A stretch of DNA of 64,000 bases from Polyangium mundeleinium (lineage in GTDB: Bacteria; Myxococcota_A; Polyangia; Polyangiales; Polyangiaceae), in the NCBI RefSeq assembly GCF_028369105.1, contig NZ_JAQNDO010000001.1:2411711-2475710 (forward strand), written 5' to 3'. Made by a program: the position numbers and the translations under genes. Every line of letters starts with the position of its first letter. Within the stretch, counting starts at the first letter, position 1. The notes below the pieces were generated by a model. The model was not told where the DNA came from and did no database searches. It saw only the letters and a list, made by a program, of their open reading frames with translations. Below, one piece after another: positions 1-64,000 of the stretch.

Positions 1-954
1 CTTCCCGCGGCCCGTGCGGAACGCCTTGCGCGCGATGACCTCGAAGCGCCGTTCGTTCGGATGAACGACGAGGGTATCAAGGACGGGACGTTCGACGACC
101 TTGTCCCCACCGTCGAAGCGTCCTCGCACGATGACCGGAAATGCAGGGATCTCGAACGAGATCACGCCCTCCTCGTGCATCCCCAGGATGGATAACAGGT
201 CCCCCGGCGCGAGCGGAACGTCGAGCTGCAAATCCGGATGCGCAGCATTGTTGTGCCGGATGTCGAAATCGATCGGCATCAGGGGTATTCGAGTTTTCTG
301 CCACGCCTCGTCGAACGTCCCGGCCCAGGTTCGACGCGGGAGCCAATGCGTCATGATGGGACCGAGGCCCACGGGCGGGTGCTTGTCTCCGGCGTCCTTG
401 TGCGGACGGAGCGGGTGCTCGATTTGTGGGGCGGGTCGATCGAGGAGGTCTCGTTTGCGCTTGGCGACGCCCACGCCGGCAGGGTTTCGCTCTTCGATGA
501 GCGTGAGGTCCTCGCTCATGCCCCCATAGGCGCGTTCGTAGACGATCGGCATGCGCTCGAAGGGAACGGCAGGTCCCACGACGACGCCGGCGACGCCCTG
601 GGTGAAGCGCCGCTCGCCGTGGACGCGGAGCTGGACCGTGCGGTCTTTCACCTTCACGACGACGTCCATTGATTCGGCGCGGCGCTTCGAGACGGCGTCG
701 CCGGTGACGATGACGTCCGCGCCGTGTTTTTCGATGCTGAGGTCCGACGGGAGCACGATGCTGCCGTTCGGGTTTTGGGCGTCGAGCGGAATGTCGTTCG
801 GGCGCAGCGGGATGGGGTCGTCCGAGGGGGCGATACGTCCGCCGGGGAGGATGTCGAACGTCGCTTTGACGACCGCGACGACGAGGGCGTGGCCGTCAGG
901 GCCGGTCGTGGGGACGTCGAGCGCGACGTAGGGGGTGGCGTTGCTGAAGCTCAT
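1..954 (-). CDS. DUF2169 domain protein (3' part cut by window edge)
   Basis: Open from an ATG at 954 (minus strand) to the window edge, 318 codons without a stop, so the C terminus is missing. The N terminus reads MSFSNATPYVALDVPTTGPD and continues into a DUF2169-like pattern: a self-description of a converted quantity (VVVAVVKATFDI), a segment with KVKDRTVQLRVHGERRF, and a conserved PxVYERAYGG stretch near residue 150. DUF2169 proteins are common in myxobacteria and often lie near type VI secretion VgrG or pentapeptide genes, where they are thought to act as accessory or adaptor proteins. No such neighbour is inside this window, so the role stays open. No signal peptide is visible. Family assignment is from recalled sequence character. 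Confidence 0.75.
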   Translation of the reverse strand, partial: MSFSNATPYVALDVPTTGPDGHALVVAVVKATFDILPGGRIAPSDDPIPLRPNDIPLDAQNPNGSIVLPSDLSIEKHGADVIVTGDAVSKRRAESMDVVVKVKDRTVQLRVHGERRFTQGVAGVVVGPAVPFERMPIVYERAYGGMSEDLTLIEERNPAGVGVAKRKRDLLDRPAPQIEHPLRPHKDAGDKHPPVGLGPIMTHWLPRRTWAGTFDEAWQKTRIPLMPIDFDIRHNNAAHPDLQLDVPLAPGDLLSILGMHEEGVISFEIPAFPVIVRGRFDGGDKVVERPVLDTLVVHPNERRFEVIARKAFRTGRGK

Positions 955-990
955 GCGCGGCGGGTCCTTGGCCCCTTCATTCTCGCACGA

Positions 991-1596
991 TCAGGGCTTT
1001 ATCGTCACCTTCGTGCCGACGGGGACGAGGGCATAGACCACGTCGACGTCTTCATTGGCGAGCCCGATGCAGCCGTCCGTCGGGCCCCATACCTGCCCGA
1101 GCCCGGTCGCGCTGGAGAGGCGGATCCACGCCCGCGCGAGCGCCACGAGCTTCCGTTTCGTCCCGTGGATGCCAATGCCGCCGCCAGGTTTGTCGATCCC
1201 ATTCTTCTTCGCCCGCGCGAGGTCGACGGGCTCCGGATAGGAGATCCCGAGGAATCGATGAAATCGCTCGCTCTCCGATTTGCTCGTGATGCGATAGGCC
1301 CCCTCGGGCGTGCGCTCGTCCCCCTCGCGCTCCTTCTGCCCGACGGGCTGCGCCCCGAACGTGGCCGAGAAGGTACGGAACAGCTTTCCGCCGCAGTGCA
1401 GATCGAGCGCGGCGTCCTTCTTGCGGATGACGATCTCGGGCTTCTCGCAGGAGGCGGGCTTCGCGAGGCTCGAAGGCGGCAGGAAAAGCACGAGGAGGGC
1501 GACCGCCGCGAGGACGAGGGCGGCGAGGAGGATCGGGCGTTTCGCGAGGGGGCGGGGGCGAGGCATGGGGCGGAGTCCCATCTTGCCACACGTCAC
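991..1596 (-). CDS. L,D-transpeptidase (YkuD/ErfK family), membrane anchored
   Basis: A 201-residue protein with a hydrophobic N-terminal segment (about residues 22-42, ILLAALVLAAVALLVLFLP), consistent with a signal anchor that places the domain outside the inner membrane. The catalytic YkuD block is visible near the C terminus: IGIHGT, then GPTDGCIGL, which carries the expected nucleophile Cys in a GC[IV] context and the upstream His. Such enzymes make 3-3 peptidoglycan cross-links or attach proteins to peptidoglycan. The start at 1596 overlaps the stop of the upstream PfkB gene in an ATGA arrangement, which argues for translational coupling. Internal ATGs at 1581 and 1566 are alternatives and would leave the anchor intact. 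Confidence 0.85.
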   Translation of the reverse strand: MTCGKMGLRPMPRPRPLAKRPILLAALVLAAVALLVLFLPPSSLAKPASCEKPEIVIRKKDAALDLHCGGKLFRTFSATFGAQPVGQKEREGDERTPEGAYRITSKSESERFHRFLGISYPEPVDLARAKKNGIDKPGGGIGIHGTKRKLVALARAWIRLSSATGLGQVWGPTDGCIGLANEDVDVVYALVPVGTKVTIKP

Positions 1597-2477
1597 CCGT
1601 GCGCGCCGCCGCGAAAGGGGTTCTCCTGCATATACGCGAGCACCACGTCGCGGCTCGGAATTCCGGCCACCCCGACGGCCTCGACGCCGAACGAGGCGGT
1701 GACATTGGCGAAGCGCGCCGCTTCCACCGGATCACCGGTCTCCTGGAAACGAATCATGAAGGCCGTCGCGAAGACGTCTCCGGCGCCGGTGGGGTCGATC
1801 TCCCGGGCTGGGCGGGGCGGGATTCGCGTCACGGAGATCGACCCGTCGTCGCGGCGTCGGTACAGCGTGCTCCCGTCCCGGTATTCGGTGACGACCACGA
1901 GGGGCACCTGCGCGACGATCGGGTCGAGGCGGCGGAGATCCGCGTTGATGTCTTCGAGCGAGAGCACGACGGCATCCACGTGCGGGAGAATCTCGGGCGC
2001 GCTCTCCCATGGTTTGCCATGGACGCGTCCACTTTCGTCGAAGCGCCGCATCCATCCCTGGGGCGTGGCCACGACCAGCGTTTCCTCGGCGAGGACGTGG
2101 GCCACGTCGGGGGTGATCTCGTCGGCAATGGGCCCGAGTAGCGCGGCCCGCGGTCGGCGCAACGAGGGATCGATATCAGCGGCGGTGATCGGGCGCGCGC
2201 GCATGCTGCAATGCTGGATGCGGCCCGCCTCGGTATAGGTATTGACGAAGGTGGTCGTGGCCTCCGAGGGGAGGACGTGGAGCTCGACCTCGCGCGGCAG
2301 CTCGGAGACGTCGAGGCCCGGCGCCGCCGCGGTGACGATCGTGGGTCTACGCCCGAGCCTCACGGACGTGACGGCGGCAAAACTCACCGTGCCGCCGAGA
2401 CGGTAGCCGTCGTTCGGATCGGTGCTGAGCAGATCCCGGGCGACGTGTCCGATGAGCAGGATGTCCGGCGCGGCCAT
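1593..2477 (-). CDS. PfkB-family carbohydrate/nucleoside kinase
   Basis: Ribokinase-fold sugar kinase of 294 residues from the ATG at 2477 (MAAPDILLIGHVARDLL); an upstream in-frame start at 2501 exists but adds only a poorly conserved stretch. The N-terminal GG motif region (YRLGGTVSFAAVTSVRLG) and the C-terminal signature DPTGAGDVFATAF, with the catalytic Asp in GAGD, are both present. The C-terminal part FANVTASFGVEAVGVAGIP is typical of the family. The substrate cannot be told from the sequence. It overlaps the downstream L,D-transpeptidase by four bases, so the two are probably co-transcribed. Confidence 0.85.
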   Translation of the reverse strand: MAAPDILLIGHVARDLLSTDPNDGYRLGGTVSFAAVTSVRLGRRPTIVTAAAPGLDVSELPREVELHVLPSEATTTFVNTYTEAGRIQHCSMRARPITAADIDPSLRRPRAALLGPIADEITPDVAHVLAEETLVVATPQGWMRRFDESGRVHGKPWESAPEILPHVDAVVLSLEDINADLRRLDPIVAQVPLVVVTEYRDGSTLYRRRDDGSISVTRIPPRPAREIDPTGAGDVFATAFMIRFQETGDPVEAARFANVTASFGVEAVGVAGIPSRDVVLAYMQENPFRGGAHG

Positions 2478-2641
2478 TTCTTCGACCCTCCCCGCGAGCA
2501 TAGCACCTCGGGGCGCGAGCCACGTACCCCGCCGGCGGACGCCACGAGTTCGCTCGCCGGTGCGTGAAAGGATTTCGTGCTAGACGTGCGACGGGGCGGA
2601 CGAGCGTACGGATGTGGGAGAGCCGAATGCGGTGCGTGACC

Positions 2642-3409
2642 TCAAGGCGCAGGGCTTTCGACCCGGAGGCAGCGTAGGCCGATGGGTTGACCATTCCCGA
2701 GGTAAAGCTCGTTCATCGCGGCGCCGGAGACGGGGAGCGGCACGACGTGGTCCGTCTCCGGCGCGAGGTTCCCCAGCGCGAGCGCGCCGTCGTCGGCGCG
2801 CACGTAGACGTCGAGCGAATAATAGAAGTGGAGCGGGAACGAATCCTGGCCCTGCTGGGCCGCGAGCGTCGCCTCGAAGAACGCGAAGTCGCTCTCCTCG
2901 AACGCGCTGACGTCGGCCTCGGTGGGCATGCGCCAGTCTGCGCCGAGCTTCGCTGCGCACACGTCGACGTCATCGACGTGCTGCGGGACCCAATAAGGTT
3001 TGGCGCCGTAATCTTCGTACGCGCAGCGCGCCACTTCGTCGTAATTGGCGGCGATTTCGGCCTGCGTGAGGGGCGGCCCGCCCGGGACCTGCTGCTTGAT
3101 GGCCGGGTGCGTGGGCGCGCAGAGCGGCACGAGCTCCTCGAAGGTGTACACGTCGTCGAGGAGCGCGGCGCGCTCGGCCTCGGAGAGCGCGGGATACACG
3201 CTCGCATCCTGGAACATCTGAAAGACACGCGCGTCGGGGAAGAGCGGGGCCGAGAGCTCGATGCCCGGCGCCCCCGCGTTTCCGGTGGCGATCGCTCCGG
3301 CGTACTGAAGTCCGGGCTGGAAAGCTTCATTTTGCTGCTGCGGAGCCCCCGGGCCTTCCGCGCAGCCGGCGACCAGCACGAACAGCGAGAACAAGAATCC
3401 TCTTCGCAT
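2642..3409 (-). CDS. Putative lipoprotein of unknown function, end of chemosensory operon
   Basis: A 255-residue protein with a clear lipoprotein signal: MRRGFLFSLFVLVAGC, with the lipobox Cys at residue 16. The mature part is acidic and Cys-containing, with segments such as ADWRMPTEADVSAFEESDF and a C-terminal IGLRCLRV that recall the DUF1566 or formylglycine-like fold of surface proteins, but the match is too weak to name. It lies 12 bases after the DisA_N-like gene on the same strand, so it may be the last cistron of the chemosensory operon. An outer-membrane or periplasmic location is inferred from the lipobox only. Confidence 0.7.
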   Translation of the reverse strand: MRRGFLFSLFVLVAGCAEGPGAPQQQNEAFQPGLQYAGAIATGNAGAPGIELSAPLFPDARVFQMFQDASVYPALSEAERAALLDDVYTFEELVPLCAPTHPAIKQQVPGGPPLTQAEIAANYDEVARCAYEDYGAKPYWVPQHVDDVDVCAAKLGADWRMPTEADVSAFEESDFAFFEATLAAQQGQDSFPLHFYYSLDVYVRADDGALALGNLAPETDHVVPLPVSGAAMNELYLGNGQPIGLRCLRVESPAP

Positions 3410-3421
3410 GACGTACCTCCC

Positions 3422-4528
3422 TCACTCGTACAACGTGACCCTTCCATCCCGATTGCGCACGCATTTGATCGAGCCATCCTGCGAGCAAACAAAAGCCGCT
3501 CCGCGAGGGTACGCCGCGCAGAAGCGGAACGCGGATCGATGCCGCGTGCCGTAGGCCTCGACGCTCCGGGACGTGCCGTCCGGCAGGAAGATCGTTTCGA
3601 GCTCGGTCTGCGCGAGCACCTCGACGCCGAATCCGAGCACTCGATATCGGTCCGTGAGGAGCAGCGCTCCGTCCACCGCCGTGAGGCCGGGCAGCCGTTC
3701 GAGCAGGCGGCGCGCCTTGTCCTCCGCATACTGGAACTCCATGGCGCCTCGGCCTGGGGAATCCTCGTCGAACTGGAAGACTGATTTTCGCAGGAGCGGC
3801 CAGACCGAATCATCCTGGCACTGATATTTGATTTTGACGAGCTGTCGCCAGGAGAGGGACTTGCATTCACGATCGGGGATGACGAGGACCGTGCCCCCGT
3901 GCCCGAGTTTGCGGATCGTCGAGAGGATATCGTGCAGGTGCGCCGGGTAATTCACCTGGGGAGACCAGGTTCTCCCGCGCCAGTTGACGCCGTCCCATAA
4001 CGCGTCGGTCGCCTCGGCGAGCGCCTCGATCACGGATTGAAAGACGCCGAGCCGCTCGCCCTCCTCGAAGATGCGCCCGTCTTCCAGGGCCACGAGGCTG
4101 CGCATGTTGCGCCCCACGGAGAGCTTCCCGGGCGCCATCACGGAGACGGTGAGCTGCATGTCCGCGCCATTGCAGAATCCCCAGATGAGCGGCTCCTCCC
4201 CGCGTGGATCGACGGTCAGCATGACCTTGGCCGCGTCCGCGGCCGGCGCGAGGCGCATGATTTCATGCGGCGTGAAGATCCTCGGCGGGTCGATCCGGAG
4301 GGGGTGATCGATCTCCGTTTCGCGCAGGTCGGGGCTGCAAACGACGGCGCGGAACTGGGTGCCGCGGCGCTCGTCCGCCGTGTAGCTCGCGTGGTATGCG
4401 ACTTCGAGCAGGAGCGCGAGCTTGTCGTCGCTCGGGAGCGCCGGAGGCTCGCTTTCTTGTCGCGCCCATTCGTACCAGCGCGCCTTCAGCGGCGCGATCA
4501 TGTCTCGGGGATATTTGAACGAGGTCAT
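3422..4528 (-). CDS. DisA_N-like (DACNV-type sensor) domain protein
   Basis: A 368-residue protein from ATG 4528 (MTSFKYPRDMIAPLKARWYE); longer versions would run into cheB. The C-terminal 150 residues resemble a diadenylate cyclase (DisA_N) domain: GGTVLVIPD, then VDGALLLTDRYRVLGFGVEV, then GTRHRSAFRFCAAYPRGAAFVCSQDG. These carry the DGA and RHR signatures of the DAC fold. DAC relatives of this layout have been annotated as probable sensor domains (DACNV). The N-terminal half (EIMRLAPAADAAKVMLTVDPRG) is family specific. It follows cheB by 70 bases on the same strand, so it may supply a nucleotide-sensing or signalling output to the chemosensory system. Whether it makes c-di-AMP is not decidable here. 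Confidence 0.7.
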   Translation of the reverse strand: MTSFKYPRDMIAPLKARWYEWARQESEPPALPSDDKLALLLEVAYHASYTADERRGTQFRAVVCSPDLRETEIDHPLRIDPPRIFTPHEIMRLAPAADAAKVMLTVDPRGEEPLIWGFCNGADMQLTVSVMAPGKLSVGRNMRSLVALEDGRIFEEGERLGVFQSVIEALAEATDALWDGVNWRGRTWSPQVNYPAHLHDILSTIRKLGHGGTVLVIPDRECKSLSWRQLVKIKYQCQDDSVWPLLRKSVFQFDEDSPGRGAMEFQYAEDKARRLLERLPGLTAVDGALLLTDRYRVLGFGVEVLAQTELETIFLPDGTSRSVEAYGTRHRSAFRFCAAYPRGAAFVCSQDGSIKCVRNRDGRVTLYE

Positions 4529-4598
4529 CAAAGCGCAGGCTCGTCGTCCGATGAGACGGCGGTCGCGGTCGCATGTCAAGCAAGCCGAACGCGCGGGC

Positions 4599-5618
4599 TC
4601 AGGCAGCGTGCCACACGAGCAGGTCGCCCATCTTGTCGATCGGCGCCTCTCCCAGCGCGAGGCCCGCCTCGCGAACACACCGCGGCATGCCGTAGACCAC
4701 ACAAGACGATTCCGCTTCGACGAGGAGCCTCCCGCCGGCCGCGTGAATGGCGCGCGCGCCTTCGAGGCCGTCGTCGCCCATTCCCGTCAGCACGACGCCC
4801 AGCACGCCGGCCCCGAATCCCTCGGCGGCGCTGCGGAAAAGGAGATCCACCGAGGGGCGGTGTAACCCCCCGACGTAGCCCGTTTCGAGGCGCGCGTAGG
4901 GGCGCTCCGCCCGGCGCTCGACCCGCAGGTTCGTTCCTCCACGCGCCAGAACCACGAGGCCGGGAGCGAGCTCCTGGTCGTCGAGAGCTTCCTGGACCGA
5001 GACCGCGCTCGCTTCGTTGATTCGACGGGCGAGGGCCGCCGTATATCCCGGCGGGATATGCAGGGCCGCGACGACGGGGACCGGAAAATCACGCGGCAAC
5101 GAGGTGAACAGGCGCGTGAGCGCCTGCGGGCCGCCCGTGGAGGCCCCGACGACGACGAGGCTCGTCCTGTGGATGGGCCGCGCGGCCGGCGTTTCGCGCG
5201 GATGCTCCGCGCCCCGCCGGAGAGCGGCCGCCGCGAGGACCCGGACCACGAGCTCGTTCGAGACCTCGTACAGCCGATCGGTCGCGAGCGAGGTGGGCTT
5301 CTGGACGAGGTCGACCGCCCCGTACGCGAGCGCCTTTTGGCCAAGCTCGCTCTGCGCGTCCGAGATGCTGACCGCCACGACCGCGGGCGCGCCTGTCGTG
5401 GGGAGCGCGCGTAAGACGCCGATGCCGTCGAGGTTCGGCATCACGAGATCGAGGACGACGACGTCGGGCCGGTGCTCGGCGATCTTTTCGAGCGCGTCGA
5501 GGCCGTCCCGCGCGATATCGACCACCTCGAGGCCCGGCTGCTTGCTCAGGACCTCCCGCAAAACCTTGCGCGCGAAAGCCGAATCATCGACGACGAGCAC
5601 CCGGATTGGCCGTTCCAT
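4599..5618 (-). CDS. cheB: Chemotaxis response regulator protein-glutamate methylesterase CheB
   Basis: 339 residues with the classical two-domain order. An N-terminal receiver domain (residues about 5-120) has VVDDS, the phospho-acceptor Asp in VVLDLVMPNLDG and the K of LVQKP. The C-terminal methylesterase domain (about 155-339) has the catalytic Ser in GASTGGP, the His in AALHIPPGYT and the Asp in TGMGDDG. It removes methyl groups from, or deamidates, receptor Gln/Glu and balances CheR, encoded directly upstream (gap of 10 bases). It is soluble. Phosphorylation by the CheA of the same operon is the expected control. Confidence 0.95.
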   Translation of the reverse strand: MERPIRVLVVDDSAFARKVLREVLSKQPGLEVVDIARDGLDALEKIAEHRPDVVVLDLVMPNLDGIGVLRALPTTGAPAVVAVSISDAQSELGQKALAYGAVDLVQKPTSLATDRLYEVSNELVVRVLAAAALRRGAEHPRETPAARPIHRTSLVVVGASTGGPQALTRLFTSLPRDFPVPVVAALHIPPGYTAALARRINEASAVSVQEALDDQELAPGLVVLARGGTNLRVERRAERPYARLETGYVGGLHRPSVDLLFRSAAEGFGAGVLGVVLTGMGDDGLEGARAIHAAGGRLLVEAESSCVVYGMPRCVREAGLALGEAPIDKMGDLLVWHAA

Positions 5619-5628
5619 GCGTGCGCTC

Positions 5629-6459
5629 TCAGCCCGCCTTTCGGTAGACGAAGGCCCCGCCCCGCTCCTCGCATCGGAGCGCGGTGCCGAGCCGCAAGAG
5701 CGACTCTGACACCCCCACGAGCAGGGTGCCGCTGGGCACGAGGGCCCCCGTGAGCATGTCGATCACGCGTCGTGCTGTCGAGTCCTGGAAGTAAATGAGC
5801 ACATTGCGACAAACGATGACATCGAAAAAACCGAGTTTTCCGATGGAATCACTGTCGAGCAAATTGATGCGCCGGAAATCGACGGTTCTGCGGATTTCCT
5901 CGCTCACCACGATGCGCTCGCCGTTCTTCTGCAGGAAGCGCCAGGCGAAGGGCGGGACCTTCACCTGGCTGCGCAGCGCCCGGGGCCCGTAATCACCCGC
6001 GCGCGCCGCCGCGAGAGAGCGCGTGCTCAGGTCGCTCGCCACGATCTCCACCCGATCGAGCAGGCCACGATCGGCGAGACACATGGCAATGCTGTACGGC
6101 TCCTCCCCGGTCGCACACGCGGCCGACCAGATACGCGGCCTGCGCGGGCTGCCGGCCTCGACGAGGGGCACCAGCACGTCACGCACGAGGGCCTCGAGCT
6201 GATCGAGCTCGCGGAAGAGATAGGTCTCGCCGACGACGAGGACGTCGGCCAGCGCGTCGAGCTCGGCCGGACCGGCGGGGTCGTAACGCAGATAGTAGTA
6301 GTAATCGAGGAGCGAATCGAAGCCCGCCTCGACGGCGCGCAGCGCGACCTTGTCGCCGAGCAGATCCTTGTCGAGCGGCCCATAATGGATGCCGAGCTTT
6401 TCCTCGATCAACGCGCCGAGGATGGCGAAGACCTGGGGGGACATCGGCAAGCCGTTCAT
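5629..6459 (-). CDS. cheR: Chemotaxis protein methyltransferase CheR
   Basis: 276 residues starting at the ATG at 6459, whose first bases overlap the stop of the HEAT-repeat gene (ATGA). The SAM-binding core is visible: RIWSAACATGEEPYSIAM (motif I region), then IVASDLSTRSLAAARAGDYG, then FFDVIVCRNVLIYF and a C-terminal LRCEERGGAFVYRK. The N-terminal helical domain carries YYYYLRYDPAGPAELDALADVLVVGETYLFRE. It methylates glutamates on the soluble MCP encoded upstream. The partner receptor lacks an obvious C-terminal NWETF-type tether, so docking is expected to be direct. Confidence 0.95.
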   Translation of the reverse strand: MNGLPMSPQVFAILGALIEEKLGIHYGPLDKDLLGDKVALRAVEAGFDSLLDYYYYLRYDPAGPAELDALADVLVVGETYLFRELDQLEALVRDVLVPLVEAGSPRRPRIWSAACATGEEPYSIAMCLADRGLLDRVEIVASDLSTRSLAAARAGDYGPRALRSQVKVPPFAWRFLQKNGERIVVSEEIRRTVDFRRINLLDSDSIGKLGFFDVIVCRNVLIYFQDSTARRVIDMLTGALVPSGTLLVGVSESLLRLGTALRCEERGGAFVYRKAG

Positions 6460-8816
6460 GCGGCCCATTGCGCCACGACGAGGGAGCACACCCGTCGGAC
6501 CTCGGGATCCGGATCCACGCGCGCCGCCTGTTCGAGCGCAGCGTGGGCCTGCCACGTGCCGAGCGCAGCGAGCGTGGTCGCAGCCGCCTTGCGAGCCGCC
6601 GGGTTCGGGAGGCCGAGCGCCGCCAAGAGCGCCTCGTTCGCGCTCTCGCGGCGCATCCGCGCCAGCGCCGAGGCGAGCTGCGCCGAGAGCTCGTCGTCCG
6701 CCGTCACGAGCGCATCGAGGATGCCCTCGATCCGGCCCGGCAAGGGCGCGCAGAGCGCGGTGAAGGCGCGCGTCATCGCCGGGTTCGCGGCGTAGAGGCC
6801 GACGAGCGCACGTGTGGCCTCGACCCCGGGCCGCTGCGCGAGGATGCCCATGGCCGTCGCGGCGACGCTCTCGTCGCCGTCCCCCGCCGCCCGCACGAGC
6901 GCGGGCAGGACCTCGGGCGAAGGCAGGCCTGCGATCGCCGAGACGGCCACGATCCGGGTCGCGGCGTCGGGCGAGGCCAGCCCGGCCAGGAGGTGCGGGA
7001 TCAACTCCGGCCGCCCCGTGAGGCCGAGGCCGATGAGGGCCGCGCGCTGCACGTCCGGATCCCGCTCCTCGGCGGCCTTCTGCAGCGCAGTGACGGCGAC
7101 CTCGCCCCGCAGGTGCGCGAGCGCCTCGACCGCCCCCACCCGCACGTGCCCGGCCTCGTCGTCGAGCAGCGCGGCGATCCGTGGGGCCGACGCCTCGTTC
7201 CCGAGCCGCCCGAGCGACTTGCACGCGAAGTAGCGGACCCAGGCATCCGCATCCCCGAGCGCGTCCATGAGGCAAGCGACGACACGAGGCGTGGCGGTCG
7301 ATTGCCCCAGGGCGCGCACGGCCGCGGCGCGCGCCCGCGCGTCGGGCCCGCTCGCCAGCGCAAACAGGGCGTCGAGGGCCGAGGGCGCGTCGAGGTAGGG
7401 CAGCCCAGCGATGGCAACCTCCCGAACACGCGCATCCGCATCGGTCAGCGCGTCGAGGAACACCGGCAATGCAGCGTCATAACCGAAATAACCGAGGATG
7501 CGCAACGCTGCCCGGCGGACGCCGGGGTGCTCGCTTCGAGCGGCCTCCAGCGCGAGCGCCTCGGTGTCCGCGCTGCCGAGCGACTGGATCGCCGAGCTCG
7601 CCGCGTGCACGACGCGGCCGTTCGGGTCCGCGAGGAGCGGAAAGAGCATGCGGACCGCGGAAGGATCGCCGATTCGAGCGAGCGTGTCGCACGCCGCGGC
7701 GCGCACCTCGGGGGCCTCGTCACCAAGGCAGCGGACCACCTCCGCCATCGCGGCGCTGCTCGTGACGAGCGGCAGGAGGAGCAGCCGCCGAGGACCGTCG
7801 CCGTCGCGCAGCGCATCGAGCACGCGCGCATCCGAGCTCTGACCCAGCTCGAGGAGCGCGGCGGCGGCCGCGGCCGCCACGGCGGACGGGCCATCGAGCA
7901 TCGCCCGCAGATCCGGGATCGCGGCGTCGCTCCCCAGCGCCGAAAGCGCCGCGCAGATCGCAATCTGCTCGGCCTGCCCCGCGCCGCGCAGGCCCTGGAC
8001 GAACCGGCGCACGGTCGCCGGCACGGACACCGAACGGCGCAACGTCTCGTCGATCGGCGCGACCACGCCGTAGAGCTCCGCGTGCCTCTCGCGTAGCTCC
8101 GCGAGCGCGAGGGCCACGGCGCGGACGATCGCGTCGCCGGGCCGCGCGAGCAGACGCACGAGCGGCGCGACGGCGGCCCGGTTGCCAGTGCGGCCGAGCG
8201 CACGCGCCGCTTCGAGCATGTACCGCATGTCGAGCAGCAGATCGGCGAGCGGCTCCACGGCGCGCGGATCGCCGCTGCGCCCGAGCACGTCGATGGCCGG
8301 GAAGGTGCGGAAGAAGTTGCCCCCTGTCACGACCCGCACGAGCGACTCGACCACCCGCCTGCCCCCGATGCGCCCGAGCGCCTCGATCGCCGCGACGGCC
8401 ACGTTGTCGTCGGGATGCGAGACAAGCTCGGAGAGCCTGCGCAGGGCGGCCGTGCTCTTGCGACGGCCGAGGATCTGCGCCGCGTCCGCCAGGACCGCGG
8501 GGGAGTCGGCGTTGGCGAGCCCGAGCACCGCGGGGTCGGCGCTCCCGGTCGAGGCCGAGAGGGCGTCGACGGTCGCCGCGATGCGCGCCTCGTTGTCGCG
8601 TCGCTCGCGCAGGGCGAGGCAGAGCGGCTCCACCGCGACGTCGCCCATCGCGGCGAGCGAGGCGACCACCTTGCGCCTGACGGTCCAGCTCGGGTCGGCG
8701 AGCATCTCGACGAGCGCCGGCACGCTGGACGCGCCCACCGCCTCGAGCGCGTGGATCGCCTCGATGCGTTGCTTTTCCGCTTCCGAGAACGTGAAGCCCC
8801 CCGGAGACGTGCTCAT
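6456..8816 (-). CDS. HEAT-repeat protein embedded in the chemosensory operon
   Basis: 786 residues from ATG 8816, which overlaps the mcp stop as ATGA. Almost the whole protein is made of PBS-lyase/HEAT units of about 30 residues, such as [27 protein letters not shown] and [28 protein letters not shown] estimate more than 20 units between residues 30 and 780. There is no signal peptide or membrane segment. A HEAT-repeat protein (Cpc7) is a known output partner of CheY in the Che7 system of Myxococcus xanthus, so this one may likewise be a protein-protein scaffold acted on by the operon's CheY. That functional link is inference from the family and gene position. Confidence 0.88.
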
Positions 8817-11350
8817 GACTCCGATGCCGCTCCTCCGGCGGTCCCGTTCGGCGCCCGCAGCCTGGAGAGCGCCGACCACAGGCTCGCCACGGTGTCTGCA
8901 TGCCCTGTGCTCGCATCCCGGATGCGCGCCATTTGCCCGACGACGTGGCCCAGCGCGTCCCGCGTGGCGATCGCATCCCGCGCCTGCACGAGCAGCGCTC
9001 CGGCGACGGCACGCGTGCGCCCGCGCAGGTCGACGAAGGTCTTCGCGAGCTTCTCCACGGTGCCCGTCTGCTCCGCGGAGCCGCTCGCGATCGTCTGCAT
9101 GGTCGTCGTCTGCCTCGCCGCGGCCGTGGCAAGCTGGGCGACCGTCTCCGCTTGCTCGGCCACCGCGCGCGCGGCCTGCTTCGCGATACGCCGCACGGCC
9201 TCGCCTTCCTTCGCGAGCGCCGCGGCGGCCTTGGCCTGCTCGACCGCCGCGGCCTTCACCGCCGCCGCCAGCGTGGCGACCTGACGCGAGGCCGCGTCGA
9301 GCTGCTTGGCTGCGCGCGAACGCTCGGCCACGACGCGGGCGACCTGCAAGGCCTGCTTGCGCGCGTCATCCACCGTGCGCGCCACCTCGGCTGCGCCGGC
9401 CGCCTGCTCGGCGAGGCCTGCGACCATCCGCTGCGCGGCGCTCGTGACCTCCTGCGCGAGCGCGCTCACCCCGGTGAGCGCCCGCGTCTGCTCGCCCATC
9501 GCCGTGCTCGTCTGGTGCGTCAGCGAGCGCATTTGCACCGCCGCCTTGGCGAGCTGCGTCGCTGCGGCGGCCTGCTCCTCCATCGCGCGCGAGACCTTTT
9601 CGGTGTTGGCCGTGAGAAGCGTGTTGGCGCGGACCACGTCGCGCAGGCTGCGGGCCTGCTCGCCCGTCGCTTCCTTGGTCTGCCGTGCCATGCGGCGCAT
9701 CTCGCTGCTGCCTTGTGCGAGCGACTGAATGGCGCTGGTCTGCTCGGCGGCCGCGCGGGCGATCGCCTTGCCCTCGTCGTTCACGCGCGCGGCGATCTGC
9801 GCCATCGAGGAGACGGCCTGGACCTGCTCGCCGTTCGCCCGCTCGACGTCGCGGACCGACCGGCCGAGCCCCTCGACCCCTTCGAGGATGGTGCCGAGCG
9901 CGCGCTCGGCGTCGGCGGCGAGGCGCGAGCCTTCCTCCGCGGTCTTCACGCTGTCCACGGACGCCGTGACCGCCTCGCGCGCCGTGCCCTGCAGGCCCCG
10001 GACGATCTTCGCGATGTCGGCGCTCGCCGCGGCCGCGCGATCGGACAGGGCGCGGATCTCCTCGGCGACGACGGCGAAGCCACGCCCGTGCTCGCCGGCG
10101 CGGGCGGCCTCGATGCTGGCGTTGAGCGACAGGAGGTTCGTGCGGTCCGCGATCATGTTGATCGTCTGCACGATGTCGCCGATCTCCTCGGCGCGGCGGC
10201 CCATCTCCTTCATCACGCCCGCCGACTCGACCATCGCCTGCCGGATGCTCCCGAGGCCCGCGATGGACTTGCCCACCGTGGCGGCCCCTTCGCGCGCGAT
10301 CACCACGCTCTGGTCGGCCGTCTTCCGCGCATTGTCGACGATGTCGACGATCCGCCGCGTCGACGTCTCGACCTGCGCGGAGGCGGCGGCGCTCGTCGCG
10401 GCGAGCTGGTTGATCTGGTTGGCGCCTTGCGCCATCGCCTGCGCCGAGCGCGCGAGTTGCTCCGCGGCCGTCGCGTTCGCCTCGATCACCGCGGCGTTCC
10501 TTTCGGCCGTCACGGCGACCTGCTCCACCGACGCCGCGATCTCGGTCACCGTGCTTGCGTTGGACGCCGCTGCCTCCTCGAGGGCTTTCGCGCTCTCGGC
10601 GACGCTCTTGATGGATCGCGCCATTTGCTCGGCCGTGGCGGACGTCTCCTCGACCGCGGCCGCCATCTCGGTGGCGTCACGCGTCACGCGCTCGAGCGCC
10701 GTGCCCGCGCTCGTCACGGCCGTCGACATGCCGAGGATCCGCTCGCCGACGCCCTTGGCATCCGTGGAGAGCCTCCCGATGCCCTTGGCCATCTGCTCGA
10801 TCGTCGTCGCGATCTCCTCCATCGAAGCCGCGTTCGACTCGCCTCGCTCGGCGAGATCGGTGAGGTCCTTCGTGTTCGAGACCGTGGTCGCGAGCAGCTC
10901 CTCGCTTGCGGTCGCCAGCTCCTCGGCGTTCTGACCGACCCCCTTGATGGAGCGGGCGATCTCTTCCGTGCCGGCCGCCGTCCCTTCCGCCGAGGACGCG
11001 AGCGCTTCGGTGTCGTTCTTGACGCTGTTGATGCTCGGCGCGAGCTCTTGGAGGCCGCTCGCCGTGGATTCGAGGCCCCGGAGCACCTCGCCCGCGTCCT
11101 CGCGGATCCGCTGCTGCGCGCGCGCGAGCGTTTGCAGGCCGATGCTGGTCGCCTCGACCTCGTCGGCGAGCTCGTCCAGGGACGCGCGGAGCTCCTGGCC
11201 CGTGGACGCCCGCCCTTCGCTCCCCTCGGCGAGGCGCGACGCGGCCTGCTCGATCGCGTCCGCCTGCGTCGCCGTTCGGCGCAGTTCCCGCTCGGCCTCC
11301 GCAGCTTTCGAGAGCGCCAGGTCGATCTCAGCCGTGCCGTTCGTCGCCAT
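8813..11350 (-). CDS. Soluble methyl-accepting chemotaxis protein (very long coiled coil)
   Basis: 845 residues without any hydrophobic segment, so a cytoplasmic receptor. Nearly all of it is Ala/Glu/Gln-rich coiled coil. The conserved MCP signalling tip sits in the middle, near residue 400: [28 protein letters not shown] followed by [19 protein letters not shown]. This gives two arms of about 400 residues each, much longer than common MCP hairpins (inference from position). No PAS, GAF or other sensor domain is recognisable, and no C-terminal pentapeptide tether. The gene overlaps cheW by 23 bases and HEAT by 4. A FrzCD-like cytoplasmic receptor is the closest functional analogy. Confidence 0.9.
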
Positions 11351-11792
11351 AAATGCCTTCCTGCCCGATGATTTTTTCGAAATTGACCAGCATCACGAGG
11401 CGCTTCTCGCCTGGCCTGCGCTCGACGTGGGCCACGCTCTTCACGAAACCGGCGCCGTCGCCCCCCATCCACGCCGGCGGCGCTTGCAGCCCTTCCGGCG
11501 GGATCTTCATGATCTCCCGCGCGCTGTCGACGAGCAGCCCCACCGTGCGCTCGCCGCTCTGGACCACGATGACCCGTGAATCCAGGGTCGGTTCGATGTT
11601 CGAAAGCCCGAACCGCCGTCGCAGGTCGATGACCGGCACCACGCGGCCCCGCATGTGGATCAGCCCCGCGACGTAGGGCGGCGTCCCCGGCACCTTCGTC
11701 GCGCCGCCGAACGATTCCATCTGGAGCACGTCCGCGGCCTGGAGGACGTATTCCCCCTCGTCGACTTTGAAGACCACGTAGAGCTCGCTCAT
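11328..11792 (-). CDS. cheW: Chemotaxis coupling protein CheW
   Basis: 154 residues, a single CheW SH3-like domain. Typical features are the N-terminal [21 protein letters not shown], then [24 protein letters not shown] and the closing [22 protein letters not shown]. It couples the soluble receptor to CheA. The start codon at 11792 overlaps the cheA stop by four bases, and the 3' end runs 23 bases into mcp. It is somewhat longer than a minimal CheW, because of an inserted [26 protein letters not shown] stretch before the last strand. Confidence 0.93.
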
Positions 11793-13798
11793 ACGGGCAC
11801 CTCCGTGCGGTTCTGGGAAAGCGCCCCGCTCAGCGCAATCAGGTCGAGCACCAGCGTCGGCCGGCCATCCCCGAGATCCGTCGAGCCCGAGACGCCGGTC
11901 ACCTTGACGAGCGGGTCCTCGAGCGGCCGGATGACGACCTCCTGCTGCCCGACCATCCGCTGGATCCCGAACGCCAGGGGCGCTCCGTTGCGCCGCACGA
12001 CCAGCGCCTTCGGCTCCTCTCCGGACGCGAGCGAAAAGACGGACGCGAGGTTCACGAGCGGCACGATCTCCCCGCGCCGTTCCATGAACCGCACCTCGCC
12101 GAACCGCGTATGCCGCGAAGGCCCGCGCACGAGCGCCTCCGGCGCGAGCTCGACGACCTCCTCGATCGCCGCGACAGGCGCCACGAAGGTCTGCTCGCCG
12201 CAGACGAACGAGAAGGCGTCGACGATGGTGATCGTGAGGGGGATGCAGAGCGTGAACGTGGTCCCGGCGCCGGGCGTGGTCCGCAGCGACAGCTCGCCGC
12301 CGAGCTCGACCACCGCGCGCTTCACGATGTCCATCCCGAGCCCTCGTCCGCTCGTCTTCGTCGCCTGGTCGAGCGTCGTCAGGCCGGGCAGGGTGATGAG
12401 ATCGAGCAGCGCCGCGTCGTCCGCGGGCACCGGGCGTGTCGCCCTGCGCGCGACGGCCTCGCGGTCGATGCCGCGCCCGTCATCGCTGATGCCGAGCTCG
12501 AGCTGGTTCGAGGAGCGCTCGAAGCACGTCACCCGCACGAGGCCCTCCTCCGGCTTGCCGAGGCGCCGCCGCTCGGATGGGGGCTCGATCGCGTGGTCGA
12601 CCGCGTTGCGGATGAGGTGCACGATCGCCGGGAAGACCCGATCCGCCACCGCCTTGTCGAGCTCGGCCTTGCCGGCGTCGATCACGACACGGACCGGCTT
12701 CTTCGTGGCGCGGCTCAGGCCTCGCACGATGAGCGGCACGCGGTCGAGCAGCTCGGCCACGGGCACCATCCGGGCCCGCATGATCGCGCCGCGCAGATCA
12801 CGCACCTGCCGGCCGTAGCCCTTCACGATCTCGCCGAGCTCGCCCACGTTCACGCCTTGCGCGGCGAGCGCGTCCACGGCGCGCGCCAGGCGGAAGCGGG
12901 TGATCACGAGCGCCGAGAGCCGCTCGAGCGCGTCGTCGAGGCGCGCCACGTCGACGCGCACGATCCCGCGTTTTCGCCCCTCGCCGACGTCCTCCTCGGC
13001 GGCCTCTGGCTCGGCGAGCGGGTCGGCCGCGTCGACGCGCCGGGTGTGCAGCACCTGGACGTGCTCCGGCTGGGTCGCGGCTGCGGCCGCGAGCGCCTCG
13101 TCGGTCGCGTCCGTCAGGACGAGGAGGGCGAAGGCGAGCCCCCCGGGCGCCGTTTCGCTCGTGGGGATCGAGAGCGGCACGACCTTCACGATCTCCGCGA
13201 ATGCGCCGATGCGCTCGCGCACGCTCGTGATGGTCGTCCCCTCGGCCGCGCGTGCGGGCGACGGCACGAAATCGACCCGCAGCGCGCGGCGCCCGTTCTC
13301 CGTGCCCTGGAGGAGCTGGGCTTTTTCTGCGGCCGAGAGCTTGGCGAGCAGACCGGGATCGAGGTCGAGCTCGACCGTGGCGGGCGCCTCGTCCTTCGTG
13401 ATTTCCAGCGCTGCGAGCGCGTCGAGGAGCTGCGGGGGCGCGGGCGCCACGGGTGCGCCCGTCGACAGCGCGCGCACCCGCTCGCCAATGGCGCGCAGCC
13501 CCGCGAGCAGCGCCTCGACGGCTTTCGCCGAGAGCGCCCCGGCCGCTCGATCGGCCTTTCGCAGGACCGTTTCCATCGTGTGGGCGATGTCCACGATGGG
13601 CTCGATCCCCACCATTGCCGAGAGCCCCTTGACGGTGTGGAGCGAGCGAAAAAGCTCGCGCACGGCCCGCGGGTTGTTCTCGCCTTTGCGCAGAGAGGTC
13701 TCGACGGCGAGCAGGTTCATCGTCGACGCCGAAAGGTGCTCCTCGGCTTCGACCAGATAACCGGCCAGAAATTCGCTCGCGTCGAACGCCTTACGCAT
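11789..13798 (-). CDS. cheA: Chemotaxis histidine kinase CheA
   Basis: 669 residues with the order P1-P3-P4-P5. P1 (HPt) covers about residues 1-115 with the phospho-acceptor His54 in SLHTVKG. A middle region (about 170-270) could be a diverged P2. P3 dimerisation and P4 kinase follow with FPAIVHLIRNAVDHAIEPP (N box), ISDDGRGID and GRGLGMDIVK (G boxes). The C-terminal P5 has CheW character (GEQTFVAPVAAIEEVVEL and MERRGEIVPLVNLASVF). There is no fused receiver, unlike FrzE. It lies 8 bases after cheY and overlaps cheW. Confidence 0.95.
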   Translation of the reverse strand: MRKAFDASEFLAGYLVEAEEHLSASTMNLLAVETSLRKGENNPRAVRELFRSLHTVKGLSAMVGIEPIVDIAHTMETVLRKADRAAGALSAKAVEALLAGLRAIGERVRALSTGAPVAPAPPQLLDALAALEITKDEAPATVELDLDPGLLAKLSAAEKAQLLQGTENGRRALRVDFVPSPARAAEGTTITSVRERIGAFAEIVKVVPLSIPTSETAPGGLAFALLVLTDATDEALAAAAATQPEHVQVLHTRRVDAADPLAEPEAAEEDVGEGRKRGIVRVDVARLDDALERLSALVITRFRLARAVDALAAQGVNVGELGEIVKGYGRQVRDLRGAIMRARMVPVAELLDRVPLIVRGLSRATKKPVRVVIDAGKAELDKAVADRVFPAIVHLIRNAVDHAIEPPSERRRLGKPEEGLVRVTCFERSSNQLELGISDDGRGIDREAVARRATRPVPADDAALLDLITLPGLTTLDQATKTSGRGLGMDIVKRAVVELGGELSLRTTPGAGTTFTLCIPLTITIVDAFSFVCGEQTFVAPVAAIEEVVELAPEALVRGPSRHTRFGEVRFMERRGEIVPLVNLASVFSLASGEEPKALVVRRNGAPLAFGIQRMVGQQEVVIRPLEDPLVKVTGVSGSTDLGDGRPTLVLDLIALSGALSQNRTEVPV

Positions 13799-13806
13799 GG
13801 AACGCG

Positions 13807-14196
13807 TTACTCATGGAGCCCCGCCGCATCCAGGCGCAGCATCGACTGCACGTTCGCCAGGATTGCATCGGGCGTGAAAGGCTTCGTCATGAACTGCGAA
13901 GCGCCTGCGGCGAGGGCGCGCGTGCGGGATCCCTCGTCGCCACGTGTGGTCACCACGAGGACGGGCAGGCGTTGCAGTTTGTCCTGACCCCGGATGAACT
14001 CGATGACCTCGAAACCGCCGATGTCGGGCATGTTCAGGTCGAGCACGACGAGATCGAAGGCCTTGAGCGCCAGCTTTTCGATGGCCTCGAGACCACTCGC
14101 GGCGTGGGTGAACGTGAAGTCCTCTCCCACGCGAAGACACGCGACGATCATTTCGCGCATCACTTTGCTGTCATCGACGACGAGAATTTCCGTCAC
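13807..14196 (-). CDS. Single-domain response regulator (CheY-like)
   Basis: 129 residues from a GTG at 14196 (VTEILVVDDSKVMREM); a G-rich stretch lies just upstream. The receiver has paired acidic residues in VVDDS, the phospho-acceptor Asp in LVVLDLNMPDIGG, the Thr in VVTTRG and the Lys in FMTKPFTP. A longer reading with an upstream ATG extends through the intergenic region and into the divergent kinase, and is rejected. As the first gene of the chemosensory operon it is the probable diffusible output, with the HEAT protein or the DisA_N-like protein as possible targets. Confidence 0.9.
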   Translation of the reverse strand: MTEILVVDDSKVMREMIVACLRVGEDFTFTHAASGLEAIEKLALKAFDLVVLDLNMPDIGGFEVIEFIRGQDKLQRLPVLVVTTRGDEGSRTRALAAGASQFMTKPFTPDAILANVQSMLRLDAAGLHE

Positions 14197-14353
14197 GCGA
14201 CCCCCCCGAGGACCCGGTCCATTAGCTCCCTCGTCCGAGCCCGTCAAGCACGCCCATGCACAATGAACGACAGCTTTTTGCTGTACTTCCACAATCGCGA
14301 CGCATTGCAGCGCGCGTGCGTTCGTCTCGACGCAGAATTCGGCCGCTGCACAT

Positions 14354-14382
14354 TTGACAGGGGGAAGGCCGCAGTGTAGCGA
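14354..14382 (+). promoter_or_regulatory. Possible sigma-70 type promoter for the REC-PAS-kinase gene
   Basis: TTGACA at 14354-14359 is followed after 17 bases by TAGCGA at 14377-14382. Transcription would then begin around 14389, so translation might be leaderless from the second ATG at 14392. The -10 match is weak and this is tentative. Confidence 0.3.
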
Positions 14383-14385
14383 ACG

Positions 14386-15855
14386 ATGACCATGCCTGCT
14401 GCAAGCCACGCTCCCCAGAGACGGGTCGCCTGGATTGTCGATGACTCCGCGCTCGACGCCGAGCGAGCTCGCCGCGCACTGGAAAATCATTACGAGGTTC
14501 AGGTTTTTCCTGACGGGACGGCCGTCCTGGAGGCTTTGGGGAGCCATTCAGCGCCGGACGTGATCGTGCTCGATTGGGTGATGCCCGGCGTTTCTGGCAT
14601 CGAGGTTTGTCGATTCGTTCGTTCGAACCGTGCGCACGCTCGCATGGGTATTCTGTTGCTGACTGCCCAACAGCAGACCGAGCAAGTGGTCGAGGGGCTA
14701 TCGGCTGGCGCCAACGATTATCTGTCGAAGCCGTACGCGACGAACGAGCTCGAGGCCCGGGTCGATGCGCTCGTGCGCTCGATAACGTTGCTCGACCGCG
14801 CCGAGAAGGCGGAGGCGACCGTACGCCATTTGCTGGCGAACGTTCCGGACGCACTCCTTGTCCTGGGGGAGGGGCAGCGGATCACGTATGCCAATCCGGA
14901 GGCGCAGAAGGCGCTTGGTCGATGGGCGCCGGCGCGGCTCCTTGGCCAGTCGATCTGCGAGCTCTTGCCGGAGCTCTCCGTCGAGCTCTTCGCGGCCGCC
15001 ACCGGCGTGGAGGCATTCGCGCTGCCGGACATCACCATCGACGGCGAAGTCTATGCGCCCACGGTCCGCGTGTTTCCCGTCGACCTCGGCGGCGGCTCGA
15101 CCATCCTGGCGCTGCGCAATGTCACCGCCCGGCGGATGGCCGAGGTCCGACGGCTGGATTTTTATTCGATCATCGCGCACGACCTGCGCTCGCCGCTCAG
15201 CGCGATGCTGATGCGCTCCGAGCTCATCCTGCTGGGCAAACACGGGCCCCTGCCGCGCGAGGCCGTCGTCGACCTGCACAAGATGCAGGGCTCGATCCGA
15301 ATGCTCGTGGGCATGATCAACGATTTCCTCGACCTCGCGAGCATCGAGGGCGGGCATTTCAAGCTCATGAAGGAAGAGATCGACCTCGTGTCGCTCGTCG
15401 ACTCCGTGGCCGACGTCCTGCGTCCGCTGCTCGTCTCGGGCGAGCTCTCGTTCGAGATGCGGCCCCTGTCGCGGCCCGTCGTGCTGGCCGATCGCCGGCG
15501 GCTCGGGCAGGTCGTCGCCAACCTCCTCTCGAATGCCATCAAGTTCACCCCGCGCGGCGGCAAGATCACGGCCACGCTCGCGGAGACGGAGACGTACATC
15601 GAGGCGGGGGTCGAGGATACGGGCAGCGGCATCCCGTCGCATGACATCCCGAAGCTGTTTCAGCGTTATGCGCGGGCAAACAGCGGCATGGCGGGCACGG
15701 GCCTCGGGCTCATGATCGTCCGCGAAGTGGTGGAGGCCCACGGCGGCAACGTCGGCGTCGACAGCGTCCTCGGCCGCGGGAGCCGATTCTGGTTCCGCCT
15801 GCCGAAGATCGGCGGGCACGGCCATCCCTCCGCACGCCCGCTGCCCGCCGGCTGA
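14386..15855 (+). CDS. Response regulator/PAS/histidine kinase hybrid
   Basis: 489 residues. An N-terminal receiver (about 13-130) carries VDDS, the Asp in VIVLDWVMPGVSG and the Lys in YLSKPY. A PAS domain (about 145-250) follows with VPDALLVLGEGQRITYANPEAQKALG. The kinase part has the H box in FYSIIAHDLRSPLSAML (His about 265), then VVANLLSNAIKFTPRGG (N box), VEDTGSGIP and GTGLGLMIV. No membrane segment, so cytoplasmic. It is divergent from the chemosensory operon with a 189-base gap that should hold both promoters. The receiver in front of the kinase suggests control by another kinase, possibly the neighbouring CheA. An alternative start is the ATG at 14392. Confidence 0.92.
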   Translation: MTMPAASHAPQRRVAWIVDDSALDAERARRALENHYEVQVFPDGTAVLEALGSHSAPDVIVLDWVMPGVSGIEVCRFVRSNRAHARMGILLLTAQQQTEQVVEGLSAGANDYLSKPYATNELEARVDALVRSITLLDRAEKAEATVRHLLANVPDALLVLGEGQRITYANPEAQKALGRWAPARLLGQSICELLPELSVELFAAATGVEAFALPDITIDGEVYAPTVRVFPVDLGGGSTILALRNVTARRMAEVRRLDFYSIIAHDLRSPLSAMLMRSELILLGKHGPLPREAVVDLHKMQGSIRMLVGMINDFLDLASIEGGHFKLMKEEIDLVSLVDSVADVLRPLLVSGELSFEMRPLSRPVVLADRRRLGQVVANLLSNAIKFTPRGGKITATLAETETYIEAGVEDTGSGIPSHDIPKLFQRYARANSGMAGTGLGLMIVREVVEAHGGNVGVDSVLGRGSRFWFRLPKIGGHGHPSARPLPAG

Positions 15856-15943
15856 CGCTCCGCGAGGTCTCACCCCCCCCGTTCCTTCTCGTCGTCCCCT
15901 CGGCCGTGTCGGCTGCGGTCGCGTCCACGCCCACAATTCCCCC

Positions 15944-15949
15944 TTGACA
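15944..15949 (+). promoter_or_regulatory. Possible -35 element before the 16013 gene
   Basis: An exact TTGACA stands 64 bases upstream of the start codon. The partner about 16-17 bases downstream (GACACG/ACACGG) is a poor -10, so only the -35 half can be supported. Confidence 0.25.
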
Positions 15950-16012
15950 CCGCTCCCACTTTTGCGACACGGTGCCCTCGCGTACGGCTTTTGCAAACAG
16001 GAGGGATTCTTC

Positions 16013-16693
16013 ATGGGAGAGGTCATTGCCGCGACGGCGAGCATCGAGCGCATCGACGGGGATGTTCATACGGCGCACGAGATCGCCCTTGCGCGCGGGG
16101 GCGAGGTGGCCGAGGCGGCCTTCTTCCGGCTCCAGCCGGGCGTCACGGCGATCGATGACGCGAAGGCGATTCACGAGGCTGCGAAGAAGGCCGAGTCCCT
16201 CGCGTGGGCGGCCGTGGCCGGCATCGATCACGACGCGGATGGCCTCATTGGCAACATCCGCGACGAGATGTGGAATGCCCTCGGCCGGCCCAAGCAGAGC
16301 TCGCACATGGACGCGGTCTTTCCCGAGGGGATTGGCACGTATACCGCGGGCGACCCGCTCGGGCAGCCTTTGCTCATGCAGGTCCTCCGCGCCCGCATCG
16401 TCGCCGCCGACGCGCCGCAATGGCCCGAGGCCAAGCGGAATGCCTGGGCCGCGGCCATCGAGGCGAAGCGCGAGGCGTACGAAGCCGCGGTGAAGTCGTA
16501 TCGACCCATCGAGGCGGCCCTCGTCGTCGCCGAGGCCGGGTATCGCGCCGCCGTGCGGGGCGCGCACGCGCGCCTCAAGAACTTCAAGCGCGACCTGAAG
16601 AACCTCGGCCTCACCGAGGCGCAGATCCACGAGATCATCCCCGACGCGAGCGCCGGCAAGAAGCGCGGCGGCACCGGAACGGGCGAAAAATAA
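16013..16693 (+). CDS. Conserved hypothetical helical protein
   Basis: 226 residues from ATG 16013, chosen because AGGAGG stands 7-13 bases upstream; the reading frame is open further but without conservation-like character. The protein is rich in Ala, Glu and Lys and mostly helical by eye. A middle part, SSHMDAVFPEGIGTYTAGDPLGQPLLMQVL, may be a loop, and the end is a Lys/Gly-rich tail (AGKKRGGTGTGEK). There is no signal peptide or membrane segment. I do not recognise the family. The strong ribosome binding site suggests good expression. It stands alone between the kinase and the repeat region. Confidence 0.75.
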   Translation: MGEVIAATASIERIDGDVHTAHEIALARGGEVAEAAFFRLQPGVTAIDDAKAIHEAAKKAESLAWAAVAGIDHDADGLIGNIRDEMWNALGRPKQSSHMDAVFPEGIGTYTAGDPLGQPLLMQVLRARIVAADAPQWPEAKRNAWAAAIEAKREAYEAAVKSYRPIEAALVVAEAGYRAAVRGAHARLKNFKRDLKNLGLTEAQIHEIIPDASAGKKRGGTGTGEK

Positions 16694-16740
16694 GGCGTTC
16701 GACCCACCGCCGGCCGAACTCGGACGTCCGATCTCGCCTT

Positions 16741-17001
16741 CGACCCTTCCTCGCCGAACCAACGTTTCCCTGCATCGCCCCACGACGCGTCTTTCGCGCG
16801 GAAGACCTCCCCTGAATCCGCCGCGGAAGGGTCGTCCGCGAACCAACGGGCCCGAGAACCGGCTCCGACCGGTCCGCGGCGCGCCGAGGAAGGGCGCGGC
16901 CCGGCGAGGAGGGGTCGTGGCGCCGTTGGGCGTTCCGTTGTTTCGTGAAGGAAGGGTCGATCGACAAAAAACGGAGCCGTTTTTTCGCGAGGAAGGGTCG
17001 G
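16741..17001. repeat. Six dispersed copies of a CGAGGAAGGGTCG-like motif
   Basis: Copies are at 16741-16753 (reverse orientation, CGACCCTTCCTCG), 16823-16834, 16885-16896, 16905-16917, 16946-16959 and 16989-17001. They keep the core GGAAGGG or GGAGGGG followed by T/C-C-G and are spaced roughly 20-80 bases apart. Confidence 0.55.
16966..16986. repeat. AT-flanked inverted repeat, possible bidirectional terminator
   Basis: AAAAAACGG and CCGTTTTTT are perfect 9-base arms around a two-base AG spacer, with one extra T. The A/T tracts are unusual in this GC-rich DNA. A weak bidirectional terminator or a protein binding site is possible. Confidence 0.4.
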
Positions 17002-17182
17002 CGGCCGGTTCGACCTTTCGGGATCGGCGCGCGGCGGGTCGTGAGGTGGTTCGGTAGAAACGTGCCTCCGGGTCCACGCTTTCGGTGTCCTGGCTCGCAT
17101 GCGTTGCGGTGAGCGGCTCTTCCTCCTCGGCGTGCTCCTCGTCCTGTGCGTGCCGCTTACCGCCCGCGCGGAGATACGCGAC

Positions 17183-17370
17183 GGGCGGGAGCGGAGGCGG
17201 GAGCGGGAGCGGGAGCGGGAGCGGAGGCGGGAGCGGAAGCGGGAGCGGAAGCGGAGGCGGGAGCGGAAGCGGGAGCGGAAGCGGAAGCGGAGGCGGGAGC
17301 GGAAGCGGGAGCGGAAGCGGAAGCGGGAGCGGAAGCGGGAGCGGAAGCGCGGAAGCGGCAGCGGGAGCGG
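17183..17370 (+). repeat. Hexanucleotide microsatellite GG(A/G)AGC
   Basis: About 185 bases of the six-base units GGAAGC, GGGAGC and GGAGGC in a mixed order, roughly 30 units. All three forward frames are open and give Ser-Gly, Arg-Glu/Arg-Lys or Ala-Glu repeat peptides, which are products of the repeat. It lies directly upstream of the first four-helix-bundle leader. Confidence 0.9.
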
Positions 17371-17424
17371 TATTCAGAGATCCCGCTCGGGGACGGCGAG
17401 CGTACCGTCGTGCTCGGCCTCTTC

Positions 17425-17498
17425 AAGGCCAAGCCGTCCTCGCCGTCCTCGCAGCACTGCGTGCTGCTCCGGGCGGCTCCGGGCGGTGCTGCGCAGCC
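17425..17498 (+). ncRNA. Structured leader upstream of four-helix-bundle gene, copy 1
   Basis: Two CCGTCC blocks (17434-17439, 17443-17448) can pair with two GGGCGG blocks (17481-17486, 17471-17476), each with one G-U pair. They enclose the apical hairpin GCAGCACTGCGTGCTGC (17451-17467). A second palindrome, GCTGCGCAGC, follows at 17488-17497. The same block order with different hairpin arms occurs on the minus strand at 27796-27861. It could act as RNA or as cruciform DNA; transcription is not shown. Confidence 0.5.
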
Positions 17499-17570
17499 TT
17501 GAAGAGGACTGCGCGCGACGGTGTGGGATGGGGGTCCCGGCGAAAGGGTCGTCGGGCGGAGGGTTTCGTC

Positions 17571-17741
17571 ATGCTGAGGATTTACGAGGTCGTTTTGGTC
17601 ATGGCCGGGGACGCAGCAGGGCTCGCGGAGCTGATCGAACGAAGGGATTCGGATCTCGGTCGGCAATTGCGCAGGGCCATGCATAGCGTGGCGCTGAATG
17701 TCGCCGAAGCGGTGGAAAGTTTTCGCCTAAAGAAGCGATAA
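17571..17741 (+). pseudogene. Four-helix-bundle protein, N-terminal fragment
   Basis: ATG 17571, preceded by GGCGGAGGG, opens 56 codons that match the first half of the intact copy at 27408-27731: LRIYEVVLVMAG, then DLGRQLRRAMHSVALNVAEAVE against LRIYSVTIEML and NLADQLRRAATSVPLNLHEGAY. After the conserved N-x-AE position the sequence diverges (SFRLKKR) and stops. The missing second half is found at 26369-26575 on the same strand. Family knowledge: four-helix-bundle proteins related to 23S rRNA intervening-sequence proteins and to bAvd of diversity-generating retroelements. The fragment is too short to form the bundle. Confidence 0.7.
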
Positions 17742-17860
17742 CGCTATGAGACTACTCAGGTTCCCCGCGCGGCTTGCGGCACGCCTGGCGGCGGAGTTGT
17801 CTCCGCGTCGAACACCCTGAGCTCGCCGAGTCCCGGACTCCTTCCTGCCAACACCGTCCG

Positions 17861-19120
17861 TCAGGTGGCTCGCAGCACGATGTGCGTGATCTCTGCAGGA
17901 GCCCCGAGACGCATCGGAGGCCCCGAGTGCCCAGTCCCGCGGCTGACGTAGACTCGCGTGTCGCCCAACCTGCCGAGGCCAGCGACGAATGGATCACTCA
18001 GCCGCAAGAGCCAGCGCAGCGGCCACAGTTGTCCCCCGTGCGTGTGCCCGGATAGCTGGAGATCGACCTCGTATCGAACGGCCTCGTGGATTGCCTTGGG
18101 TTGGTGCGCGAGGAGGATCAGAGGCCGTCTCGCGTCACGCCCTGCGGTGGCTCTCGCGAGATTGGCACCGTGACCGATGTCGAAGTGGGTCGCCTCGTAG
18201 TCGTCGATGCCCGCCAGGTCCAACCCATGCCCGTCACGGTCGAGCACGACGTGCTCATTGCGGAGAACACGGACGCCGAGCGTCGGAAGATGTGCGCACC
18301 ATTCCGGCGCGCCTGCGTGGTACTCGTGATTTCCCGTCACGAAGAACGTGCCGAACGTCGACGCGAGGCTGGCGAGCGGAGCGACGTCATGTGCGAGGTC
18401 CTCGACGCTTCCGTCGACCAGATCGCCGGTGATGACCACGACGTCCGCGTCGAGGTCGTTCACCTTCGAGACGACGCGCTCCAGGAATTTACGTCCGACG
18501 ATCGGACCGACATGGACGTCCGAGATTTGAGCGATTCGGAACCCATCCAGCGCTCGCGGGAGTTTCGACAGAGGAACTTCCACATGCTCGACACGAAGCG
18601 TGCGCGCTTCGAGCACTGCCAACGTCGCGGCCCCGACGCCGCACGTCGCGATGAGAAATGCGCCCGCCTCGGGACCGATGCGCTCGATCTCCGGTTGTTC
18701 GAACGTCACGAGCTCGAGCACGAGGCGTAAGAGGTCGATGATGCCTGCGGCGAGCAGGAGATAAAACGCAGTCCCGATCCAGACGTAAACAGGCGCGAGC
18801 CACCAGACGGACCAACGCGGCGAAACCAGACGGCTCGCGACCACGCCCGTCGGAACGCTTGCTGCGGCGAGGACGAGCATCACCGTCAGCGCGTGGTCGA
18901 TCGAGGTCGGGAAGCCGACGTCGCGGACGAGACGCATCCACAGGTAATAGTGAATGCCGCTCACCACGGCGACGCCGATCGGCAGGAACGTGACGAGTGG
19001 ACGCCAACGCCCGAGGGTCGCCTGTGTCGATTGTCGCGGTGCAGCCACTCCCGCACCGATTCGAGTCTCATCCGTATGCATCGTGCGCCTCGTACTTGCG
19101 GTCGTTTCCTTGCGGTTCAT
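17861..19120 (-). CDS. Membrane-anchored metallophosphoesterase (YaeI/YkuE-like)
   Basis: 419 residues from ATG 19120 (MNRKETTASTRR). Four hydrophobic segments fill the first 180 residues (PLVTFLPIGVAVVSGIHYYL, ALTVMLVLAAASVPTGVVA, VYVWIGTAFYLLLAAGIIDL, AFLIATCGVGAATLAVL). The catalytic calcineurin-like domain follows: QISDVHVGPIVG, ITGDLVDG, VTGNHEYH and SGHTHGGQLWP, which supply the two-metal ligands. Relatives of the YkuE/YaeI group act on lipid or phosphodiester substrates at the membrane. It is downstream of the aldehyde dehydrogenase with a 275-base gap, so it may have its own promoter. A start at the ATG at 19081 is also possible. Confidence 0.85.
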   Translation of the reverse strand: MNRKETTASTRRTMHTDETRIGAGVAAPRQSTQATLGRWRPLVTFLPIGVAVVSGIHYYLWMRLVRDVGFPTSIDHALTVMLVLAAASVPTGVVASRLVSPRWSVWWLAPVYVWIGTAFYLLLAAGIIDLLRLVLELVTFEQPEIERIGPEAGAFLIATCGVGAATLAVLEARTLRVEHVEVPLSKLPRALDGFRIAQISDVHVGPIVGRKFLERVVSKVNDLDADVVVITGDLVDGSVEDLAHDVAPLASLASTFGTFFVTGNHEYHAGAPEWCAHLPTLGVRVLRNEHVVLDRDGHGLDLAGIDDYEATHFDIGHGANLARATAGRDARRPLILLAHQPKAIHEAVRYEVDLQLSGHTHGGQLWPLRWLLRLSDPFVAGLGRLGDTRVYVSRGTGHSGPPMRLGAPAEITHIVLRAT

Positions 19121-19395
19121 CTGAGCAGGCGTGCGATCGCCGTGCGTGACTCCGACGAGACCGCCAGACGGACTCACGAAGTCACGCGGGCGCCGCGCGG
19201 CCACTGCCCGACGCTTCCGACACGTCCCCTTCCTTCGTTGGGGTCGGCGGTGTCGGGCAGCGGCCATGCGCGATCCGACGTACTCGCACGCTGACGCGCT
19301 CGCGTTGGAGCGCGAGCGTCGACGCGCACGAGACGAAGGACACGGCGCGAACGTCGAATCGTCGGACGACGCGAGCGGCGTCCGATCGGCAGCCG

Positions 19396-20901
19396 TTACG
19401 GCGAGGCGTGGGCGATCGTGGCCGTCGGAAACTCGACCGGAACCGCGATCGTCTTCGTCTCCAGATACTCTTCGAAGCCTTCGAGCCCCATCTCGCGGCC
19501 AATGCCCGATTGCTTGTAGCCGCCGAAGGGAGCGTTGGGAGAGAAGAAGAACGCCCCGTTCACGTTCATGGAACCCGTGCGGATACGGCGGGCAACCTTC
19601 ATGGCGCGTTCGGGCGAGGCCGAGATCACCGACCCGGAAAGGCCGTAGATCGAGTCGTTCGCGATCCGGATTGCGTCTTCATCATCTTCGAAGGGGATGA
19701 CGACGAGGACGGGACCGAAGATCTCTTCTTGCGCGATCGTCATCGTGTTCTCGACGTCGGCGAAGAGAGTGGGCTCGACGTAGTAGCCTTTCGCGAAGCG
19801 CTGAGGCTTGCCCCCGCCCACCACGAGCCGCGCCCCTTCGGCCTTTCCCTTCTCGATATAGGCGAGAACGCGCTCACGCTGTGCGGCGTTGATCATCGGG
19901 CCCATGATGTTCTTCATGTCGGTCGGGTCGCCGTAGGGCACGTTGCGATAGATCGACTCCAGAATGGTGATTGCCTCGTCGTAACGCGAGCGCGGAACGA
20001 GAAGCCGCGTGTTCAGCACGCAGCCCTGGCCGGCATTCGCGCACACGAAGCTGGCGCCCATCAGGGCGCGAGAGAAATCCGCATCGTCGAGGATGATCAT
20101 CGCGGACTTCCCGCCGAGCTCGAGCAGCGTCCTCTTGATGGTTTTCGCTGCGCTCTCCATGACCCGACGTCCCGTGGCCGTCGACCCCGTGAACGAGACG
20201 ACGTCCACACGAGGGTCGGCGGTGAGCATGGCGCCGAGCGATCCGTCGGCCGACGACGTCAGCACGTTGAACGCCCCCGGCGGCAGGTCCGGGCACTGCG
20301 CGGCGACGCGCCCCAGCATCGTCGCCGCCCACGGCGTGTCGTGAGCGGCCTTGAGCACGACCGTGCAGCCGGCCGCCAGCGCGGGAATGGTCTTCTGCAG
20401 GTTCGTTTGCACCGGCGCATTCCAAGGGGTGATGGCCACCACCACGCCAGCGGCCTCCTTGCACACCAGGCGGCGCGCGGCGCCGCCCATGGGCGAGCCC
20501 AGGTCCTCGAGCTCGCGCTCGAACGGATAGGTGGCCAGGAGCCGGAGCGAGTAATCGATATCCGCGACCGAGCTGTCGAGCATCGGTCCGTGCGTGAAGG
20601 CGATCGGGCATCCGCTCTCGGCGACGATCTGACGCCGCCACTCGTCGGACGCGGTCTTGAGGCCATCACGAAGCTGGCTCAGCGCTCGGATGCGCCGTGC
20701 CTTGTTGGTCGACCAATCCGACTCGTCGAAGCAGCGACGAGCGGCAGCGAGCGCGCGATCGGCATCGGCCAAGGAAGCCGCGGCCACGACCCCCGCGATC
20801 TCTTCGGTCGCGGGATTGATGACGTCGTAGGTTCGCCCCCCCTCCGCGTCGACCAACGCGCCATTGATGAAGAGCCGACGTTCCGCATTCAGGTTTTCCA
20901 T
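19396..20901 (-). CDS. Aldehyde dehydrogenase (NAD(P)-dependent)
   Basis: 501 residues, full length for the ALDH superfamily. The cofactor and active-site signatures are present: ITPWNAPVQTNLQKTIPALAAGC, FTGSTATGRRV, the general-base Glu in LLELGGKSAMI and the nucleophile Cys in NAGQGCVLNTRL. The C-terminal EEIFGPVLVVIPFEDDEDAI and PFGGYKQSGIGREMG motifs are intact. It is the third gene of a minus-strand run with a monooxygenase-like protein and an SDR, spaced by 45 bases from the SDR, so these probably form an operon that oxidises an alcohol or aldehyde. The substrate is not determinable. Confidence 0.93.
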   Translation of the reverse strand: MENLNAERRLFINGALVDAEGGRTYDVINPATEEIAGVVAAASLADADRALAAARRCFDESDWSTNKARRIRALSQLRDGLKTASDEWRRQIVAESGCPIAFTHGPMLDSSVADIDYSLRLLATYPFERELEDLGSPMGGAARRLVCKEAAGVVVAITPWNAPVQTNLQKTIPALAAGCTVVLKAAHDTPWAATMLGRVAAQCPDLPPGAFNVLTSSADGSLGAMLTADPRVDVVSFTGSTATGRRVMESAAKTIKRTLLELGGKSAMIILDDADFSRALMGASFVCANAGQGCVLNTRLLVPRSRYDEAITILESIYRNVPYGDPTDMKNIMGPMINAAQRERVLAYIEKGKAEGARLVVGGGKPQRFAKGYYVEPTLFADVENTMTIAQEEIFGPVLVVIPFEDDEDAIRIANDSIYGLSGSVISASPERAMKVARRIRTGSMNVNGAFFFSPNAPFGGYKQSGIGREMGLEGFEEYLETKTIAVPVEFPTATIAHASP

Positions 20902-20946
20902 GGTTCGTATCTCACTTTGTCGAGTTGTCTCTTTCGATTGCGATCG

Positions 20947-21687
20947 CTAGACGAGCGCCAAAGCGTCCGCGCCCGCCGGAAAGCGGAGTTGACTGGAAAC
21001 GTCGTTCGCGGCTCTCCACACCGCGTCGGCCACGTCCGATGGAGTGGTCACCGCGGGCGGATTCGCGAAGCCTGCGAAGATGGGTTCGGCGAACGCGGCG
21101 TAGGCCGCGGGAATCAGGTCCGCGACCGGGATGTCCGTGTTCTGAGCGAAATTCGTGGACGGGCCGTATCCGGGTTCAACGAGCTTGGCGCGCACGTTGA
21201 ATGCCTGAAGCTCCAGCGCCAGCGACCCCGTGAAACCTTCGATTGCCATCTTGCTGGCGGTGTAGGCCGACGTCAGCGGCATCGGGGTGAGCGTCACGCT
21301 GGAGGTCACGTTCACGACCACACCCGACTTGCGCGCGCGGAACTGCGGGATGACGGCTTGCGTCATCGCCATCACGCCGAACGTGTTTGTCTCGAAAACC
21401 TTGCGGACGTGCGACATCGGCGTCGCCTCGAACGCTCCGACGACGCCGATGCCGGCGTTGTTGACGAGCGCGTCGAGGGGTCCACTCGCGTCGATCGCGT
21501 TCGCGATGCTCGCGGAGCTCGTCACGTCGAGCGCGAGGACGCGCATACGCTCCGAACGCGGAAAGAGATCTTCGCGTGGCGTTCGCATCGTCGCGATGAC
21601 CCGCCAGCCGCGCTCGTGAAAGTAGCGCGCCGTCTCGAGCCCGTACCCAGACGAGCAACCCGTGATCAGTACAGTCTTCATACTCAT
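20947..21687 (-). CDS. Short-chain dehydrogenase/reductase
   Basis: 246 residues from ATG 21687 (MSMKTVLITGCSSGYGLETA); ATG 21681 is the alternative. The Rossmann glycine motif TGCSSGYG, the NNAG motif in LVNNAGIGVVGAFE, and the catalytic Ser...Tyr-x-x-x-Lys (NVTSSVTLTPMPLTSAYTASK) are all present. The pattern with TPMSHVRKVFETNTFG and the GPSTNF segment is that of classical SDRs close to ketoreductases acting on steroids or retinoids. The longer upstream reading runs into the intergenic region and is rejected. It sits between the monooxygenase-like gene and the aldehyde dehydrogenase and is probably co-transcribed with them. Confidence 0.9.
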   Translation of the reverse strand: MSMKTVLITGCSSGYGLETARYFHERGWRVIATMRTPREDLFPRSERMRVLALDVTSSASIANAIDASGPLDALVNNAGIGVVGAFEATPMSHVRKVFETNTFGVMAMTQAVIPQFRARKSGVVVNVTSSVTLTPMPLTSAYTASKMAIEGFTGSLALELQAFNVRAKLVEPGYGPSTNFAQNTDIPVADLIPAAYAAFAEPIFAGFANPPAVTTPSDVADAVWRAANDVSSQLRFPAGADALALV

Positions 21688-21793
21688 TCTCTGTTTCGGA
21701 CGTGGTTGGAAGTGGACGACCCATACGGGTCGCGTGGCGTCATGCGTCGCGCTGCAGCTCCGTCGCGGCGCTCGCAGCGGTCCGCGAGAACTG

Positions 21794-22114
21794 TCATCCG
21801 CGTACGATCCCGCCGACGGGCACGACGTCCTGGTATCGCGCGGCATCGACGAGCAGTGGGCCGATCTTGGCGACCAGGGCCTTCGTCTCCTCTCGCGCGA
21901 AGTGCTCGGCGTGGGCGTCCCTCGTCGTCCAGCCCTCCATAACGTGGATCACGCTCGGGTCGTCGACGGAGCGGCAGACGAGGTAGAGAACGCAGTCCGG
22001 ATTGCTCGTCGGCGTGCCGCTGAGGAGGAGCTGGATCAGCTCATCCGACTTTCCGTCGCGGGCTCTGATCGTCGCCTGGAAGCCGTGATTCGTGCTCATT
22101 CTGCGTTGGAACAT
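21794..22114 (-). CDS. Antibiotic biosynthesis monooxygenase (ABM) domain protein
   Basis: 106 residues from ATG 22114, selected because AAGGAG lies 7 bases upstream; ATG 22099 (MSTNHGF) is the alternative. It is a single dimeric alpha-beta barrel ABM domain: GFQATIRARDGKSDELIQLLL, YLVCRSVDDPSVIHVMEGW, then DAHAEHFAREETKALVAKIGPLL. Members act as cofactor-free monooxygenases or as ligand-binding proteins of the YgiN type. First gene of the run toward the SDR and aldehyde dehydrogenase. An 18-base imperfect palindrome about 240 bases upstream may regulate this operon. Confidence 0.85.
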   Translation of the reverse strand: MFQRRMSTNHGFQATIRARDGKSDELIQLLLSGTPTSNPDCVLYLVCRSVDDPSVIHVMEGWTTRDAHAEHFAREETKALVAKIGPLLVDAARYQDVVPVGGIVRG

Positions 22115-22355
22115 CCCCGTTCTCCTTGTTGCATTCGCAATCGTCCAGCGTATCGAGCAAGATCCGCCGTCGCGGGCGCGCGGGTGCATCCACGGCTCTC
22201 GCGTGCAAGCAATGACCGATGAATGGATCGCGAGCGGTCCCTGCTGACGGCAGACGGCGACGCCGGCGACGATTCGAACGCGCGACACGCGGCTCGCTCG
22301 TCGGCAACGACGCTGATTCGTGCTGTTAACCTATAGGCCGAGACGCGCCTCTTCC

Positions 22356-22373
22356 ACCCTCTCTTGGTAGGGT
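22356..22373. promoter_or_regulatory. 18-bp imperfect palindrome, copy near monooxygenase operon
   Basis: ACCCTCTCTTGGTAGGGT, 15 of 18 positions identical to the copy at 24140-24157. It lies downstream of the histidine kinase gene and about 240 bases upstream of the ABM/SDR/ALDH run. A response-regulator operator is a reasonable guess. Confidence 0.4.
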
Positions 22374-22410
22374 CTGCGTCTCGTCGTACTCGTCGCAGCG
22401 AGAAAGGAGT

Positions 22411-23967
22411 TCAGAGGCGAGGCAGTACCAGATGCACGGCCATGCCGAATGGCTGCATGGGCTCCGCCCAGATGCGGCCTCCGTGGGCCAACACGATCTT
22501 GCGCGTGATCGTCAGACCGAAGCCGAGCCCATCCACCTTCGTCGTGAACAACGGCTCGAACAGCTTCGCTTGCTGCGCGGGGGAGATCGGATCTCCGACG
22601 TCCACGATCGAAACCCGCACTCCGTCACCGTCTACCGCGCTGCGAAGCGTGAGTCGTCGCTCGCGACCCGCCACGAGCTCGAGCACGTCGATGGCGTTTC
22701 GGATGAGATTGAAGATGGCCTGCTGCAGCTGCGTGACGTCACCGTCGACCTCCGGGACGTCCTCCAGCTCCCCCTGCGTTCGAATGCGCGCCCGGTCGAG
22801 CTCCACGCGCGTCATGGCCAGCACGTCGCGCAACAGGTCGTTGATTCGAACGCGGCTCCGTTGAAGGTCGCTGCCCCTCACGAGCGACCTCAGACCGTTC
22901 ATCACGGCCACGACACGGTGGACGTCCCGGACTGCGCCTTCCGCGGCCTCCCTCGCCTCGTCGAGCTCCGGAGGCGAGTGGGCGAGCCAGCGCAGGCTGG
23001 CCTCGGCGCTCGCCGCGATCGCGGTGAGCGGCTGATTGATTTCGTGAATGATGGAACCCGCGAGCTCCCCGAGCGACGCGAGACGAAGCGCGTTTTCGAG
23101 CTCGGACTGCTGCCGGCGGAGGGCCGCCTCGGTCTCCCGCCGTTCCGTCACGTCGGTGAGCACGCCGTAGTAGTAGAGGTCGCCGTGGTGATCGCGGTCC
23201 ACGTCACCCATGCACTGGAGCCGGCGAATCTGCCCATCGAGAACGACCCGATACTCGAAGTTCATGGGCAGCAGGTTGGCGACGCTCGTGGTGAGTTCGT
23301 CCACCGTGCGTTGTCGGTCTTCGGGGATGATCTTCTCGGCCCACACCTCGAAATCGACCACCGCGAGCGTCGGATCCAGACCGAAGAGCTTGTAGCACTC
23401 GAGCGAAGCGAACGACTGCCGCGTGCGGGTGTTGTACCGGAAGTCTCCCATCCTCCCGACCTGCTGATGCTTCACGAGCATGCTCGTGGTCTCGCGGAGC
23501 ACGGTCTCGGCATCGAGCCGTGCGCGTCGCTCACGCTCGAGCATGGCGCCGAGGCGTGCTCTCTCATGAGCGGCAGCAAATCGCTCGATGAGCGGCAAGA
23601 GTGCGGCCAGCGTTTCGTTTCCCACAGAACGGCCGTGCTCGAAGACGACCTGCAACACCCCGATCGGCCCGAGTTGGTGGCGCAGCGGAATCAGGAGCTG
23701 CTCACCGACCTCGCCTGCCGTCGCGAGCCGCAGGGCCTCGCTCCCGTTCCACACGAGCTCGAGGAGCTCACGCGGGAGCTCTCCGTCGACGCGTTCCTTC
23801 GCCATCGCGGGTGGCTCGGGCGCTGCGAGGTACACGGCCCCACCGAATGCGTTCGCTTGGTCCAGAGCGCGCTCGAGCAGCTCCTCGGCCAGGCGAGCGA
23901 CTTCCGCTTCGGGTGGCGTCCGAAACTCCGCGAACGAACTACGTAGCGCGATGCGCTCAAGAATCAT
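22411..23967 (-). CDS. GAF/PAS sensor histidine kinase
   Basis: 518 residues from ATG 23967, preceded by AAGGGG; a GTG at 23976 is in frame but too close to that site. A GAF-like region (about 15-145: GAVYLAAPEPP and LLIPLRHQLGPIGVLQVVF) and a short coiled coil come first, then a PAS fold (about 175-285: MGDFRYNTRTRQSFASLECYKLFGLDP and GVLTDVTERRETEAALRRQ). The kinase core has the His in IIHEINQPLTAI, the N box in AIFNLIRNAIDVLEL and the G box in GLGFGLTITRKIV. It is cytoplasmic and of the NtrB/FixL-like HExNQP type. Two response regulators next to it are the likely partners. Confidence 0.9.
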   Translation of the reverse strand: MILERIALRSSFAEFRTPPEAEVARLAEELLERALDQANAFGGAVYLAAPEPPAMAKERVDGELPRELLELVWNGSEALRLATAGEVGEQLLIPLRHQLGPIGVLQVVFEHGRSVGNETLAALLPLIERFAAAHERARLGAMLERERRARLDAETVLRETTSMLVKHQQVGRMGDFRYNTRTRQSFASLECYKLFGLDPTLAVVDFEVWAEKIIPEDRQRTVDELTTSVANLLPMNFEYRVVLDGQIRRLQCMGDVDRDHHGDLYYYGVLTDVTERRETEAALRRQQSELENALRLASLGELAGSIIHEINQPLTAIAASAEASLRWLAHSPPELDEAREAAEGAVRDVHRVVAVMNGLRSLVRGSDLQRSRVRINDLLRDVLAMTRVELDRARIRTQGELEDVPEVDGDVTQLQQAIFNLIRNAIDVLELVAGRERRLTLRSAVDGDGVRVSIVDVGDPISPAQQAKLFEPLFTTKVDGLGFGLTITRKIVLAHGGRIWAEPMQPFGMAVHLVLPRL

Positions 23968-24139
23968 GGTCGCCACCCCTTACTCCCGAGCTGCGCGGGC
24001 CGCGCACGGCGGAAACTCCCGACCTGCGCATTCCGGCGTGCTTCGCCCGCTCCACGAATCGAACGCCCCCATGCCCACCAGGAGCTGGCGCGACCGAGCG
24101 GCGACCTGCCCCCGGCGCGTTCTGGCGAGTCGCACCTCA

Positions 24140-24157
24140 ACCCTACCTTGGTGGGGT
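24140..24157. promoter_or_regulatory. 18-bp imperfect palindrome, copy upstream of histidine kinase
   Basis: ACCCTACCTTGGTGGGGT, the partner of the motif at 22356-22373. It stands about 170 bases upstream of the histidine kinase start (minus strand) and about 95 bases upstream of the single-domain regulator on the plus strand. Confidence 0.4.
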
Positions 24158-24251
24158 GGAGCGGCAGCGACGGATCGCCTAGCCTGTACCAGGTGGTGGC
24201 CTCGCACGCACAGCCCGTGCCGGCATTAGCACGCTCGAACGTGAGGGATAC

Positions 24252-24632
24252 GTGCGCGCGTCTGCCCGCGAACTGATTGCCGTCGTCGACGACGATCTTG
24301 GGATCCTGAAGTCTCTCAGCAGCCTGTTGAGGTCCGCCGGCTTCCGCGTCGCGACGTTCGGGAGCGCCGAAGCCTTCCTCGCGAGTGCGGAGCGAGACGA
24401 GGCTCGATGCCTGATTCTCGACTTGGAAATGGACGGAATGGGCGGACTCGCGCTTTTGGCGCAGCTTGGAAAGCCACTCACGATTCCGACGGTCGTGCTC
24501 ACGGCGCGGCAGAACGAAGAACTGCGCACCCGCGCCCTCGACGCCGGGGCGCACGCCTTCCTGCTGAAGCCGCCCGTGGCGGCCGTGCTCTTCGACACGA
24601 TCGCCGAGGCGGTCGCGCGCACCGCGCCCTAG
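24252..24632 (+). CDS. Single-domain response regulator
   Basis: 126 residues from a GTG at 24252 with GAGGGA 5-10 bases upstream. It is a lone receiver domain: AVVDDDLGILKSLSSLLRSAGF, the phospho-acceptor Asp in CLILDLEMDGMGG, Thr in VVLTARQ and Lys in AFLLKPPV. No output domain. It is divergent from the histidine kinase and convergent with the FixJ-type regulator, so it may be a phosphate sink or a connector in the same relay. Confidence 0.88.
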   Translation: MRASARELIAVVDDDLGILKSLSSLLRSAGFRVATFGSAEAFLASAERDEARCLILDLEMDGMGGLALLAQLGKPLTIPTVVLTARQNEELRTRALDAGAHAFLLKPPVAAVLFDTIAEAVARTAP

Positions 24633-24638
24633 CGGCAT

Positions 24639-25250
24639 TCAGCGCCCCAGCCGGGCGGACATGCGTACGAGCTCGGCCAGTGACCCCGCCTTCATCTTGC
24701 GCATCACGTGACCGCGTTGCTCCTTGACTGTGAACTCCGCGGTGCCGAACTCCGCCGCGATCTGCTTGTTGAGCAGTCCGTCGACGACACGCGCCATCAC
24801 TTCGCGCTCACGTGGCGTGAGCGCTTCGTATCGCCCACGCAACTCCAAGAGCTCCCGCCGACTGGCGCGTGCTTGCCTGTCCCGCTCGATGGCGGTCGCG
24901 ACCGCGGCCGCGAGCTCGTCCGCGACGACCGGCTTGGTCAGAAAATCGTCGGCGCCCGCCTTGATGGCTCGCACCGAGCTCGGAATGTCTCCCCGTCCAG
25001 TGAGGAAGACGATGGGGAGCGCTCGATCCTGCGCCAGGAGCTGACGCTGAAGCTCGAGCCCATCGATGCCGGGTAGTTGCAGGTCCAGCAACAGGCAGGA
25101 TGCACGATCCTCCACCTTGGCCCTGAGAAACTGGTCCGCGTCTTCGAAGAGGGTGACGCGGTACCCGAGAGCACGGAGCAACGTGGAGAGCCCGGCACGG
25201 ACGCGCGCGTCGTCGTCGACGACGTAGACCGTCGCGTCGTCTCGACTCAC
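24639..25250 (-). CDS. FixJ/NarL-type response regulator with LuxR HTH
   Basis: 203 residues from the GTG at 25250 ([18 protein letters not shown]). The receiver has Asp in [13 protein letters not shown], Thr in [27 protein letters not shown] and the matching Lys. A linker helix leads to the C-terminal Lux[48 protein letters not shown]. The set [14 protein letters not shown] is typical of FixJ relatives. It is expected to be phosphorylated by the HExNQP kinase nearby and to activate local promoters, perhaps through the 18-bp palindromes (inference). Confidence 0.92.
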
Positions 25251-25992
25251 GTGGCACCGCCGCGGTCGCCCTGGTTGCGCATGCGCTCCCAGTGAAGGTC
25301 GGCTTCCCCTAGGCGCGCTCCCCGTAGCGAGACGAACGTCATATCCCGAGCCTACCACGACGACGCGACGTCTTCCATCTTCGGTCGTCGATGATCCATT
25401 CGCGATCGTCCAAACCAACGGAGACGGTCGCCGGACCTCAGAGGGACTGGCGCGGTGGCTTGCGCGTGATTGCTGGGTACGACCGGCAATCATGTGCGCT
25501 CGCGGTGGATGCGTTTGTCCGGGAATTGCAGCGAAGCTATCGCTGGCGAGCGAAGCGCGCGTTTGGCTTGTCCAGCGTGAAAGAGGCCTTCACGGGCACA
25601 GCGACGGTGATTCAGCGGTTCGACTCGGTCGACGTCGCTTCGCCCCGCTATCTCGCCGCCCACCCGCGCATCAAGGAGCCCGCAGGCCCGCCGATCTCGC
25701 CAAGCACCAAATCATTTCGGGCTCGATTCCTGGGTCTTCACGCCAGCCAAGGGCTCGTCGAAACCCCGCACCGTCCAGTTCGCGCCGCGATTCACTGTCG
25801 ATCGTCCCCGCCGACGCGGAGCATCCGCCGCTGCCGGTGCATCTGCTTGCCCCGCAAGGCCGCATGGCGGTGCCCAAGGTCATGGCATCCTTGAAATGTG
25901 CTGGTAGCGACCGGGAGCGAAGTCCGCGAGCTCTACGACCGTCAGCTCGGACGTGATGAGCGACTGAGTAACCTCTCGGGGCCACCCGGTCG
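25251..25992. other. Remnant region between regulator and zinc-ribbon-like gene
   Basis: About 740 bases without an intact gene. The only recognisable content is the transposase remnant at 25442-25627. The rest gives no family I can name. Confidence 0.5.
25442..25627 (+). pseudogene. IS91-family transposase remnant
   Basis: About 62 codons of one frame read [20 protein letters not shown] and continue through a helical [13 protein letters not shown] stretch, a SSVKEAFTG segment and VIQRFDS. This is the pattern of the central part of the Y2/HUH-type transposase of IS91 relatives, just before the LNVHFH catalytic histidine motif. That His motif, the Tyr region and the N-terminal zinc-binding part are absent; the frame diverges after QRFDS. 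Assignment rests on recalled family character. Confidence 0.5.
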
Positions 25993-26352
25993 TCACTGCC
26001 GCGAACGACGATTGCGGTGATCGTGCCCTCGCAAATACCGCGGAATCCCTACGCCGGGCCGATGATGCCGCGGCAGCACCCGAATCGGCTTCCCGCAACC
26101 GCACGCGCACACGTGCCGCCCTTTGGCGTTCTCGGCCTCCGCCCAAGCTGTAGACACATCCGGCTGATGCCACCGGATGAACCGCGGGATCCCGATGGAG
26201 TGATGCCACGGCTGCACCACGATCCTCCCCTCGCACCCGCAGCCGCACAGGTGCCCCTTGGCGTTCTTCGCCTGCGCCCACGCCTCCGCCGCACCTGCGG
26301 GCGTCCTCCGCGCCGGCAACTTCACCGTTCCCTCCAGGATCAGCACCGGCAT
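25993..26352 (-). CDS. Tandem zinc-ribbon-like CxCGC/HH/GIPR repeat protein
   Basis: 119 residues from ATG 26352; ATG 26376 is in frame but lies across the apparent island junction. It consists of two repeats of about 50 residues: NAKGHLCGCGCEGRIVV, PWHHSIGIPRFIRWH and NAKGRHVCACGCGKPIRV, PRHHRPGVGIPRYLRGH. Each has a C-x-C-G-C cluster, a His-His pair and a GIPR-aromatic-x-R-x-H end, so each may bind zinc. Similar CGCG...GIP...GH units occur in phage and homing-endonuclease-related proteins (recalled). No nuclease domain is seen. Function unknown; DNA binding is a guess. Confidence 0.6.
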   Translation of the reverse strand: MPVLILEGTVKLPARRTPAGAAEAWAQAKNAKGHLCGCGCEGRIVVQPWHHSIGIPRFIRWHQPDVSTAWAEAENAKGRHVCACGCGKPIRVLPRHHRPGVGIPRYLRGHDHRNRRSRQ

Positions 26353-26368
26353 CGCCGTTTGGCGAAAG

Positions 26369-26575
26369 GTTAACATTGCCGAAGGAGCCGGAAACACGGC
26401 GGGACATAAACGGCAGCGTTATCAAACGGCCCTCGGTTCCGCTCGGGAGGTGCTCGCCTGCGTCCAGGTCGCCCAGGCCATGCGCTACATCGGTGCGGTC
26501 GATGCACGCGTGCTCGATCGCATGGACCACGTCATCGCCACCCTGGGCCGCCTGGTCTACCGCCGCGCATCGTGA
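26369..26575 (+). pseudogene. Four-helix-bundle protein, C-terminal fragment
   Basis: 68 codons (VNIAEGAGNTAGHKRQRYQT and on to ALGSAREVLACVQVAQAM, then VIATLGRLVYRRAS) that match the second half of the intact copy at 27408-27731 (HTAMGSAAEVRACLDVAEAL, RIIATLHRLVRR). No start codon or ribosome site precedes it. It begins at the N-[VI]-A-E position where the fragment at 17571-17741 ends, so the two probably derive from one gene or from two copies of the family. Confidence 0.7.
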
Positions 26576-26584
26576 CCCCCGCAA

Positions 26585-26614
26585 GGCGGGCCGTCCTTCA
26601 CCGGGCGGCCCGCC
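26585..26614 (+). terminator. Conserved hairpin after the split four-helix-bundle gene
   Basis: A 12-bp stem (GGCGGGCCGTCC with GGGCGGCCCGCC, one T-G pair) around the loop TTCACC, nine bases after the stop. The intact module has the same 11-bp core stem and TTCAC loop at 27372-27399. Confidence 0.6.
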
Positions 26615-26819
26615 AAACGGCCTGGATCGCAGCATCCATAACGATGCACCTCGCGCCATTCGCGGCGGATCGTGACATGTCCCGCGACGAACCAATCCCC
26701 ACATTTCGGCGTTGATTCGCGCCCCAATTCATGAGACAAAACAAGCGACGCCAGCCGGCGCCTTCAACACCGACCGGCGTCTGACCTGCAAACACCAAAC
26801 CGAGTGGAGTTCACAAGCT

Positions 26820-27356
26820 GTGAGCAACGTAGACGTCTATCCTGAATCCGCCAAGAAACCAGCAACCCTTCCTTACCCGGAGGCGACCTTCGCGCGGTTT
26901 TACCGCGAATCCTGGGACTTCGTTCGACGCGTCCTTCTGAAGCGCGGCGTTCCGGAGCGGGAGGCGGACGACCTCGTGCAAGAGGTGTTCATTGTTGCCT
27001 GGAGGCGACGCGACAGCGTCGCGTTCGGCGAACAGGCGCGACTGTGGCTCTCCATGGTGGCGCTCTACATCGCATCGAATCATCGGAAGCTCGCGCGGTA
27101 TCGGACGGAAGAGCTCGCGGGAGAGCTCCCGGAGCCTGCGGTCTTTCCGCGGGTGATCGAGGTCATCGACGCCGCCCACCTCCTTGCGAGGGCCCTTCGC
27201 AAACTCGGTCGCAAGGTCGCTGCCGTGCTGGTTGCGTATGAGATCGAGGGCCGCTCGATGCCGGAAATCGCCCGAATGCTTCGAATCCGACTCACAACCG
27301 CCTACGCCTGCCTGCAACTGGCGCGAAACCGTCTGGCGCTCCACGCCCCCTTCTGA
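26820..27356 (+). CDS. RNA polymerase sigma factor, ECF type
   Basis: 178 residues from GTG 26820 (VSNVDVYPESAKKPATLPYP), with TGGAG about 12 bases upstream; longer starts lie in non-coding DNA. Region sigma-2 is visible as FARFYRESWDFVRRVL followed by EREADDLVQEVFIVAWRR, and region sigma-4 as VAYEIEGRSMPEIARMLRIR with TAYACLQLARNRL. No membrane segment; no anti-sigma factor gene is next to it. It is convergent with the intact four-helix-bundle gene, the two stops being about 50 bases apart around a strong hairpin. Promoter target unknown. Confidence 0.9.
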   Translation: MSNVDVYPESAKKPATLPYPEATFARFYRESWDFVRRVLLKRGVPEREADDLVQEVFIVAWRRRDSVAFGEQARLWLSMVALYIASNHRKLARYRTEELAGELPEPAVFPRVIEVIDAAHLLARALRKLGRKVAAVLVAYEIEGRSMPEIARMLRIRLTTAYACLQLARNRLALHAPF

Positions 27357-27371
27357 CGCTCGGCGAAAGCT

Positions 27372-27399
27372 GCGGGCCGCCCCGTGAAGGACGGCCCGC
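27372..27399 (-). terminator. Conserved hairpin between sigma factor and four-helix-bundle gene
   Basis: Read on the minus strand: an 11-bp stem GCGGGCCGTCC / GGGCGGCCCGC with loop TTCACG, followed by AGCTTT. It stands between the convergent stops at 27356 and 27408, so it can end transcription from both sides. The core is shared with 26585-26614. Confidence 0.6.
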
Positions 27400-27407
27400 T
27401 TTACGCC

Positions 27408-27731
27408 TCACCGCCGCACGAGCCGGTGCAAGGTAGCGATGATCCGGTCCAGCGAATCGCGCAGCTCATCATCCACCGCATCCACGTACCCGAGTGCCTC
27501 TGCCACGTCCAGACACGCCCGAACCTCCGCCGCCGAGCCCATCGCCGTATGCCATCGTGCCCGTTCGTTCCGCCCTTGCGAATATGCGCCTTCGTGCAAG
27601 TTCAGCGGCACGCTGGTGGCGGCGCGCCGTAGCTGATCCGCGAGATTCGCATCCCTCCCGCCGACCTTCTCGATGACCGGCCGCAGCCGCCGCAGCATTT
27701 CGATCGTCACGCTGTAGATCCTGAGAGCCAT
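27408..27731 (-). CDS. Four-helix-bundle protein (23S-IVP/bAvd-like), intact copy
   Basis: 107 residues from ATG 27731, with AGGAGGAA 5-12 bases upstream. The four amphipathic helices can be followed: LRIYSVTIEMLRRLRPVIEKV, DANLADQLRRAATSVPLNLHEGA, ARWHTAMGSAAEVRACLDVAEALG and DELRDSLDRIIATLHRLVRR. Such proteins form basic bundles and pentamers; relatives are encoded within 23S rRNA intervening sequences and as accessory proteins (bAvd) of diversity-generating retroelements, where they bind RNA or reverse transcriptase. No reverse transcriptase or rRNA gene is near here. A structured leader lies between this gene and a microsatellite. Binding to its own leader is a testable guess. Confidence 0.88.
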   Translation of the reverse strand: MALRIYSVTIEMLRRLRPVIEKVGGRDANLADQLRRAATSVPLNLHEGAYSQGRNERARWHTAMGSAAEVRACLDVAEALGYVDAVDDELRDSLDRIIATLHRLVRR

Positions 27732-27795
27732 TGCTTCCTCCTTCCCCGACCGGGGACCCTTGTCCCACGCCCGCGCGCGGAGGGTGGTGCGAGGC

Positions 27796-27861
27796 TGCGA
27801 GGCAAAGCCTCGCACCGCCCGGAGCCGCCCGGAGCGCGAAGCGCGAGGACGGCGAGGACGG
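27796..27861 (-). ncRNA. Structured leader upstream of four-helix-bundle gene, copy 2
   Basis: On the minus strand two CCGTCC blocks (27856-27861, 27847-27852) face two GGGCGG blocks (27825-27830, 27815-27820) across an apical GCGCTTCGCGC (27834-27844). A second hairpin TGCGAGG-loop-CCTCGCA follows at 27796-27814. Block order equals copy 1 at 17434-17498, but hairpin arms differ while staying self-complementary. The gene start is 65 bases further on. Confidence 0.5.
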
Positions 27862-27938
27862 CTTGGCCTTGCGCCACCCGAGCACGCGGGCATGCTCGAC
27901 CCCCCCGGACGAGAGCGCCATTGAATCCGCGTCCGACA

Positions 27939-27990
27939 AGCGGAAGCGGAAGCGGAGGCGGAAGCGGCAGCGGAAGCGGAAGCGGAGGCG
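27939..27990 (+). repeat. Short GGAAGC-type microsatellite at four-helix module, copy 2
   Basis: About 50 bases of GCGGAA, GCGGAG and GCGGCA units. It lies upstream of the intact module like the larger tract at 17183-17370, but with opposite strand sense relative to the module. Confidence 0.8.
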
Positions 27991-28026
27991 CCGATCCGGG
28001 TGGACGAGGGGTAGCTCCAACAGCCG

Positions 28027-29241
28027 CTACCCGCCCTTCTCCTCCCCCGTCGGCAGCGCACAAAAGAACGTCGTGCCTTCGCCGGGGTTGTTCTCGGCCC
28101 ACAACCTCCCCCCGTGGGATTCCACGATGGACCGGCTGATCGAGAGCCCCACGCCGAGCCCCTCGGCCTTCGTCGTGAAAAACGCCTCGAAGACCCGCTC
28201 CATCTCGCCCGGCGCGATTCCCTTGCCCGAATCCTCCACCGACAGCACCACCTTGTCCTTGCCATTGACGCGCGTCCGCAGGACCACGAGGCGCGCGCCG
28301 GCTGGGCGATCCGCGACCGCGTCGAGCGCATTGACCACCAGATTGAGCACGACCTGCTGGAGCTGAATGCCGTCGCCGCGCACCTCGGGCAGCCGCGGCG
28401 CGAGGTCGAGCCGCAGCGCCACGCCCCGGAGGAGCGCGTCATTCCCCACGAGCCGCGCCACCTCGCTCGCGAGCTCGTTCAGGTTGTGCCCATCCGCGCG
28501 CGGCGTCCCCTTCTTCAGCATCGCCCGCATACGCTGGATGATCGTCGCCGCGCGCCTATCGTCGTCCACGATGTCGGAGAGCGCCGAGAGCGCTTCAATC
28601 AGATCCGGCGGTGACTTCTGGAGCAGGCGCCGCGCCGCCTGCGCGTTGCTCAGGATCGCGGCGAGCGGCTGGTTCAATTCGTGCGCGATCGAGGCCGCGA
28701 GCTCGCTCATCGCCGCCACGCGGTTCAGGTGCGTGAGGCGCTGGTTCGTGGCCATGAGCTCGTCGGTCCGGCGCACGACCTCGGCTTCGAGGGTATCCTT
28801 CGCGCGGGCGAGCTCTGCGGCGGCCCGTTCGAGCTCGGCGTTTTTCTCCGCGAGCGCCCGCGCCCCGGCGCGCACGGCGATCTGCGCGCGCACGCGGGCC
28901 GCGAGCTCGGCGCGCACGAACGGCTTGGTCACGTAGTCGACCGCGCCGAGCTCGAGCCCACGCACCCGGCTCGCCGTGTCCGCGAGCGACGTCATGAAGA
29001 TGATCGGGATGTCGCGTGTCGCCGGATCGGCCTGGAGGCGCCGGCAGACCTCGAAGCCGTCCATGCCGGGCATGATTGCGTCGAGCAGCACGAGATCGGG
29101 CTCCTCGCGCTGGATTTGCCGGAGCGCCATCGCCCCGTCGAGCGCCACCGCGAGGGCGAAGGGCTGGCCCGCGAGCGCGTCGGAGAGGAGCTTCAGGCTT
29201 TGGGGGTCGTCGTCGACGAGCAAGACGAGGGACGCGCGCAT
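28027..29241 (-). CDS. Receiver-histidine kinase hybrid (HExNQP type)
   Basis: 404 residues from ATG 29241 (MRASLVLLVDDDPQSLKLLS). A receiver covers residues 5-125 with the Asp in LVLLDAIMPGMDG and Lys in YVTKPF. A coiled coil (AEKNAELERAAAELARAKDTLEAEVVRR) follows, then the H box in SIAHELNQPLAAILSNA, the N box in VVLNLVVNALDAV, VEDSGKGIAP and GLGVGLSISRSIVESHGG. No membrane segment or PAS domain. It is divergent from a FixJ-type regulator with only 71 bases between the starts, so they likely share a control region and form a pair. Confidence 0.92.
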   Translation of the reverse strand: MRASLVLLVDDDPQSLKLLSDALAGQPFALAVALDGAMALRQIQREEPDLVLLDAIMPGMDGFEVCRRLQADPATRDIPIIFMTSLADTASRVRGLELGAVDYVTKPFVRAELAARVRAQIAVRAGARALAEKNAELERAAAELARAKDTLEAEVVRRTDELMATNQRLTHLNRVAAMSELAASIAHELNQPLAAILSNAQAARRLLQKSPPDLIEALSALSDIVDDDRRAATIIQRMRAMLKKGTPRADGHNLNELASEVARLVGNDALLRGVALRLDLAPRLPEVRGDGIQLQQVVLNLVVNALDAVADRPAGARLVVLRTRVNGKDKVVLSVEDSGKGIAPGEMERVFEAFFTTKAEGLGVGLSISRSIVESHGGRLWAENNPGEGTTFFCALPTGEEKGG

Positions 29242-29312
29242 CGTTGACAGGGTCGGAGATATGGGGGAGGAATGCCAGCAGCGTAACGTCATTGTCTCAG
29301 GACCAGGAAGCG

Positions 29313-29927
29313 ATGGCACAAACGGAGCGCACCGTATTCGTCGTGGATGATGATCCCTCCGTGCTGCGCAGCCTGGAGCGGCTCCTGCGCTCGGCGGGGT
29401 ATGCGGTCGAGGCGCACGCTTCCCCGCGCGGGTTTCTCGACCACGCGCCTTCGGGTCGGCCGGGGTGCGTGGTCGTGGACCTGCGCATGCCCGAGATCGG
29501 CGGGCTCGACCTGCAGGAGGAGCTCGCGCGGCGGGGCTTCGAGCTGCCCCTGGTGTTCCTGACCGGGCACGGCGACGTGCCGAGCTCGGTGCGCGCCATG
29601 AAGGGCGGCGCGGTCGATTTTCTCTCCAAACCTTGCGACGATACCGATCTGCTCGCGGCGGTGGAGCGGGCGCTCGCGCGGGACGCGGAGGCGCGCGCGG
29701 TGCGCTCGGAGAAGGCGGCCCTTCGCGCTCGGTTCGCGGCGCTCACCCCGCGCGAGCATGAGGTGTGTCTGCTCGTCGCGCGGGGCCTTCTGAACAAGCA
29801 GATCGCGGTGGAGCTCGGCGCGGCCGAGAAGACGATCAAGGTGCATCGGGGCCGGGTCATGGAAAAGCTCGGCGCGGAATCGGTGGCCGAACTCGTGCGT
29901 CTCGTGGATCGCGTGCAAGACACCTGA
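29313..29927 (+). CDS. FixJ/NarL-type response regulator with LuxR HTH
   Basis: 204 residues from ATG 29313, with AGGAAG just upstream. Receiver: FVVDDDPSVLRSLERLLRSAGY, the Asp in CVVVDLRMPEIGG, the Thr in VFLTGHGDVPSSVRAMKGGAVDFLSKP and its Lys. The C-terminal LuxR HTH reads [44 protein letters not shown]. The same architecture as the regulator at 24639-25250, and both are beside an HExNQP kinase. Partner of the divergent hybrid kinase is inferred from position. Confidence 0.92.
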   Translation: MAQTERTVFVVDDDPSVLRSLERLLRSAGYAVEAHASPRGFLDHAPSGRPGCVVVDLRMPEIGGLDLQEELARRGFELPLVFLTGHGDVPSSVRAMKGGAVDFLSKPCDDTDLLAAVERALARDAEARAVRSEKAALRARFAALTPREHEVCLLVARGLLNKQIAVELGAAEKTIKVHRGRVMEKLGAESVAELVRLVDRVQDT

Positions 29928-30024
29928 GGCTCGTCCGAGCGCGCCGCTCCGCGGGAATCGGGAGGTCCTCACGCATGCGCTGGGTGTACCAGGCCGCTGC
30001 TCGGCGCGACATGGGACCAAAGTC

Positions 30025-32907
30025 CTACACGCGGGGCGCGAGCGCGGCGCAGAGCTCGTGGAGACGGAATGCCTCGGCCAGCGCCCGCACCTCGCCCGCC
30101 CATGCGGCGAGCCGTTCGTCCTCGGCTTGGATCCCCTGGAGCTCCTGCAAGAGCTCCGGAATCCGCCCCCGCTCGGCGAGGTCGAGCAGGCGCGCGAGGA
30201 CCTCCGCCGTCGGCTCGATGCGGGGCGCGGGTTCGTCCTCGGCTTCGGTCGTCGCGGGGGCGGCGTGGATCCAGGTGAGGGCGAGGCGGCGCGCGAGCAC
30301 GTCGAAGAGCGCGGAGAGGCGCACGGGTTTGGGGAGGAACGCGTCGCAGCCGGCGTCCTTGGCGCGCTGCTGTTGCGCTTCGTCCACGCTCGCGGAGGAG
30401 GCGACGAGGGGCAACCCGGCGAGCGCGGGGAGGCGGCGCAGGCGGCGCGCGATTTCGTCGCCGGGGAGGTCGGGCAAGGCGAGGTCCAGGATCACGAGAT
30501 CGGGCCGCTGCGCCTCGATCCTCGCGAGGGCCTGCGCGCCGTCCTCGGCCAGGGCGACCTCGAACCCGAGCGGGCCGAGGGCGTCTCGCAAGAATGCACG
30601 ATTGCCTTCGTTGTCGTCGACGAGCACCCTCCGCCGCGCGCCCTCGTAGCCGGTGATCACCTCGGCGGGGCCCGGCTCGCTGGCCGACGTTTTCTCCCGG
30701 GCGACGGGAAGGCGGAGCGCCACCGTGAACGTGCTGCCCTCGCCGAGCGTGCTCGCCACGTCGATCCGGCCGCCCATTTGCTCGACGATCTTCCGGCTGA
30801 TCGAGAGCCCGAGCCCGGCACCCTCGGCGCGTGTCCCCCGGTCGCCGGCCTGCTCGAATGGATCGAAGATCCGCGCGAGATCGTCGGGCGGGATCCCCGG
30901 GCCCGCCCTCGGCTGGCACGTAATGAAACACGAGCCCCTTCGACTCCGCGCGCACCCGGCAAAGATCGGCGACGCTTTGCAGCAATGCCGGGAGGTGGAC
31001 CTCGGCCGGGACGAGCTCCATCTTGCCGGCCTCGATCCGGGCGAGATCGAGGACATCGTCGATGAGCCCGAGCAGGTGCTCCCCCGAGCGCTGCACGACG
31101 CCGAGCCCCGCCGCGAGCTCCTCCCGCGAGAGCCGCGGGGCCCGGGCGAGGAGCTGCGCATACCCGAGGATGCCATTGAGCGGCGTGCGCAGCTCGTGGC
31201 TCATGCTGGCGAGGAAGCTCGATTTCGCGCGGTTCGCCGTGTCAGCGGCTTCTTTGGCCGCTTTCAGCTCGGCGGTCCGCTCCTCCACCTGCTGTTCGAG
31301 CTCCACGTTGCGCCGCGCGAGCGCCCGGAGCCGCACCCGCACGCCTCCGTACACGAGCGCCGAGGCGGTCAGGGCATACCCGAGGTAGGCCCACCACGTC
31401 CGCCGGGGCGCTGGTTTGACCTGGAACGCGATCGACACGGGCCCTGCGACGTTGCCGGCGTAATCGCGGCCCCAGGCCTGGAAGGTGTACGTCCCCGCGG
31501 AGAGGTTCGTGTACCGCGCCTTCGTGTCCACGCTCCAGTCGCTTGGCGAAGGGTCGAACCCCAGGAGCTGCATGCGGTATCGTGTGTCGGGCACGCGAAA
31601 AAAGGAGAGGAGCGAGACATCGAAGGCGAGGGTGTTCTGATTCCAGGGGAGCGCGGTGTCCGGCAAGAGGGCCCCGCCCGCCGCGCGGACCGCGGAGAGG
31701 ACGAGCGGCTTCGGCGTGACGTCCTCGATTTCGCGCGCCGGATCGAAGACGGCCGCGCCGCCATCCCCTGCTCCGAGAGCCGCAGGAGCTTGTTGTCCGC
31801 GCCAAACCAGATTTCGCTCCCGCCTCCTGCGTCTCGCACCTCGGCGGGCCCCGCGATCGTGCCGGAGAGCGACGAGTTGCGCGGCGTGAAGGCCACCCAC
31901 CCGTCGTGCCGGAGCTGCGCGAGCCCGCCTGCGCCGATCCAGAGCGTACGGCCGGTCGTCGCGACCGCGAGGACGAAGTTGTCGAGCAAATTGGAGTTCG
32001 TCGTCGTGAGCGTCGCCCATTCCCCCTTCGACAAGCGGGCGAGTCCGCCGCCGTAGGTGCCGGCCCAGATCGTACGTTCTCCCGCACCATCCACCGTCTC
32101 GGCGAGCGCGCGGATCACAAAACGAGGCGCGGGCGAGGATTCCCCCGCGACACGCTCCCACCGGCCGTCCGTGCATCGGAGGACGCCGGAACGCGCGCCC
32201 GCCCATAACTCGCTCCTGCCGTTCCCATCGGTGGTCTGCAAGATCGAAAAGACGCCTTTCACGTCCTCCACCGCGCCATCCGCCTGGAAGGGTGCGCAGC
32301 GCTTATCCTCGCAATGAAAGATTCCTTCTGTGCCGACCCAGAGCGTCGGCTCGCCGGACGGCAAGGTCCCTTCGCGAAGGGTGAAGACGTCCGGGGGCTC
32401 GAAGCCAGGTCCCAGCTCGAGACGGTGGAAATGCCCGCCCTCGAATTGATAAAGCCCATCAGTCGTGCCCACCCAGAGCGCGGGCCCACGGCGTGATCCG
32501 AGGATGGAACGGATCGGACGCGCACTCGTGAGGCCCTCGGCGGCCCCGAACCGCTGGAAAGCCCCGTTGGCGAACCGAAAGACGGCGCCGTCGACCATGC
32601 CGAATCAGATGGCGCCGTCCTGCGCCTCGGCGATCGCCTGGACCCAGCTCGGCGAACCTCCCGTCGGGATGGGAAAGGGCGTGATGCGCTGGCCGTCGTG
32701 ATAAGCCGCGCCGGCCTGCGTGCCGATCCACATGTGGCCGCCGCGGTCCAAGGTGATGGCGTTGACGACGCTATGGGGCAGGCCCTGGTCGACGCCGAAG
32801 ACGCGGATCGTGGGGGCGCCGAGCGTGGTCGCGTCGGCGGCGAAGGAAGGGCGAGGGGACGCCGCAACGAGGACGGCGAGGAGCGCGGGAAGTGCGAGGC
32901 GGCTCAC
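30025..32907 (-). pseudogene. Propeller-type hybrid histidine kinase, disrupted by three lesions
   Basis: The gene would encode a signal peptide (MSRLALPALLAVLVAASPRP), a two-component-regulator propeller, a Y_Y_Y domain (FFRVPDTRYRMQLLGFDP to NLSAGTYTFQAWGRDYAGN), a membrane helix (WWAYLGYALTASALVYGG), HisKA (SHELRTPLNGILGYAQLL), HATPase, and a receiver (VLVDDNEGNRAFL, Asp in LVILDLALPDLPG). Three defects are seen. TGA at 32605-32607 replaces an expected Trp in GAI-W-FGMVDG. A frameshift occurs near the G4 tract at 31765-31768. Around 30893-30915 the frame returns, with about 65 residues of HATPase including the N box missing. The last defect cannot be a base-calling error alone. Confidence 0.8.
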
Positions 32908-33025
32908 GCGGCCGGAGGATACATGGAGCGCGGCGTCATCGTGAAGCCACGTTCGATCTCTGGAGCGACTGTGAGGGTTGCTGTCCTCGGGCGCCGAGGC
33001 GAGGAGGCATCAGCCTCGAACGAAG

Positions 33026-33874
33026 CTACAGCAGGCGAATGCCAAGGACGTTGAGATGCAGGATGCAGAGGTCGCTCTCCTCGAGTGAGGTCTGAACGGC
33101 CGGTTTGCCGTTGCAGGTGAAGATTCCATCCGAACCCGTGCAAGCGGTGGCACGATCGTAACGAACCTGCACACCACAAGTGTTGAGAGCCGTACCGCAG
33201 ATGCGCGTGATCCAAGATACCGACGTCAGGAGCCCGCAGGTGTTGAGCAGGTCCACGCGAGGCCAGGCGTAGTAGACGGGGGTCTCGCTCGCGCCCTGGA
33301 GCTTCACCTGCCAGATCGCCTCCTCGATGGTGAACCCTTGCGCGTCCCCGCTCTCCGTCCCGGCGATGCTGGGCCCCGAGAGGAAAAACGGCACATGGGC
33401 GCCGAACGGGTTCAGGTGCGTCACCATGCACGTGAGCGCATCCTCCTTCTGCGACGTCGTGAGGCCCGCGCTCGGCCATGAGCCGGTCGTGCTGAGGATC
33501 CCGCCGCCCGTGTAGACGCGGTCCCCGCTCGTGAGCTGCGTCCCCACCGGGAGCGTGCATCGCGCGGCGTACGAGAAGACCTCGCGCCCGCCTTCGGTGG
33601 CGAGCAGCCCCGTCGCCACGATCGCGGGGTTGACTGCCGATGGGTTCTGTGGATCCGCAGCGGCTCCCCCCAACGCAGTCACGAGCGCGGTGACGTTGGC
33701 GTGGTAGTCGGCGGGGAGCAGGCCGTTGAGTCCCCCTGCGCCCTTGGTGGGGCCGCCCTGTGCCTCGAGTGCCGGGGCCTCCTCGAAATCACCCGGATCC
33801 ACCGCGGTGGCGCAGCCGGTGAGGGTGAGCGCGGCTCCAAGAAAAAAAGCCGTGAGCAAGCGAAATGACAACAT
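33026..33874 (-). CDS. Putative lipoprotein with Cys-rich C-terminal part
   Basis: 282 residues from ATG 33874, preceded by AAGGAG. The lipobox LTLTGC with Cys at residue 21 follows a signal helix (FRLLTAFFLGAALTLTG). The mature part has a Gly-rich linker (GGPTKGAGGLNGLL) and then a domain typical of myxobacterial surface proteins: SYAARCTLPVGTQL, LTCMVTHLNPFGAHVPFFLSG and several Cys near the C terminus (NTCGLLTSVSW, TRICGTALNTCGVQVRYDRA, TACTGSDGIFTCNGKPAV) that could form disulfides. I know no function for it. It is divergent from the Ser/Thr kinase. Confidence 0.8.
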   Translation of the reverse strand: MLSFRLLTAFFLGAALTLTGCATAVDPGDFEEAPALEAQGGPTKGAGGLNGLLPADYHANVTALVTALGGAAADPQNPSAVNPAIVATGLLATEGGREVFSYAARCTLPVGTQLTSGDRVYTGGGILSTTGSWPSAGLTTSQKEDALTCMVTHLNPFGAHVPFFLSGPSIAGTESGDAQGFTIEEAIWQVKLQGASETPVYYAWPRVDLLNTCGLLTSVSWITRICGTALNTCGVQVRYDRATACTGSDGIFTCNGKPAVQTSLEESDLCILHLNVLGIRLL

Positions 33875-33971
33875 GATCTCCTTCTCTCTGCGCTCGGCGC
33901 TGAGTGCCCTGGTCAGCGCCTCCATCCGTCAGTACTGACGATTCTGCGAGCGTCTGTGGCCTGGCTCTCAG

Positions 33972-33990
33972 CCGTAACCGAACGTTACGG
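33972..33990. promoter_or_regulatory. Inverted repeat CCGTAAC-N5-GTTACGG upstream of Ser/Thr kinase
   Basis: Perfect 7-base arms around CGAAC. The half-site CCGTTAC recurs at 34005-34011 and 34084-34090. A cluster of this kind in the divergent gap between the lipoprotein and the kinase suggests an operator. Confidence 0.45.
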
Positions 33991-34012
33991 TAGGCTTCTT
34001 GCAACCGTTACA

Positions 34013-34034
34013 CCATGGGACCTTGGTCCCATGG
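34013..34034. promoter_or_regulatory. 22-bp near-perfect palindrome upstream of Ser/Thr kinase
   Basis: CCATGGGACC and GGTCCCATGG are perfect 10-base arms with a two-base TT centre, about 40 bases before the likely kinase start. Operator or RNA hairpin. Confidence 0.45.
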
Positions 34035-34076
34035 CGAGTCCCCTTCCCGATAGGTCATGGTGTCCGTGTGCGTTCT

Positions 34077-36671
34077 GTGACTCCCGTTACGTTGCCGGAG
34101 ACCCCACAGCGGGACGCCACGCCTTCGAGCACGCCGCCGGGGCCGTCGAGCATTCCGCTGGGGCTCCTCACGCGTTTCGGAGAGTTCCATTTCCTCGGCT
34201 CCGGGGGGATGGGTGCCGTGTACCGCGCCAAGGATCGGCACCTCGGCCGCGACGTCGCCGTCAAATTTCTCCACCAGGCGGACCCGGAGACGAACCGGAC
34301 GCTCCTGCGCGAGGCGCGCGCGCAGGCCCAGATCGAGCACGCGCACGCGTGCAAGGTCCACGAGGTGGGGACGGACGGCGACCGTCCCTATATCGTGATG
34401 CAATACATCGCGGGGGAGCCGCTCGATTACGCGGCCGAACGGATGACCCGCGAGCAGAAGGTACGCGCGGTCCAGCAGGTATCGATGGCGCTCCACGAGG
34501 CGCACCGGCTGGGCATCATCCATCGCGACGTGAAGCCCGCCAACATCATGGTCGAGCAGGGCGAGGACGGGGCCTACAAGCCCTACATCATGGATTTCGG
34601 CATTGCCCGCGAAATGGGGAAGTCGATCCAGATGACGGCCTCGCTCGCCGGGACACCCGCGTACATGGCGCCCGAGCAAGCGAGCGGAGATGCCGAGACG
34701 CTCGATCGGCGAACCGACGTGTATGGGCTGGGCGCGACGCTTTATGACCTGCTCGCGGGGCGGCCTCCTTTTGATGGCCCCCATGCGCTCGCGGTCATGC
34801 AGCAGCTCCTGACCGAGGATCCCCCGCCGCTCGGGAAGATTCGCCCGGACGTCCCGGAGGACCTCCAGGCCATCGTCATGAAGTGCCTCGAAAAGGAGCA
34901 GGGGCGGCGATACGAGTCGGCGCTGGCCCTCGGCGAGGATTTGCAGCGGTTCCTCGACGGCAAGCCCGTGCTGGCGCGCCGGGCGTCGCTCGGGTACGTC
35001 CTTTTCAAGGCCGCGAGGCGGCACAAGGTGCGCGTCGCGCTCGGGACGGCGCTGCTCGCGGTGATCTTGGTGTTCGGCGTCTTCTGGATCCGGCAGCGGC
35101 AAGCCCTGGCCGAGCAGACAGCCCTCGCGCGCGAGCTCGGCGAGGACGTGAAAGAGATGGAGCTTTTCCTGTCACGCGCGTACAGCCTCCCGCTGCACGA
35201 TATCGAGCGGGAGCGGAGCATCGTGCGGCAGCAGTTGCGGGATATCGAGGCGCGCATGGCGACTCTCGGGCGGGCGGGGGAGGGGCCGGGGCATTACGCG
35301 ATCGGGCGGGGTTTTCTCGCGCTTCAGGAGCCCGAGGAGGCGCTCTCCCATCTGCGCCGCGCCGAGGCCGCCGGGTACACGTCGCCGGAGCTCCGGTATG
35401 CGATGGGACTCGCGCTCGTGGAGCTCTACCGGAAGGCTTTCGAAGAGACGAAGCGAATCCAGGACGAGGCGCGCAAGAAGGCGAGGCTCGCGGCGATCGA
35501 CGCCGAATACAAGGCGCCCGCCCTCGCGCACCTGCGCGCGGCGCTCGGGACGCGGCTCTCGTCGCCAGCGTACGTGGAGGGGCTCATCGCGCTCCACGAG
35601 GGGCAAAACGACGTCGCGCTCACGAAGGCGCGCGAGGCGTTCGCGCAATCGCCCTGGCTCCACGAGGCCAAGAAGCTCGAAGGAGATGCCCATTTCGCCG
35701 AGGGCAAACGTTTCGGGAGGGATGCCGCATTCGATTACGACAAGATGATGCGCTCGTTCGAGCCGGCGGCGGCGGCCTATGCGGAGGCCGCCGCCATCGC
35801 GCGGAGTGATCCGGCGGTGCACGAGGCCGAATGCGACCTCTGGACCCACGTCGTGCTTGCGTCGGACACGCGGCCCGAGCTCTTGCGGCCGAGCTTCGAG
35901 AAAGCCAGGGCGGGCTGCGAAAAGGCGCTCGCGGCAGACGCCCAACGCAGCTCGGCGCGCGTCAAGCTGGCGTTCGTCTATCACGCGTACGCCTGGCATG
36001 CCGTGAATGGACCGGAGCTGAACGACCCCGAGAGCGGCATCCGGAAAGCGATCGATCGAGCCGAGGAGGCTGCGCGCACTGCGGGGAACGACGCGATGGC
36101 GCATTACCTCGTCGGTGCCGCGTACCGGATGGAGGTCATGCACCTCATGAACCGAGGGCTCGATGCGCGTACCTCGATCGACCGCGCCGTCGCGGCGCAC
36201 GAGGAGGCCATGCGGCTCGATCCGGGCTTCTTATGGCCCTACAACGAAGTTTGTGCGCTGTCCGCGGAGCGCGCCAGGAGCGAGATCTGGCGAGGTCTCG
36301 ATCCCACGACTTCGGTCGCGCGCGGGGTGAAACGCTGCGATCAGGCCATCACACAGAACCCGAGCTTCACGTACCCGGCCATCTACAAGGCGGCTGCTCA
36401 GATCCGAGAGGCACAGTATTTCGTGGAAAGCGGGCGCTCGCCGACCGCTTCCGTGACGAGCGCGCTCGAGTCCGCCGCGCCGTCAAGGAGCACAATACGC
36501 TGGACGCGGCGCACATGTCGGCCTGGGCGCTTTGGCTCGATGCCCTACACGCCTGCGACGCCGGCCAAGATCCGAGCGCCTCCCTGGAGCGTGCCGAGGC
36601 GTTTCTCCATGAAAAGGAGCAGCTTGCGCCGGCCTCCGCGAACGACGAGCTCCACGGGCTCCTCTCCATGA
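34077..36671 (+). CDS. Ser/Thr protein kinase with TPR-rich C terminus (frameshifted near 3' end)
   Basis: Eukaryote-like kinase. The start is uncertain; GTG 34077 (VTPVTLPETPQRD) is preferred over in-frame alternatives at 34068 and further up. Kinase domain about residues 30-300: FLGSGGMGAVYRAKDRHLGRDVAVKFL (P loop, Lys), IIHRDVKPANIMVEQG (catalytic Asp), IMDFGIAREM, SLAGTPAYMAPEQASG. A membrane helix follows (VALGTALLAVILVFGVFWI), then TPR-like repeats rich in HYAIGRGFLALQEPEEALSHLRRA. The frame is lost after SVTSALESA (about 36470-36482) and ends at 36671 in non-family sequence; the true continuation lies in another frame up to 37252. The kinase core is intact, so activity may remain. Confidence 0.8.
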   Translation: MTPVTLPETPQRDATPSSTPPGPSSIPLGLLTRFGEFHFLGSGGMGAVYRAKDRHLGRDVAVKFLHQADPETNRTLLREARAQAQIEHAHACKVHEVGTDGDRPYIVMQYIAGEPLDYAAERMTREQKVRAVQQVSMALHEAHRLGIIHRDVKPANIMVEQGEDGAYKPYIMDFGIAREMGKSIQMTASLAGTPAYMAPEQASGDAETLDRRTDVYGLGATLYDLLAGRPPFDGPHALAVMQQLLTEDPPPLGKIRPDVPEDLQAIVMKCLEKEQGRRYESALALGEDLQRFLDGKPVLARRASLGYVLFKAARRHKVRVALGTALLAVILVFGVFWIRQRQALAEQTALARELGEDVKEMELFLSRAYSLPLHDIERERSIVRQQLRDIEARMATLGRAGEGPGHYAIGRGFLALQEPEEALSHLRRAEAAGYTSPELRYAMGLALVELYRKAFEETKRIQDEARKKARLAAIDAEYKAPALAHLRAALGTRLSSPAYVEGLIALHEGQNDVALTKAREAFAQSPWLHEAKKLEGDAHFAEGKRFGRDAAFDYDKMMRSFEPAAAAYAEAAAIARSDPAVHEAECDLWTHVVLASDTRPELLRPSFEKARAGCEKALAADAQRSSARVKLAFVYHAYAWHAVNGPELNDPESGIRKAIDRAEEAARTAGNDAMAHYLVGAAYRMEVMHLMNRGLDARTSIDRAVAAHEEAMRLDPGFLWPYNEVCALSAERARSEIWRGLDPTTSVARGVKRCDQAITQNPSFTYPAIYKAAAQIREAQYFVESGRSPTASVTSALESAAPSRSTIRWTRRTCRPGRFGSMPYTPATPAKIRAPPWSVPRRFSMKRSSLRRPPRTTSSTGSSP

Positions 36672-37252
36672 CACAGGCGCTTTACCTGTTGCGACAGGAA
36701 AAGGACCCGACAAAGGCGATCGCGGTGGCGCGCGGGTTTTTCCGCAAGAGCTCGGAGGCGTCGCCCTGGGACGTGGACTACCGCGTCGAGCAGACGCGCA
36801 CGGAGACCCTTGCGCTGCGCTGGGCCCTCGCGAATGGAAAGGCCGATTCCGCGATGTTCGACGCGGCCTTCGCGCCGCTCGTGCCCATCCTCGCGAAGGA
36901 GCGCGCCAATCCGCAGGTCTACGAGGCGCTGGCCGAGGTGTACGAGCTGCGCGCCGGCTGGCTCCTCGAACGGAAGAAAAACGCAGAAAACGAACTGGCG
37001 ATGGGGCTCGTGATGGCGAACAAGGCGCTCGCCATCCATCCGACCCTGGCCACGGCGCTCGCGTCGAAGGGCGCCCTCCACCTCCTGCGCGCCCGCGCCG
37101 CCGCGCGAGGCGCAAAGGCAAGGACGCAAGCGGCACGGGAGGCCAAGGCGTCCTTGGAAGCGGCGCTCCGCGAGAATCCGCTGCTCGCGCGGGAGCGGGG
37201 CGCGGCGTTGAAGGAGGCGGAGCGGCTGCTCTCGCAGGAGGGATCCGAGTAA
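36476..37252 (+). pseudogene. Out-of-frame C-terminal part of the Ser/Thr kinase (TPR)
   Basis: The frame beginning near AVKEHNTLDAAHMSAWALWL continues the TPR-like architecture of the kinase without a start codon of its own (LLSMTQALYLLRQEKDPTKA, NPQVYEALAEVYELRAGWLL, ALASKGALHLLRARAA) and ends at TAA/TAG 37252. With a one-base correction near 36476 the full kinase would have about 1057 residues. Either a true mutation or a base error explains it. Confidence 0.65.
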
Positions 37253-37304
37253 CCGCCTTGTCTTCTCGAGCCTCGTTGTGGCAGCCTCTCGACGGCGTGT
37301 GGTC

Positions 37305-38927
37305 ATGAAAAACTCGCAATGGATGGTGGGCGCGACGCTGCTCGGCGCGTCACTGGTGGGAGCATGCGCCGGAGGGACGGCGAAAGGCGGCGCCGGGGCC
37401 GCCGACGTATCGAGAATCGCCCACGCGAACGCCACGACCTCCCTCGACATCGTCGAGCTCAGCGCCGCGGACGCGCGTGATCGCATGGCCAAGGGCACGC
37501 TTACCGCGCGGGAGCTCACCCAGGCGTACCTCGATCGAATCGCGCGCATCGACGACGCCGGCCCTCGGCTCGACGCGATCATCGAGCTGAACCCGCGCGC
37601 GCTCTCGGACGCCGCGGCGCTCGATGCGGAGCGCAGGGCCGGGAAGCTGCGCGGACCGCTGCACGGCATTCCCGTGCTCATCAAGGACAATATCGACGTC
37701 GCCGGGATGGTGAATTCGGCCGGGTCGCTCGCGCTCGCCGACCATCGGCCCCAAGAGGACGCTTTCCTCGTCGCGCGCCTTCGCGCGGCGGGCGCCGTGA
37801 TCCTCGGAAAAACCAACCTCAGCGAGTGGGCGAATTTCCGGTCGACCCGCGCGACCTCCGGGTGGAGCTCACGCGGGGGCCAGACGAAAAATCCGTACGT
37901 GCTCGATCGCAATCCGTGTGGATCGAGCTCGGGAACCGGCGCGGCCATTGCCGCGAGCCTCGGCGCGATCGGGGTTGGCACCGAGACCGACGGCAGCATC
38001 CTTTGCCCTTCGGCCGTCCATGCCCTCGTGGGGCTCAAGCCCACGGTAGGGTTGGTCAGCCGCAGCGGCATCATTCCGATCTCGATCTCGCAGGACACCG
38101 CAGGGCCGATGGCCCGCACCGTCACCGACGCGGCGATCTTGCTCGGCGCCCTCGCCGCCGTTGATCCGGCCGATCCGGCCGCGCCGAAGGAAGGCACGCT
38201 CCCGAGCGATTACACGCTTTTTTTGAAGCCGGGCGCGCTCCGCGGCAAACGGTTCGGCGTGCTCCGGCAGGCCATGGGATACCATCCGGATGTCGATGCG
38301 GCCGCGGAGGCGTCGATGGCGACGTTGCGGGCGCAGGGCGCGGAGCTGGTCGACGTCGAGATGGACACGTACGACCGCTGGAACGAACCCGAGTTCACGA
38401 TCATGTTGTACGAATTCAAGGACGGCCTGAATACGTACCTCCGCCAGAGCGGCGCGCCGCACGCGTCGCTGGAGGCCCTGATTGCGTGGAACAACGCGCA
38501 CGCCGACGCCGTGATGCCGTTCTTCGGCCAGGAGCTCTTCGAGAAGGCGCAGGCGCTCGGGCCGCTCACGGATGCGGCGTATCTCGACGCGCGCGAGACC
38601 GCGCGGCGCCTCGCTGGGAAAGAGGGCCTGCTCGCGGTCCTCGACGGTGAAAGGCTCGACGCCGTCGTCGCGCCGAGCATGGCCCCGGCGTGGCTCACGG
38701 ACCACGTCCTCGGGGATCATTTCGTGCGCGCGAGTCATGGGGTCGCGGCGGTCGCCGGCACGCCGAGCATCACGGTGCCGATGGGCGAAAGCCACGGCCT
38801 CCCGCTCGGCTTCGTATTCATGGGCCGCGCGTATGCCGAGGGAGAGCTCCTCGGAATGGCTTTCGCATTCGAGCAGGCCACGAAGGCACGACGGGCGCCG
38901 GCGTTCGTGCGGACGCTGCGGCGCTGA
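37305..38927 (+). CDS. Amidase (amidase-signature family), probable lipoprotein
   Basis: 540 residues from ATG 37305 (MKNSQWMVGATLLGASLVGAC). The lipobox LVGAC suggests attachment to a membrane outside the cytoplasm. The amidase signature triad is present: the Lys in GIPVLIKDNIDVAG, the Ser in NPCGSSSGTGAAIAASL and the nucleophile Ser in GVGTETDGSILCP. The C-terminal half is typical (PSITVPMGESHGLPLGFVFMGRAYAEGELL). Similar lipoprotein amidases are annotated in many bacteria, with unknown amide substrates. It follows the kinase by about 50 bases on the same strand. Confidence 0.9.
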   Translation: MKNSQWMVGATLLGASLVGACAGGTAKGGAGAADVSRIAHANATTSLDIVELSAADARDRMAKGTLTARELTQAYLDRIARIDDAGPRLDAIIELNPRALSDAAALDAERRAGKLRGPLHGIPVLIKDNIDVAGMVNSAGSLALADHRPQEDAFLVARLRAAGAVILGKTNLSEWANFRSTRATSGWSSRGGQTKNPYVLDRNPCGSSSGTGAAIAASLGAIGVGTETDGSILCPSAVHALVGLKPTVGLVSRSGIIPISISQDTAGPMARTVTDAAILLGALAAVDPADPAAPKEGTLPSDYTLFLKPGALRGKRFGVLRQAMGYHPDVDAAAEASMATLRAQGAELVDVEMDTYDRWNEPEFTIMLYEFKDGLNTYLRQSGAPHASLEALIAWNNAHADAVMPFFGQELFEKAQALGPLTDAAYLDARETARRLAGKEGLLAVLDGERLDAVVAPSMAPAWLTDHVLGDHFVRASHGVAAVAGTPSITVPMGESHGLPLGFVFMGRAYAEGELLGMAFAFEQATKARRAPAFVRTLRR

Positions 38928-41765
<2,838 letters not shown>

Positions 41766-41786
41766 CCGTCCGGGAAAGAGGGACTC

Positions 41787-43193
41787 ATGTCGATCTCAGG
41801 GAAGTCGGGTTCGATCGATCAGCAGCTCACGAGCCTCGCGACGGCGGCCGCAAGGCAGCTCGCGACGACGACGAAGTCGGCGCCGCAGATGCAGGGCATC
41901 TCGTCGCGGTGGCTGCTCAAGCTTTTGCCGTGGGTGCACGTCAACGGCGTGTACCGCGTGAACCGCCGCCTGAGCTACGCGGTGGGCGACGGTCGCGTGA
42001 CGTTCACGAACACCGGCGCCAAGATCCAGGTCATCCCGCAGGAGCTCTGCGAGCTGCCGCTCCTCCGCGGGTACGAGGACATCGAGGTCCTCACGGCGCT
42101 GGCGAACCGCTTCGTGCAGCGTGAATACAAGCCCGGCGAGGTCATCACCGAGCGCGGCAAGGAGGCCGATCACATCGCCCTCATCGCGCACGGCAAGATC
42201 AACAAGATCGGCGCGGGCAAGTACGGCGACGAGACGGTCCTCGCGGTCCTCGCGGACGGCGACCATTACAGCTACCAGGCGCTCCTGGAGACGCAGGACT
42301 ACTGGACGTTCACGGCCAAGGCGGTCACGGCGTGCACCGTCCTGACGCTCCAGCAGAACGTCTTCGAGGAGGTCGTCGCGCAGTACCCGTCGCTGAAGAA
42401 GCACCTCGACGAGTTCAAGGCGCTCTCCACGAAGAAGCAGGACAACACGGGCGAGGCGGCGATCGAGATCTCGGCGGGTCACTCCGGCGAGCCCGTCCTC
42501 CCCGGCACGTTCGTCGATTACGAGACCTCGCCCCGCGAGTACGAGCTCAGCGTGGCGCAGACCGTGCTCCAGATCCACACGCGCGTCGCGGATCTGTTCA
42601 ACGAGCCGATGAACCAGACCGAGCAGCAGCTCCGTCTGACCATCGAGGCCCTGAAGGAGCGCCAGGAGCACGAGCTCGTCAACAACCACGAGTTCGGCCT
42701 CCTGCACAACGCCGACCTCAAGCAGCGCATCCACACCCGGAGCGGCCCGCCCACGCCGGACGACATGGACGAGCTTCTCGCCACGGTCTGGCGCGAGCCG
42801 ACGTTCTTCCTCGCGCACCCGCGCGCCATTGCGGCGTTCGGCCAGGAGTGCAGCCGCCTCGGCATCTATCCGCAGAGCGTCGAGGTGAACGGCAATCACG
42901 TCCCGGCGTGGCGTGGCGTGCCGATCTTCCCCTGCAACAAGATCCCGGTCTCCGAGACGCGGACGACCTCGATCCTGCTCATGCGCGCCGGCGAGAAGAA
43001 CCAGGGCGTCATCGGCCTGCACCACGCCGGCATTCCGGACGAGGTCGAGCCGAGCCTCAACGTGCGCTTCATGGGGATCAACGAGAAGGCCATCATCTCG
43101 TACCTCGTCAGCCTCTATTACTCGGCGGCCGTGCTGGTCCCCGACGCGCTCGGCGTTCTGGAGAGCGTCGAGATCGGTCGCGCCCACGAATGA
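41787..43193 (+). CDS. Family 2B encapsulin shell protein (with cyclic-nucleotide-binding domain), copy A
   Basis: 468 residues; GAGGGA stands just upstream. The layout matches family 2B encapsulins: an N-terminal arm (residues 1-85: [40 protein letters not shown]), an inserted cNMP-binding-like domain (about 93-208: [38 protein letters not shown]), then the HK97 shell body ([80 protein letters not shown]). In known systems these shells enclose terpene cyclases, consistent with geoA upstream. The canonical phosphate-binding Arg of the cNMP pocket seems replaced by Trp, so nucleotide binding is uncertain. Confidence 0.88.
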
Positions 43194-43207
43194 GCCGCGA
43201 GCGGTAG

Positions 43208-43253
43208 GCGCTCCGCGGATGCCCCGTGAAAATGCGGGGGAACCGCGGAGCGC
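43208..43253 (+). other. Intercistronic hairpin between the two encapsulin genes
   Basis: Arms GCGCTCCGCGG (43208-43218) and CCGCGGAGCGC (43243-43253) are perfectly complementary. An inner CCCCG / CGGGG pair sits in the loop. No U tract follows, so a partial terminator or RNA-processing/stability element that sets the ratio of the two shell proteins is more likely than a full stop. Confidence 0.55.
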
Positions 43254-43291
43254 TCCCTGCTCTCCGAAGCGCGTAGAAGGAAAGGTACGTC

Positions 43292-44692
43292 ATGGCAAAC
43301 GCCGAAAAACCTGGGAACGGGAACGAGGTCGAGCGTTCGAGCCTCGGGACGCTCGGAGCGCGGAAGCTCGCGACGACGACCAAGTCGCATCCGCAGATGC
43401 AGGGCATCACGCCCCGCTGGCTCTTGCGGATGTTGCCCTGGGTCGAGGTCACGGGCGGCACGTATCGTGTGAACCGCCGCCTGAGTTATGCCGTCGGCGA
43501 CGGGCGGCTGAGCTTCGGCAACATCGGGGCGAAGGTGCAGGTGATTCCGCAGGAGCTCTGCGATTTGCCTCTCCTGCAAGGCTTTTCGGACGACGCCGTG
43601 CTCGACGCCCTGGCGAGCCGGTTCATCCAGCGGGAGTACAAGGCCGGCGCGCTGATCGCCGAGCGCGGAAAGCCCGCGGAGACCGTCTTCTTGCTCGCGC
43701 ACGGAAAGGCCCAGAAGCTCGGCGTGGGCAAGTACGGCGACGACACGATCCTCGACGTGCTCGGGGACGGCGACCATTTCGGAGATCAGTCCGTCGTCGA
43801 GTCGAACGATGTCTGGACGTATTCGGTCAAGGCCGTCACGCCGTGCATCGTGCTCGAGCTCCCGCAGCGCGTGTTCGAGGAGATGATCACACGCTCCCCG
43901 GCGCTCCACGCGCATGTCGAAGCGCTCAAGGAGCGACTCAAGAAGCCGCAGGACAAACTCGGGCAGGCGGCGATCGCGATCACGGCCGGTCACAGCGGCG
44001 AGCCCACGCTGCCGGGGACGTTCGTCGATTACGAGACCGCCCCGCGTGAATACGAGCTCAACGTCGCGCAGACGGTCCTCCGGCTGCACTCGCGCGTCTC
44101 GGATCTCTTCAACGATCCGATGGATCAGCTCGAGGAGCAGCTCCGCCTGACCGTCAACGCCCTGCGCGAGCGGCAGGAATACGAGCTCATCAACAACCGT
44201 GATTTCGGCCTCCTGCACAACGCCGACCTCAAGCAGCGCCTCCATACGCGCAGCGGGCCCCCGACGCCCGACGACATGGACGAGATCCTCTGCCGGCGCC
44301 GCAAATCGCAATTTTTCCTGGCGCACCCGCGCACGATCGCCGCCTTCCACCGGGAGTGCAACCGCCGCGGGGTCCTCGCGACCAGCGTCGAGATCTCCGG
44401 CAGCAAGGTCGCGGCGTGGCGCGGCGTCCCGATCTTGCCTTGTGACAAGATCCCCATCCACGAGGACGACACGAGCTCCATCCTGGTCATGCGCACCGGG
44501 CAGGAGCATCAGGGCGTCATCGGCCTCCACCGCACGGGCCTGCCCGAGGAAATCGAGCCCGGCGTCTCGGCCCGCAAGATGGGCACCGACGAGAAGGCCA
44601 TTGCTTCGTACCTCGTGAGCACGTATTTCTCTGCCGCGGTTCTCGTCCCTGACGCCCTCGGCATCCTGGAGAACGTCCAGATCGGGCGATAG
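43292..44692 (+). CDS. Family 2B encapsulin shell protein (with cyclic-nucleotide-binding domain), copy B
   Basis: 466 residues with GAAGGAAAGG just upstream. It is a clear paralogue of copy A along its length: N arm ([40 protein letters not shown]), inserted cNMP-like domain ([40 protein letters not shown]), then HK97 body ([60 protein letters not shown]). Its GDHFGDQS stretch is nearer the canonical cNMP pocket than copy A's GDHYSYQ, but the usual Arg is again Trp ([10 protein letters not shown]). Two different 2B shells beside one cyclase suggest a two-component capsid. Confidence 0.88.
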
Positions 44693-44706
44693 CCGCGGCG
44701 GCCCCG

Positions 44707-46392
44707 ATGACCCTGCACCTCGACCTGCTGCTTCACAACCTCGTCGCCCTGTGCATCGCGATCGTGATGCTCATGCTCCTCTCGGAGCTCGTGGTCAGGG
44801 TGATTCATCGGGCCTACGCCTTCGTCTTGCGCTCGCCGACGCTCGAGAACGTCACGGCCGACGAGCGCAAGACGTTCCGGAGCCGCGTGCGTCGTCGCGC
44901 GCTCGTATGGGTCGCGCTCGTCGGGGCCGCACTCATGGCGGGCGCGGCCTTCGCCACGTATCGCGGGATCCGCGCCCTCGACGTGGCGAAGAGCGCGTTC
45001 GTCGGGCTTGTCGGGGACGATCCCGCGCTCGCCAAGATGCGGCTCCTCACCGCGCTCGGTATCGCCGTGGGCGCGCTCCTCGTCGACGCCCTCGCCCGAG
45101 GGCTCGCCGACGGGCTGGGGCAGGCGGTCGCGCGCTCGAAGTGGCTCGACAAACGGCGCGAGCCGGTCGCCGAGGTCACGATACGCCTGCGCAAAGCGCT
45201 GCGCCTGGTCATCCTCGGCGCTGCCGCGGTCCTCATCTCCGAGAAGAGCGGGCTCGCGCCGGGGACACAGCGCACCGTCCTTCTCGCCACCTACACGCTG
45301 GGCGCGTTTTACGTCAGCCGCCTCGCGACGGGGATCGGATACCTCCTCCTCGACGTCATCTTCGACAACTCGACGCGGCTCGCCCGCCTCGAGAGTCCGC
45401 TCAGGTACCTTGGGAACCTGTCGCACCTGCTCGGGATCACAAAGCGGGTCGTCGATTATTGCGTCTACCTGACGGCGGCGACGTGGGTCGCGGACGCGCT
45501 CACCCCCGATACGTGGCTTTCCCAGGCGGGTCGGGTCGGAATCCGGATCATCGCGATCTTTTATGCGAGCCGGGTCCTCGTCGAGCTCGCCGTGCTGCTC
45601 ATCAACGACCTCTTCCTCGGGAAGGTGGCCGAGGAGAACCCCCAGACGCTCCAGCAACGAAAGACCCTGGTCCCTGTGGCCCTGGGCTTCGTGCGGTATG
45701 CGATCTATTTCTCCGCCCTCGTGATGGGCCTGCGCGAGGCCTCGATCGATCCCACGCCGCTGCTCGCCGGCGCCGGCGTCATCGGCGTCGCCATTGGCTT
45801 TGGCGCGCAGACGTTCGTGGGTGACATCGTGGCCGGCTTCTTCATCCTCTTCGAGAACCTGCTTCTCGTTGGGGATCTCGTGGAGATCGGCGGCATCCAG
45901 GGGCGCGTGGAGGAGATCGGCGTTCGGATCACGAAGATCCGCGACGAGCTCGGCGTGCTTCATTCGATTCCGAACGGCGAGGTGCGCAAGGTCGCGAACC
46001 ATTCACGCTCGTACGTGAACGCGGTGGTCGACGTGCACGTGCCTTATGAAGAGGATGTGCCGCGGGTGCGTGCGCTCCTCACGACCATCGCCGAAAAGGA
46101 GGTCGAGGCGCGGACGGGCGCACCTCCGAACGTGGAGGTCGGCGTGGAGGAGCTGAACGAGGGCTCGATCGTCCTGCGTATCAGCGCGCGCGTGCCGCCC
46201 GGCGAGAACAAGGAAATGAACGACGCGTTGCGCAACCGTGTCGTGGAGGCGCTTTGCAAAGCGCAGGTCGGCGCACCGCGCCCGCGTAAGGCCGTTCTTA
46301 TCGACTCGAACCTCCGCGTGGGTCCCCCGCCCAAGCGAGAGATCGAGGAATCCGCGCCCGTCGCGCCTTTCTCTCCGGCGCAGGACGACTGA
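44707..46392 (+). CDS. MscS-family mechanosensitive ion channel
   Basis: 561 residues, beginning 14 bases after encapsulin B, so very likely in the same operon. Several membrane segments (LLHNLVALCIAIVMLMLLSEL, WVALVGAALMAGAAFATYRG, LLTALGIAVGALLVDALA, LRLVILGAAAVLIS, FVRYAIYFSALVMGL) precede the conserved pore helix and domain: LLAGAGVIGVAIGFGAQTFV, DIVAGFFILFENLLLVGDLVEI and RITKIRDELGVLHSIPNGEV. The cytoplasmic beta and alpha-beta domains follow (YVNAVVDVHVPYEEDV, GSIVLRISARVPPGENKEMN). It should open under membrane tension. Its place in a geosmin-encapsulin gene set is unusual. Confidence 0.92.
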   Translation: MTLHLDLLLHNLVALCIAIVMLMLLSELVVRVIHRAYAFVLRSPTLENVTADERKTFRSRVRRRALVWVALVGAALMAGAAFATYRGIRALDVAKSAFVGLVGDDPALAKMRLLTALGIAVGALLVDALARGLADGLGQAVARSKWLDKRREPVAEVTIRLRKALRLVILGAAAVLISEKSGLAPGTQRTVLLATYTLGAFYVSRLATGIGYLLLDVIFDNSTRLARLESPLRYLGNLSHLLGITKRVVDYCVYLTAATWVADALTPDTWLSQAGRVGIRIIAIFYASRVLVELAVLLINDLFLGKVAEENPQTLQQRKTLVPVALGFVRYAIYFSALVMGLREASIDPTPLLAGAGVIGVAIGFGAQTFVGDIVAGFFILFENLLLVGDLVEIGGIQGRVEEIGVRITKIRDELGVLHSIPNGEVRKVANHSRSYVNAVVDVHVPYEEDVPRVRALLTTIAEKEVEARTGAPPNVEVGVEELNEGSIVLRISARVPPGENKEMNDALRNRVVEALCKAQVGAPRPRKAVLIDSNLRVGPPPKREIEESAPVAPFSPAQDD

Positions 46393-46420
46393 CCCCGCCA
46401 GCCGCGGCCTTCACCGGCGT

Positions 46421-47533
46421 TCAGCCCGCGATAGCGGGATTTCCCGTCCACACCGGCGGCGTATACCCGACCGGTTTGTCGCCCACGGCGGTCCCGCCGT
46501 GCAGTTGCCTCTGGTAGGCATCCCCGAACATTTTGTAGGGGAACGGCCGCGGATGCGCGCTCGCTCGATCGAGCTCCTTGCGCAGCTCGGCCGGAATCTC
46601 GAAATCGAGCGCGGCGAGGTTGTCCTCGAGCTGTGCGAGCTTCGTCGCGCCCAGGATCACCGAGCCGATGCCCGGCTGCGTCGCCGTCCAGTTCAGCGCC
46701 ACCTGCGCCATGCTGCGGCCGAGCTCCTTCGCCGCCTTTTCCACGGCCGCCACGACGCCCCAGTTGTGCTCCGTGAACAGCCCGAGCTGGCTGCCGGCAT
46801 CGTTCGTCGTGAGCCGCCCCTCGCCCTCGCCGCGCCCCTGGCTTGGCCGGTATTTGCCGGAGAGCAGGCCCCCGCCGAGCGGGCTCCACGCGGTGATGCC
46901 CATTCCGAGCGTCTGCGCGAGTGGCACGAATTCGTGCTCGATGTGGCGCTCCACGAGCGAATACTGGAGCTGCAGGTTGATGAACGGCGTGAGCGCGTGC
47001 GCCTCGGCGAACGTCTGCGCGCGCGCGGCATACCATGCGGGCACGTCGGACAGCCCGGCATAACGGATCTTCCCGGCGCGCACGAGGTCGTCGAACGTGC
47101 GCACCACCTCCTCGGCGGGCGTGAGGCGGTCCCACGTGTGCAGGAGGTACAGATCGATGTAATCGGTCCCGAGCCGCCGGAGCGACGCCTCCACCGCGCG
47201 GATCATGTTCTTGCGGCCGTTTCCTCCGGCATTCGGGTTGCCCGGGTCGAGGCCGTACGTGTACTTGGTGGTCAAAACGACCCGATCCCGCGCGCCGCGC
47301 TCGGCGATGAACTTGCCGAGCAGGGTCTCGCTCGTCCCGCGCGTGTAGAGATCCGCGGTGTCGAGGAAGTTGCCGCCTGCGTCGAGATATCGGTCGAAGA
47401 CGGCGCGGGCGGTTTCTTCCGTCGAACCCCACGCGCCCCAGGCTCCATCGGTGCCGAACGTCATGGTCCCGAGGGCCAGGCGGCTGACACGAAGCCCCGA
47501 GCGGCCCAGCAGATAGTAGCGATCGAGAGACAT
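46421..47533 (-). CDS. Aldo/keto reductase
   Basis: 370 residues from ATG 47533 (MSLDRYYLLGRSGLRVSRLA). The AKR barrel is plain: GTMTFGTDGAWGAWGSTEE, the catalytic Asp-Tyr in FLDTADLYTRG, the Lys in VVLTTKYTYG and the His in DLYLLHTWDRLTPAEEV. The NADP-binding GSVILGATKLAQLEDNLAAL is at the C-terminal side. Similar to YajO/Tas-like reductases. A TetR regulator gene lies upstream in the same direction, and both promoters carry the same 12-base palindrome, so repression by that regulator is likely. Confidence 0.92.
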   Translation of the reverse strand: MSLDRYYLLGRSGLRVSRLALGTMTFGTDGAWGAWGSTEETARAVFDRYLDAGGNFLDTADLYTRGTSETLLGKFIAERGARDRVVLTTKYTYGLDPGNPNAGGNGRKNMIRAVEASLRRLGTDYIDLYLLHTWDRLTPAEEVVRTFDDLVRAGKIRYAGLSDVPAWYAARAQTFAEAHALTPFINLQLQYSLVERHIEHEFVPLAQTLGMGITAWSPLGGGLLSGKYRPSQGRGEGEGRLTTNDAGSQLGLFTEHNWGVVAAVEKAAKELGRSMAQVALNWTATQPGIGSVILGATKLAQLEDNLAALDFEIPAELRKELDRASAHPRPFPYKMFGDAYQRQLHGGTAVGDKPVGYTPPVWTGNPAIAG

Positions 47534-47550
47534 CAGCGGACTCCTTGGTT

Positions 47551-47562
47551 GACTGAACTGTC
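47551..47562. promoter_or_regulatory. TetR operator candidate at aldo/keto reductase gene
   Basis: GACTGAACTGTC, an example of GACWGNNCWGTC, 18 bases upstream of the reductase start. The flanks TTGAC...GTCCAGAA are shared with the site at 48230-48241. Confidence 0.55.
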
Positions 47563-47616
47563 CAGAATGAAGCAAACGAACACGCGAGAGCACGCCTTCG
47601 CGCGCCCGCGCAGGGA

Positions 47617-48201
47617 CTACCGAGCTTTCAGGGAGGTGAGCGCGACGGCGGCGATGTCGCGGAGGGTCTCGGGGGTGGAGCCGGCTTTCGCCATGACCCG
47701 CAGGCCTTGCACCGTGGCGAGCAGGAAACGCCCGGCTTTCCGTTCGTCGACGCAGGGAGGGATCTCGCCCTTGCGCTTGCCTTCACGCACGATCCGTTCG
47801 AACGCGGTCTCGCAGAGGATCGTGCCGGACCTCGCCAGCGACGCGACCTCCGGATCCTTCTGCGCGAGCTCCACGATGGAGCTCACGTACATGCATCCCC
47901 GCGCGCGTTCGGCGGGCGTCTCGGCGGCGACGGCCATCAAGACTTGCTCGATCGCCAGGAGCGATGATTCCCCGGCCTGCAGGCGCTCGATGAGCTGCGC
48001 GCCGCTCTCCGCCTGATACCGCTGCAGCGCTTCGAGGTAGAGCCGGTGTTTGTCGCCGAAGGTGTCGTACATGCTCTGTCGCCCGATGCCCATCGCGCGC
48101 AGGAGATCGTCCGTCGAGGTCGCCTCGTACCCCTTCTCCCAGAAGACGGCCATGGCCCGCTTCACCACCTCGTCGCGGTCGAACTCCTTCGGGCGGGCCA
48201 T
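47617..48201 (-). CDS. TetR-family transcriptional regulator
   Basis: 194 residues from ATG 48201 (MARPKEFDRDEVVKRAMAVF). The N-terminal HTH is typical: FWEKGYEATSTDDLLRAMGIGRQSMYDTFGDKHRLYLEAL. The C-terminal ligand domain (LLAIEQVLMAVAAETPAERA, GCMYVSSIVELAQKDPEV, GRFLLATVQGLRVMAKAG) resembles that of the YcdC/AcuR-like group (TetR_C_16). It sits just upstream of the aldo/keto reductase and shares a palindromic site with it, which suggests autoregulation and control of that gene. The inducer is probably a small aldehyde or ketone (inference). Confidence 0.92.
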   Translation of the reverse strand: MARPKEFDRDEVVKRAMAVFWEKGYEATSTDDLLRAMGIGRQSMYDTFGDKHRLYLEALQRYQAESGAQLIERLQAGESSLLAIEQVLMAVAAETPAERARGCMYVSSIVELAQKDPEVASLARSGTILCETAFERIVREGKRKGEIPPCVDERKAGRFLLATVQGLRVMAKAGSTPETLRDIAAVALTSLKAR

Positions 48202-48229
48202 GCGCGTCCTCAAACCTGTAGCCGTTCTG

Positions 48230-48241
48230 GACTGGTCTGTC
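48230..48241. promoter_or_regulatory. TetR operator candidate at the regulator gene
   Basis: GACTGGTCTGTC (reverse complement GACAGACCAGTC), matching GACWGNNCWGTC, 29 bases upstream of the TetR start. Together with the site at 47551-47562 it forms a matched pair. Confidence 0.55.
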
Positions 48242-48254
48242 AAGCATCGGGCCG

Positions 48255-51200
48255 CTAGGGCGTCTTCCCCCGCGAGCGCATCAAACCGACCTCGAATGGC
48301 CCCTCCGGCTGCCCGGGATACATGCGCACATCGATCTCCGCCCTCTGGCGCACCACGTCCCTATCGAACACCTTCTCGGCTTCTTGTTCGAGCTCCGCGT
48401 CGCCTGCGAGGCGCGCGAGCATCCAGTCCGCGAGCCTCGGCCGCCCGTCGAGCTTGCCTCGTCGCAGCGTCGCCGCCTCGGCGAGCTCGGGCTGTTTGCG
48501 CAGCGCCGCGAGCACCTCCGCGGCGTCCGGTCCGAGGCTCGCGCGGTAGGCGACCAGCAGGGTCGAGAACTGCCGGCGCTCGGTCTCCCACGCCTTCGCG
48601 AGGGCAGGGGAGACGGCCCGCGCCTTGCCAATCGCCACGGCGGTGAGGCCGTCGCTGAACGATCGCGGCGGGATGCCCTCGGGCCAGAGCTCGTGCGCGC
48701 GCCGGTAGGCCTTCGCCATCTCGTCGAGGTTCTCCGCGGAGCTGTCGACCATCGTCCGCAACCAAAAGAGATCCCCGAGCGTGAACCACGCCGCCGCCGC
48801 CGTGGGCGCCTTTCGGGCTTTTTCCAGCTCCGGGATGCGGCTACGCCAGACCTCGGCCTCGCGCTTCGTGGCCTTGTCGAGTTCTGCGTCTTGCTCCCCC
48901 GCGAGCCACGCCGCCCGCGCCGCCGCCGCGTTTTGCGCATCGAACGGCGGGAGCGCCTGAAGCCGCGCCGAGAGCTCCCCGAGGCCCTTGCCGTCCGCGC
49001 GCAGGCTGAGCCAATCGAGCTCGCGACGATACGCCGATGCCTTCTGCGGCGCGAGGATCTGCTCCGTTCGCGAGACCGAAAGCGCGCGGTGCTGGTTCGG
49101 GTCCTTCTCCAGCGCCGCGAGGATCTCCGCGCGGAGCGGCCCTTCGAGCATCGCCCACGCGAGCTTCCACGCGTCGCTCGGATCGAGCCGCAAGGCCCGC
49201 GTGTCCACCCATCGATCGAGCACGGTCACGATCGCCAGGTGAGCGAGCGCGTCTGCCAGGTGACCGAGCACGAGCGCGCTGTCGCCGTTGAGCCGCACCG
49301 CGGTCTCGAAGCCCTTCACGGCCGCGCGCAGGTGGGCGACGTCGCCCGTCGCCTGGTAACGCCCTGTGTGCGCGATGGCCGCGTTGTTCGCCGCCGACGC
49401 GTCCCGCGCCGCGTCCTTCTCGTGGAAGGCCGCTTCCTCGGCGAACGCCCGATCGGCCTCCGCGAGTTTGCCCTGCGAAACCGCCCGCGTGCCCTTCACC
49501 TGCAGGAGCTGCGCCTTGACGAAGGGCGAGTTCGGATCGGCGAGGCCAAGCCACTTCTCGCGGTCTTCGAAGCTCGTCGACAGGTTCGCGCGGAGCGAGG
49601 CCGCCAGGTAGCGTTTGTCCGGAGCCACGCTGGTGTCGTTGTACACGGCCTCCACCACCTGCCGCGCTTTGGGCTCCAGGCCGAGCTCGCGATAGGCGCT
49701 CGCGACGCGAATGGACAGGGTCGCGTCCTTTTTCTGGAGGAGCCCTTCGAGCTCCGCGTCGCCGTCCGCGGCCCGCCCGAGCCGGTGATACACCTGCCCG
49801 AGGCCGAGGTGATACAGCGGATCCCCCGCCGCCTCGCCGCGCAGCGCGAGGAACGCGCGCTCCGCCTGTTCGAGCAGCGCCCGCTGCGTGTCACCCGTCG
49901 TCGTCGAAGCTCGCCGGAGCTTGATCATGCCGAGCGAGATGGTCGCGGGGATCACCGCCTCGTGCCGCAGGAACTCGTCCTGCAGCGACGCGAGCGTGGG
50001 GTCCTTGCGGTATTGCTCGGCGACATAGGCCTGGATGAGCTCTTTCCCCTGCGCCTCCGTCGCGCTCTGGAGCTTCGAGCGGAGGTCGCTCGGGACGTTT
50101 CCGGAGCGCAGCTCGGCCGTGATGCGGCTCTCGACCTTCAAGCTCGCCGCGCGGAACGCGCGTTGCGCTTCCTGGAAGTCGGAGAGGCGCTCGTTCACGA
50201 GGGCCGTGAGGATCCCGTCGGCCTTGTCGAGGTCCCCCGCCTCGGCGTGCGTATCGGCGAGCGCCTGCTGCGCCAGCGCCGTGAGTCGGCCGGGCGGACC
50301 GAGCCTGCCGAGCAGCTTCAATGCAGCCTTCGTATCGCCGCGGCTCCGCTGCCCCGCGGCCATCCCCACCGCGAGCTCCTGATGGTCCCGTCGCTGCGTG
50401 AGCGCCACCACGAGCGCCACTTCGTCGTTTGCTTCGAGGATCGCCCGATCCTCCGCGAGCTGCTTCCGCGCTTCTTCGAGGCGCTTCTTCACGTCGGCTG
50501 CGGCGTCCGCCTGGCCTTGCTTCGCGGCCTGCTCCGCCCACGTCGTGGCTTCGGTCTCGGCCTCGATCCATAGCGACGGCGCGGGCCCGAAGCCATCGAG
50601 GATCTTCTTCGCCGCCTCGATCGATGCCGCATCCCCGAGCGCCACGTAATGGCGCAGGGCGCCGATCGGACGGCTCCCCGCCATTCCGTCGGCGAGGTTT
50701 TTCCGGAGACGCGCGCGCCGCTCCACGATCGCCGTCGCCTCCGCGCGACCCTCGGCCACGCGCGCGGCCATGTCGAGCACGGTGAGCACCGCGGCCGCCT
50801 TCTCCGGCGTATCCTCGCCGATTTGATCGGCGAACGCCGAGAGCCGCTCCGCGAGCAAGACCGCGGCCTTGCCGTCCCTCGCGTCGGCCGGCAGCTCGTT
50901 GAAGGCGTTCATCACCCGGCCGATCGCTTCGAGCGACGCCACCGTCGCAGGCTCGTGCACGCCTTCCGCGGTCACGAGGCGCACGATCGATGCGGCGACC
51001 TCGTCCACGTCGACCTCGTCGGGATAGGTCCCGAGCACGAGCCGATACTGCGAGAGCGCGCCCTCGGCATCCCCCTTCGCCTCGGCCTCGCGCGCCTCCG
51101 CGAGCGCGACGGACGCCTTGCGCGCGGGCGAGTCGAGGTAATTCGAAAGGGCCACCGAGGCCGCCACGCCGAGCGTGCCGAGCAGGGCGACGCCGCGCCA

Positions 51201-51926
51201 AACCTTCGCGATCGGCCCGAGTGGCTCTTTCGCGAGGAACTGGTAGCTCATCGTGCTCACCTGCCGGACGCGGTAGGCCGCGACGGGCACGATCGGGATG
51301 AACACCACGCAAAAGCAGTAGGTCGCGACGTACGACCCGTCGGGCCAGCGGTCGCGCTCGCCGTAAAGCCGGAAGCCGATGCCGTTCAGCGTGAAGAGCG
51401 TGGGCGCGCGTTCGAGTGGGCGCGGCGAACGCTCGACCTCGCGGAGGGCGTCACGCAGCGCGCGGCTCTTCACGTGCCGGCGGCCCTGCGCGACGGCGCG
51501 ATCGGCCCGCTTGAAATGGCCGGCCCGCTGGAGCCACCGCGCATGCGTGAGCCGAGCGAAGACCGGAAGCTCCTCCGCGGCCGCTTCGAGCTCGGCCCGC
51601 GCCTCGGGCGCCTGCGCGAGCGGGGTGGCCTTGCCGAGCAGGCGCCGCGCCCCGTCCAGATCGCCGCTCGCGGCTTTCAGGCCCGCGACCTCGCCGAGCA
51701 GGGCGGCCACGCGGCCTTTGATGCGCGGGGCGAGCTCGTCGTCGGCGGCGAAGAGCGCGTCGTCGAGCTGCGAGAGCACGTCCCGCTCCACCGCATCACG
51801 GACGAACACGACACGCGGGCGCGCTTGCGCCCAATCTTCACGTTCGGGATCCGGCTCCAGGAGCGGCTCGGCGAGGAGCTCGTCGACCGTGCTGACGCCC
51901 TCTGCGAGTTGTTCGATCGCGGCCAT
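48255..51926 (-). CDS. Large TPR-like membrane protein of unknown function
   Basis: 1223 residues from ATG 51926 (MAAIEQLAEGVSTVDELLAE). Residues about 195-275 contain two hydrophobic parts (YVATYCFCVVFIPIVPVAAYRV and WRGVALLGTLGVAASVALSN) with a motif LFTLNGIGFRLYGERD just before. The long remainder is Ala/Glu/Leu-rich with TPR-like units, such as EAREAEAKGDAEGALSQYRL, YHLGLGQVYHRLGRAADGDA, AFAEEAAFHEKDAARDASAA and FTLGDLFWLRTMVDSSAENL. No catalytic motif is seen. It is probably an inner-membrane scaffold with a large soluble repeat region. It stands alone on the minus strand. Confidence 0.82.
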   Translation of the reverse strand: MAAIEQLAEGVSTVDELLAEPLLEPDPEREDWAQARPRVVFVRDAVERDVLSQLDDALFAADDELAPRIKGRVAALLGEVAGLKAASGDLDGARRLLGKATPLAQAPEARAELEAAAEELPVFARLTHARWLQRAGHFKRADRAVAQGRRHVKSRALRDALREVERSPRPLERAPTLFTLNGIGFRLYGERDRWPDGSYVATYCFCVVFIPIVPVAAYRVRQVSTMSYQFLAKEPLGPIAKVWRGVALLGTLGVAASVALSNYLDSPARKASVALAEAREAEAKGDAEGALSQYRLVLGTYPDEVDVDEVAASIVRLVTAEGVHEPATVASLEAIGRVMNAFNELPADARDGKAAVLLAERLSAFADQIGEDTPEKAAAVLTVLDMAARVAEGRAEATAIVERRARLRKNLADGMAGSRPIGALRHYVALGDAASIEAAKKILDGFGPAPSLWIEAETEATTWAEQAAKQGQADAAADVKKRLEEARKQLAEDRAILEANDEVALVVALTQRRDHQELAVGMAAGQRSRGDTKAALKLLGRLGPPGRLTALAQQALADTHAEAGDLDKADGILTALVNERLSDFQEAQRAFRAASLKVESRITAELRSGNVPSDLRSKLQSATEAQGKELIQAYVAEQYRKDPTLASLQDEFLRHEAVIPATISLGMIKLRRASTTTGDTQRALLEQAERAFLALRGEAAGDPLYHLGLGQVYHRLGRAADGDAELEGLLQKKDATLSIRVASAYRELGLEPKARQVVEAVYNDTSVAPDKRYLAASLRANLSTSFEDREKWLGLADPNSPFVKAQLLQVKGTRAVSQGKLAEADRAFAEEAAFHEKDAARDASAANNAAIAHTGRYQATGDVAHLRAAVKGFETAVRLNGDSALVLGHLADALAHLAIVTVLDRWVDTRALRLDPSDAWKLAWAMLEGPLRAEILAALEKDPNQHRALSVSRTEQILAPQKASAYRRELDWLSLRADGKGLGELSARLQALPPFDAQNAAAARAAWLAGEQDAELDKATKREAEVWRSRIPELEKARKAPTAAAAWFTLGDLFWLRTMVDSSAENLDEMAKAYRRAHELWPEGIPPRSFSDGLTAVAIGKARAVSPALAKAWETERRQFSTLLVAYRASLGPDAAEVLAALRKQPELAEAATLRRGKLDGRPRLADWMLARLAGDAELEQEAEKVFDRDVVRQRAEIDVRMYPGQPEGPFEVGLMRSRGKTP

Positions 51927-51997
51927 GGCGCCTAGGAAAGACAAACGGCGCCCCGCCGTCAACGGGGATGCTTGGCCCGCTCACACGTTTCGGGCGC

Positions 51998-54454
51998 TCA
52001 CGCCTTCACGCGCTTCGCCTCTGGATCGTAGAGCGGCTTGAGCGAGGCGACGGCCGGGTACAACTTGCCGGCGATCTCGACCTCCCACGTGGCCTGTTCG
52101 AGGTACTTCGTGTCGACGGGCGCGCCGGCCTCCACCATGACGAGGCCGACGGCGCCCCCGACAGAGTGCCCGTACGAAGCCGCGCGCACGTAGCCGATGG
52201 GCTTGCCATTCCGACGCACGACCTCCGCGTGGAACATCAAGGGCTCGGGATCCTTCACGAGCACCTGCACGATCCGGCGCGTGAGCGGCCCTGCGGCCTT
52301 TTTCGCGAGCACCGCTTCCCGCCCGAGGAAGTCCGCCTTCTTCAGATCGACCGCGAAGCCGAGCCCCGCCTCCAGCACCGAATCGGTGTTGTCGATGTCG
52401 TGGCCGTAATCGCGATAGCCCTTTTCCATACGGAGGCTCGCCAGCGCCTTGAGCCCGGCGTGCTTCAGATCCACGCGTTTGCCCGCTTCAACGAGACGAT
52501 CGTAGACGTGCGTGGCCTGCTCCGTGGGGATGTAGAGCTCGTAGCCGAGCTCGCCCAGGTACGTGATACGCACGCAGAGCGCGCGGGCGAACCCGATGTC
52601 GATCTCCCGCGCGGCGCGGAACGGGAACGCCTCGTTCGACATGTCCTCCGAGGTCACCATTTGCATGAGCTCGCGCGAGCGCGGCCCCTGGATGTTGATC
52701 TGCGCATACCCCGAGGTCACGTCCGTCACGAATGCGTGCATGTCCGGCTTCGTGTGCCGGCGCATCCAGGCGAGCGCGTGCCGGTGCGCCGTGTCCGAGG
52801 CGACGACCCAGTATCGCTCGTCGTCGAGCTTCGTGACCGTGAGGTCCGCCTCGATCGTGCCGCCGGCGTTCAGCCATTGCGTGTACGTGATGACGCCCGG
52901 CGCGCCGTCGACGCTGTTCGCGGAGATGTAATCGAGCAGCTTCCCCGCGTCCCGGCCCTGCACCAGGAATTTCGCCATGAACGACATGTCCATGAGGATC
53001 ACGCCCTCGCGGCAGGCGCGGTGCTCGGCTTCCCACGACGGGAACCAGTTCTGCCGGCCCCACGAAAGACGCTCCACCTTGGGGAGGGTGCCGGGCGGCG
53101 CATACCAGTCCGCGCCTTCCCACCCGCTCACGTCCTTGAAATAGGCGCCCTGGGCCGCGAGCCGCTCGTGAATGGCCGAGGTCTTCGCGCCGCGCGCCGT
53201 CTGCATCGAGCGCGTCGGGTAATGGCATTGGTAGACCATCCCGAGCGACTCCACCGTGCGCGTGCGGCGGTATTCGGGGTTCGCCTGGTACGTGTGCAGC
53301 CGGTCGATGTTCATCCCCGTGACGTCCACGTCCGGGCGACCATTGATGATCCAGTGCGCGAGCACGCGCCCGAGCCCGCCGCCCGTCAGGATGCCGATCG
53401 AGTTCAGGCCCGCGGCGACGAAGTAATTCTTGATCTCCGGCGCCTCGCCGACCACGGGAGCGAGGTCGGGCGTGAAGCTCTCGGGGCCGCAGAAGAACTT
53501 GCGGACGCCCACCTCCAGCGTGACGGGCACGCGCCGCATCGCCTTTTCGACATAAGGGCCCATGCGATCCCAGTCCGGGGTGATCTCGCCGAAGGAAAAA
53601 TCATCCGGTACGCCCTCGATCTTCCACGGCGCGCAGAGGGGCTCGAAGAGGCCCACCATCATGCCGCCGACCTCCTCGCGGTAATACCCGTACGAGCCCG
53701 GGTCTTCGAGCACGGGCATCGATTTCGGCAGGTCGGGGATCTTGGCGGTGATGAGGTAATAATGCTCGGCCGATTGCAGCGGGATGTTGACCCCCGATTT
53801 CGCGCCGAGCTGCCGCGCCCACATGCCCGCGCAGTTCACCACGTACTCGGCCTCGATGTCGCCGAACGGCGTCTGCACGCCGGCGACGGCGCCGCGTTTC
53901 GTGATCACGCCCGTGCAGGGCACGTTCTCGAGGATCGTCGCGCCTTGCATCTTGGCGCCCTTCGCGAGCGCCATCGTGATGTCGACCGGGTTCGCCTGGC
54001 CGTCCTCCTTCACGTAGAAGCCGGCGAGGATGTCGTCGGTCCGCGCGAGCGGGAAGAGCTCCTTCACCTGCGAAGGCGAAATCTCGTGCACGTCCACGCC
54101 GCAGTGGCGGTTGAACGCCGAGACGCGACGGTACTCTTCGAGCCGGTCCGGATCCGCCGCGACCTCGATGAACCCGACCGGCTTGAACCCGGTGCCGAGG
54201 CCCGTCTCCGCTTCGAGGCGGGTGTAGAGATCACGCGTGTACTTGCGCATCTCCGTCGACGTCTCCGACGTCGAGCCGAAGGTCACGATGAGCCCGGCGG
54301 CGTGCCAGGTCGTGCCGGAGGTGAGGCGGTCCCGTTCGAGCAGGACCACGTCCTTCCAGCCCATGTGAGCCAGGTGGTAAGCGACGGAGCAGCCAATGAC
54401 GCCGCCACCGACGACGACGACACGCGCGCGCTTCGGCAGATCCGGTACGGACAT
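51998..54454 (-). CDS. Dimethylglycine/sarcosine dehydrogenase-type flavoprotein
   Basis: 818 residues from ATG 54454 (MSVPDLPKRARVVVVGGGVI). An N-terminal FAD-binding DAO domain (about 10-400) has VVVGGGVIGCSVAYHLAHMG, ERDRLTSGTTWHAAGL with the His that can carry covalent FAD, and LTGGGLGRVLAHWIING. The C-terminal half is a GcvT-type tetrahydrofolate-binding aminomethyltransferase: LMDMSFMAKFLVQGRDAGKL, LGELGYELYIPTEQATHVYD, ALASLRMEKGYRDYGHDID. This arrangement is that of enzymes demethylating dimethylglycine or sarcosine with transfer of the methyl group to tetrahydrofolate. The precise substrate cannot be read. No partner gene is adjacent. Confidence 0.9.
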   Translation of the reverse strand: MSVPDLPKRARVVVVGGGVIGCSVAYHLAHMGWKDVVLLERDRLTSGTTWHAAGLIVTFGSTSETSTEMRKYTRDLYTRLEAETGLGTGFKPVGFIEVAADPDRLEEYRRVSAFNRHCGVDVHEISPSQVKELFPLARTDDILAGFYVKEDGQANPVDITMALAKGAKMQGATILENVPCTGVITKRGAVAGVQTPFGDIEAEYVVNCAGMWARQLGAKSGVNIPLQSAEHYYLITAKIPDLPKSMPVLEDPGSYGYYREEVGGMMVGLFEPLCAPWKIEGVPDDFSFGEITPDWDRMGPYVEKAMRRVPVTLEVGVRKFFCGPESFTPDLAPVVGEAPEIKNYFVAAGLNSIGILTGGGLGRVLAHWIINGRPDVDVTGMNIDRLHTYQANPEYRRTRTVESLGMVYQCHYPTRSMQTARGAKTSAIHERLAAQGAYFKDVSGWEGADWYAPPGTLPKVERLSWGRQNWFPSWEAEHRACREGVILMDMSFMAKFLVQGRDAGKLLDYISANSVDGAPGVITYTQWLNAGGTIEADLTVTKLDDERYWVVASDTAHRHALAWMRRHTKPDMHAFVTDVTSGYAQINIQGPRSRELMQMVTSEDMSNEAFPFRAAREIDIGFARALCVRITYLGELGYELYIPTEQATHVYDRLVEAGKRVDLKHAGLKALASLRMEKGYRDYGHDIDNTDSVLEAGLGFAVDLKKADFLGREAVLAKKAAGPLTRRIVQVLVKDPEPLMFHAEVVRRNGKPIGYVRAASYGHSVGGAVGLVMVEAGAPVDTKYLEQATWEVEIAGKLYPAVASLKPLYDPEAKRVKA

Positions 54455-54764
54455 GGCGTGCTCATGCCTGAAACCGCCGTCCGCGTCCAAGCCCATCGAT
54501 ACCGAACGTGACGATTCTCACCCGGAGGTAGCATCGGGAGTGTGATGTAACCAACGTCGCTGTGCCGAAGTCGGCGGACGGGTCTCGCGGGCGACGAGCC
54601 GGCGGGGGGACCGGTCCGTGACCTCGGCGCGGCCCGGAATCGCGGGACGCACCGTTCCGACGATTCTGTGCTCGGCGCGCCAATCCGTTGACGGCTGCGT
54701 GTCGTGTTCGTAGGGTGATTCAATTGGCGCTCGGATCCACCTGATCACGAGGGGGGAGGACAGC
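54455..54764. other. Divergent gap between the flavoprotein and PAS-STAS gene 1
   Basis: About 310 bases with no gene. It must contain the promoters of both flanking genes; the one for PAS-STAS gene 1 is listed separately. The middle part shows nothing I can name. Confidence 0.4.
54688..54716 (+). promoter_or_regulatory. Sigma-70 type promoter of PAS-STAS gene 1
   Basis: TTGACG (54688-54693), 17 bases, then TAGGGT (54711-54716). The same TCCGTTGACG start and exact 17-base spacing precede the paralogue at 56355. Confidence 0.45.
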
Positions 54765-56153
54765 GTGTATCTTCCGATGGAAAACGAGTGCGCGGCGCTC
54801 CGCGCGCGGGTCGCCGAGCTCGAGGCGAGCCTCGCCGTTCGACCACCTGGGGTGACGAATGGCCACCGTCGTGAAGCTGCCCCCTCCGACCCCGATGCCG
54901 AGGCGCGCCTTCTGCGCGCAGCGCTCTATAACCTGGCCGACGCCATCGTGATTTGCAACCGCGACGGCCGGACCGTCCACTTCAACGCCGCGGCGACGCT
55001 GATTTTCGGCGAGCGGTCGAGTGACGTCCCCTCCGAGGAGCTGTCCACGCGATACGGCCTCTTTCTCCCGGATGGCGTGACCCACGTCCCCATGAACGAT
55101 CTTCCGTCCCATCGTGCGCTGCGGGGGGAGAACGTCGACCGCATCGAGCTTTTCGTGCGGCGAGAGAGCCTGCCGGCCGGCATGTACGTCGAATGCTCCG
55201 CGCGTCCCATTCGCGACGCGGATGGTGTCATTTGCGGCGCCGTCGTCGTGTGCCGCGACCTGGGCGAGCGCAGGCGTTACGAGGCCGAGCGCGAGCGACG
55301 GCTCCGCGCCGAGGAGCAGCGGCTCGCCGCCGAGAAGGAGCGGCTCCGCATGGCGCGGATCCTCAAGAGCCTGCTCGAGCACCTCGACATCGTGGTATGG
55401 GCGACCGACGAAACAGGCGTCTTCACGTTTCACGACGGCCGCGGCGCCGAAGCGGCGGGGATCGCGCGGGGCGCTCTCGTCGGCAAGAACGCCCGCGACG
55501 TATACCCCGACGACTTGCTCATCCACCGCGCCCTCGCGGGCGTCCCCGGGCACGACCGCAACGGCGTGCATGGCGTCGCCTGGGAGCATTGGGCCATTCC
55601 GGTGACCGACGACGGCAGGCCTGCGGGCGTCATCGGCATGAGTCTGAACATCACCGAGGCGCACCAGGCCAAGCTCGAGCTCGAGGCGAAGCTCGCTCTC
55701 ATTCAACGACAGCAAGAGGTCATCTTCAACCTGGAGACCCCGATCATCCAGGTATGGGACCGCGTCCTCACGCTGCCGATGGTGGGTGTCGTCGACAGCC
55801 GGCGCGCCGCGCGGGTCACGGACAACGTCCTCGCCGAGGTCTCGCGCACGCAGGCGCGTTTCGCCATCCTCGATCTGACGGGCGTCGACGTCGTCGATAC
55901 GGCCACGGCGGGCCACATGCTGAATATCATCTCCGCCGTTCGTCTCCTCGGCGCGGAAGGGATCATCACGGGGATTCGCCCGAACGTCGCGCAGACCATG
56001 ATCTCCCTCGGGCTCGACCTTTCGCGCGTGCGCACGCTCGCGACCTTGCGCGACGGCCTCTCGTTCGCAATTCGAGAGCTCGCCGGATCCTCCGGCGCCG
56101 CGTACGGAACCGGATCGCTTCCTCGGCCGACCCGCAGCCCCAAGGCCCTCTGA
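54765..56153 (+). CDS. PAS-PAS-STAS regulator (RsbR-like), copy 1
   Basis: 462 residues from GTG 54765 with GGGGGGAGGA 5 bases upstream. A short coiled coil (CAALRARVAELEASL) is followed by PAS1 (about 50-170: LADAIVICNRDGRTVHFNAA, GAVVVCRDLGERRRYEAERE), a coiled coil linker, PAS2 (about 205-300: LDIVVWATDETGVFTFHDGR, GVIGMSLNITEAHQAKLELE) and a C-terminal STAS domain (about 320-440). The STAS core LDLTGVDVVDTATAGHMLNI has Thr residues in the place phosphorylated in RsbR proteins. It has no kinase domain, so it is expected to work in a stressosome-like partner-switching system. A near-identical STAS is in the next gene. Confidence 0.9.
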   Translation: MYLPMENECAALRARVAELEASLAVRPPGVTNGHRREAAPSDPDAEARLLRAALYNLADAIVICNRDGRTVHFNAAATLIFGERSSDVPSEELSTRYGLFLPDGVTHVPMNDLPSHRALRGENVDRIELFVRRESLPAGMYVECSARPIRDADGVICGAVVVCRDLGERRRYEAERERRLRAEEQRLAAEKERLRMARILKSLLEHLDIVVWATDETGVFTFHDGRGAEAAGIARGALVGKNARDVYPDDLLIHRALAGVPGHDRNGVHGVAWEHWAIPVTDDGRPAGVIGMSLNITEAHQAKLELEAKLALIQRQQEVIFNLETPIIQVWDRVLTLPMVGVVDSRRAARVTDNVLAEVSRTQARFAILDLTGVDVVDTATAGHMLNIISAVRLLGAEGIITGIRPNVAQTMISLGLDLSRVRTLATLRDGLSFAIRELAGSSGAAYGTGSLPRPTRSPKAL

Positions 56154-56268
56154 ATCGCGCCTCCCTCGAATTCCTCCCGTCGTCGCAGGTATCGTTGAAT
56201 CAGGCTTCTCCCGACTTGCGGGTCGCGCATGAATGTCGGGGTAGGCACATCTTCGACGCGTCAGTCCG

Positions 56269-56297
56269 TTGACGCAGCGACGTAATTCGCAGATAAC
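56269..56297 (+). promoter_or_regulatory. Sigma-70 type promoter of PAS-STAS gene 2
   Basis: TTGACG (56269-56274), 17 bases, then GATAAC (56292-56297), about 58 bases before the start codon. It indicates that copy 2 can be expressed apart from copy 1. Confidence 0.5.
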
Positions 56298-56354
56298 GTG
56301 AACGACAATCTGTTCCACGACACTTTTCGTGTGGGACCGAGGGGGGAGGACAGC

Positions 56355-57749
56355 GTGTCGTTGATTGCCTATGAACAGGAGTGCGCGGAGTTGCGCGCGC
56401 GGGTCGCCGAGCTCGAAGCACGTTTGGCCCTACCGGCGCCGGCCGAGACGAATGGATACCACCACGAGGAGAGCCCTTCCGACCAGGACGGCGAGACGCG
56501 GCTCCTGCGCGCGGCGATTCAAAGCTTGGCGGACGGCGTGGTGATCTGCGACCGCGATGGGCGCCTCCTTCATTTCAATGCCGTAGCGACCGCGATCTTC
56601 GGGGAGCGGGCGAGCGAGGCTGTCCCGGAGGAGTGGTCCGTGCGATACGGCCTCTTTCATGGGGATGGCGTGACCCCCTTCCCGTCGCACGAAATGCCGC
56701 TCGTTCGCGCTTTGCAGGGCGAGAATGCCGACGCCGTCGAGCTCTTCGTGCGGAGCGAGCGGCTGCCGGCGGGCAGGTACGTCGAATGCTCGGCGCGCGC
56801 GATCCGCGACGCGGACGGGGAGATCTGCGGCGCCGTCGCCGTCTGCCGCGACCTCGGGGAGCGAAGGCGCTACGAGGCCGAGCGCGAGCAAAGGCTGCGC
56901 GCCGAGGAGGCGCGGCTCACCGCCGAGAAGGAGAGGCTTCGCATGGCGCGGATCCTCCAGAGCCTCCTCGATCACCTCGACGTCGTCGTATGGGCGACCG
57001 ACGAGAAAGGGGAATTCACGTTCCACGACGGCCTGGGCTGCGCGTCGGCCGGGTTCGAACGGGGCACGCTCCTCGGAAAAAGTGTCTTCGACATTTCACC
57101 GGGCGATCGCCTCGTGCAGCGCGCCCTTCTGGGCAACGCGGCGCGCGATCGCTCGCACATGAATGGTGCCGTCTTTGATAACTGGGTCATTCCATTCGGC
57201 GAGGACGACCAAAAGGGCTCGGGTGTCCTCGGCTTGAGCCTGAACGTCACCGAGGCGCACCAGGCCAAGGTGGAGCTCGAAGCGAAGCTCGCCCTCATTC
57301 AGCGGCAGCAGGAGGTCATCTTCAACCTGGAGACCCCGATCATCCAGGTATGGGACCACGTCCTCACGCTGCCGATGGTGGGCGTCGTCGACAGCAAGCG
57401 CGCCGCGCGGGTCACGGACGACCTCCTCGCCGAGGTCTCGCGCACGCAGGCGCGCTTCGCCATTCTCGATCTGACGGGCGTCGATGTCGTCGACACGGCC
57501 ACGGCCGGCCATATGCTGAATATCATCACCGCCGTTCGTCTCCTCGGCGCGGAAGGAATCATCACGGGGATTCGCCCGAACGTCGCGCAGACCATGGTCT
57601 CCCTCGGCCTCGACATCTCGCGCGTGCGCACGCTGGCGACCTTGCGCGACGGCCTCGCCTTCGCGATTCGAAAGCTCACCGAGGACGGCAGCGCCGCGCG
57701 CCGAGCCGCCGCGTTGCCCCGCCCGACTCGCAGCGTCGAGTCGGGGTGA
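56355..57749 (+). CDS. PAS-PAS-STAS regulator (RsbR-like), copy 2
   Basis: 464 residues from GTG 56355, chosen because the leader CGAGGGGGGAGGACAGC before the GTG is identical to that of copy 1; a longer in-frame start at 56298 is rejected. Domain order equals copy 1: coiled coil, PAS1 (LADGVVICDRDGRLLHFNAV), linker, PAS2 (LDVVVWATDEKGEFTFHDGL), STAS (LDLTGVDVVDTATAGHMLNI). The STAS domains differ at only a few positions, while the PAS domains have diverged more, which fits different inputs feeding one common output complex. Tandem duplication is evident. Confidence 0.9.
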   Translation: MSLIAYEQECAELRARVAELEARLALPAPAETNGYHHEESPSDQDGETRLLRAAIQSLADGVVICDRDGRLLHFNAVATAIFGERASEAVPEEWSVRYGLFHGDGVTPFPSHEMPLVRALQGENADAVELFVRSERLPAGRYVECSARAIRDADGEICGAVAVCRDLGERRRYEAEREQRLRAEEARLTAEKERLRMARILQSLLDHLDVVVWATDEKGEFTFHDGLGCASAGFERGTLLGKSVFDISPGDRLVQRALLGNAARDRSHMNGAVFDNWVIPFGEDDQKGSGVLGLSLNVTEAHQAKVELEAKLALIQRQQEVIFNLETPIIQVWDHVLTLPMVGVVDSKRAARVTDDLLAEVSRTQARFAILDLTGVDVVDTATAGHMLNIITAVRLLGAEGIITGIRPNVAQTMVSLGLDISRVRTLATLRDGLAFAIRKLTEDGSAARRAAALPRPTRSVESG

Positions 57750-57808
57750 CGTGCACTGTCGAAACCCTATTTGCTCGCATAGGTCGGGTGGATGTGGTAC
57801 GCGAGGTC

Positions 57809-58156
57809 ATGGACTCCTCGCACCAGAAGGATCCCGACATCGCCGCGCTCGAGCAAGCGGCGGCGAAGGAACGCCGGAAGAAGCTCCTCATTGCTGGCGG
57901 CGTGATCTTGTGCGTCCCGCTCTACTGGGCCATGGGGTTTTCGAGCGTGCGTGGTTCCCTCGCGGAGGAGGGCTATACCGACCTCCACGTCTCGCCGTCG
58001 GGGCTCTTCGACTGGACGTTCGAGGGGAAAAAAGGCGCCTCGACCTGCAAGGGCAGCGTGACCCGCATGCCGTTCTCCTCCTCGAAAAACACCTTCTGTT
58101 CTTCGGTCGACGCATCGGGGCGCGCGAGTGGCTCCCTCGACACGAGCTCGAACTGA
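57809..58156 (+). CDS. Small single-pass membrane protein of unknown function
   Basis: 115 residues from ATG 57809 (MDSSHQKDPDIAALEQAAAK) with GCGAGG close upstream. A charged N-terminal helix (AAKERRKKLL) leads into one membrane segment (LIAGGVILCVPLYWAMGF). The outer part has two Cys (STCKGSVTRMPF, SKNTFCSSVD) that could form a disulfide, and a Ser-rich end. I do not recognise the family. It is followed 15 bases later by an oxidoreductase gene. Confidence 0.7.
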   Translation: MDSSHQKDPDIAALEQAAAKERRKKLLIAGGVILCVPLYWAMGFSSVRGSLAEEGYTDLHVSPSGLFDWTFEGKKGASTCKGSVTRMPFSSSKNTFCSSVDASGRASGSLDTSSN

Positions 58157-58171
58157 CCACGGAGGCGCGTG

Positions 58172-59125
58172 ATGATTGTCGCAACCTCCCGTTCGTCCCG
58201 TGAACCCCTGCGCCTCGTCGAGCTGCCTTCGCGCCCGCTCCGCGCGGACGAGCTGCGCGTCCGCGTCCGCTCCATCGGCGTCAACCCCGTCGACTGGAAA
58301 ATGCGCGAGGGCGGCCCGCTCGGCACGGCGCAGCGAATCATCGGCCCGTCCGGCCCGCTCGTCGTTGGCATTGATTTCGCCGGCGAGGTCGTCGAGGTCG
58401 GGAGCGGCGTCGAGACACCAAAGGTCGGCGACCGTGTCGTCGGCGGCACCGATTTTTCACGCAACCAGCGCGGTAGTTATGCCGACGAGGTCATCGTGCG
58501 CGCCGATCAATGCGCCGAGCTGCCCGCGTCGGTCTCCTTCGACGAAGCCGCGAGCCTCCCCGTCGCCGGCGTGACGGCCTGGCGCTGGCTCCAGGAGGCC
58601 GGTATCCCGTCGCGGCCCGGCGCGCGGGTGCTCGTGCTCGGTGGTTCGGGTGGCGTGGGCCTTTTTGCGTTGCAGCTCGCCCGCTCGTATGGCGCGACCG
58701 TGGCCGCCGTGTGCTCGGCGCGGAACGTGCCGCTCGTCACGCGGCTCGGCGCCACAGCCATTGATTACAATGCAGGCGACCCGCTCGAAGCCGCTGCCCG
58801 CCTCGGCCCCTTTGATCTCGTGCTCAATGCCATCGGCTCCGTGGTGTACCCGTCGTCCGCGTGCCAAAAGCTCTTGAACGCGACGGGGTTGCTCGGCCTC
58901 GTGGTCATCCGGCCCGCCGATTATCCTTCGCTCTTGTTCTCGCGCCGGACGAAGACGCTCCTCGGCAAACCCACGCGCGAGAGCCTCACGCCGCTCGTCG
59001 CGGCGCTCGCGAAGGGCGAGATCGAGGCCATCATCGAGGCGAAATTCCCGCTCGCGGAGGCCGAGGAGGCGCATGTCCGATCGCGAGCCGGCAAGGTCGT
59101 CGGCAAGCTCCTGCTCGTCCCCTGA
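58172..59125 (+). CDS. Quinone oxidoreductase-like MDR-family NADP-dependent reductase
   Basis: 317 residues from ATG 58172 (GTG 58169 is equally in frame), with GGAGG 6-10 bases before. The GroES-like N half has VNPVDWKMREGG and VVGIDFAGEVVEVGSGVE, and the Rossmann part has VLVLGGSGGVGLFALQLARSYGATVAAVCSARN. No structural-zinc Cys cluster is present, so it belongs to the zinc-free quinone oxidoreductase group, related to proteins like YhdH or reticulon-4-interacting protein 1. It probably reduces quinones or enones with NADPH; the substrate is not known. Confidence 0.9.
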   Translation: MIVATSRSSREPLRLVELPSRPLRADELRVRVRSIGVNPVDWKMREGGPLGTAQRIIGPSGPLVVGIDFAGEVVEVGSGVETPKVGDRVVGGTDFSRNQRGSYADEVIVRADQCAELPASVSFDEAASLPVAGVTAWRWLQEAGIPSRPGARVLVLGGSGGVGLFALQLARSYGATVAAVCSARNVPLVTRLGATAIDYNAGDPLEAAARLGPFDLVLNAIGSVVYPSSACQKLLNATGLLGLVVIRPADYPSLLFSRRTKTLLGKPTRESLTPLVAALAKGEIEAIIEAKFPLAEAEEAHVRSRAGKVVGKLLLVP

Positions 59126-59132
59126 ATCGATT

Positions 59133-60005
59133 TCAGGTTTCCGGTTCGTCCTGCGTCAACAATGCGCAGAGATGTGCGACATGCCAGGCGTATTCCTCGC
59201 TGCGGGCCTGTTCGGCCCGAGCGCGGGCCGCCGCGGGATCGGGCGAAGGGGTTCGCGGCGTCCACAGGGATCGAAGCCACGACGTGAAGCCGGCCGAGGT
59301 ATCAACGGGAATCGACGTTGCCGCGTCTTCGGCCGCGCGGGTCGCGGCGAGGCGCGACACGTCCACCGCCGCGCGGCTCGCCGCTGCCTTCCGTCGCTGA
59401 GACAGCCGGGCCGCGATGGCCCCCGAATCCATTTCGGATTTCGCGGCCCAGGCGCCCGGTCCCCGGGCCGCGGCCGCTTGCATGGCGGCATCGAGCTCGA
59501 CGTCGGTCCAGCTCTCCTCGACCTTCCATTCGTGCTCCGCGTCGGCCTCGGCCTCGGCCATTTCGGCGGCCGCCTCCGCGACGAGCGCCGCTGCCTCGGC
59601 CGCGGCCGCCGGCGCGCGGGCCTCCCACGCCTCGACGTCCCGGCGCGCCTCTGCGCCGACGCGCGCGAGGACCCGCGCCGGGGACAGATTGCGCTCCAAC
59701 ATGGCGTCCGCCATGGCGATACTGCCGAAGGGCCCGCCGGGGGAAGGTTTGTCCTCGTTCCGCGTCGGCTTCCAGGGCCATTGTCCCTCGATCCATTGCC
59801 GCGTCTGCCGGACTGCCTCCACGCTCGAAGCCTCCGGCTCGCGCCGCGCTTCCCGCTCCTTCTCCAGGGCTCGGTCGGCACAATCGCAGGCGAAACGCAG
59901 GAGCACGGAGGCAGGAATGCTCCCCGAGCCGATCGCCTGCGTGAGGCGCTCGTCCGCCGTGATCGAGCCGTCGGCGAGCAGATCGAGGATGGCTTTGGGG
60001 TTCAA
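59133..60005 (-). CDS. Hypothetical Ala-rich protein
   Basis: 290 residues, with a TTG start at 60005 (MNPKAILDLLADGSITADER) because no ATG or GTG fits and the upstream stop at 60010 suggests coupling. The first 60 residues look like a small helical domain (SVLLRFACDCADRALEKERE). The rest is Ala/Glu-rich and low in complexity ([20 protein letters not shown]), mostly helical, with a Trp-containing end (SWLRSLWTPRTPSPD). No signal or catalytic motif. The family is unknown to me; homologues with a similar N-terminal domain occur as immunity-like or regulatory proteins in myxobacteria, which I cannot verify. Confidence 0.65.
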   Translation of the reverse strand: MNPKAILDLLADGSITADERLTQAIGSGSIPASVLLRFACDCADRALEKEREARREPEASSVEAVRQTRQWIEGQWPWKPTRNEDKPSPGGPFGSIAMADAMLERNLSPARVLARVGAEARRDVEAWEARAPAAAAEAAALVAEAAAEMAEAEADAEHEWKVEESWTDVELDAAMQAAAARGPGAWAAKSEMDSGAIAARLSQRRKAAASRAAVDVSRLAATRAAEDAATSIPVDTSAGFTSWLRSLWTPRTPSPDPAAARARAEQARSEEYAWHVAHLCALLTQDEPET

Positions 60006-60009
60006 GGGA

Positions 60010-60621
60010 TCAGTTACATTGATCCTGCGGCAGTGGATTGACAGCGCTGCCCGGGTCGAACGGATACCACACGACGGCGACCGTGTTCACGCGGCCTTGG
60101 CCGCACATGAGGGTCACGTCGAGGAACAGATCCTTCTCGTAATGCTTGCAGGTCGTGTAACCGCCGACGGAATCCGTGAAATCGAGCGCGTCAGCGGCCT
60201 CCTCGCAGGTTTTTCCCCAGATGGACAGCGGCCCGTCTGCGTACCGTTTCACCCAGTCCGCAGCGCCCAGATGGATGTCGATCATCAATCCTCCCGAGGG
60301 CATGACCGACACCGTGGGCCCGTCCTTGTACCGGATCTTGTCCTTCGTCCGTTCCCCCTTGCCCCAGGCCGCCTCGATGTCGTCGAGCGTGGCCCCCGCG
60401 CGCACGCCTGCAATGGACAGAAAATCCCGGAACCCGAAGACCTTCGGCTTGGTCGCGGGGGGCGGCGGCGGCGGTGAGGGGTCGGCCGTTGGTTTTTCCT
60501 GCGCAGCCGTCGCGGCCGCAGGCGGCGGCACGGAAGCGACCGGCGGAGACGGCGGCGCGCTCGCGCAGCCCAAGGCGGCGAACATCAACACGACGGATAC
60601 GGATAGGATCGAGGGTTTCAC
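60010..60621 (-). CDS. Putative lipoprotein with Pro-rich linker
   Basis: 203 residues from GTG 60621, selected by GGAGGACGC directly upstream and by the lipoprotein signal VKPSILSVSVVLMFAALGC (Cys 19). A Pro/Ala-rich linker (residues 22-58) leads to a globular C-terminal domain: FGFRDFLSIAGVRAGATLDD, IEAAWGKGERTKDKIRYKDG, DGPLSIWGKTCEEAADALDF, TTCKHYEKDLFLDVTLMCGQ, VNTVAVVWYPF. Such a fold with strand-rich C part is typical of small periplasmic domains. No function recognised. The downstream gene starts 4 bases after its stop. Confidence 0.78.
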   Translation of the reverse strand: MKPSILSVSVVLMFAALGCASAPPSPPVASVPPPAAATAAQEKPTADPSPPPPPPATKPKVFGFRDFLSIAGVRAGATLDDIEAAWGKGERTKDKIRYKDGPTVSVMPSGGLMIDIHLGAADWVKRYADGPLSIWGKTCEEAADALDFTDSVGGYTTCKHYEKDLFLDVTLMCGQGRVNTVAVVWYPFDPGSAVNPLPQDQCN

Positions 60622-60726
60622 GCGTCCTCCTGCCACGGAGCGGCGACGCAGTGTTCCACGAGCCCGCTCGTCCTTGCAAGACCCACGGAGGTCGCTGCCT
60701 CGGGTGGATCGTGATAGGCATGGGGG

Positions 60727-61545
60727 ATGAAATCGTGTCGCAGGGACGTCCCTTCTCCGGTCGAGATCGTCTTTTCGATCCTGGAGCGCCGTGACACGGG
60801 CGGAAGGTGGGGCGGGAAGCGCAAGACGAGCGCCGATGTCCGGCAGGCGTTTCGCGAAGAGGTCGAGGAATGGGAGCGCATCGTTCTGCGGCCCGACGGG
60901 TCGATCGTGCAGACGCACCGGATGAGCCCCAAGCCGCTCGGCTCGATGCTCTCGCTCGTCTCGTTTGATCCGATCCAAGAGACCATCGGAACCTATCGAA
61001 TCCTCGATCCCGACGAGGCCCGGCGCACGTGGCAGGCCGCCACGTGGTTTGACGTCGAATCTCCGTGCCCCTGGGTCGGCGACGTGCTCGGGTATTGCGG
61101 CGTCACGCTCGCCCCTTCCGCGCAGGCCACGCGAGATGCGCCCCCGAGCATCGACCGCGACTTCTTCCTGATCCCGTTCGTACACGCCGCCCGGGGGATC
61201 CTCGCGCGACCCGACGGCGCATGGCGCCACCTCGTGGTCGAGCATCACCATGCCGTGGAGAACGTCGCCAACAAGTATGGTTTTTCCGACGGAGACCTCT
61301 TCTTCACGCGCGACTATGGCCCATATCTGCAAGCGATCCTCGACGATGCGAACGCAAAGATTCGCGCGGCCGGCGCCGAAGGCGAGGTGTATTTCTGCGG
61401 CACGAGCCACAACCCTGTCCGGCTGGGGGACGCGCTGAAGAAGGACGGGGAACCCGTCGAGGTATGGGACGTCTTCAGGGACGACGAGGAGATCTCGTTC
61501 TGGGGATACGACTGGGAAGCCCTGAAAGACCCGCGATTCCTTTAG
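60727..61545 (+). CDS. Conserved hypothetical protein
   Basis: 272 residues from ATG 60727 (MKSCRRDVPSPVEIVFSILE). Mixed alpha/beta composition with clusters of aromatic residues: RTWQAATWFDVESPCPWVGD, LVVEHHHAVENVANKYGF, FTRDYGPYLQAILDDANAKI and a Trp-rich end (ISFWGYDWEALKDPRF). No signal peptide, membrane segment or known motif. The run VEHHH might bind a metal, but this is only a visual hint. Its 3' end overlaps the convergent DUF255 gene by four bases. Confidence 0.7.
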   Translation: MKSCRRDVPSPVEIVFSILERRDTGGRWGGKRKTSADVRQAFREEVEEWERIVLRPDGSIVQTHRMSPKPLGSMLSLVSFDPIQETIGTYRILDPDEARRTWQAATWFDVESPCPWVGDVLGYCGVTLAPSAQATRDAPPSIDRDFFLIPFVHAARGILARPDGAWRHLVVEHHHAVENVANKYGFSDGDLFFTRDYGPYLQAILDDANAKIRAAGAEGEVYFCGTSHNPVRLGDALKKDGEPVEVWDVFRDDEEISFWGYDWEALKDPRFL

Positions 61546-63185
61546 CGCGCGCCCGGCCACGGAAAGACCCCCACCTCGTCGAGCGCAAGCAAGAACTCCC
61601 CGATCATCCGGCCCTGCTCCGCCACGCCGCGGGGGCTCGCGATGGCCACGAGCGTCCTCTTCGCGCGCGTGGCAAACGCTTGATCTCCCGTGATCCGACC
61701 GAGCCCCGCGAGGAACCGCGCGGCGAGCGTGTTGCTTGCGAACGGACGCTCGCGCCGCGCGAACACCCCCACGGCGGAAGGATCGTTCGTGTGCGCGAAA
61801 TACGCCCCTGTCGCGGTGTCGAGAAACGTCTTCTCCATGGCATCCGCGATCCGCAGCGCAGCGTCGCGGTACGCCGCGTTTTGCGTGACCTCGAAGAGCC
61901 GCACGAACGCCCGGCCGAACCCGGCGGCGTCCGCGAGGTAATGCACGGGTGAACGCGCCTTTGCGTCATGCTCGACCGCGCCGTCGGTCCCCACGTGGCT
62001 CGCCGTCACGAGGGCGGCGGCCCGCTCCGCCCGTGCAAGCGCGTCCTTGTCGCCCGACGCCTCGAACAGCATGCACATCGCCGCGATGGCGAGTCCATTC
62101 TCGTAGGCGTATACGTGATCATCGACGCGCGGAATCCCGAGCTTGCGCCGCCCGGCGTCGTCGAGGCGATAATACACGTCCCCGTCGATGAACGGTTTTC
62201 CCTCCTCGTGTGCGCCCACGTCCGCGTCCTGGCTCACGAGGAAAGCGCCCTCGGCGTTCGACAGGAAGGTCGACAGGTACCGCGCGATCCCGCGGGCGTC
62301 CTCCAGCAGATCCTTGCGGCCGGTGGCCTTGTGCGCGGCGGCGTAGGCTTCGAGGTTCGCCGCCTGGTACGGCATCAGCTTTTCGTAATGGGGTTCGGTC
62401 CACGTCGAGCCCGCGGAATACTGGTAGATGCCGCCCCATACCGGGTCGAGGATCGCGCGCTGCTTTTCCAGGGTGAACACGGCGCGCCGGCGCGCGAGTT
62501 CGTCCCCGTGCGCCGCGCGCCGGAGCTCGAAGAGCACGTTCGCCCCGAGCGGGGATTTTTGAAAATTCCCCCAGCTCCCCTCTTCCCGGTCGAAATAACG
62601 ATCCATGTCGATCGATACGCGCGCCGCGATCCACGGCAAAGCCTCGGGCGCGGGCACGGTCCGCGTCGGGTCCTGCGCTTTGTCGCCGCCCTCCGCGTTT
62701 GTTGTGGCAATCGCTTCGAGGATGGGCAAGAGCTCGTCTGCAGGCAGGTATCCGCGGTATTTGCCGATCTCCTCGGCGTCGGGCGAGAGCAGGATCGTCG
62801 CTGGCCAGCCCCAGTCGACATACCGTTCGCCGATGTCCGGGCGCTCGTCGATGTCGACCCGAATGGCGACGAACTTCTCGTTCAGGAGACGGCCCACGCG
62901 TTCGTCGTGGTACGTTGTCTCGTCCATCACGTGGCACCAGTGGCACCACGAGGCCGCGCCATCGAGGAGAATGAATTTCCTCTCGGCGCGGGCGCGCGCG
63001 AAGGTCTCCGGCGAAAACGAATGCCAGGTGAAGAGCTGCTTTTGTTCCTTCGCCCGCGCGAGCGCGAGGTTCACCGCGTCCGGTGTCCCCGCTCGCACGA
63101 GCCCGCGCGGGGACACCTGGGACGCCTGGGGCGTCGCGCCACAGCCGAGGGCGAGCACGAGGGCGGGAAGCAGAAAACGTCGCAT
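61542..63185 (-). CDS. DUF255 thioredoxin-fold protein (YyaL/SSP411 type), lipoprotein
   Basis: 547 residues from ATG 63185 (MRRFLLPALVLALGC), with a lipobox Cys at 15, so a secreted and lipid-anchored form. The N-terminal thioredoxin-like domain has AERKFILLDGAASWCHWCHVMDETTYHD with the C-x-x-C pair, then FVAIRVDIDERPDIGE. The C-terminal part is an (alpha/alpha) barrel: DPVWGGIYQYSAGSTWTEPHYEKLMPYQA, FLVSQDADVGAHEEGKPFIDG, YENGLAIAAMCML. Relatives (YyaL, spermatogenesis-associated 20) are usually cytosolic; the signal here is noteworthy. Biochemical role of the family is not established. Confidence 0.88.
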   Translation of the reverse strand: MRRFLLPALVLALGCGATPQASQVSPRGLVRAGTPDAVNLALARAKEQKQLFTWHSFSPETFARARAERKFILLDGAASWCHWCHVMDETTYHDERVGRLLNEKFVAIRVDIDERPDIGERYVDWGWPATILLSPDAEEIGKYRGYLPADELLPILEAIATTNAEGGDKAQDPTRTVPAPEALPWIAARVSIDMDRYFDREEGSWGNFQKSPLGANVLFELRRAAHGDELARRRAVFTLEKQRAILDPVWGGIYQYSAGSTWTEPHYEKLMPYQAANLEAYAAAHKATGRKDLLEDARGIARYLSTFLSNAEGAFLVSQDADVGAHEEGKPFIDGDVYYRLDDAGRRKLGIPRVDDHVYAYENGLAIAAMCMLFEASGDKDALARAERAAALVTASHVGTDGAVEHDAKARSPVHYLADAAGFGRAFVRLFEVTQNAAYRDAALRIADAMEKTFLDTATGAYFAHTNDPSAVGVFARRERPFASNTLAARFLAGLGRITGDQAFATRAKRTLVAIASPRGVAEQGRMIGEFLLALDEVGVFPWPGAR

Positions 63186-63232
63186 CTCGCCCCACGTACG
63201 CGCGGCCCCGCGTGGCGGATCCCCCGGGGCCC

Positions 63233-63607
63233 TCACGGATCGCCCGTGGGCTGAATGGCCGTCGTCTCGACCATGAGCATGACGGTCCTCCCCGGGGCCC
63301 GCGGTCGATGCATCACGCCCTTCGTGATCGTCACGCCCTGCTGCGGCCCGAGCTCGATCGTCTGATCTTCCAGATCGATGAGGAGCTTGCCTTCGAGGAC
63401 GAAAAAAAACTCGTCATCGTCGTCGTGCTTGTGCCAGTGGAAATCGCCCTCGATCACCCCGAGCCGCACCACGCTGCCATTGACCTGCGTTAGCGTCCGG
63501 TTTTGCCACGTCTCGGTGCATGCGGCGACGACGGCGGGAACGTCGATGCGCTCGAGGTGCTGGAACTTCACATCGAGGTTGATGTTGTACTTGGCTCGAT
63601 CGGTCAT
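63233..63607 (-). CDS. Small cupin-domain protein
   Basis: 124 residues. A single cupin barrel: VVRLGVIEGDFHWHKHDDDDEFFFVLEGKLLIDL (cupin motif 1, with the metal-binding His/Glu set) and GPQQGVTITKGVMHRPRAPG (motif 2 with the His). Similar small cupins bind a divalent metal and act as isomerases, dioxygenases or binding proteins. Its start at 63607 (MTDRAKYNINLDVKFQHL) is the only good ATG. Function unknown. Confidence 0.88.
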   Translation of the reverse strand: MTDRAKYNINLDVKFQHLERIDVPAVVAACTETWQNRTLTQVNGSVVRLGVIEGDFHWHKHDDDDEFFFVLEGKLLIDLEDQTIELGPQQGVTITKGVMHRPRAPGRTVMLMVETTAIQPTGDP

Positions 63608-63657
63608 ACGAGGGTCTTCTCCTGGGGCGGGATGTTACGTCCGTTCGCCGGGCACCG

Positions 63658-64000
63658 CTAGAGGTTCAGCATGTAGAGCGCGAGGGCCGCAGTGCGGTCC
63701 GTTTTGCGTTCTTCGAGGGACGCCGTGACCTCCGGCGCGAGCCCGACGAGCTTTCCGTACTCGCCGAGCGCGCGGATGCGGGCCCTTGATACCTCGCCGA
63801 AGTAGATGTGAGAGATCTTTTTCTGGTCCGCCGGGTCGAGCGGCTGCAGGTACCCGCGCAGAATCGCGCGCGCCGTATCCATCGACGCGCCCGGCGCGCC
63901 GGAGGCGTGGAACGTGATCACACGCTCGAACGAGGGCTGGAAGTACGTCCACGCCTCCGCCGTCGCAGCATCGAGCGGGATGGGCGCGAGGGCCTTTTCT
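63658..64000 (-). CDS. Partial hypothetical protein at right window edge
   Basis: C-terminal 114 codons of a gene that starts beyond the window. The visible part reads EKALAPIPLDAATAEAWTYF, then PSFERVITFHASGAPGASMD, RAILRGYLQPLDPADQKKIS and HIYFGEVSRARIRALGEYGK, ending MLNL. Internal GTG/ATG codons could be misread as starts, but the frame stays open to the edge. No family recognised. Confidence 0.6.
   Translation of the reverse strand, partial: EKALAPIPLDAATAEAWTYFQPSFERVITFHASGAPGASMDTARAILRGYLQPLDPADQKKISHIYFGEVSRARIRALGEYGKLVGLAPEVTASLEERKTDRTAALALYMLNL

Follow-up and report, generated by a model that had tools for sequence, protein, structure and literature searches.

The gene at positions 3422 to 4528 on the reverse strand of the window, the 64,000-nucleotide stretch of Polyangium DNA analyzed here, probably encodes an active accessory diadenylate cyclase (DAC) of the DACNV-DAC architecture. 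Judging from its sequence and those of its relatives, we put the probability of this reading at roughly 60%. Its direct basis consists of the two domains of the protein, the conservation of its motifs, purifying selection on the gene, a canonical DAC gene in the same genome and a conserved promoter-like box upstream of the gene.

We infer the following mode of action. The N-terminal DACNV domain, to go by its Pfam name, would bind a signal and control the C-terminal DAC-like domain, which by homology would form a head-to-head dimer and join two ATP molecules into c-di-AMP. D286 of the DGA motif and R329-H330-R331 would have the nucleotide-related role that they have in other DACs, with D351 in place of the usual metal-site Glu. 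The gene would have a promoter of its own and would probably be co-expressed with that of a small lipoprotein. The protein would then be a conditional source of c-di-AMP besides the canonical cyclase, whose gene lies at another site of the genome. All features of the window described below, like this gene, lie on the reverse strand (-).

The window ORF is a real gene under purifying selection

The window belongs to the 13.25-Mb genome of a Polyangium, a soil myxobacterium. When the sequence was re-read, the ORF, its strand and its coordinates (stop codon included) proved to be exactly as the sequence-only reading had given them, as did the two motifs it had named, DGALLL (residues 286-291) and GTRHRSA (residues 327-333). 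The ORF runs from an ATG at 4528 to a stop codon at 3422-3424 and encodes 368 amino acids. In three Polyangium relatives, the reading frame extends without a stop for just 13, 17 and 20 codons upstream of the equivalent codon, and this lack of in-frame room supports ATG 4528 as the start.

The closest named relative is the protein of P. fumosum DSM 14668, with 97% identity, and those of three other Polyangium strains are 94-96% identical to the window protein. Pairwise dN/dS values among the five Polyangium copies range from 0.056 to 0.092. Since four other copies are 94-97% identical and dN/dS is this low, the window ORF is a real gene that evolves under purifying selection.

The protein combines a DACNV domain with a DAC-like domain

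Residues 29-119 (4172..4444) match the DACNV probable sensor domain (PF21751) with 70.4 bits, clearing the curated cut-off of 27 (E-value 1.5e-19). The Pfam-matched part of the DAC-like domain covers residues 270-359 (3452..3721), as placed by PF02457 and by a profile comparison with canonical DACs. The PF02457 score of 20.7 bits is below its cut-off of 27 (E-value 3.2e-4), and we therefore class the protein under DACNV and call its second domain DAC-like. Between the two Pfam matches lies a GHGG motif (residues 209-212, 3893..3904), of which G211 and G212 are invariant in 45 aligned rows; it probably marks the start of the DAC fold and thus the domain boundary. The window protein had no match to DisA or any other NCBIfam family at E-values up to 1.

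We aligned the protein with its relatives, giving a set of 45 proteins that are all from myxobacterial genomes. At E-values up to 0.01, DACNV is found in 44 of these and DAC in 42. The window protein is thus an ordinary member of a two-domain architecture that already has a name. The sequence-only reading had set DACNV relatives, as sensors, against a window protein that keeps catalytic signatures. This contrast was wrong: the name DACNV belongs to the N-terminal domain, DGA and RHR are part of the separate C-terminal DAC-like domain, and most DACNV proteins that we examined have such a domain with both motifs. DACNV should accordingly be read as a domain of cyclase-like proteins and not as a class of dead sensors.

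A similarity search found relatives of the window protein in 49 of 289 genomes of the class, and none in the viral contigs scanned. In the tree, five Polyangium proteins and one from genome G276 form a separate clade (support 100/99), which we refer to as the window subfamily. The window genome also encodes a second DACNV-DAC paralogue, at C1:10770140. The literature that we searched did not name DACNV and held nothing relevant on diadenylate cyclase in myxobacteria.

Cyclase motifs are conserved across the family

The window protein contains a DGA motif at residues 286-288 (3665..3673), a GTRHR motif at residues 327-331 (3536..3550; RHR is 329-331) and, where canonical DACs have SEE, the sequence SQDG at residues 349-352 (3473..3484). 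The first two were identified from the sequence and the family alignment. To describe their conservation we used 41 rows, which remained after four near-identical Polyangium rows were dropped from the alignment. DGA, TRHR and SxDG are all complete in 33 of these 41 myxobacterial DACNV-DAC proteins. All 41 rows carry D286, G327, R329, H330, S349 and D351, while a complete DGA and R331 are each retained in 37. Twelve active-site columns hold six of the ten invariant columns of the alignment (hypergeometric P 5.5e-8), a somewhat biased test, since almost all relatives were recruited by their similarity to the window protein. The conservation of the motifs is beyond chance, and their retention in the window protein is the rule in this family, not the exception.

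Eight proteins depart from the full set of motifs: L062 (DGL), L069 and L087 (both DNA and RHP), L072 (RHH), L074 (SQDT), L083 (GVRHR), L086 (DGS) and L095 (RHN). Strongly degenerate members may be under-sampled in the alignment, as the rows were mostly recruited by similarity to the window protein. RHR is essential in M. tuberculosis DacA, which neither binds ATP nor is active once RHR has been replaced by AAA, but which tolerates Ala for the Gly of DGA (PMC3328451). Because their motifs are broken, L069 and L087 indicate that catalysis has probably been lost in some family members. By its motifs, the window protein is not one of these degenerate members, of which L069 and L087 are the examples. 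The two genes (L069:2095-3240 and L087:7782-8936), with DNA for DGA and RHP for RHR, are candidates for true non-enzyme sensors.

Searching with the DACNV profile alone gave seven matches over the cut-off, in six of 282 genomes of the phylum, and no match over the cut-off in 14 control genomes. A DAC-like stretch with SxDG lies at the end of all seven frames. DGA and RHR are present in six of them, and the seventh, L045, has GMRHQ.

Members with a broken DGA or RHR are what would be expected if the DAC fold served here as a nucleotide-binding sensor without cyclase activity, binding ATP or c-di-AMP and reporting to a partner. A PF02457 score below the cut-off points in the same direction. In a pure binder, however, one would expect some active-site residues to have been lost, whereas the ten positions that are invariant over very diverged relatives include D286, R329, H330, S349 and D351. 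That Asp351 is invariant suggests that this residue is in use. The sequence-only reading had proposed, as possibilities, an active cyclase or else a nucleotide-binding sensor; the first proposal is plausible and stands as the best reading, and the second we consider rather unlikely.

The window genome encodes a canonical cyclase

A canonical DAC gene, which matches PF02457 over the cut-off, lies at C1:413856 of the window genome. On the opposite strand, at a distance of 1.8 kb, C1:411509 is the site of a gene that matches 7TM-7TMR_HD over its own cut-off, a domain also present in PgpH phosphodiesterases. The canonical DAC and this PgpH-like gene (C1:405000-424000, L092) are a possible housekeeping pair for c-di-AMP, and their presence makes c-di-AMP metabolism plausible in this genome. 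The genome has three matches to DHHA1 over the cut-off. It contains no match to the c-di-AMP riboswitch RF00379, in a search that gave matches in eight of 14 control genomes and matches over the cut-off in only two.

DAC matches over the cut-off were found in 128 of 144 genomes of the class, and the DACNV type therefore looks accessory. Laboratory E. coli, for its part, lacks a DAC (PMC6741144). A canonical DAC in the window genome, and DAC matches in so much of the class, would also suit a sensor that makes no c-di-AMP. If the DACNV-DAC protein is instead active, as we favor, large myxobacterial genomes would run more than one source of c-di-AMP, each with its own sensor.

The position next to chemotaxis genes looks mostly incidental

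Upstream of the DACNV-DAC gene is a chemosensory cluster, cheA-cheW-MCP-HEAT-cheR-cheB, which runs from 13798 to 4599. Its genes were assigned with Pfam, except for cheR, which was recognized from homologues and its own sequence. The last gene of the cluster, cheB (4599..5618), is followed on the same strand by the DACNV-DAC gene after a gap of 70 bases, both in the window and in P. fumosum. Such an arrangement would suit a cyclase controlled by the neighboring CheA/CheB system, coupling chemosensing to c-di-AMP, and the sequence-only reading had indeed suggested that the protein may be under chemosensory control. That suggestion fared poorly, given a promoter-like box in the gap between cheB and the DAC gene and the many che operons with no DAC nearby.

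We collected orthologous che operons by a CheB search of 183 genomes of the order, taking the 35 matches with E-values up to 1e-90, past which CheB identities, until then above 50%, fall to about 45%. Eight of these operons have a DAC ORF no more than 3 kb from cheB, a limit chosen once the distances had been seen, and in five of the eight the two genes are convergent. Of the eight, five belong to genomes of genus g31 and the others to the window, P. fumosum and Polyangium 6x1 (at 1.8 kb). In the other 27 operons we found no DAC within 3 kb of cheB, although four of them (L134, L140, L149 and L154) have less than 3 kb of sequence downstream. Within Polyangium, the DAC gene and cheB are on different contigs in two of the five gene-bearing genomes (G196 and G197), and G178 has the che operon without a match to the window DACNV-DAC protein. 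Since no DAC was found near cheB in 27 of 35 operons, including those of these three genomes and of G267 from g31, the che operon and the DAC gene separate readily. The DAC gene thus has no conserved position beside the che operon.

In the five g31 genomes (L088, L090, L130, L132 and L133), a diverged DACNV-DAC gene is convergent to the cheB of the orthologous operon, which likewise contains the HEAT gene. The distance to cheB is about 20-110 bases in four of these genomes and 2.9 kb in the fifth. The sixth g31 genome in the search, G267, has no DAC near cheB. The che-linked genes of g31 fall in another clade of the tree, together with L082, L083 and L093 (98/95), but long branches are involved, and the AU test does not reject a tree that unites them with the che-linked Polyangium genes (p-AU 0.1). 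Two members of the g31 clade overlap genes for single-domain response regulators (L093:9151-9579 and L082:5867-6313), which suggests that some family members are under two-component control.

The presence of a diverged DACNV-DAC gene near the orthologous cheB in five of six g31 genomes, as well as the response-regulator overlaps in its clade, would be in keeping with chemosensory control. The g31 genes are nevertheless convergent with cheB, and in Polyangium the promoter-like box is also found in copies that are not directly preceded by cheB. Together with the operons that lack a nearby DAC, this makes control of the window protein by the che system improbable in our view. The position beside the chemotaxis genes looks mostly incidental.

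A chance DAC neighbor within 3 kb of cheB in another genus should be uncommon, as there are few such genes per roughly 5-15 Mb of genome. As a rough estimate, its chance is a few percent, too common to argue from. One could imagine that two diverged DACNV-DAC genes separately joined the same HEAT-containing che operon, in Polyangium and in g31, because c-di-AMP is the signal of this pathway. We regard this as a long shot, and keep the second DAC beside the same operon as the one lead worth following.

Across 46 DACNV loci, within 6 kb on each side and with a simple ORF picker, we found no gene partner that is conserved across the family. Signaling genes encoding receivers, hybrid histidine kinases and Ser/Thr kinases do occur near single members. 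In L071, L073 and L077, for instance, Ser/Thr protein kinase genes lie within about 120 bases of the DACNV-DAC gene.

The gene looks like a separate transcription unit

The gap between cheB and the DAC gene contains a promoter-like box (4551..4579), composed of TTGACA (4579-4574), a spacer of 17 bases and TCTCAT (4556-4551), with 10 of 12 matches to the consensus. The box is present in four of the five Polyangium copies, with a spacer of 17 or 18, and in those four its score is equalled by no more than one in 2000 mononucleotide-shuffled versions of the 100 bases upstream. The fifth copy, L038, has the second half of the box only and at best scores no higher than shuffled sequence (0.76). A stricter scan, in which the second base of the second hexamer had to be A, listed no promoter.

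Two of the four copies with the box, L037 and L039, are not directly preceded by cheB: the distance to cheB is 1.8 kb in L037, and L039 has no che gene within 10 kb. When che-linked and unlinked copies are compared, their sequence match ends upstream of the box. Because the box recurs without cheB and the similarity ends above it, the DAC gene looks, by its sequence, like a separate transcription unit with a putative promoter of its own.

Twelve bases past the DAC stop codon starts a gene for a putative lipoprotein of 255 amino acids (2642..3409), named as such from its first residues. The protein has no Pfam or NCBIfam match. Its gene has a single match in each of four of six Polyangium genomes and adjoins the DAC gene in all four. 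The aligned lipoprotein stretch of G196 contains one stop, G197 has the DAC gene without the lipoprotein gene, and G178 has neither. From this gene order, the lipoprotein gene appears a likelier partner of the DAC gene than the che operon.

Comparison with known diadenylate cyclases

We compared the family with 31 canonical Myxococcota DACs, comprising that of the window genome (L001) and the 30 best-scoring PF02457 loci of the class search. The two profiles match over 57 columns with a probability of 91 (E-value 1.1e-6), and their alignment pairs DGA with DGA, GTRHR with GTRHR and VCSQDG with VVSEER. Against PDB sequences, the family profile weakly matched CdaA structures in the stretch from GTRHR to SEE (best E-value 0.036) and, on the DisA side, 3c1y (E-value 0.69). 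The two top PDB chains were designed toroid repeat proteins (E-values 0.00026 and 0.0021), which matched the N-terminal region and were taken as spurious. AlphaFold2, given the window protein and four Polyangium orthologues only, returned a mean pLDDT of 30.7 for the full protein and 38.9 for residues 190-368, values that carry no confidence. DAC domains work as head-to-head dimers (PMC8573169).

Several features set the window protein apart from canonical DACs. Its third motif has Asp351 in place of the second Glu of SEE, as do all 41 family rows, and V285 stands before DGA, where 30 of the 31 canonical sequences have His. In CdaA, the Glu of SEE and the His before DGA bind metal. The canonical LPL loop is missing, and the stretch from DGA to RHR is 43 residues long, 11 longer than the 32 residues of L001. 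The family-wide change from Glu to Asp and the loss of His and LPL are further points in favor of a sensor without activity. The missing loop and the longer stretch could also reflect an altered pocket and a cyclase that makes a different dinucleotide. Nothing in this analysis points to another substrate, however, and no DAC-domain enzyme is known to us whose main product is a different one, so we hold this to be very improbable. If the protein is an active cyclase, as we propose, the Asp found throughout the family at the metal-site position would provide a natural test of what a DAC active site tolerates.

Compared with other myxobacterial DACNV (PF21751) proteins, the window protein has the same domain order, the same motifs and the same SxDG third motif. 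A WL...GGR insert after DACNV, which is found in many of these relatives, is absent from the window subfamily. With CdaA/DacA and L001 the protein shares DGA, (G/S)(T/S)RHR and the Ser of the third motif, and it differs from them in its N-terminal region, which is DACNV. DGA and RHR are likewise shared with DisA, whose third motif, SQE, is close to the SQD of the window protein.
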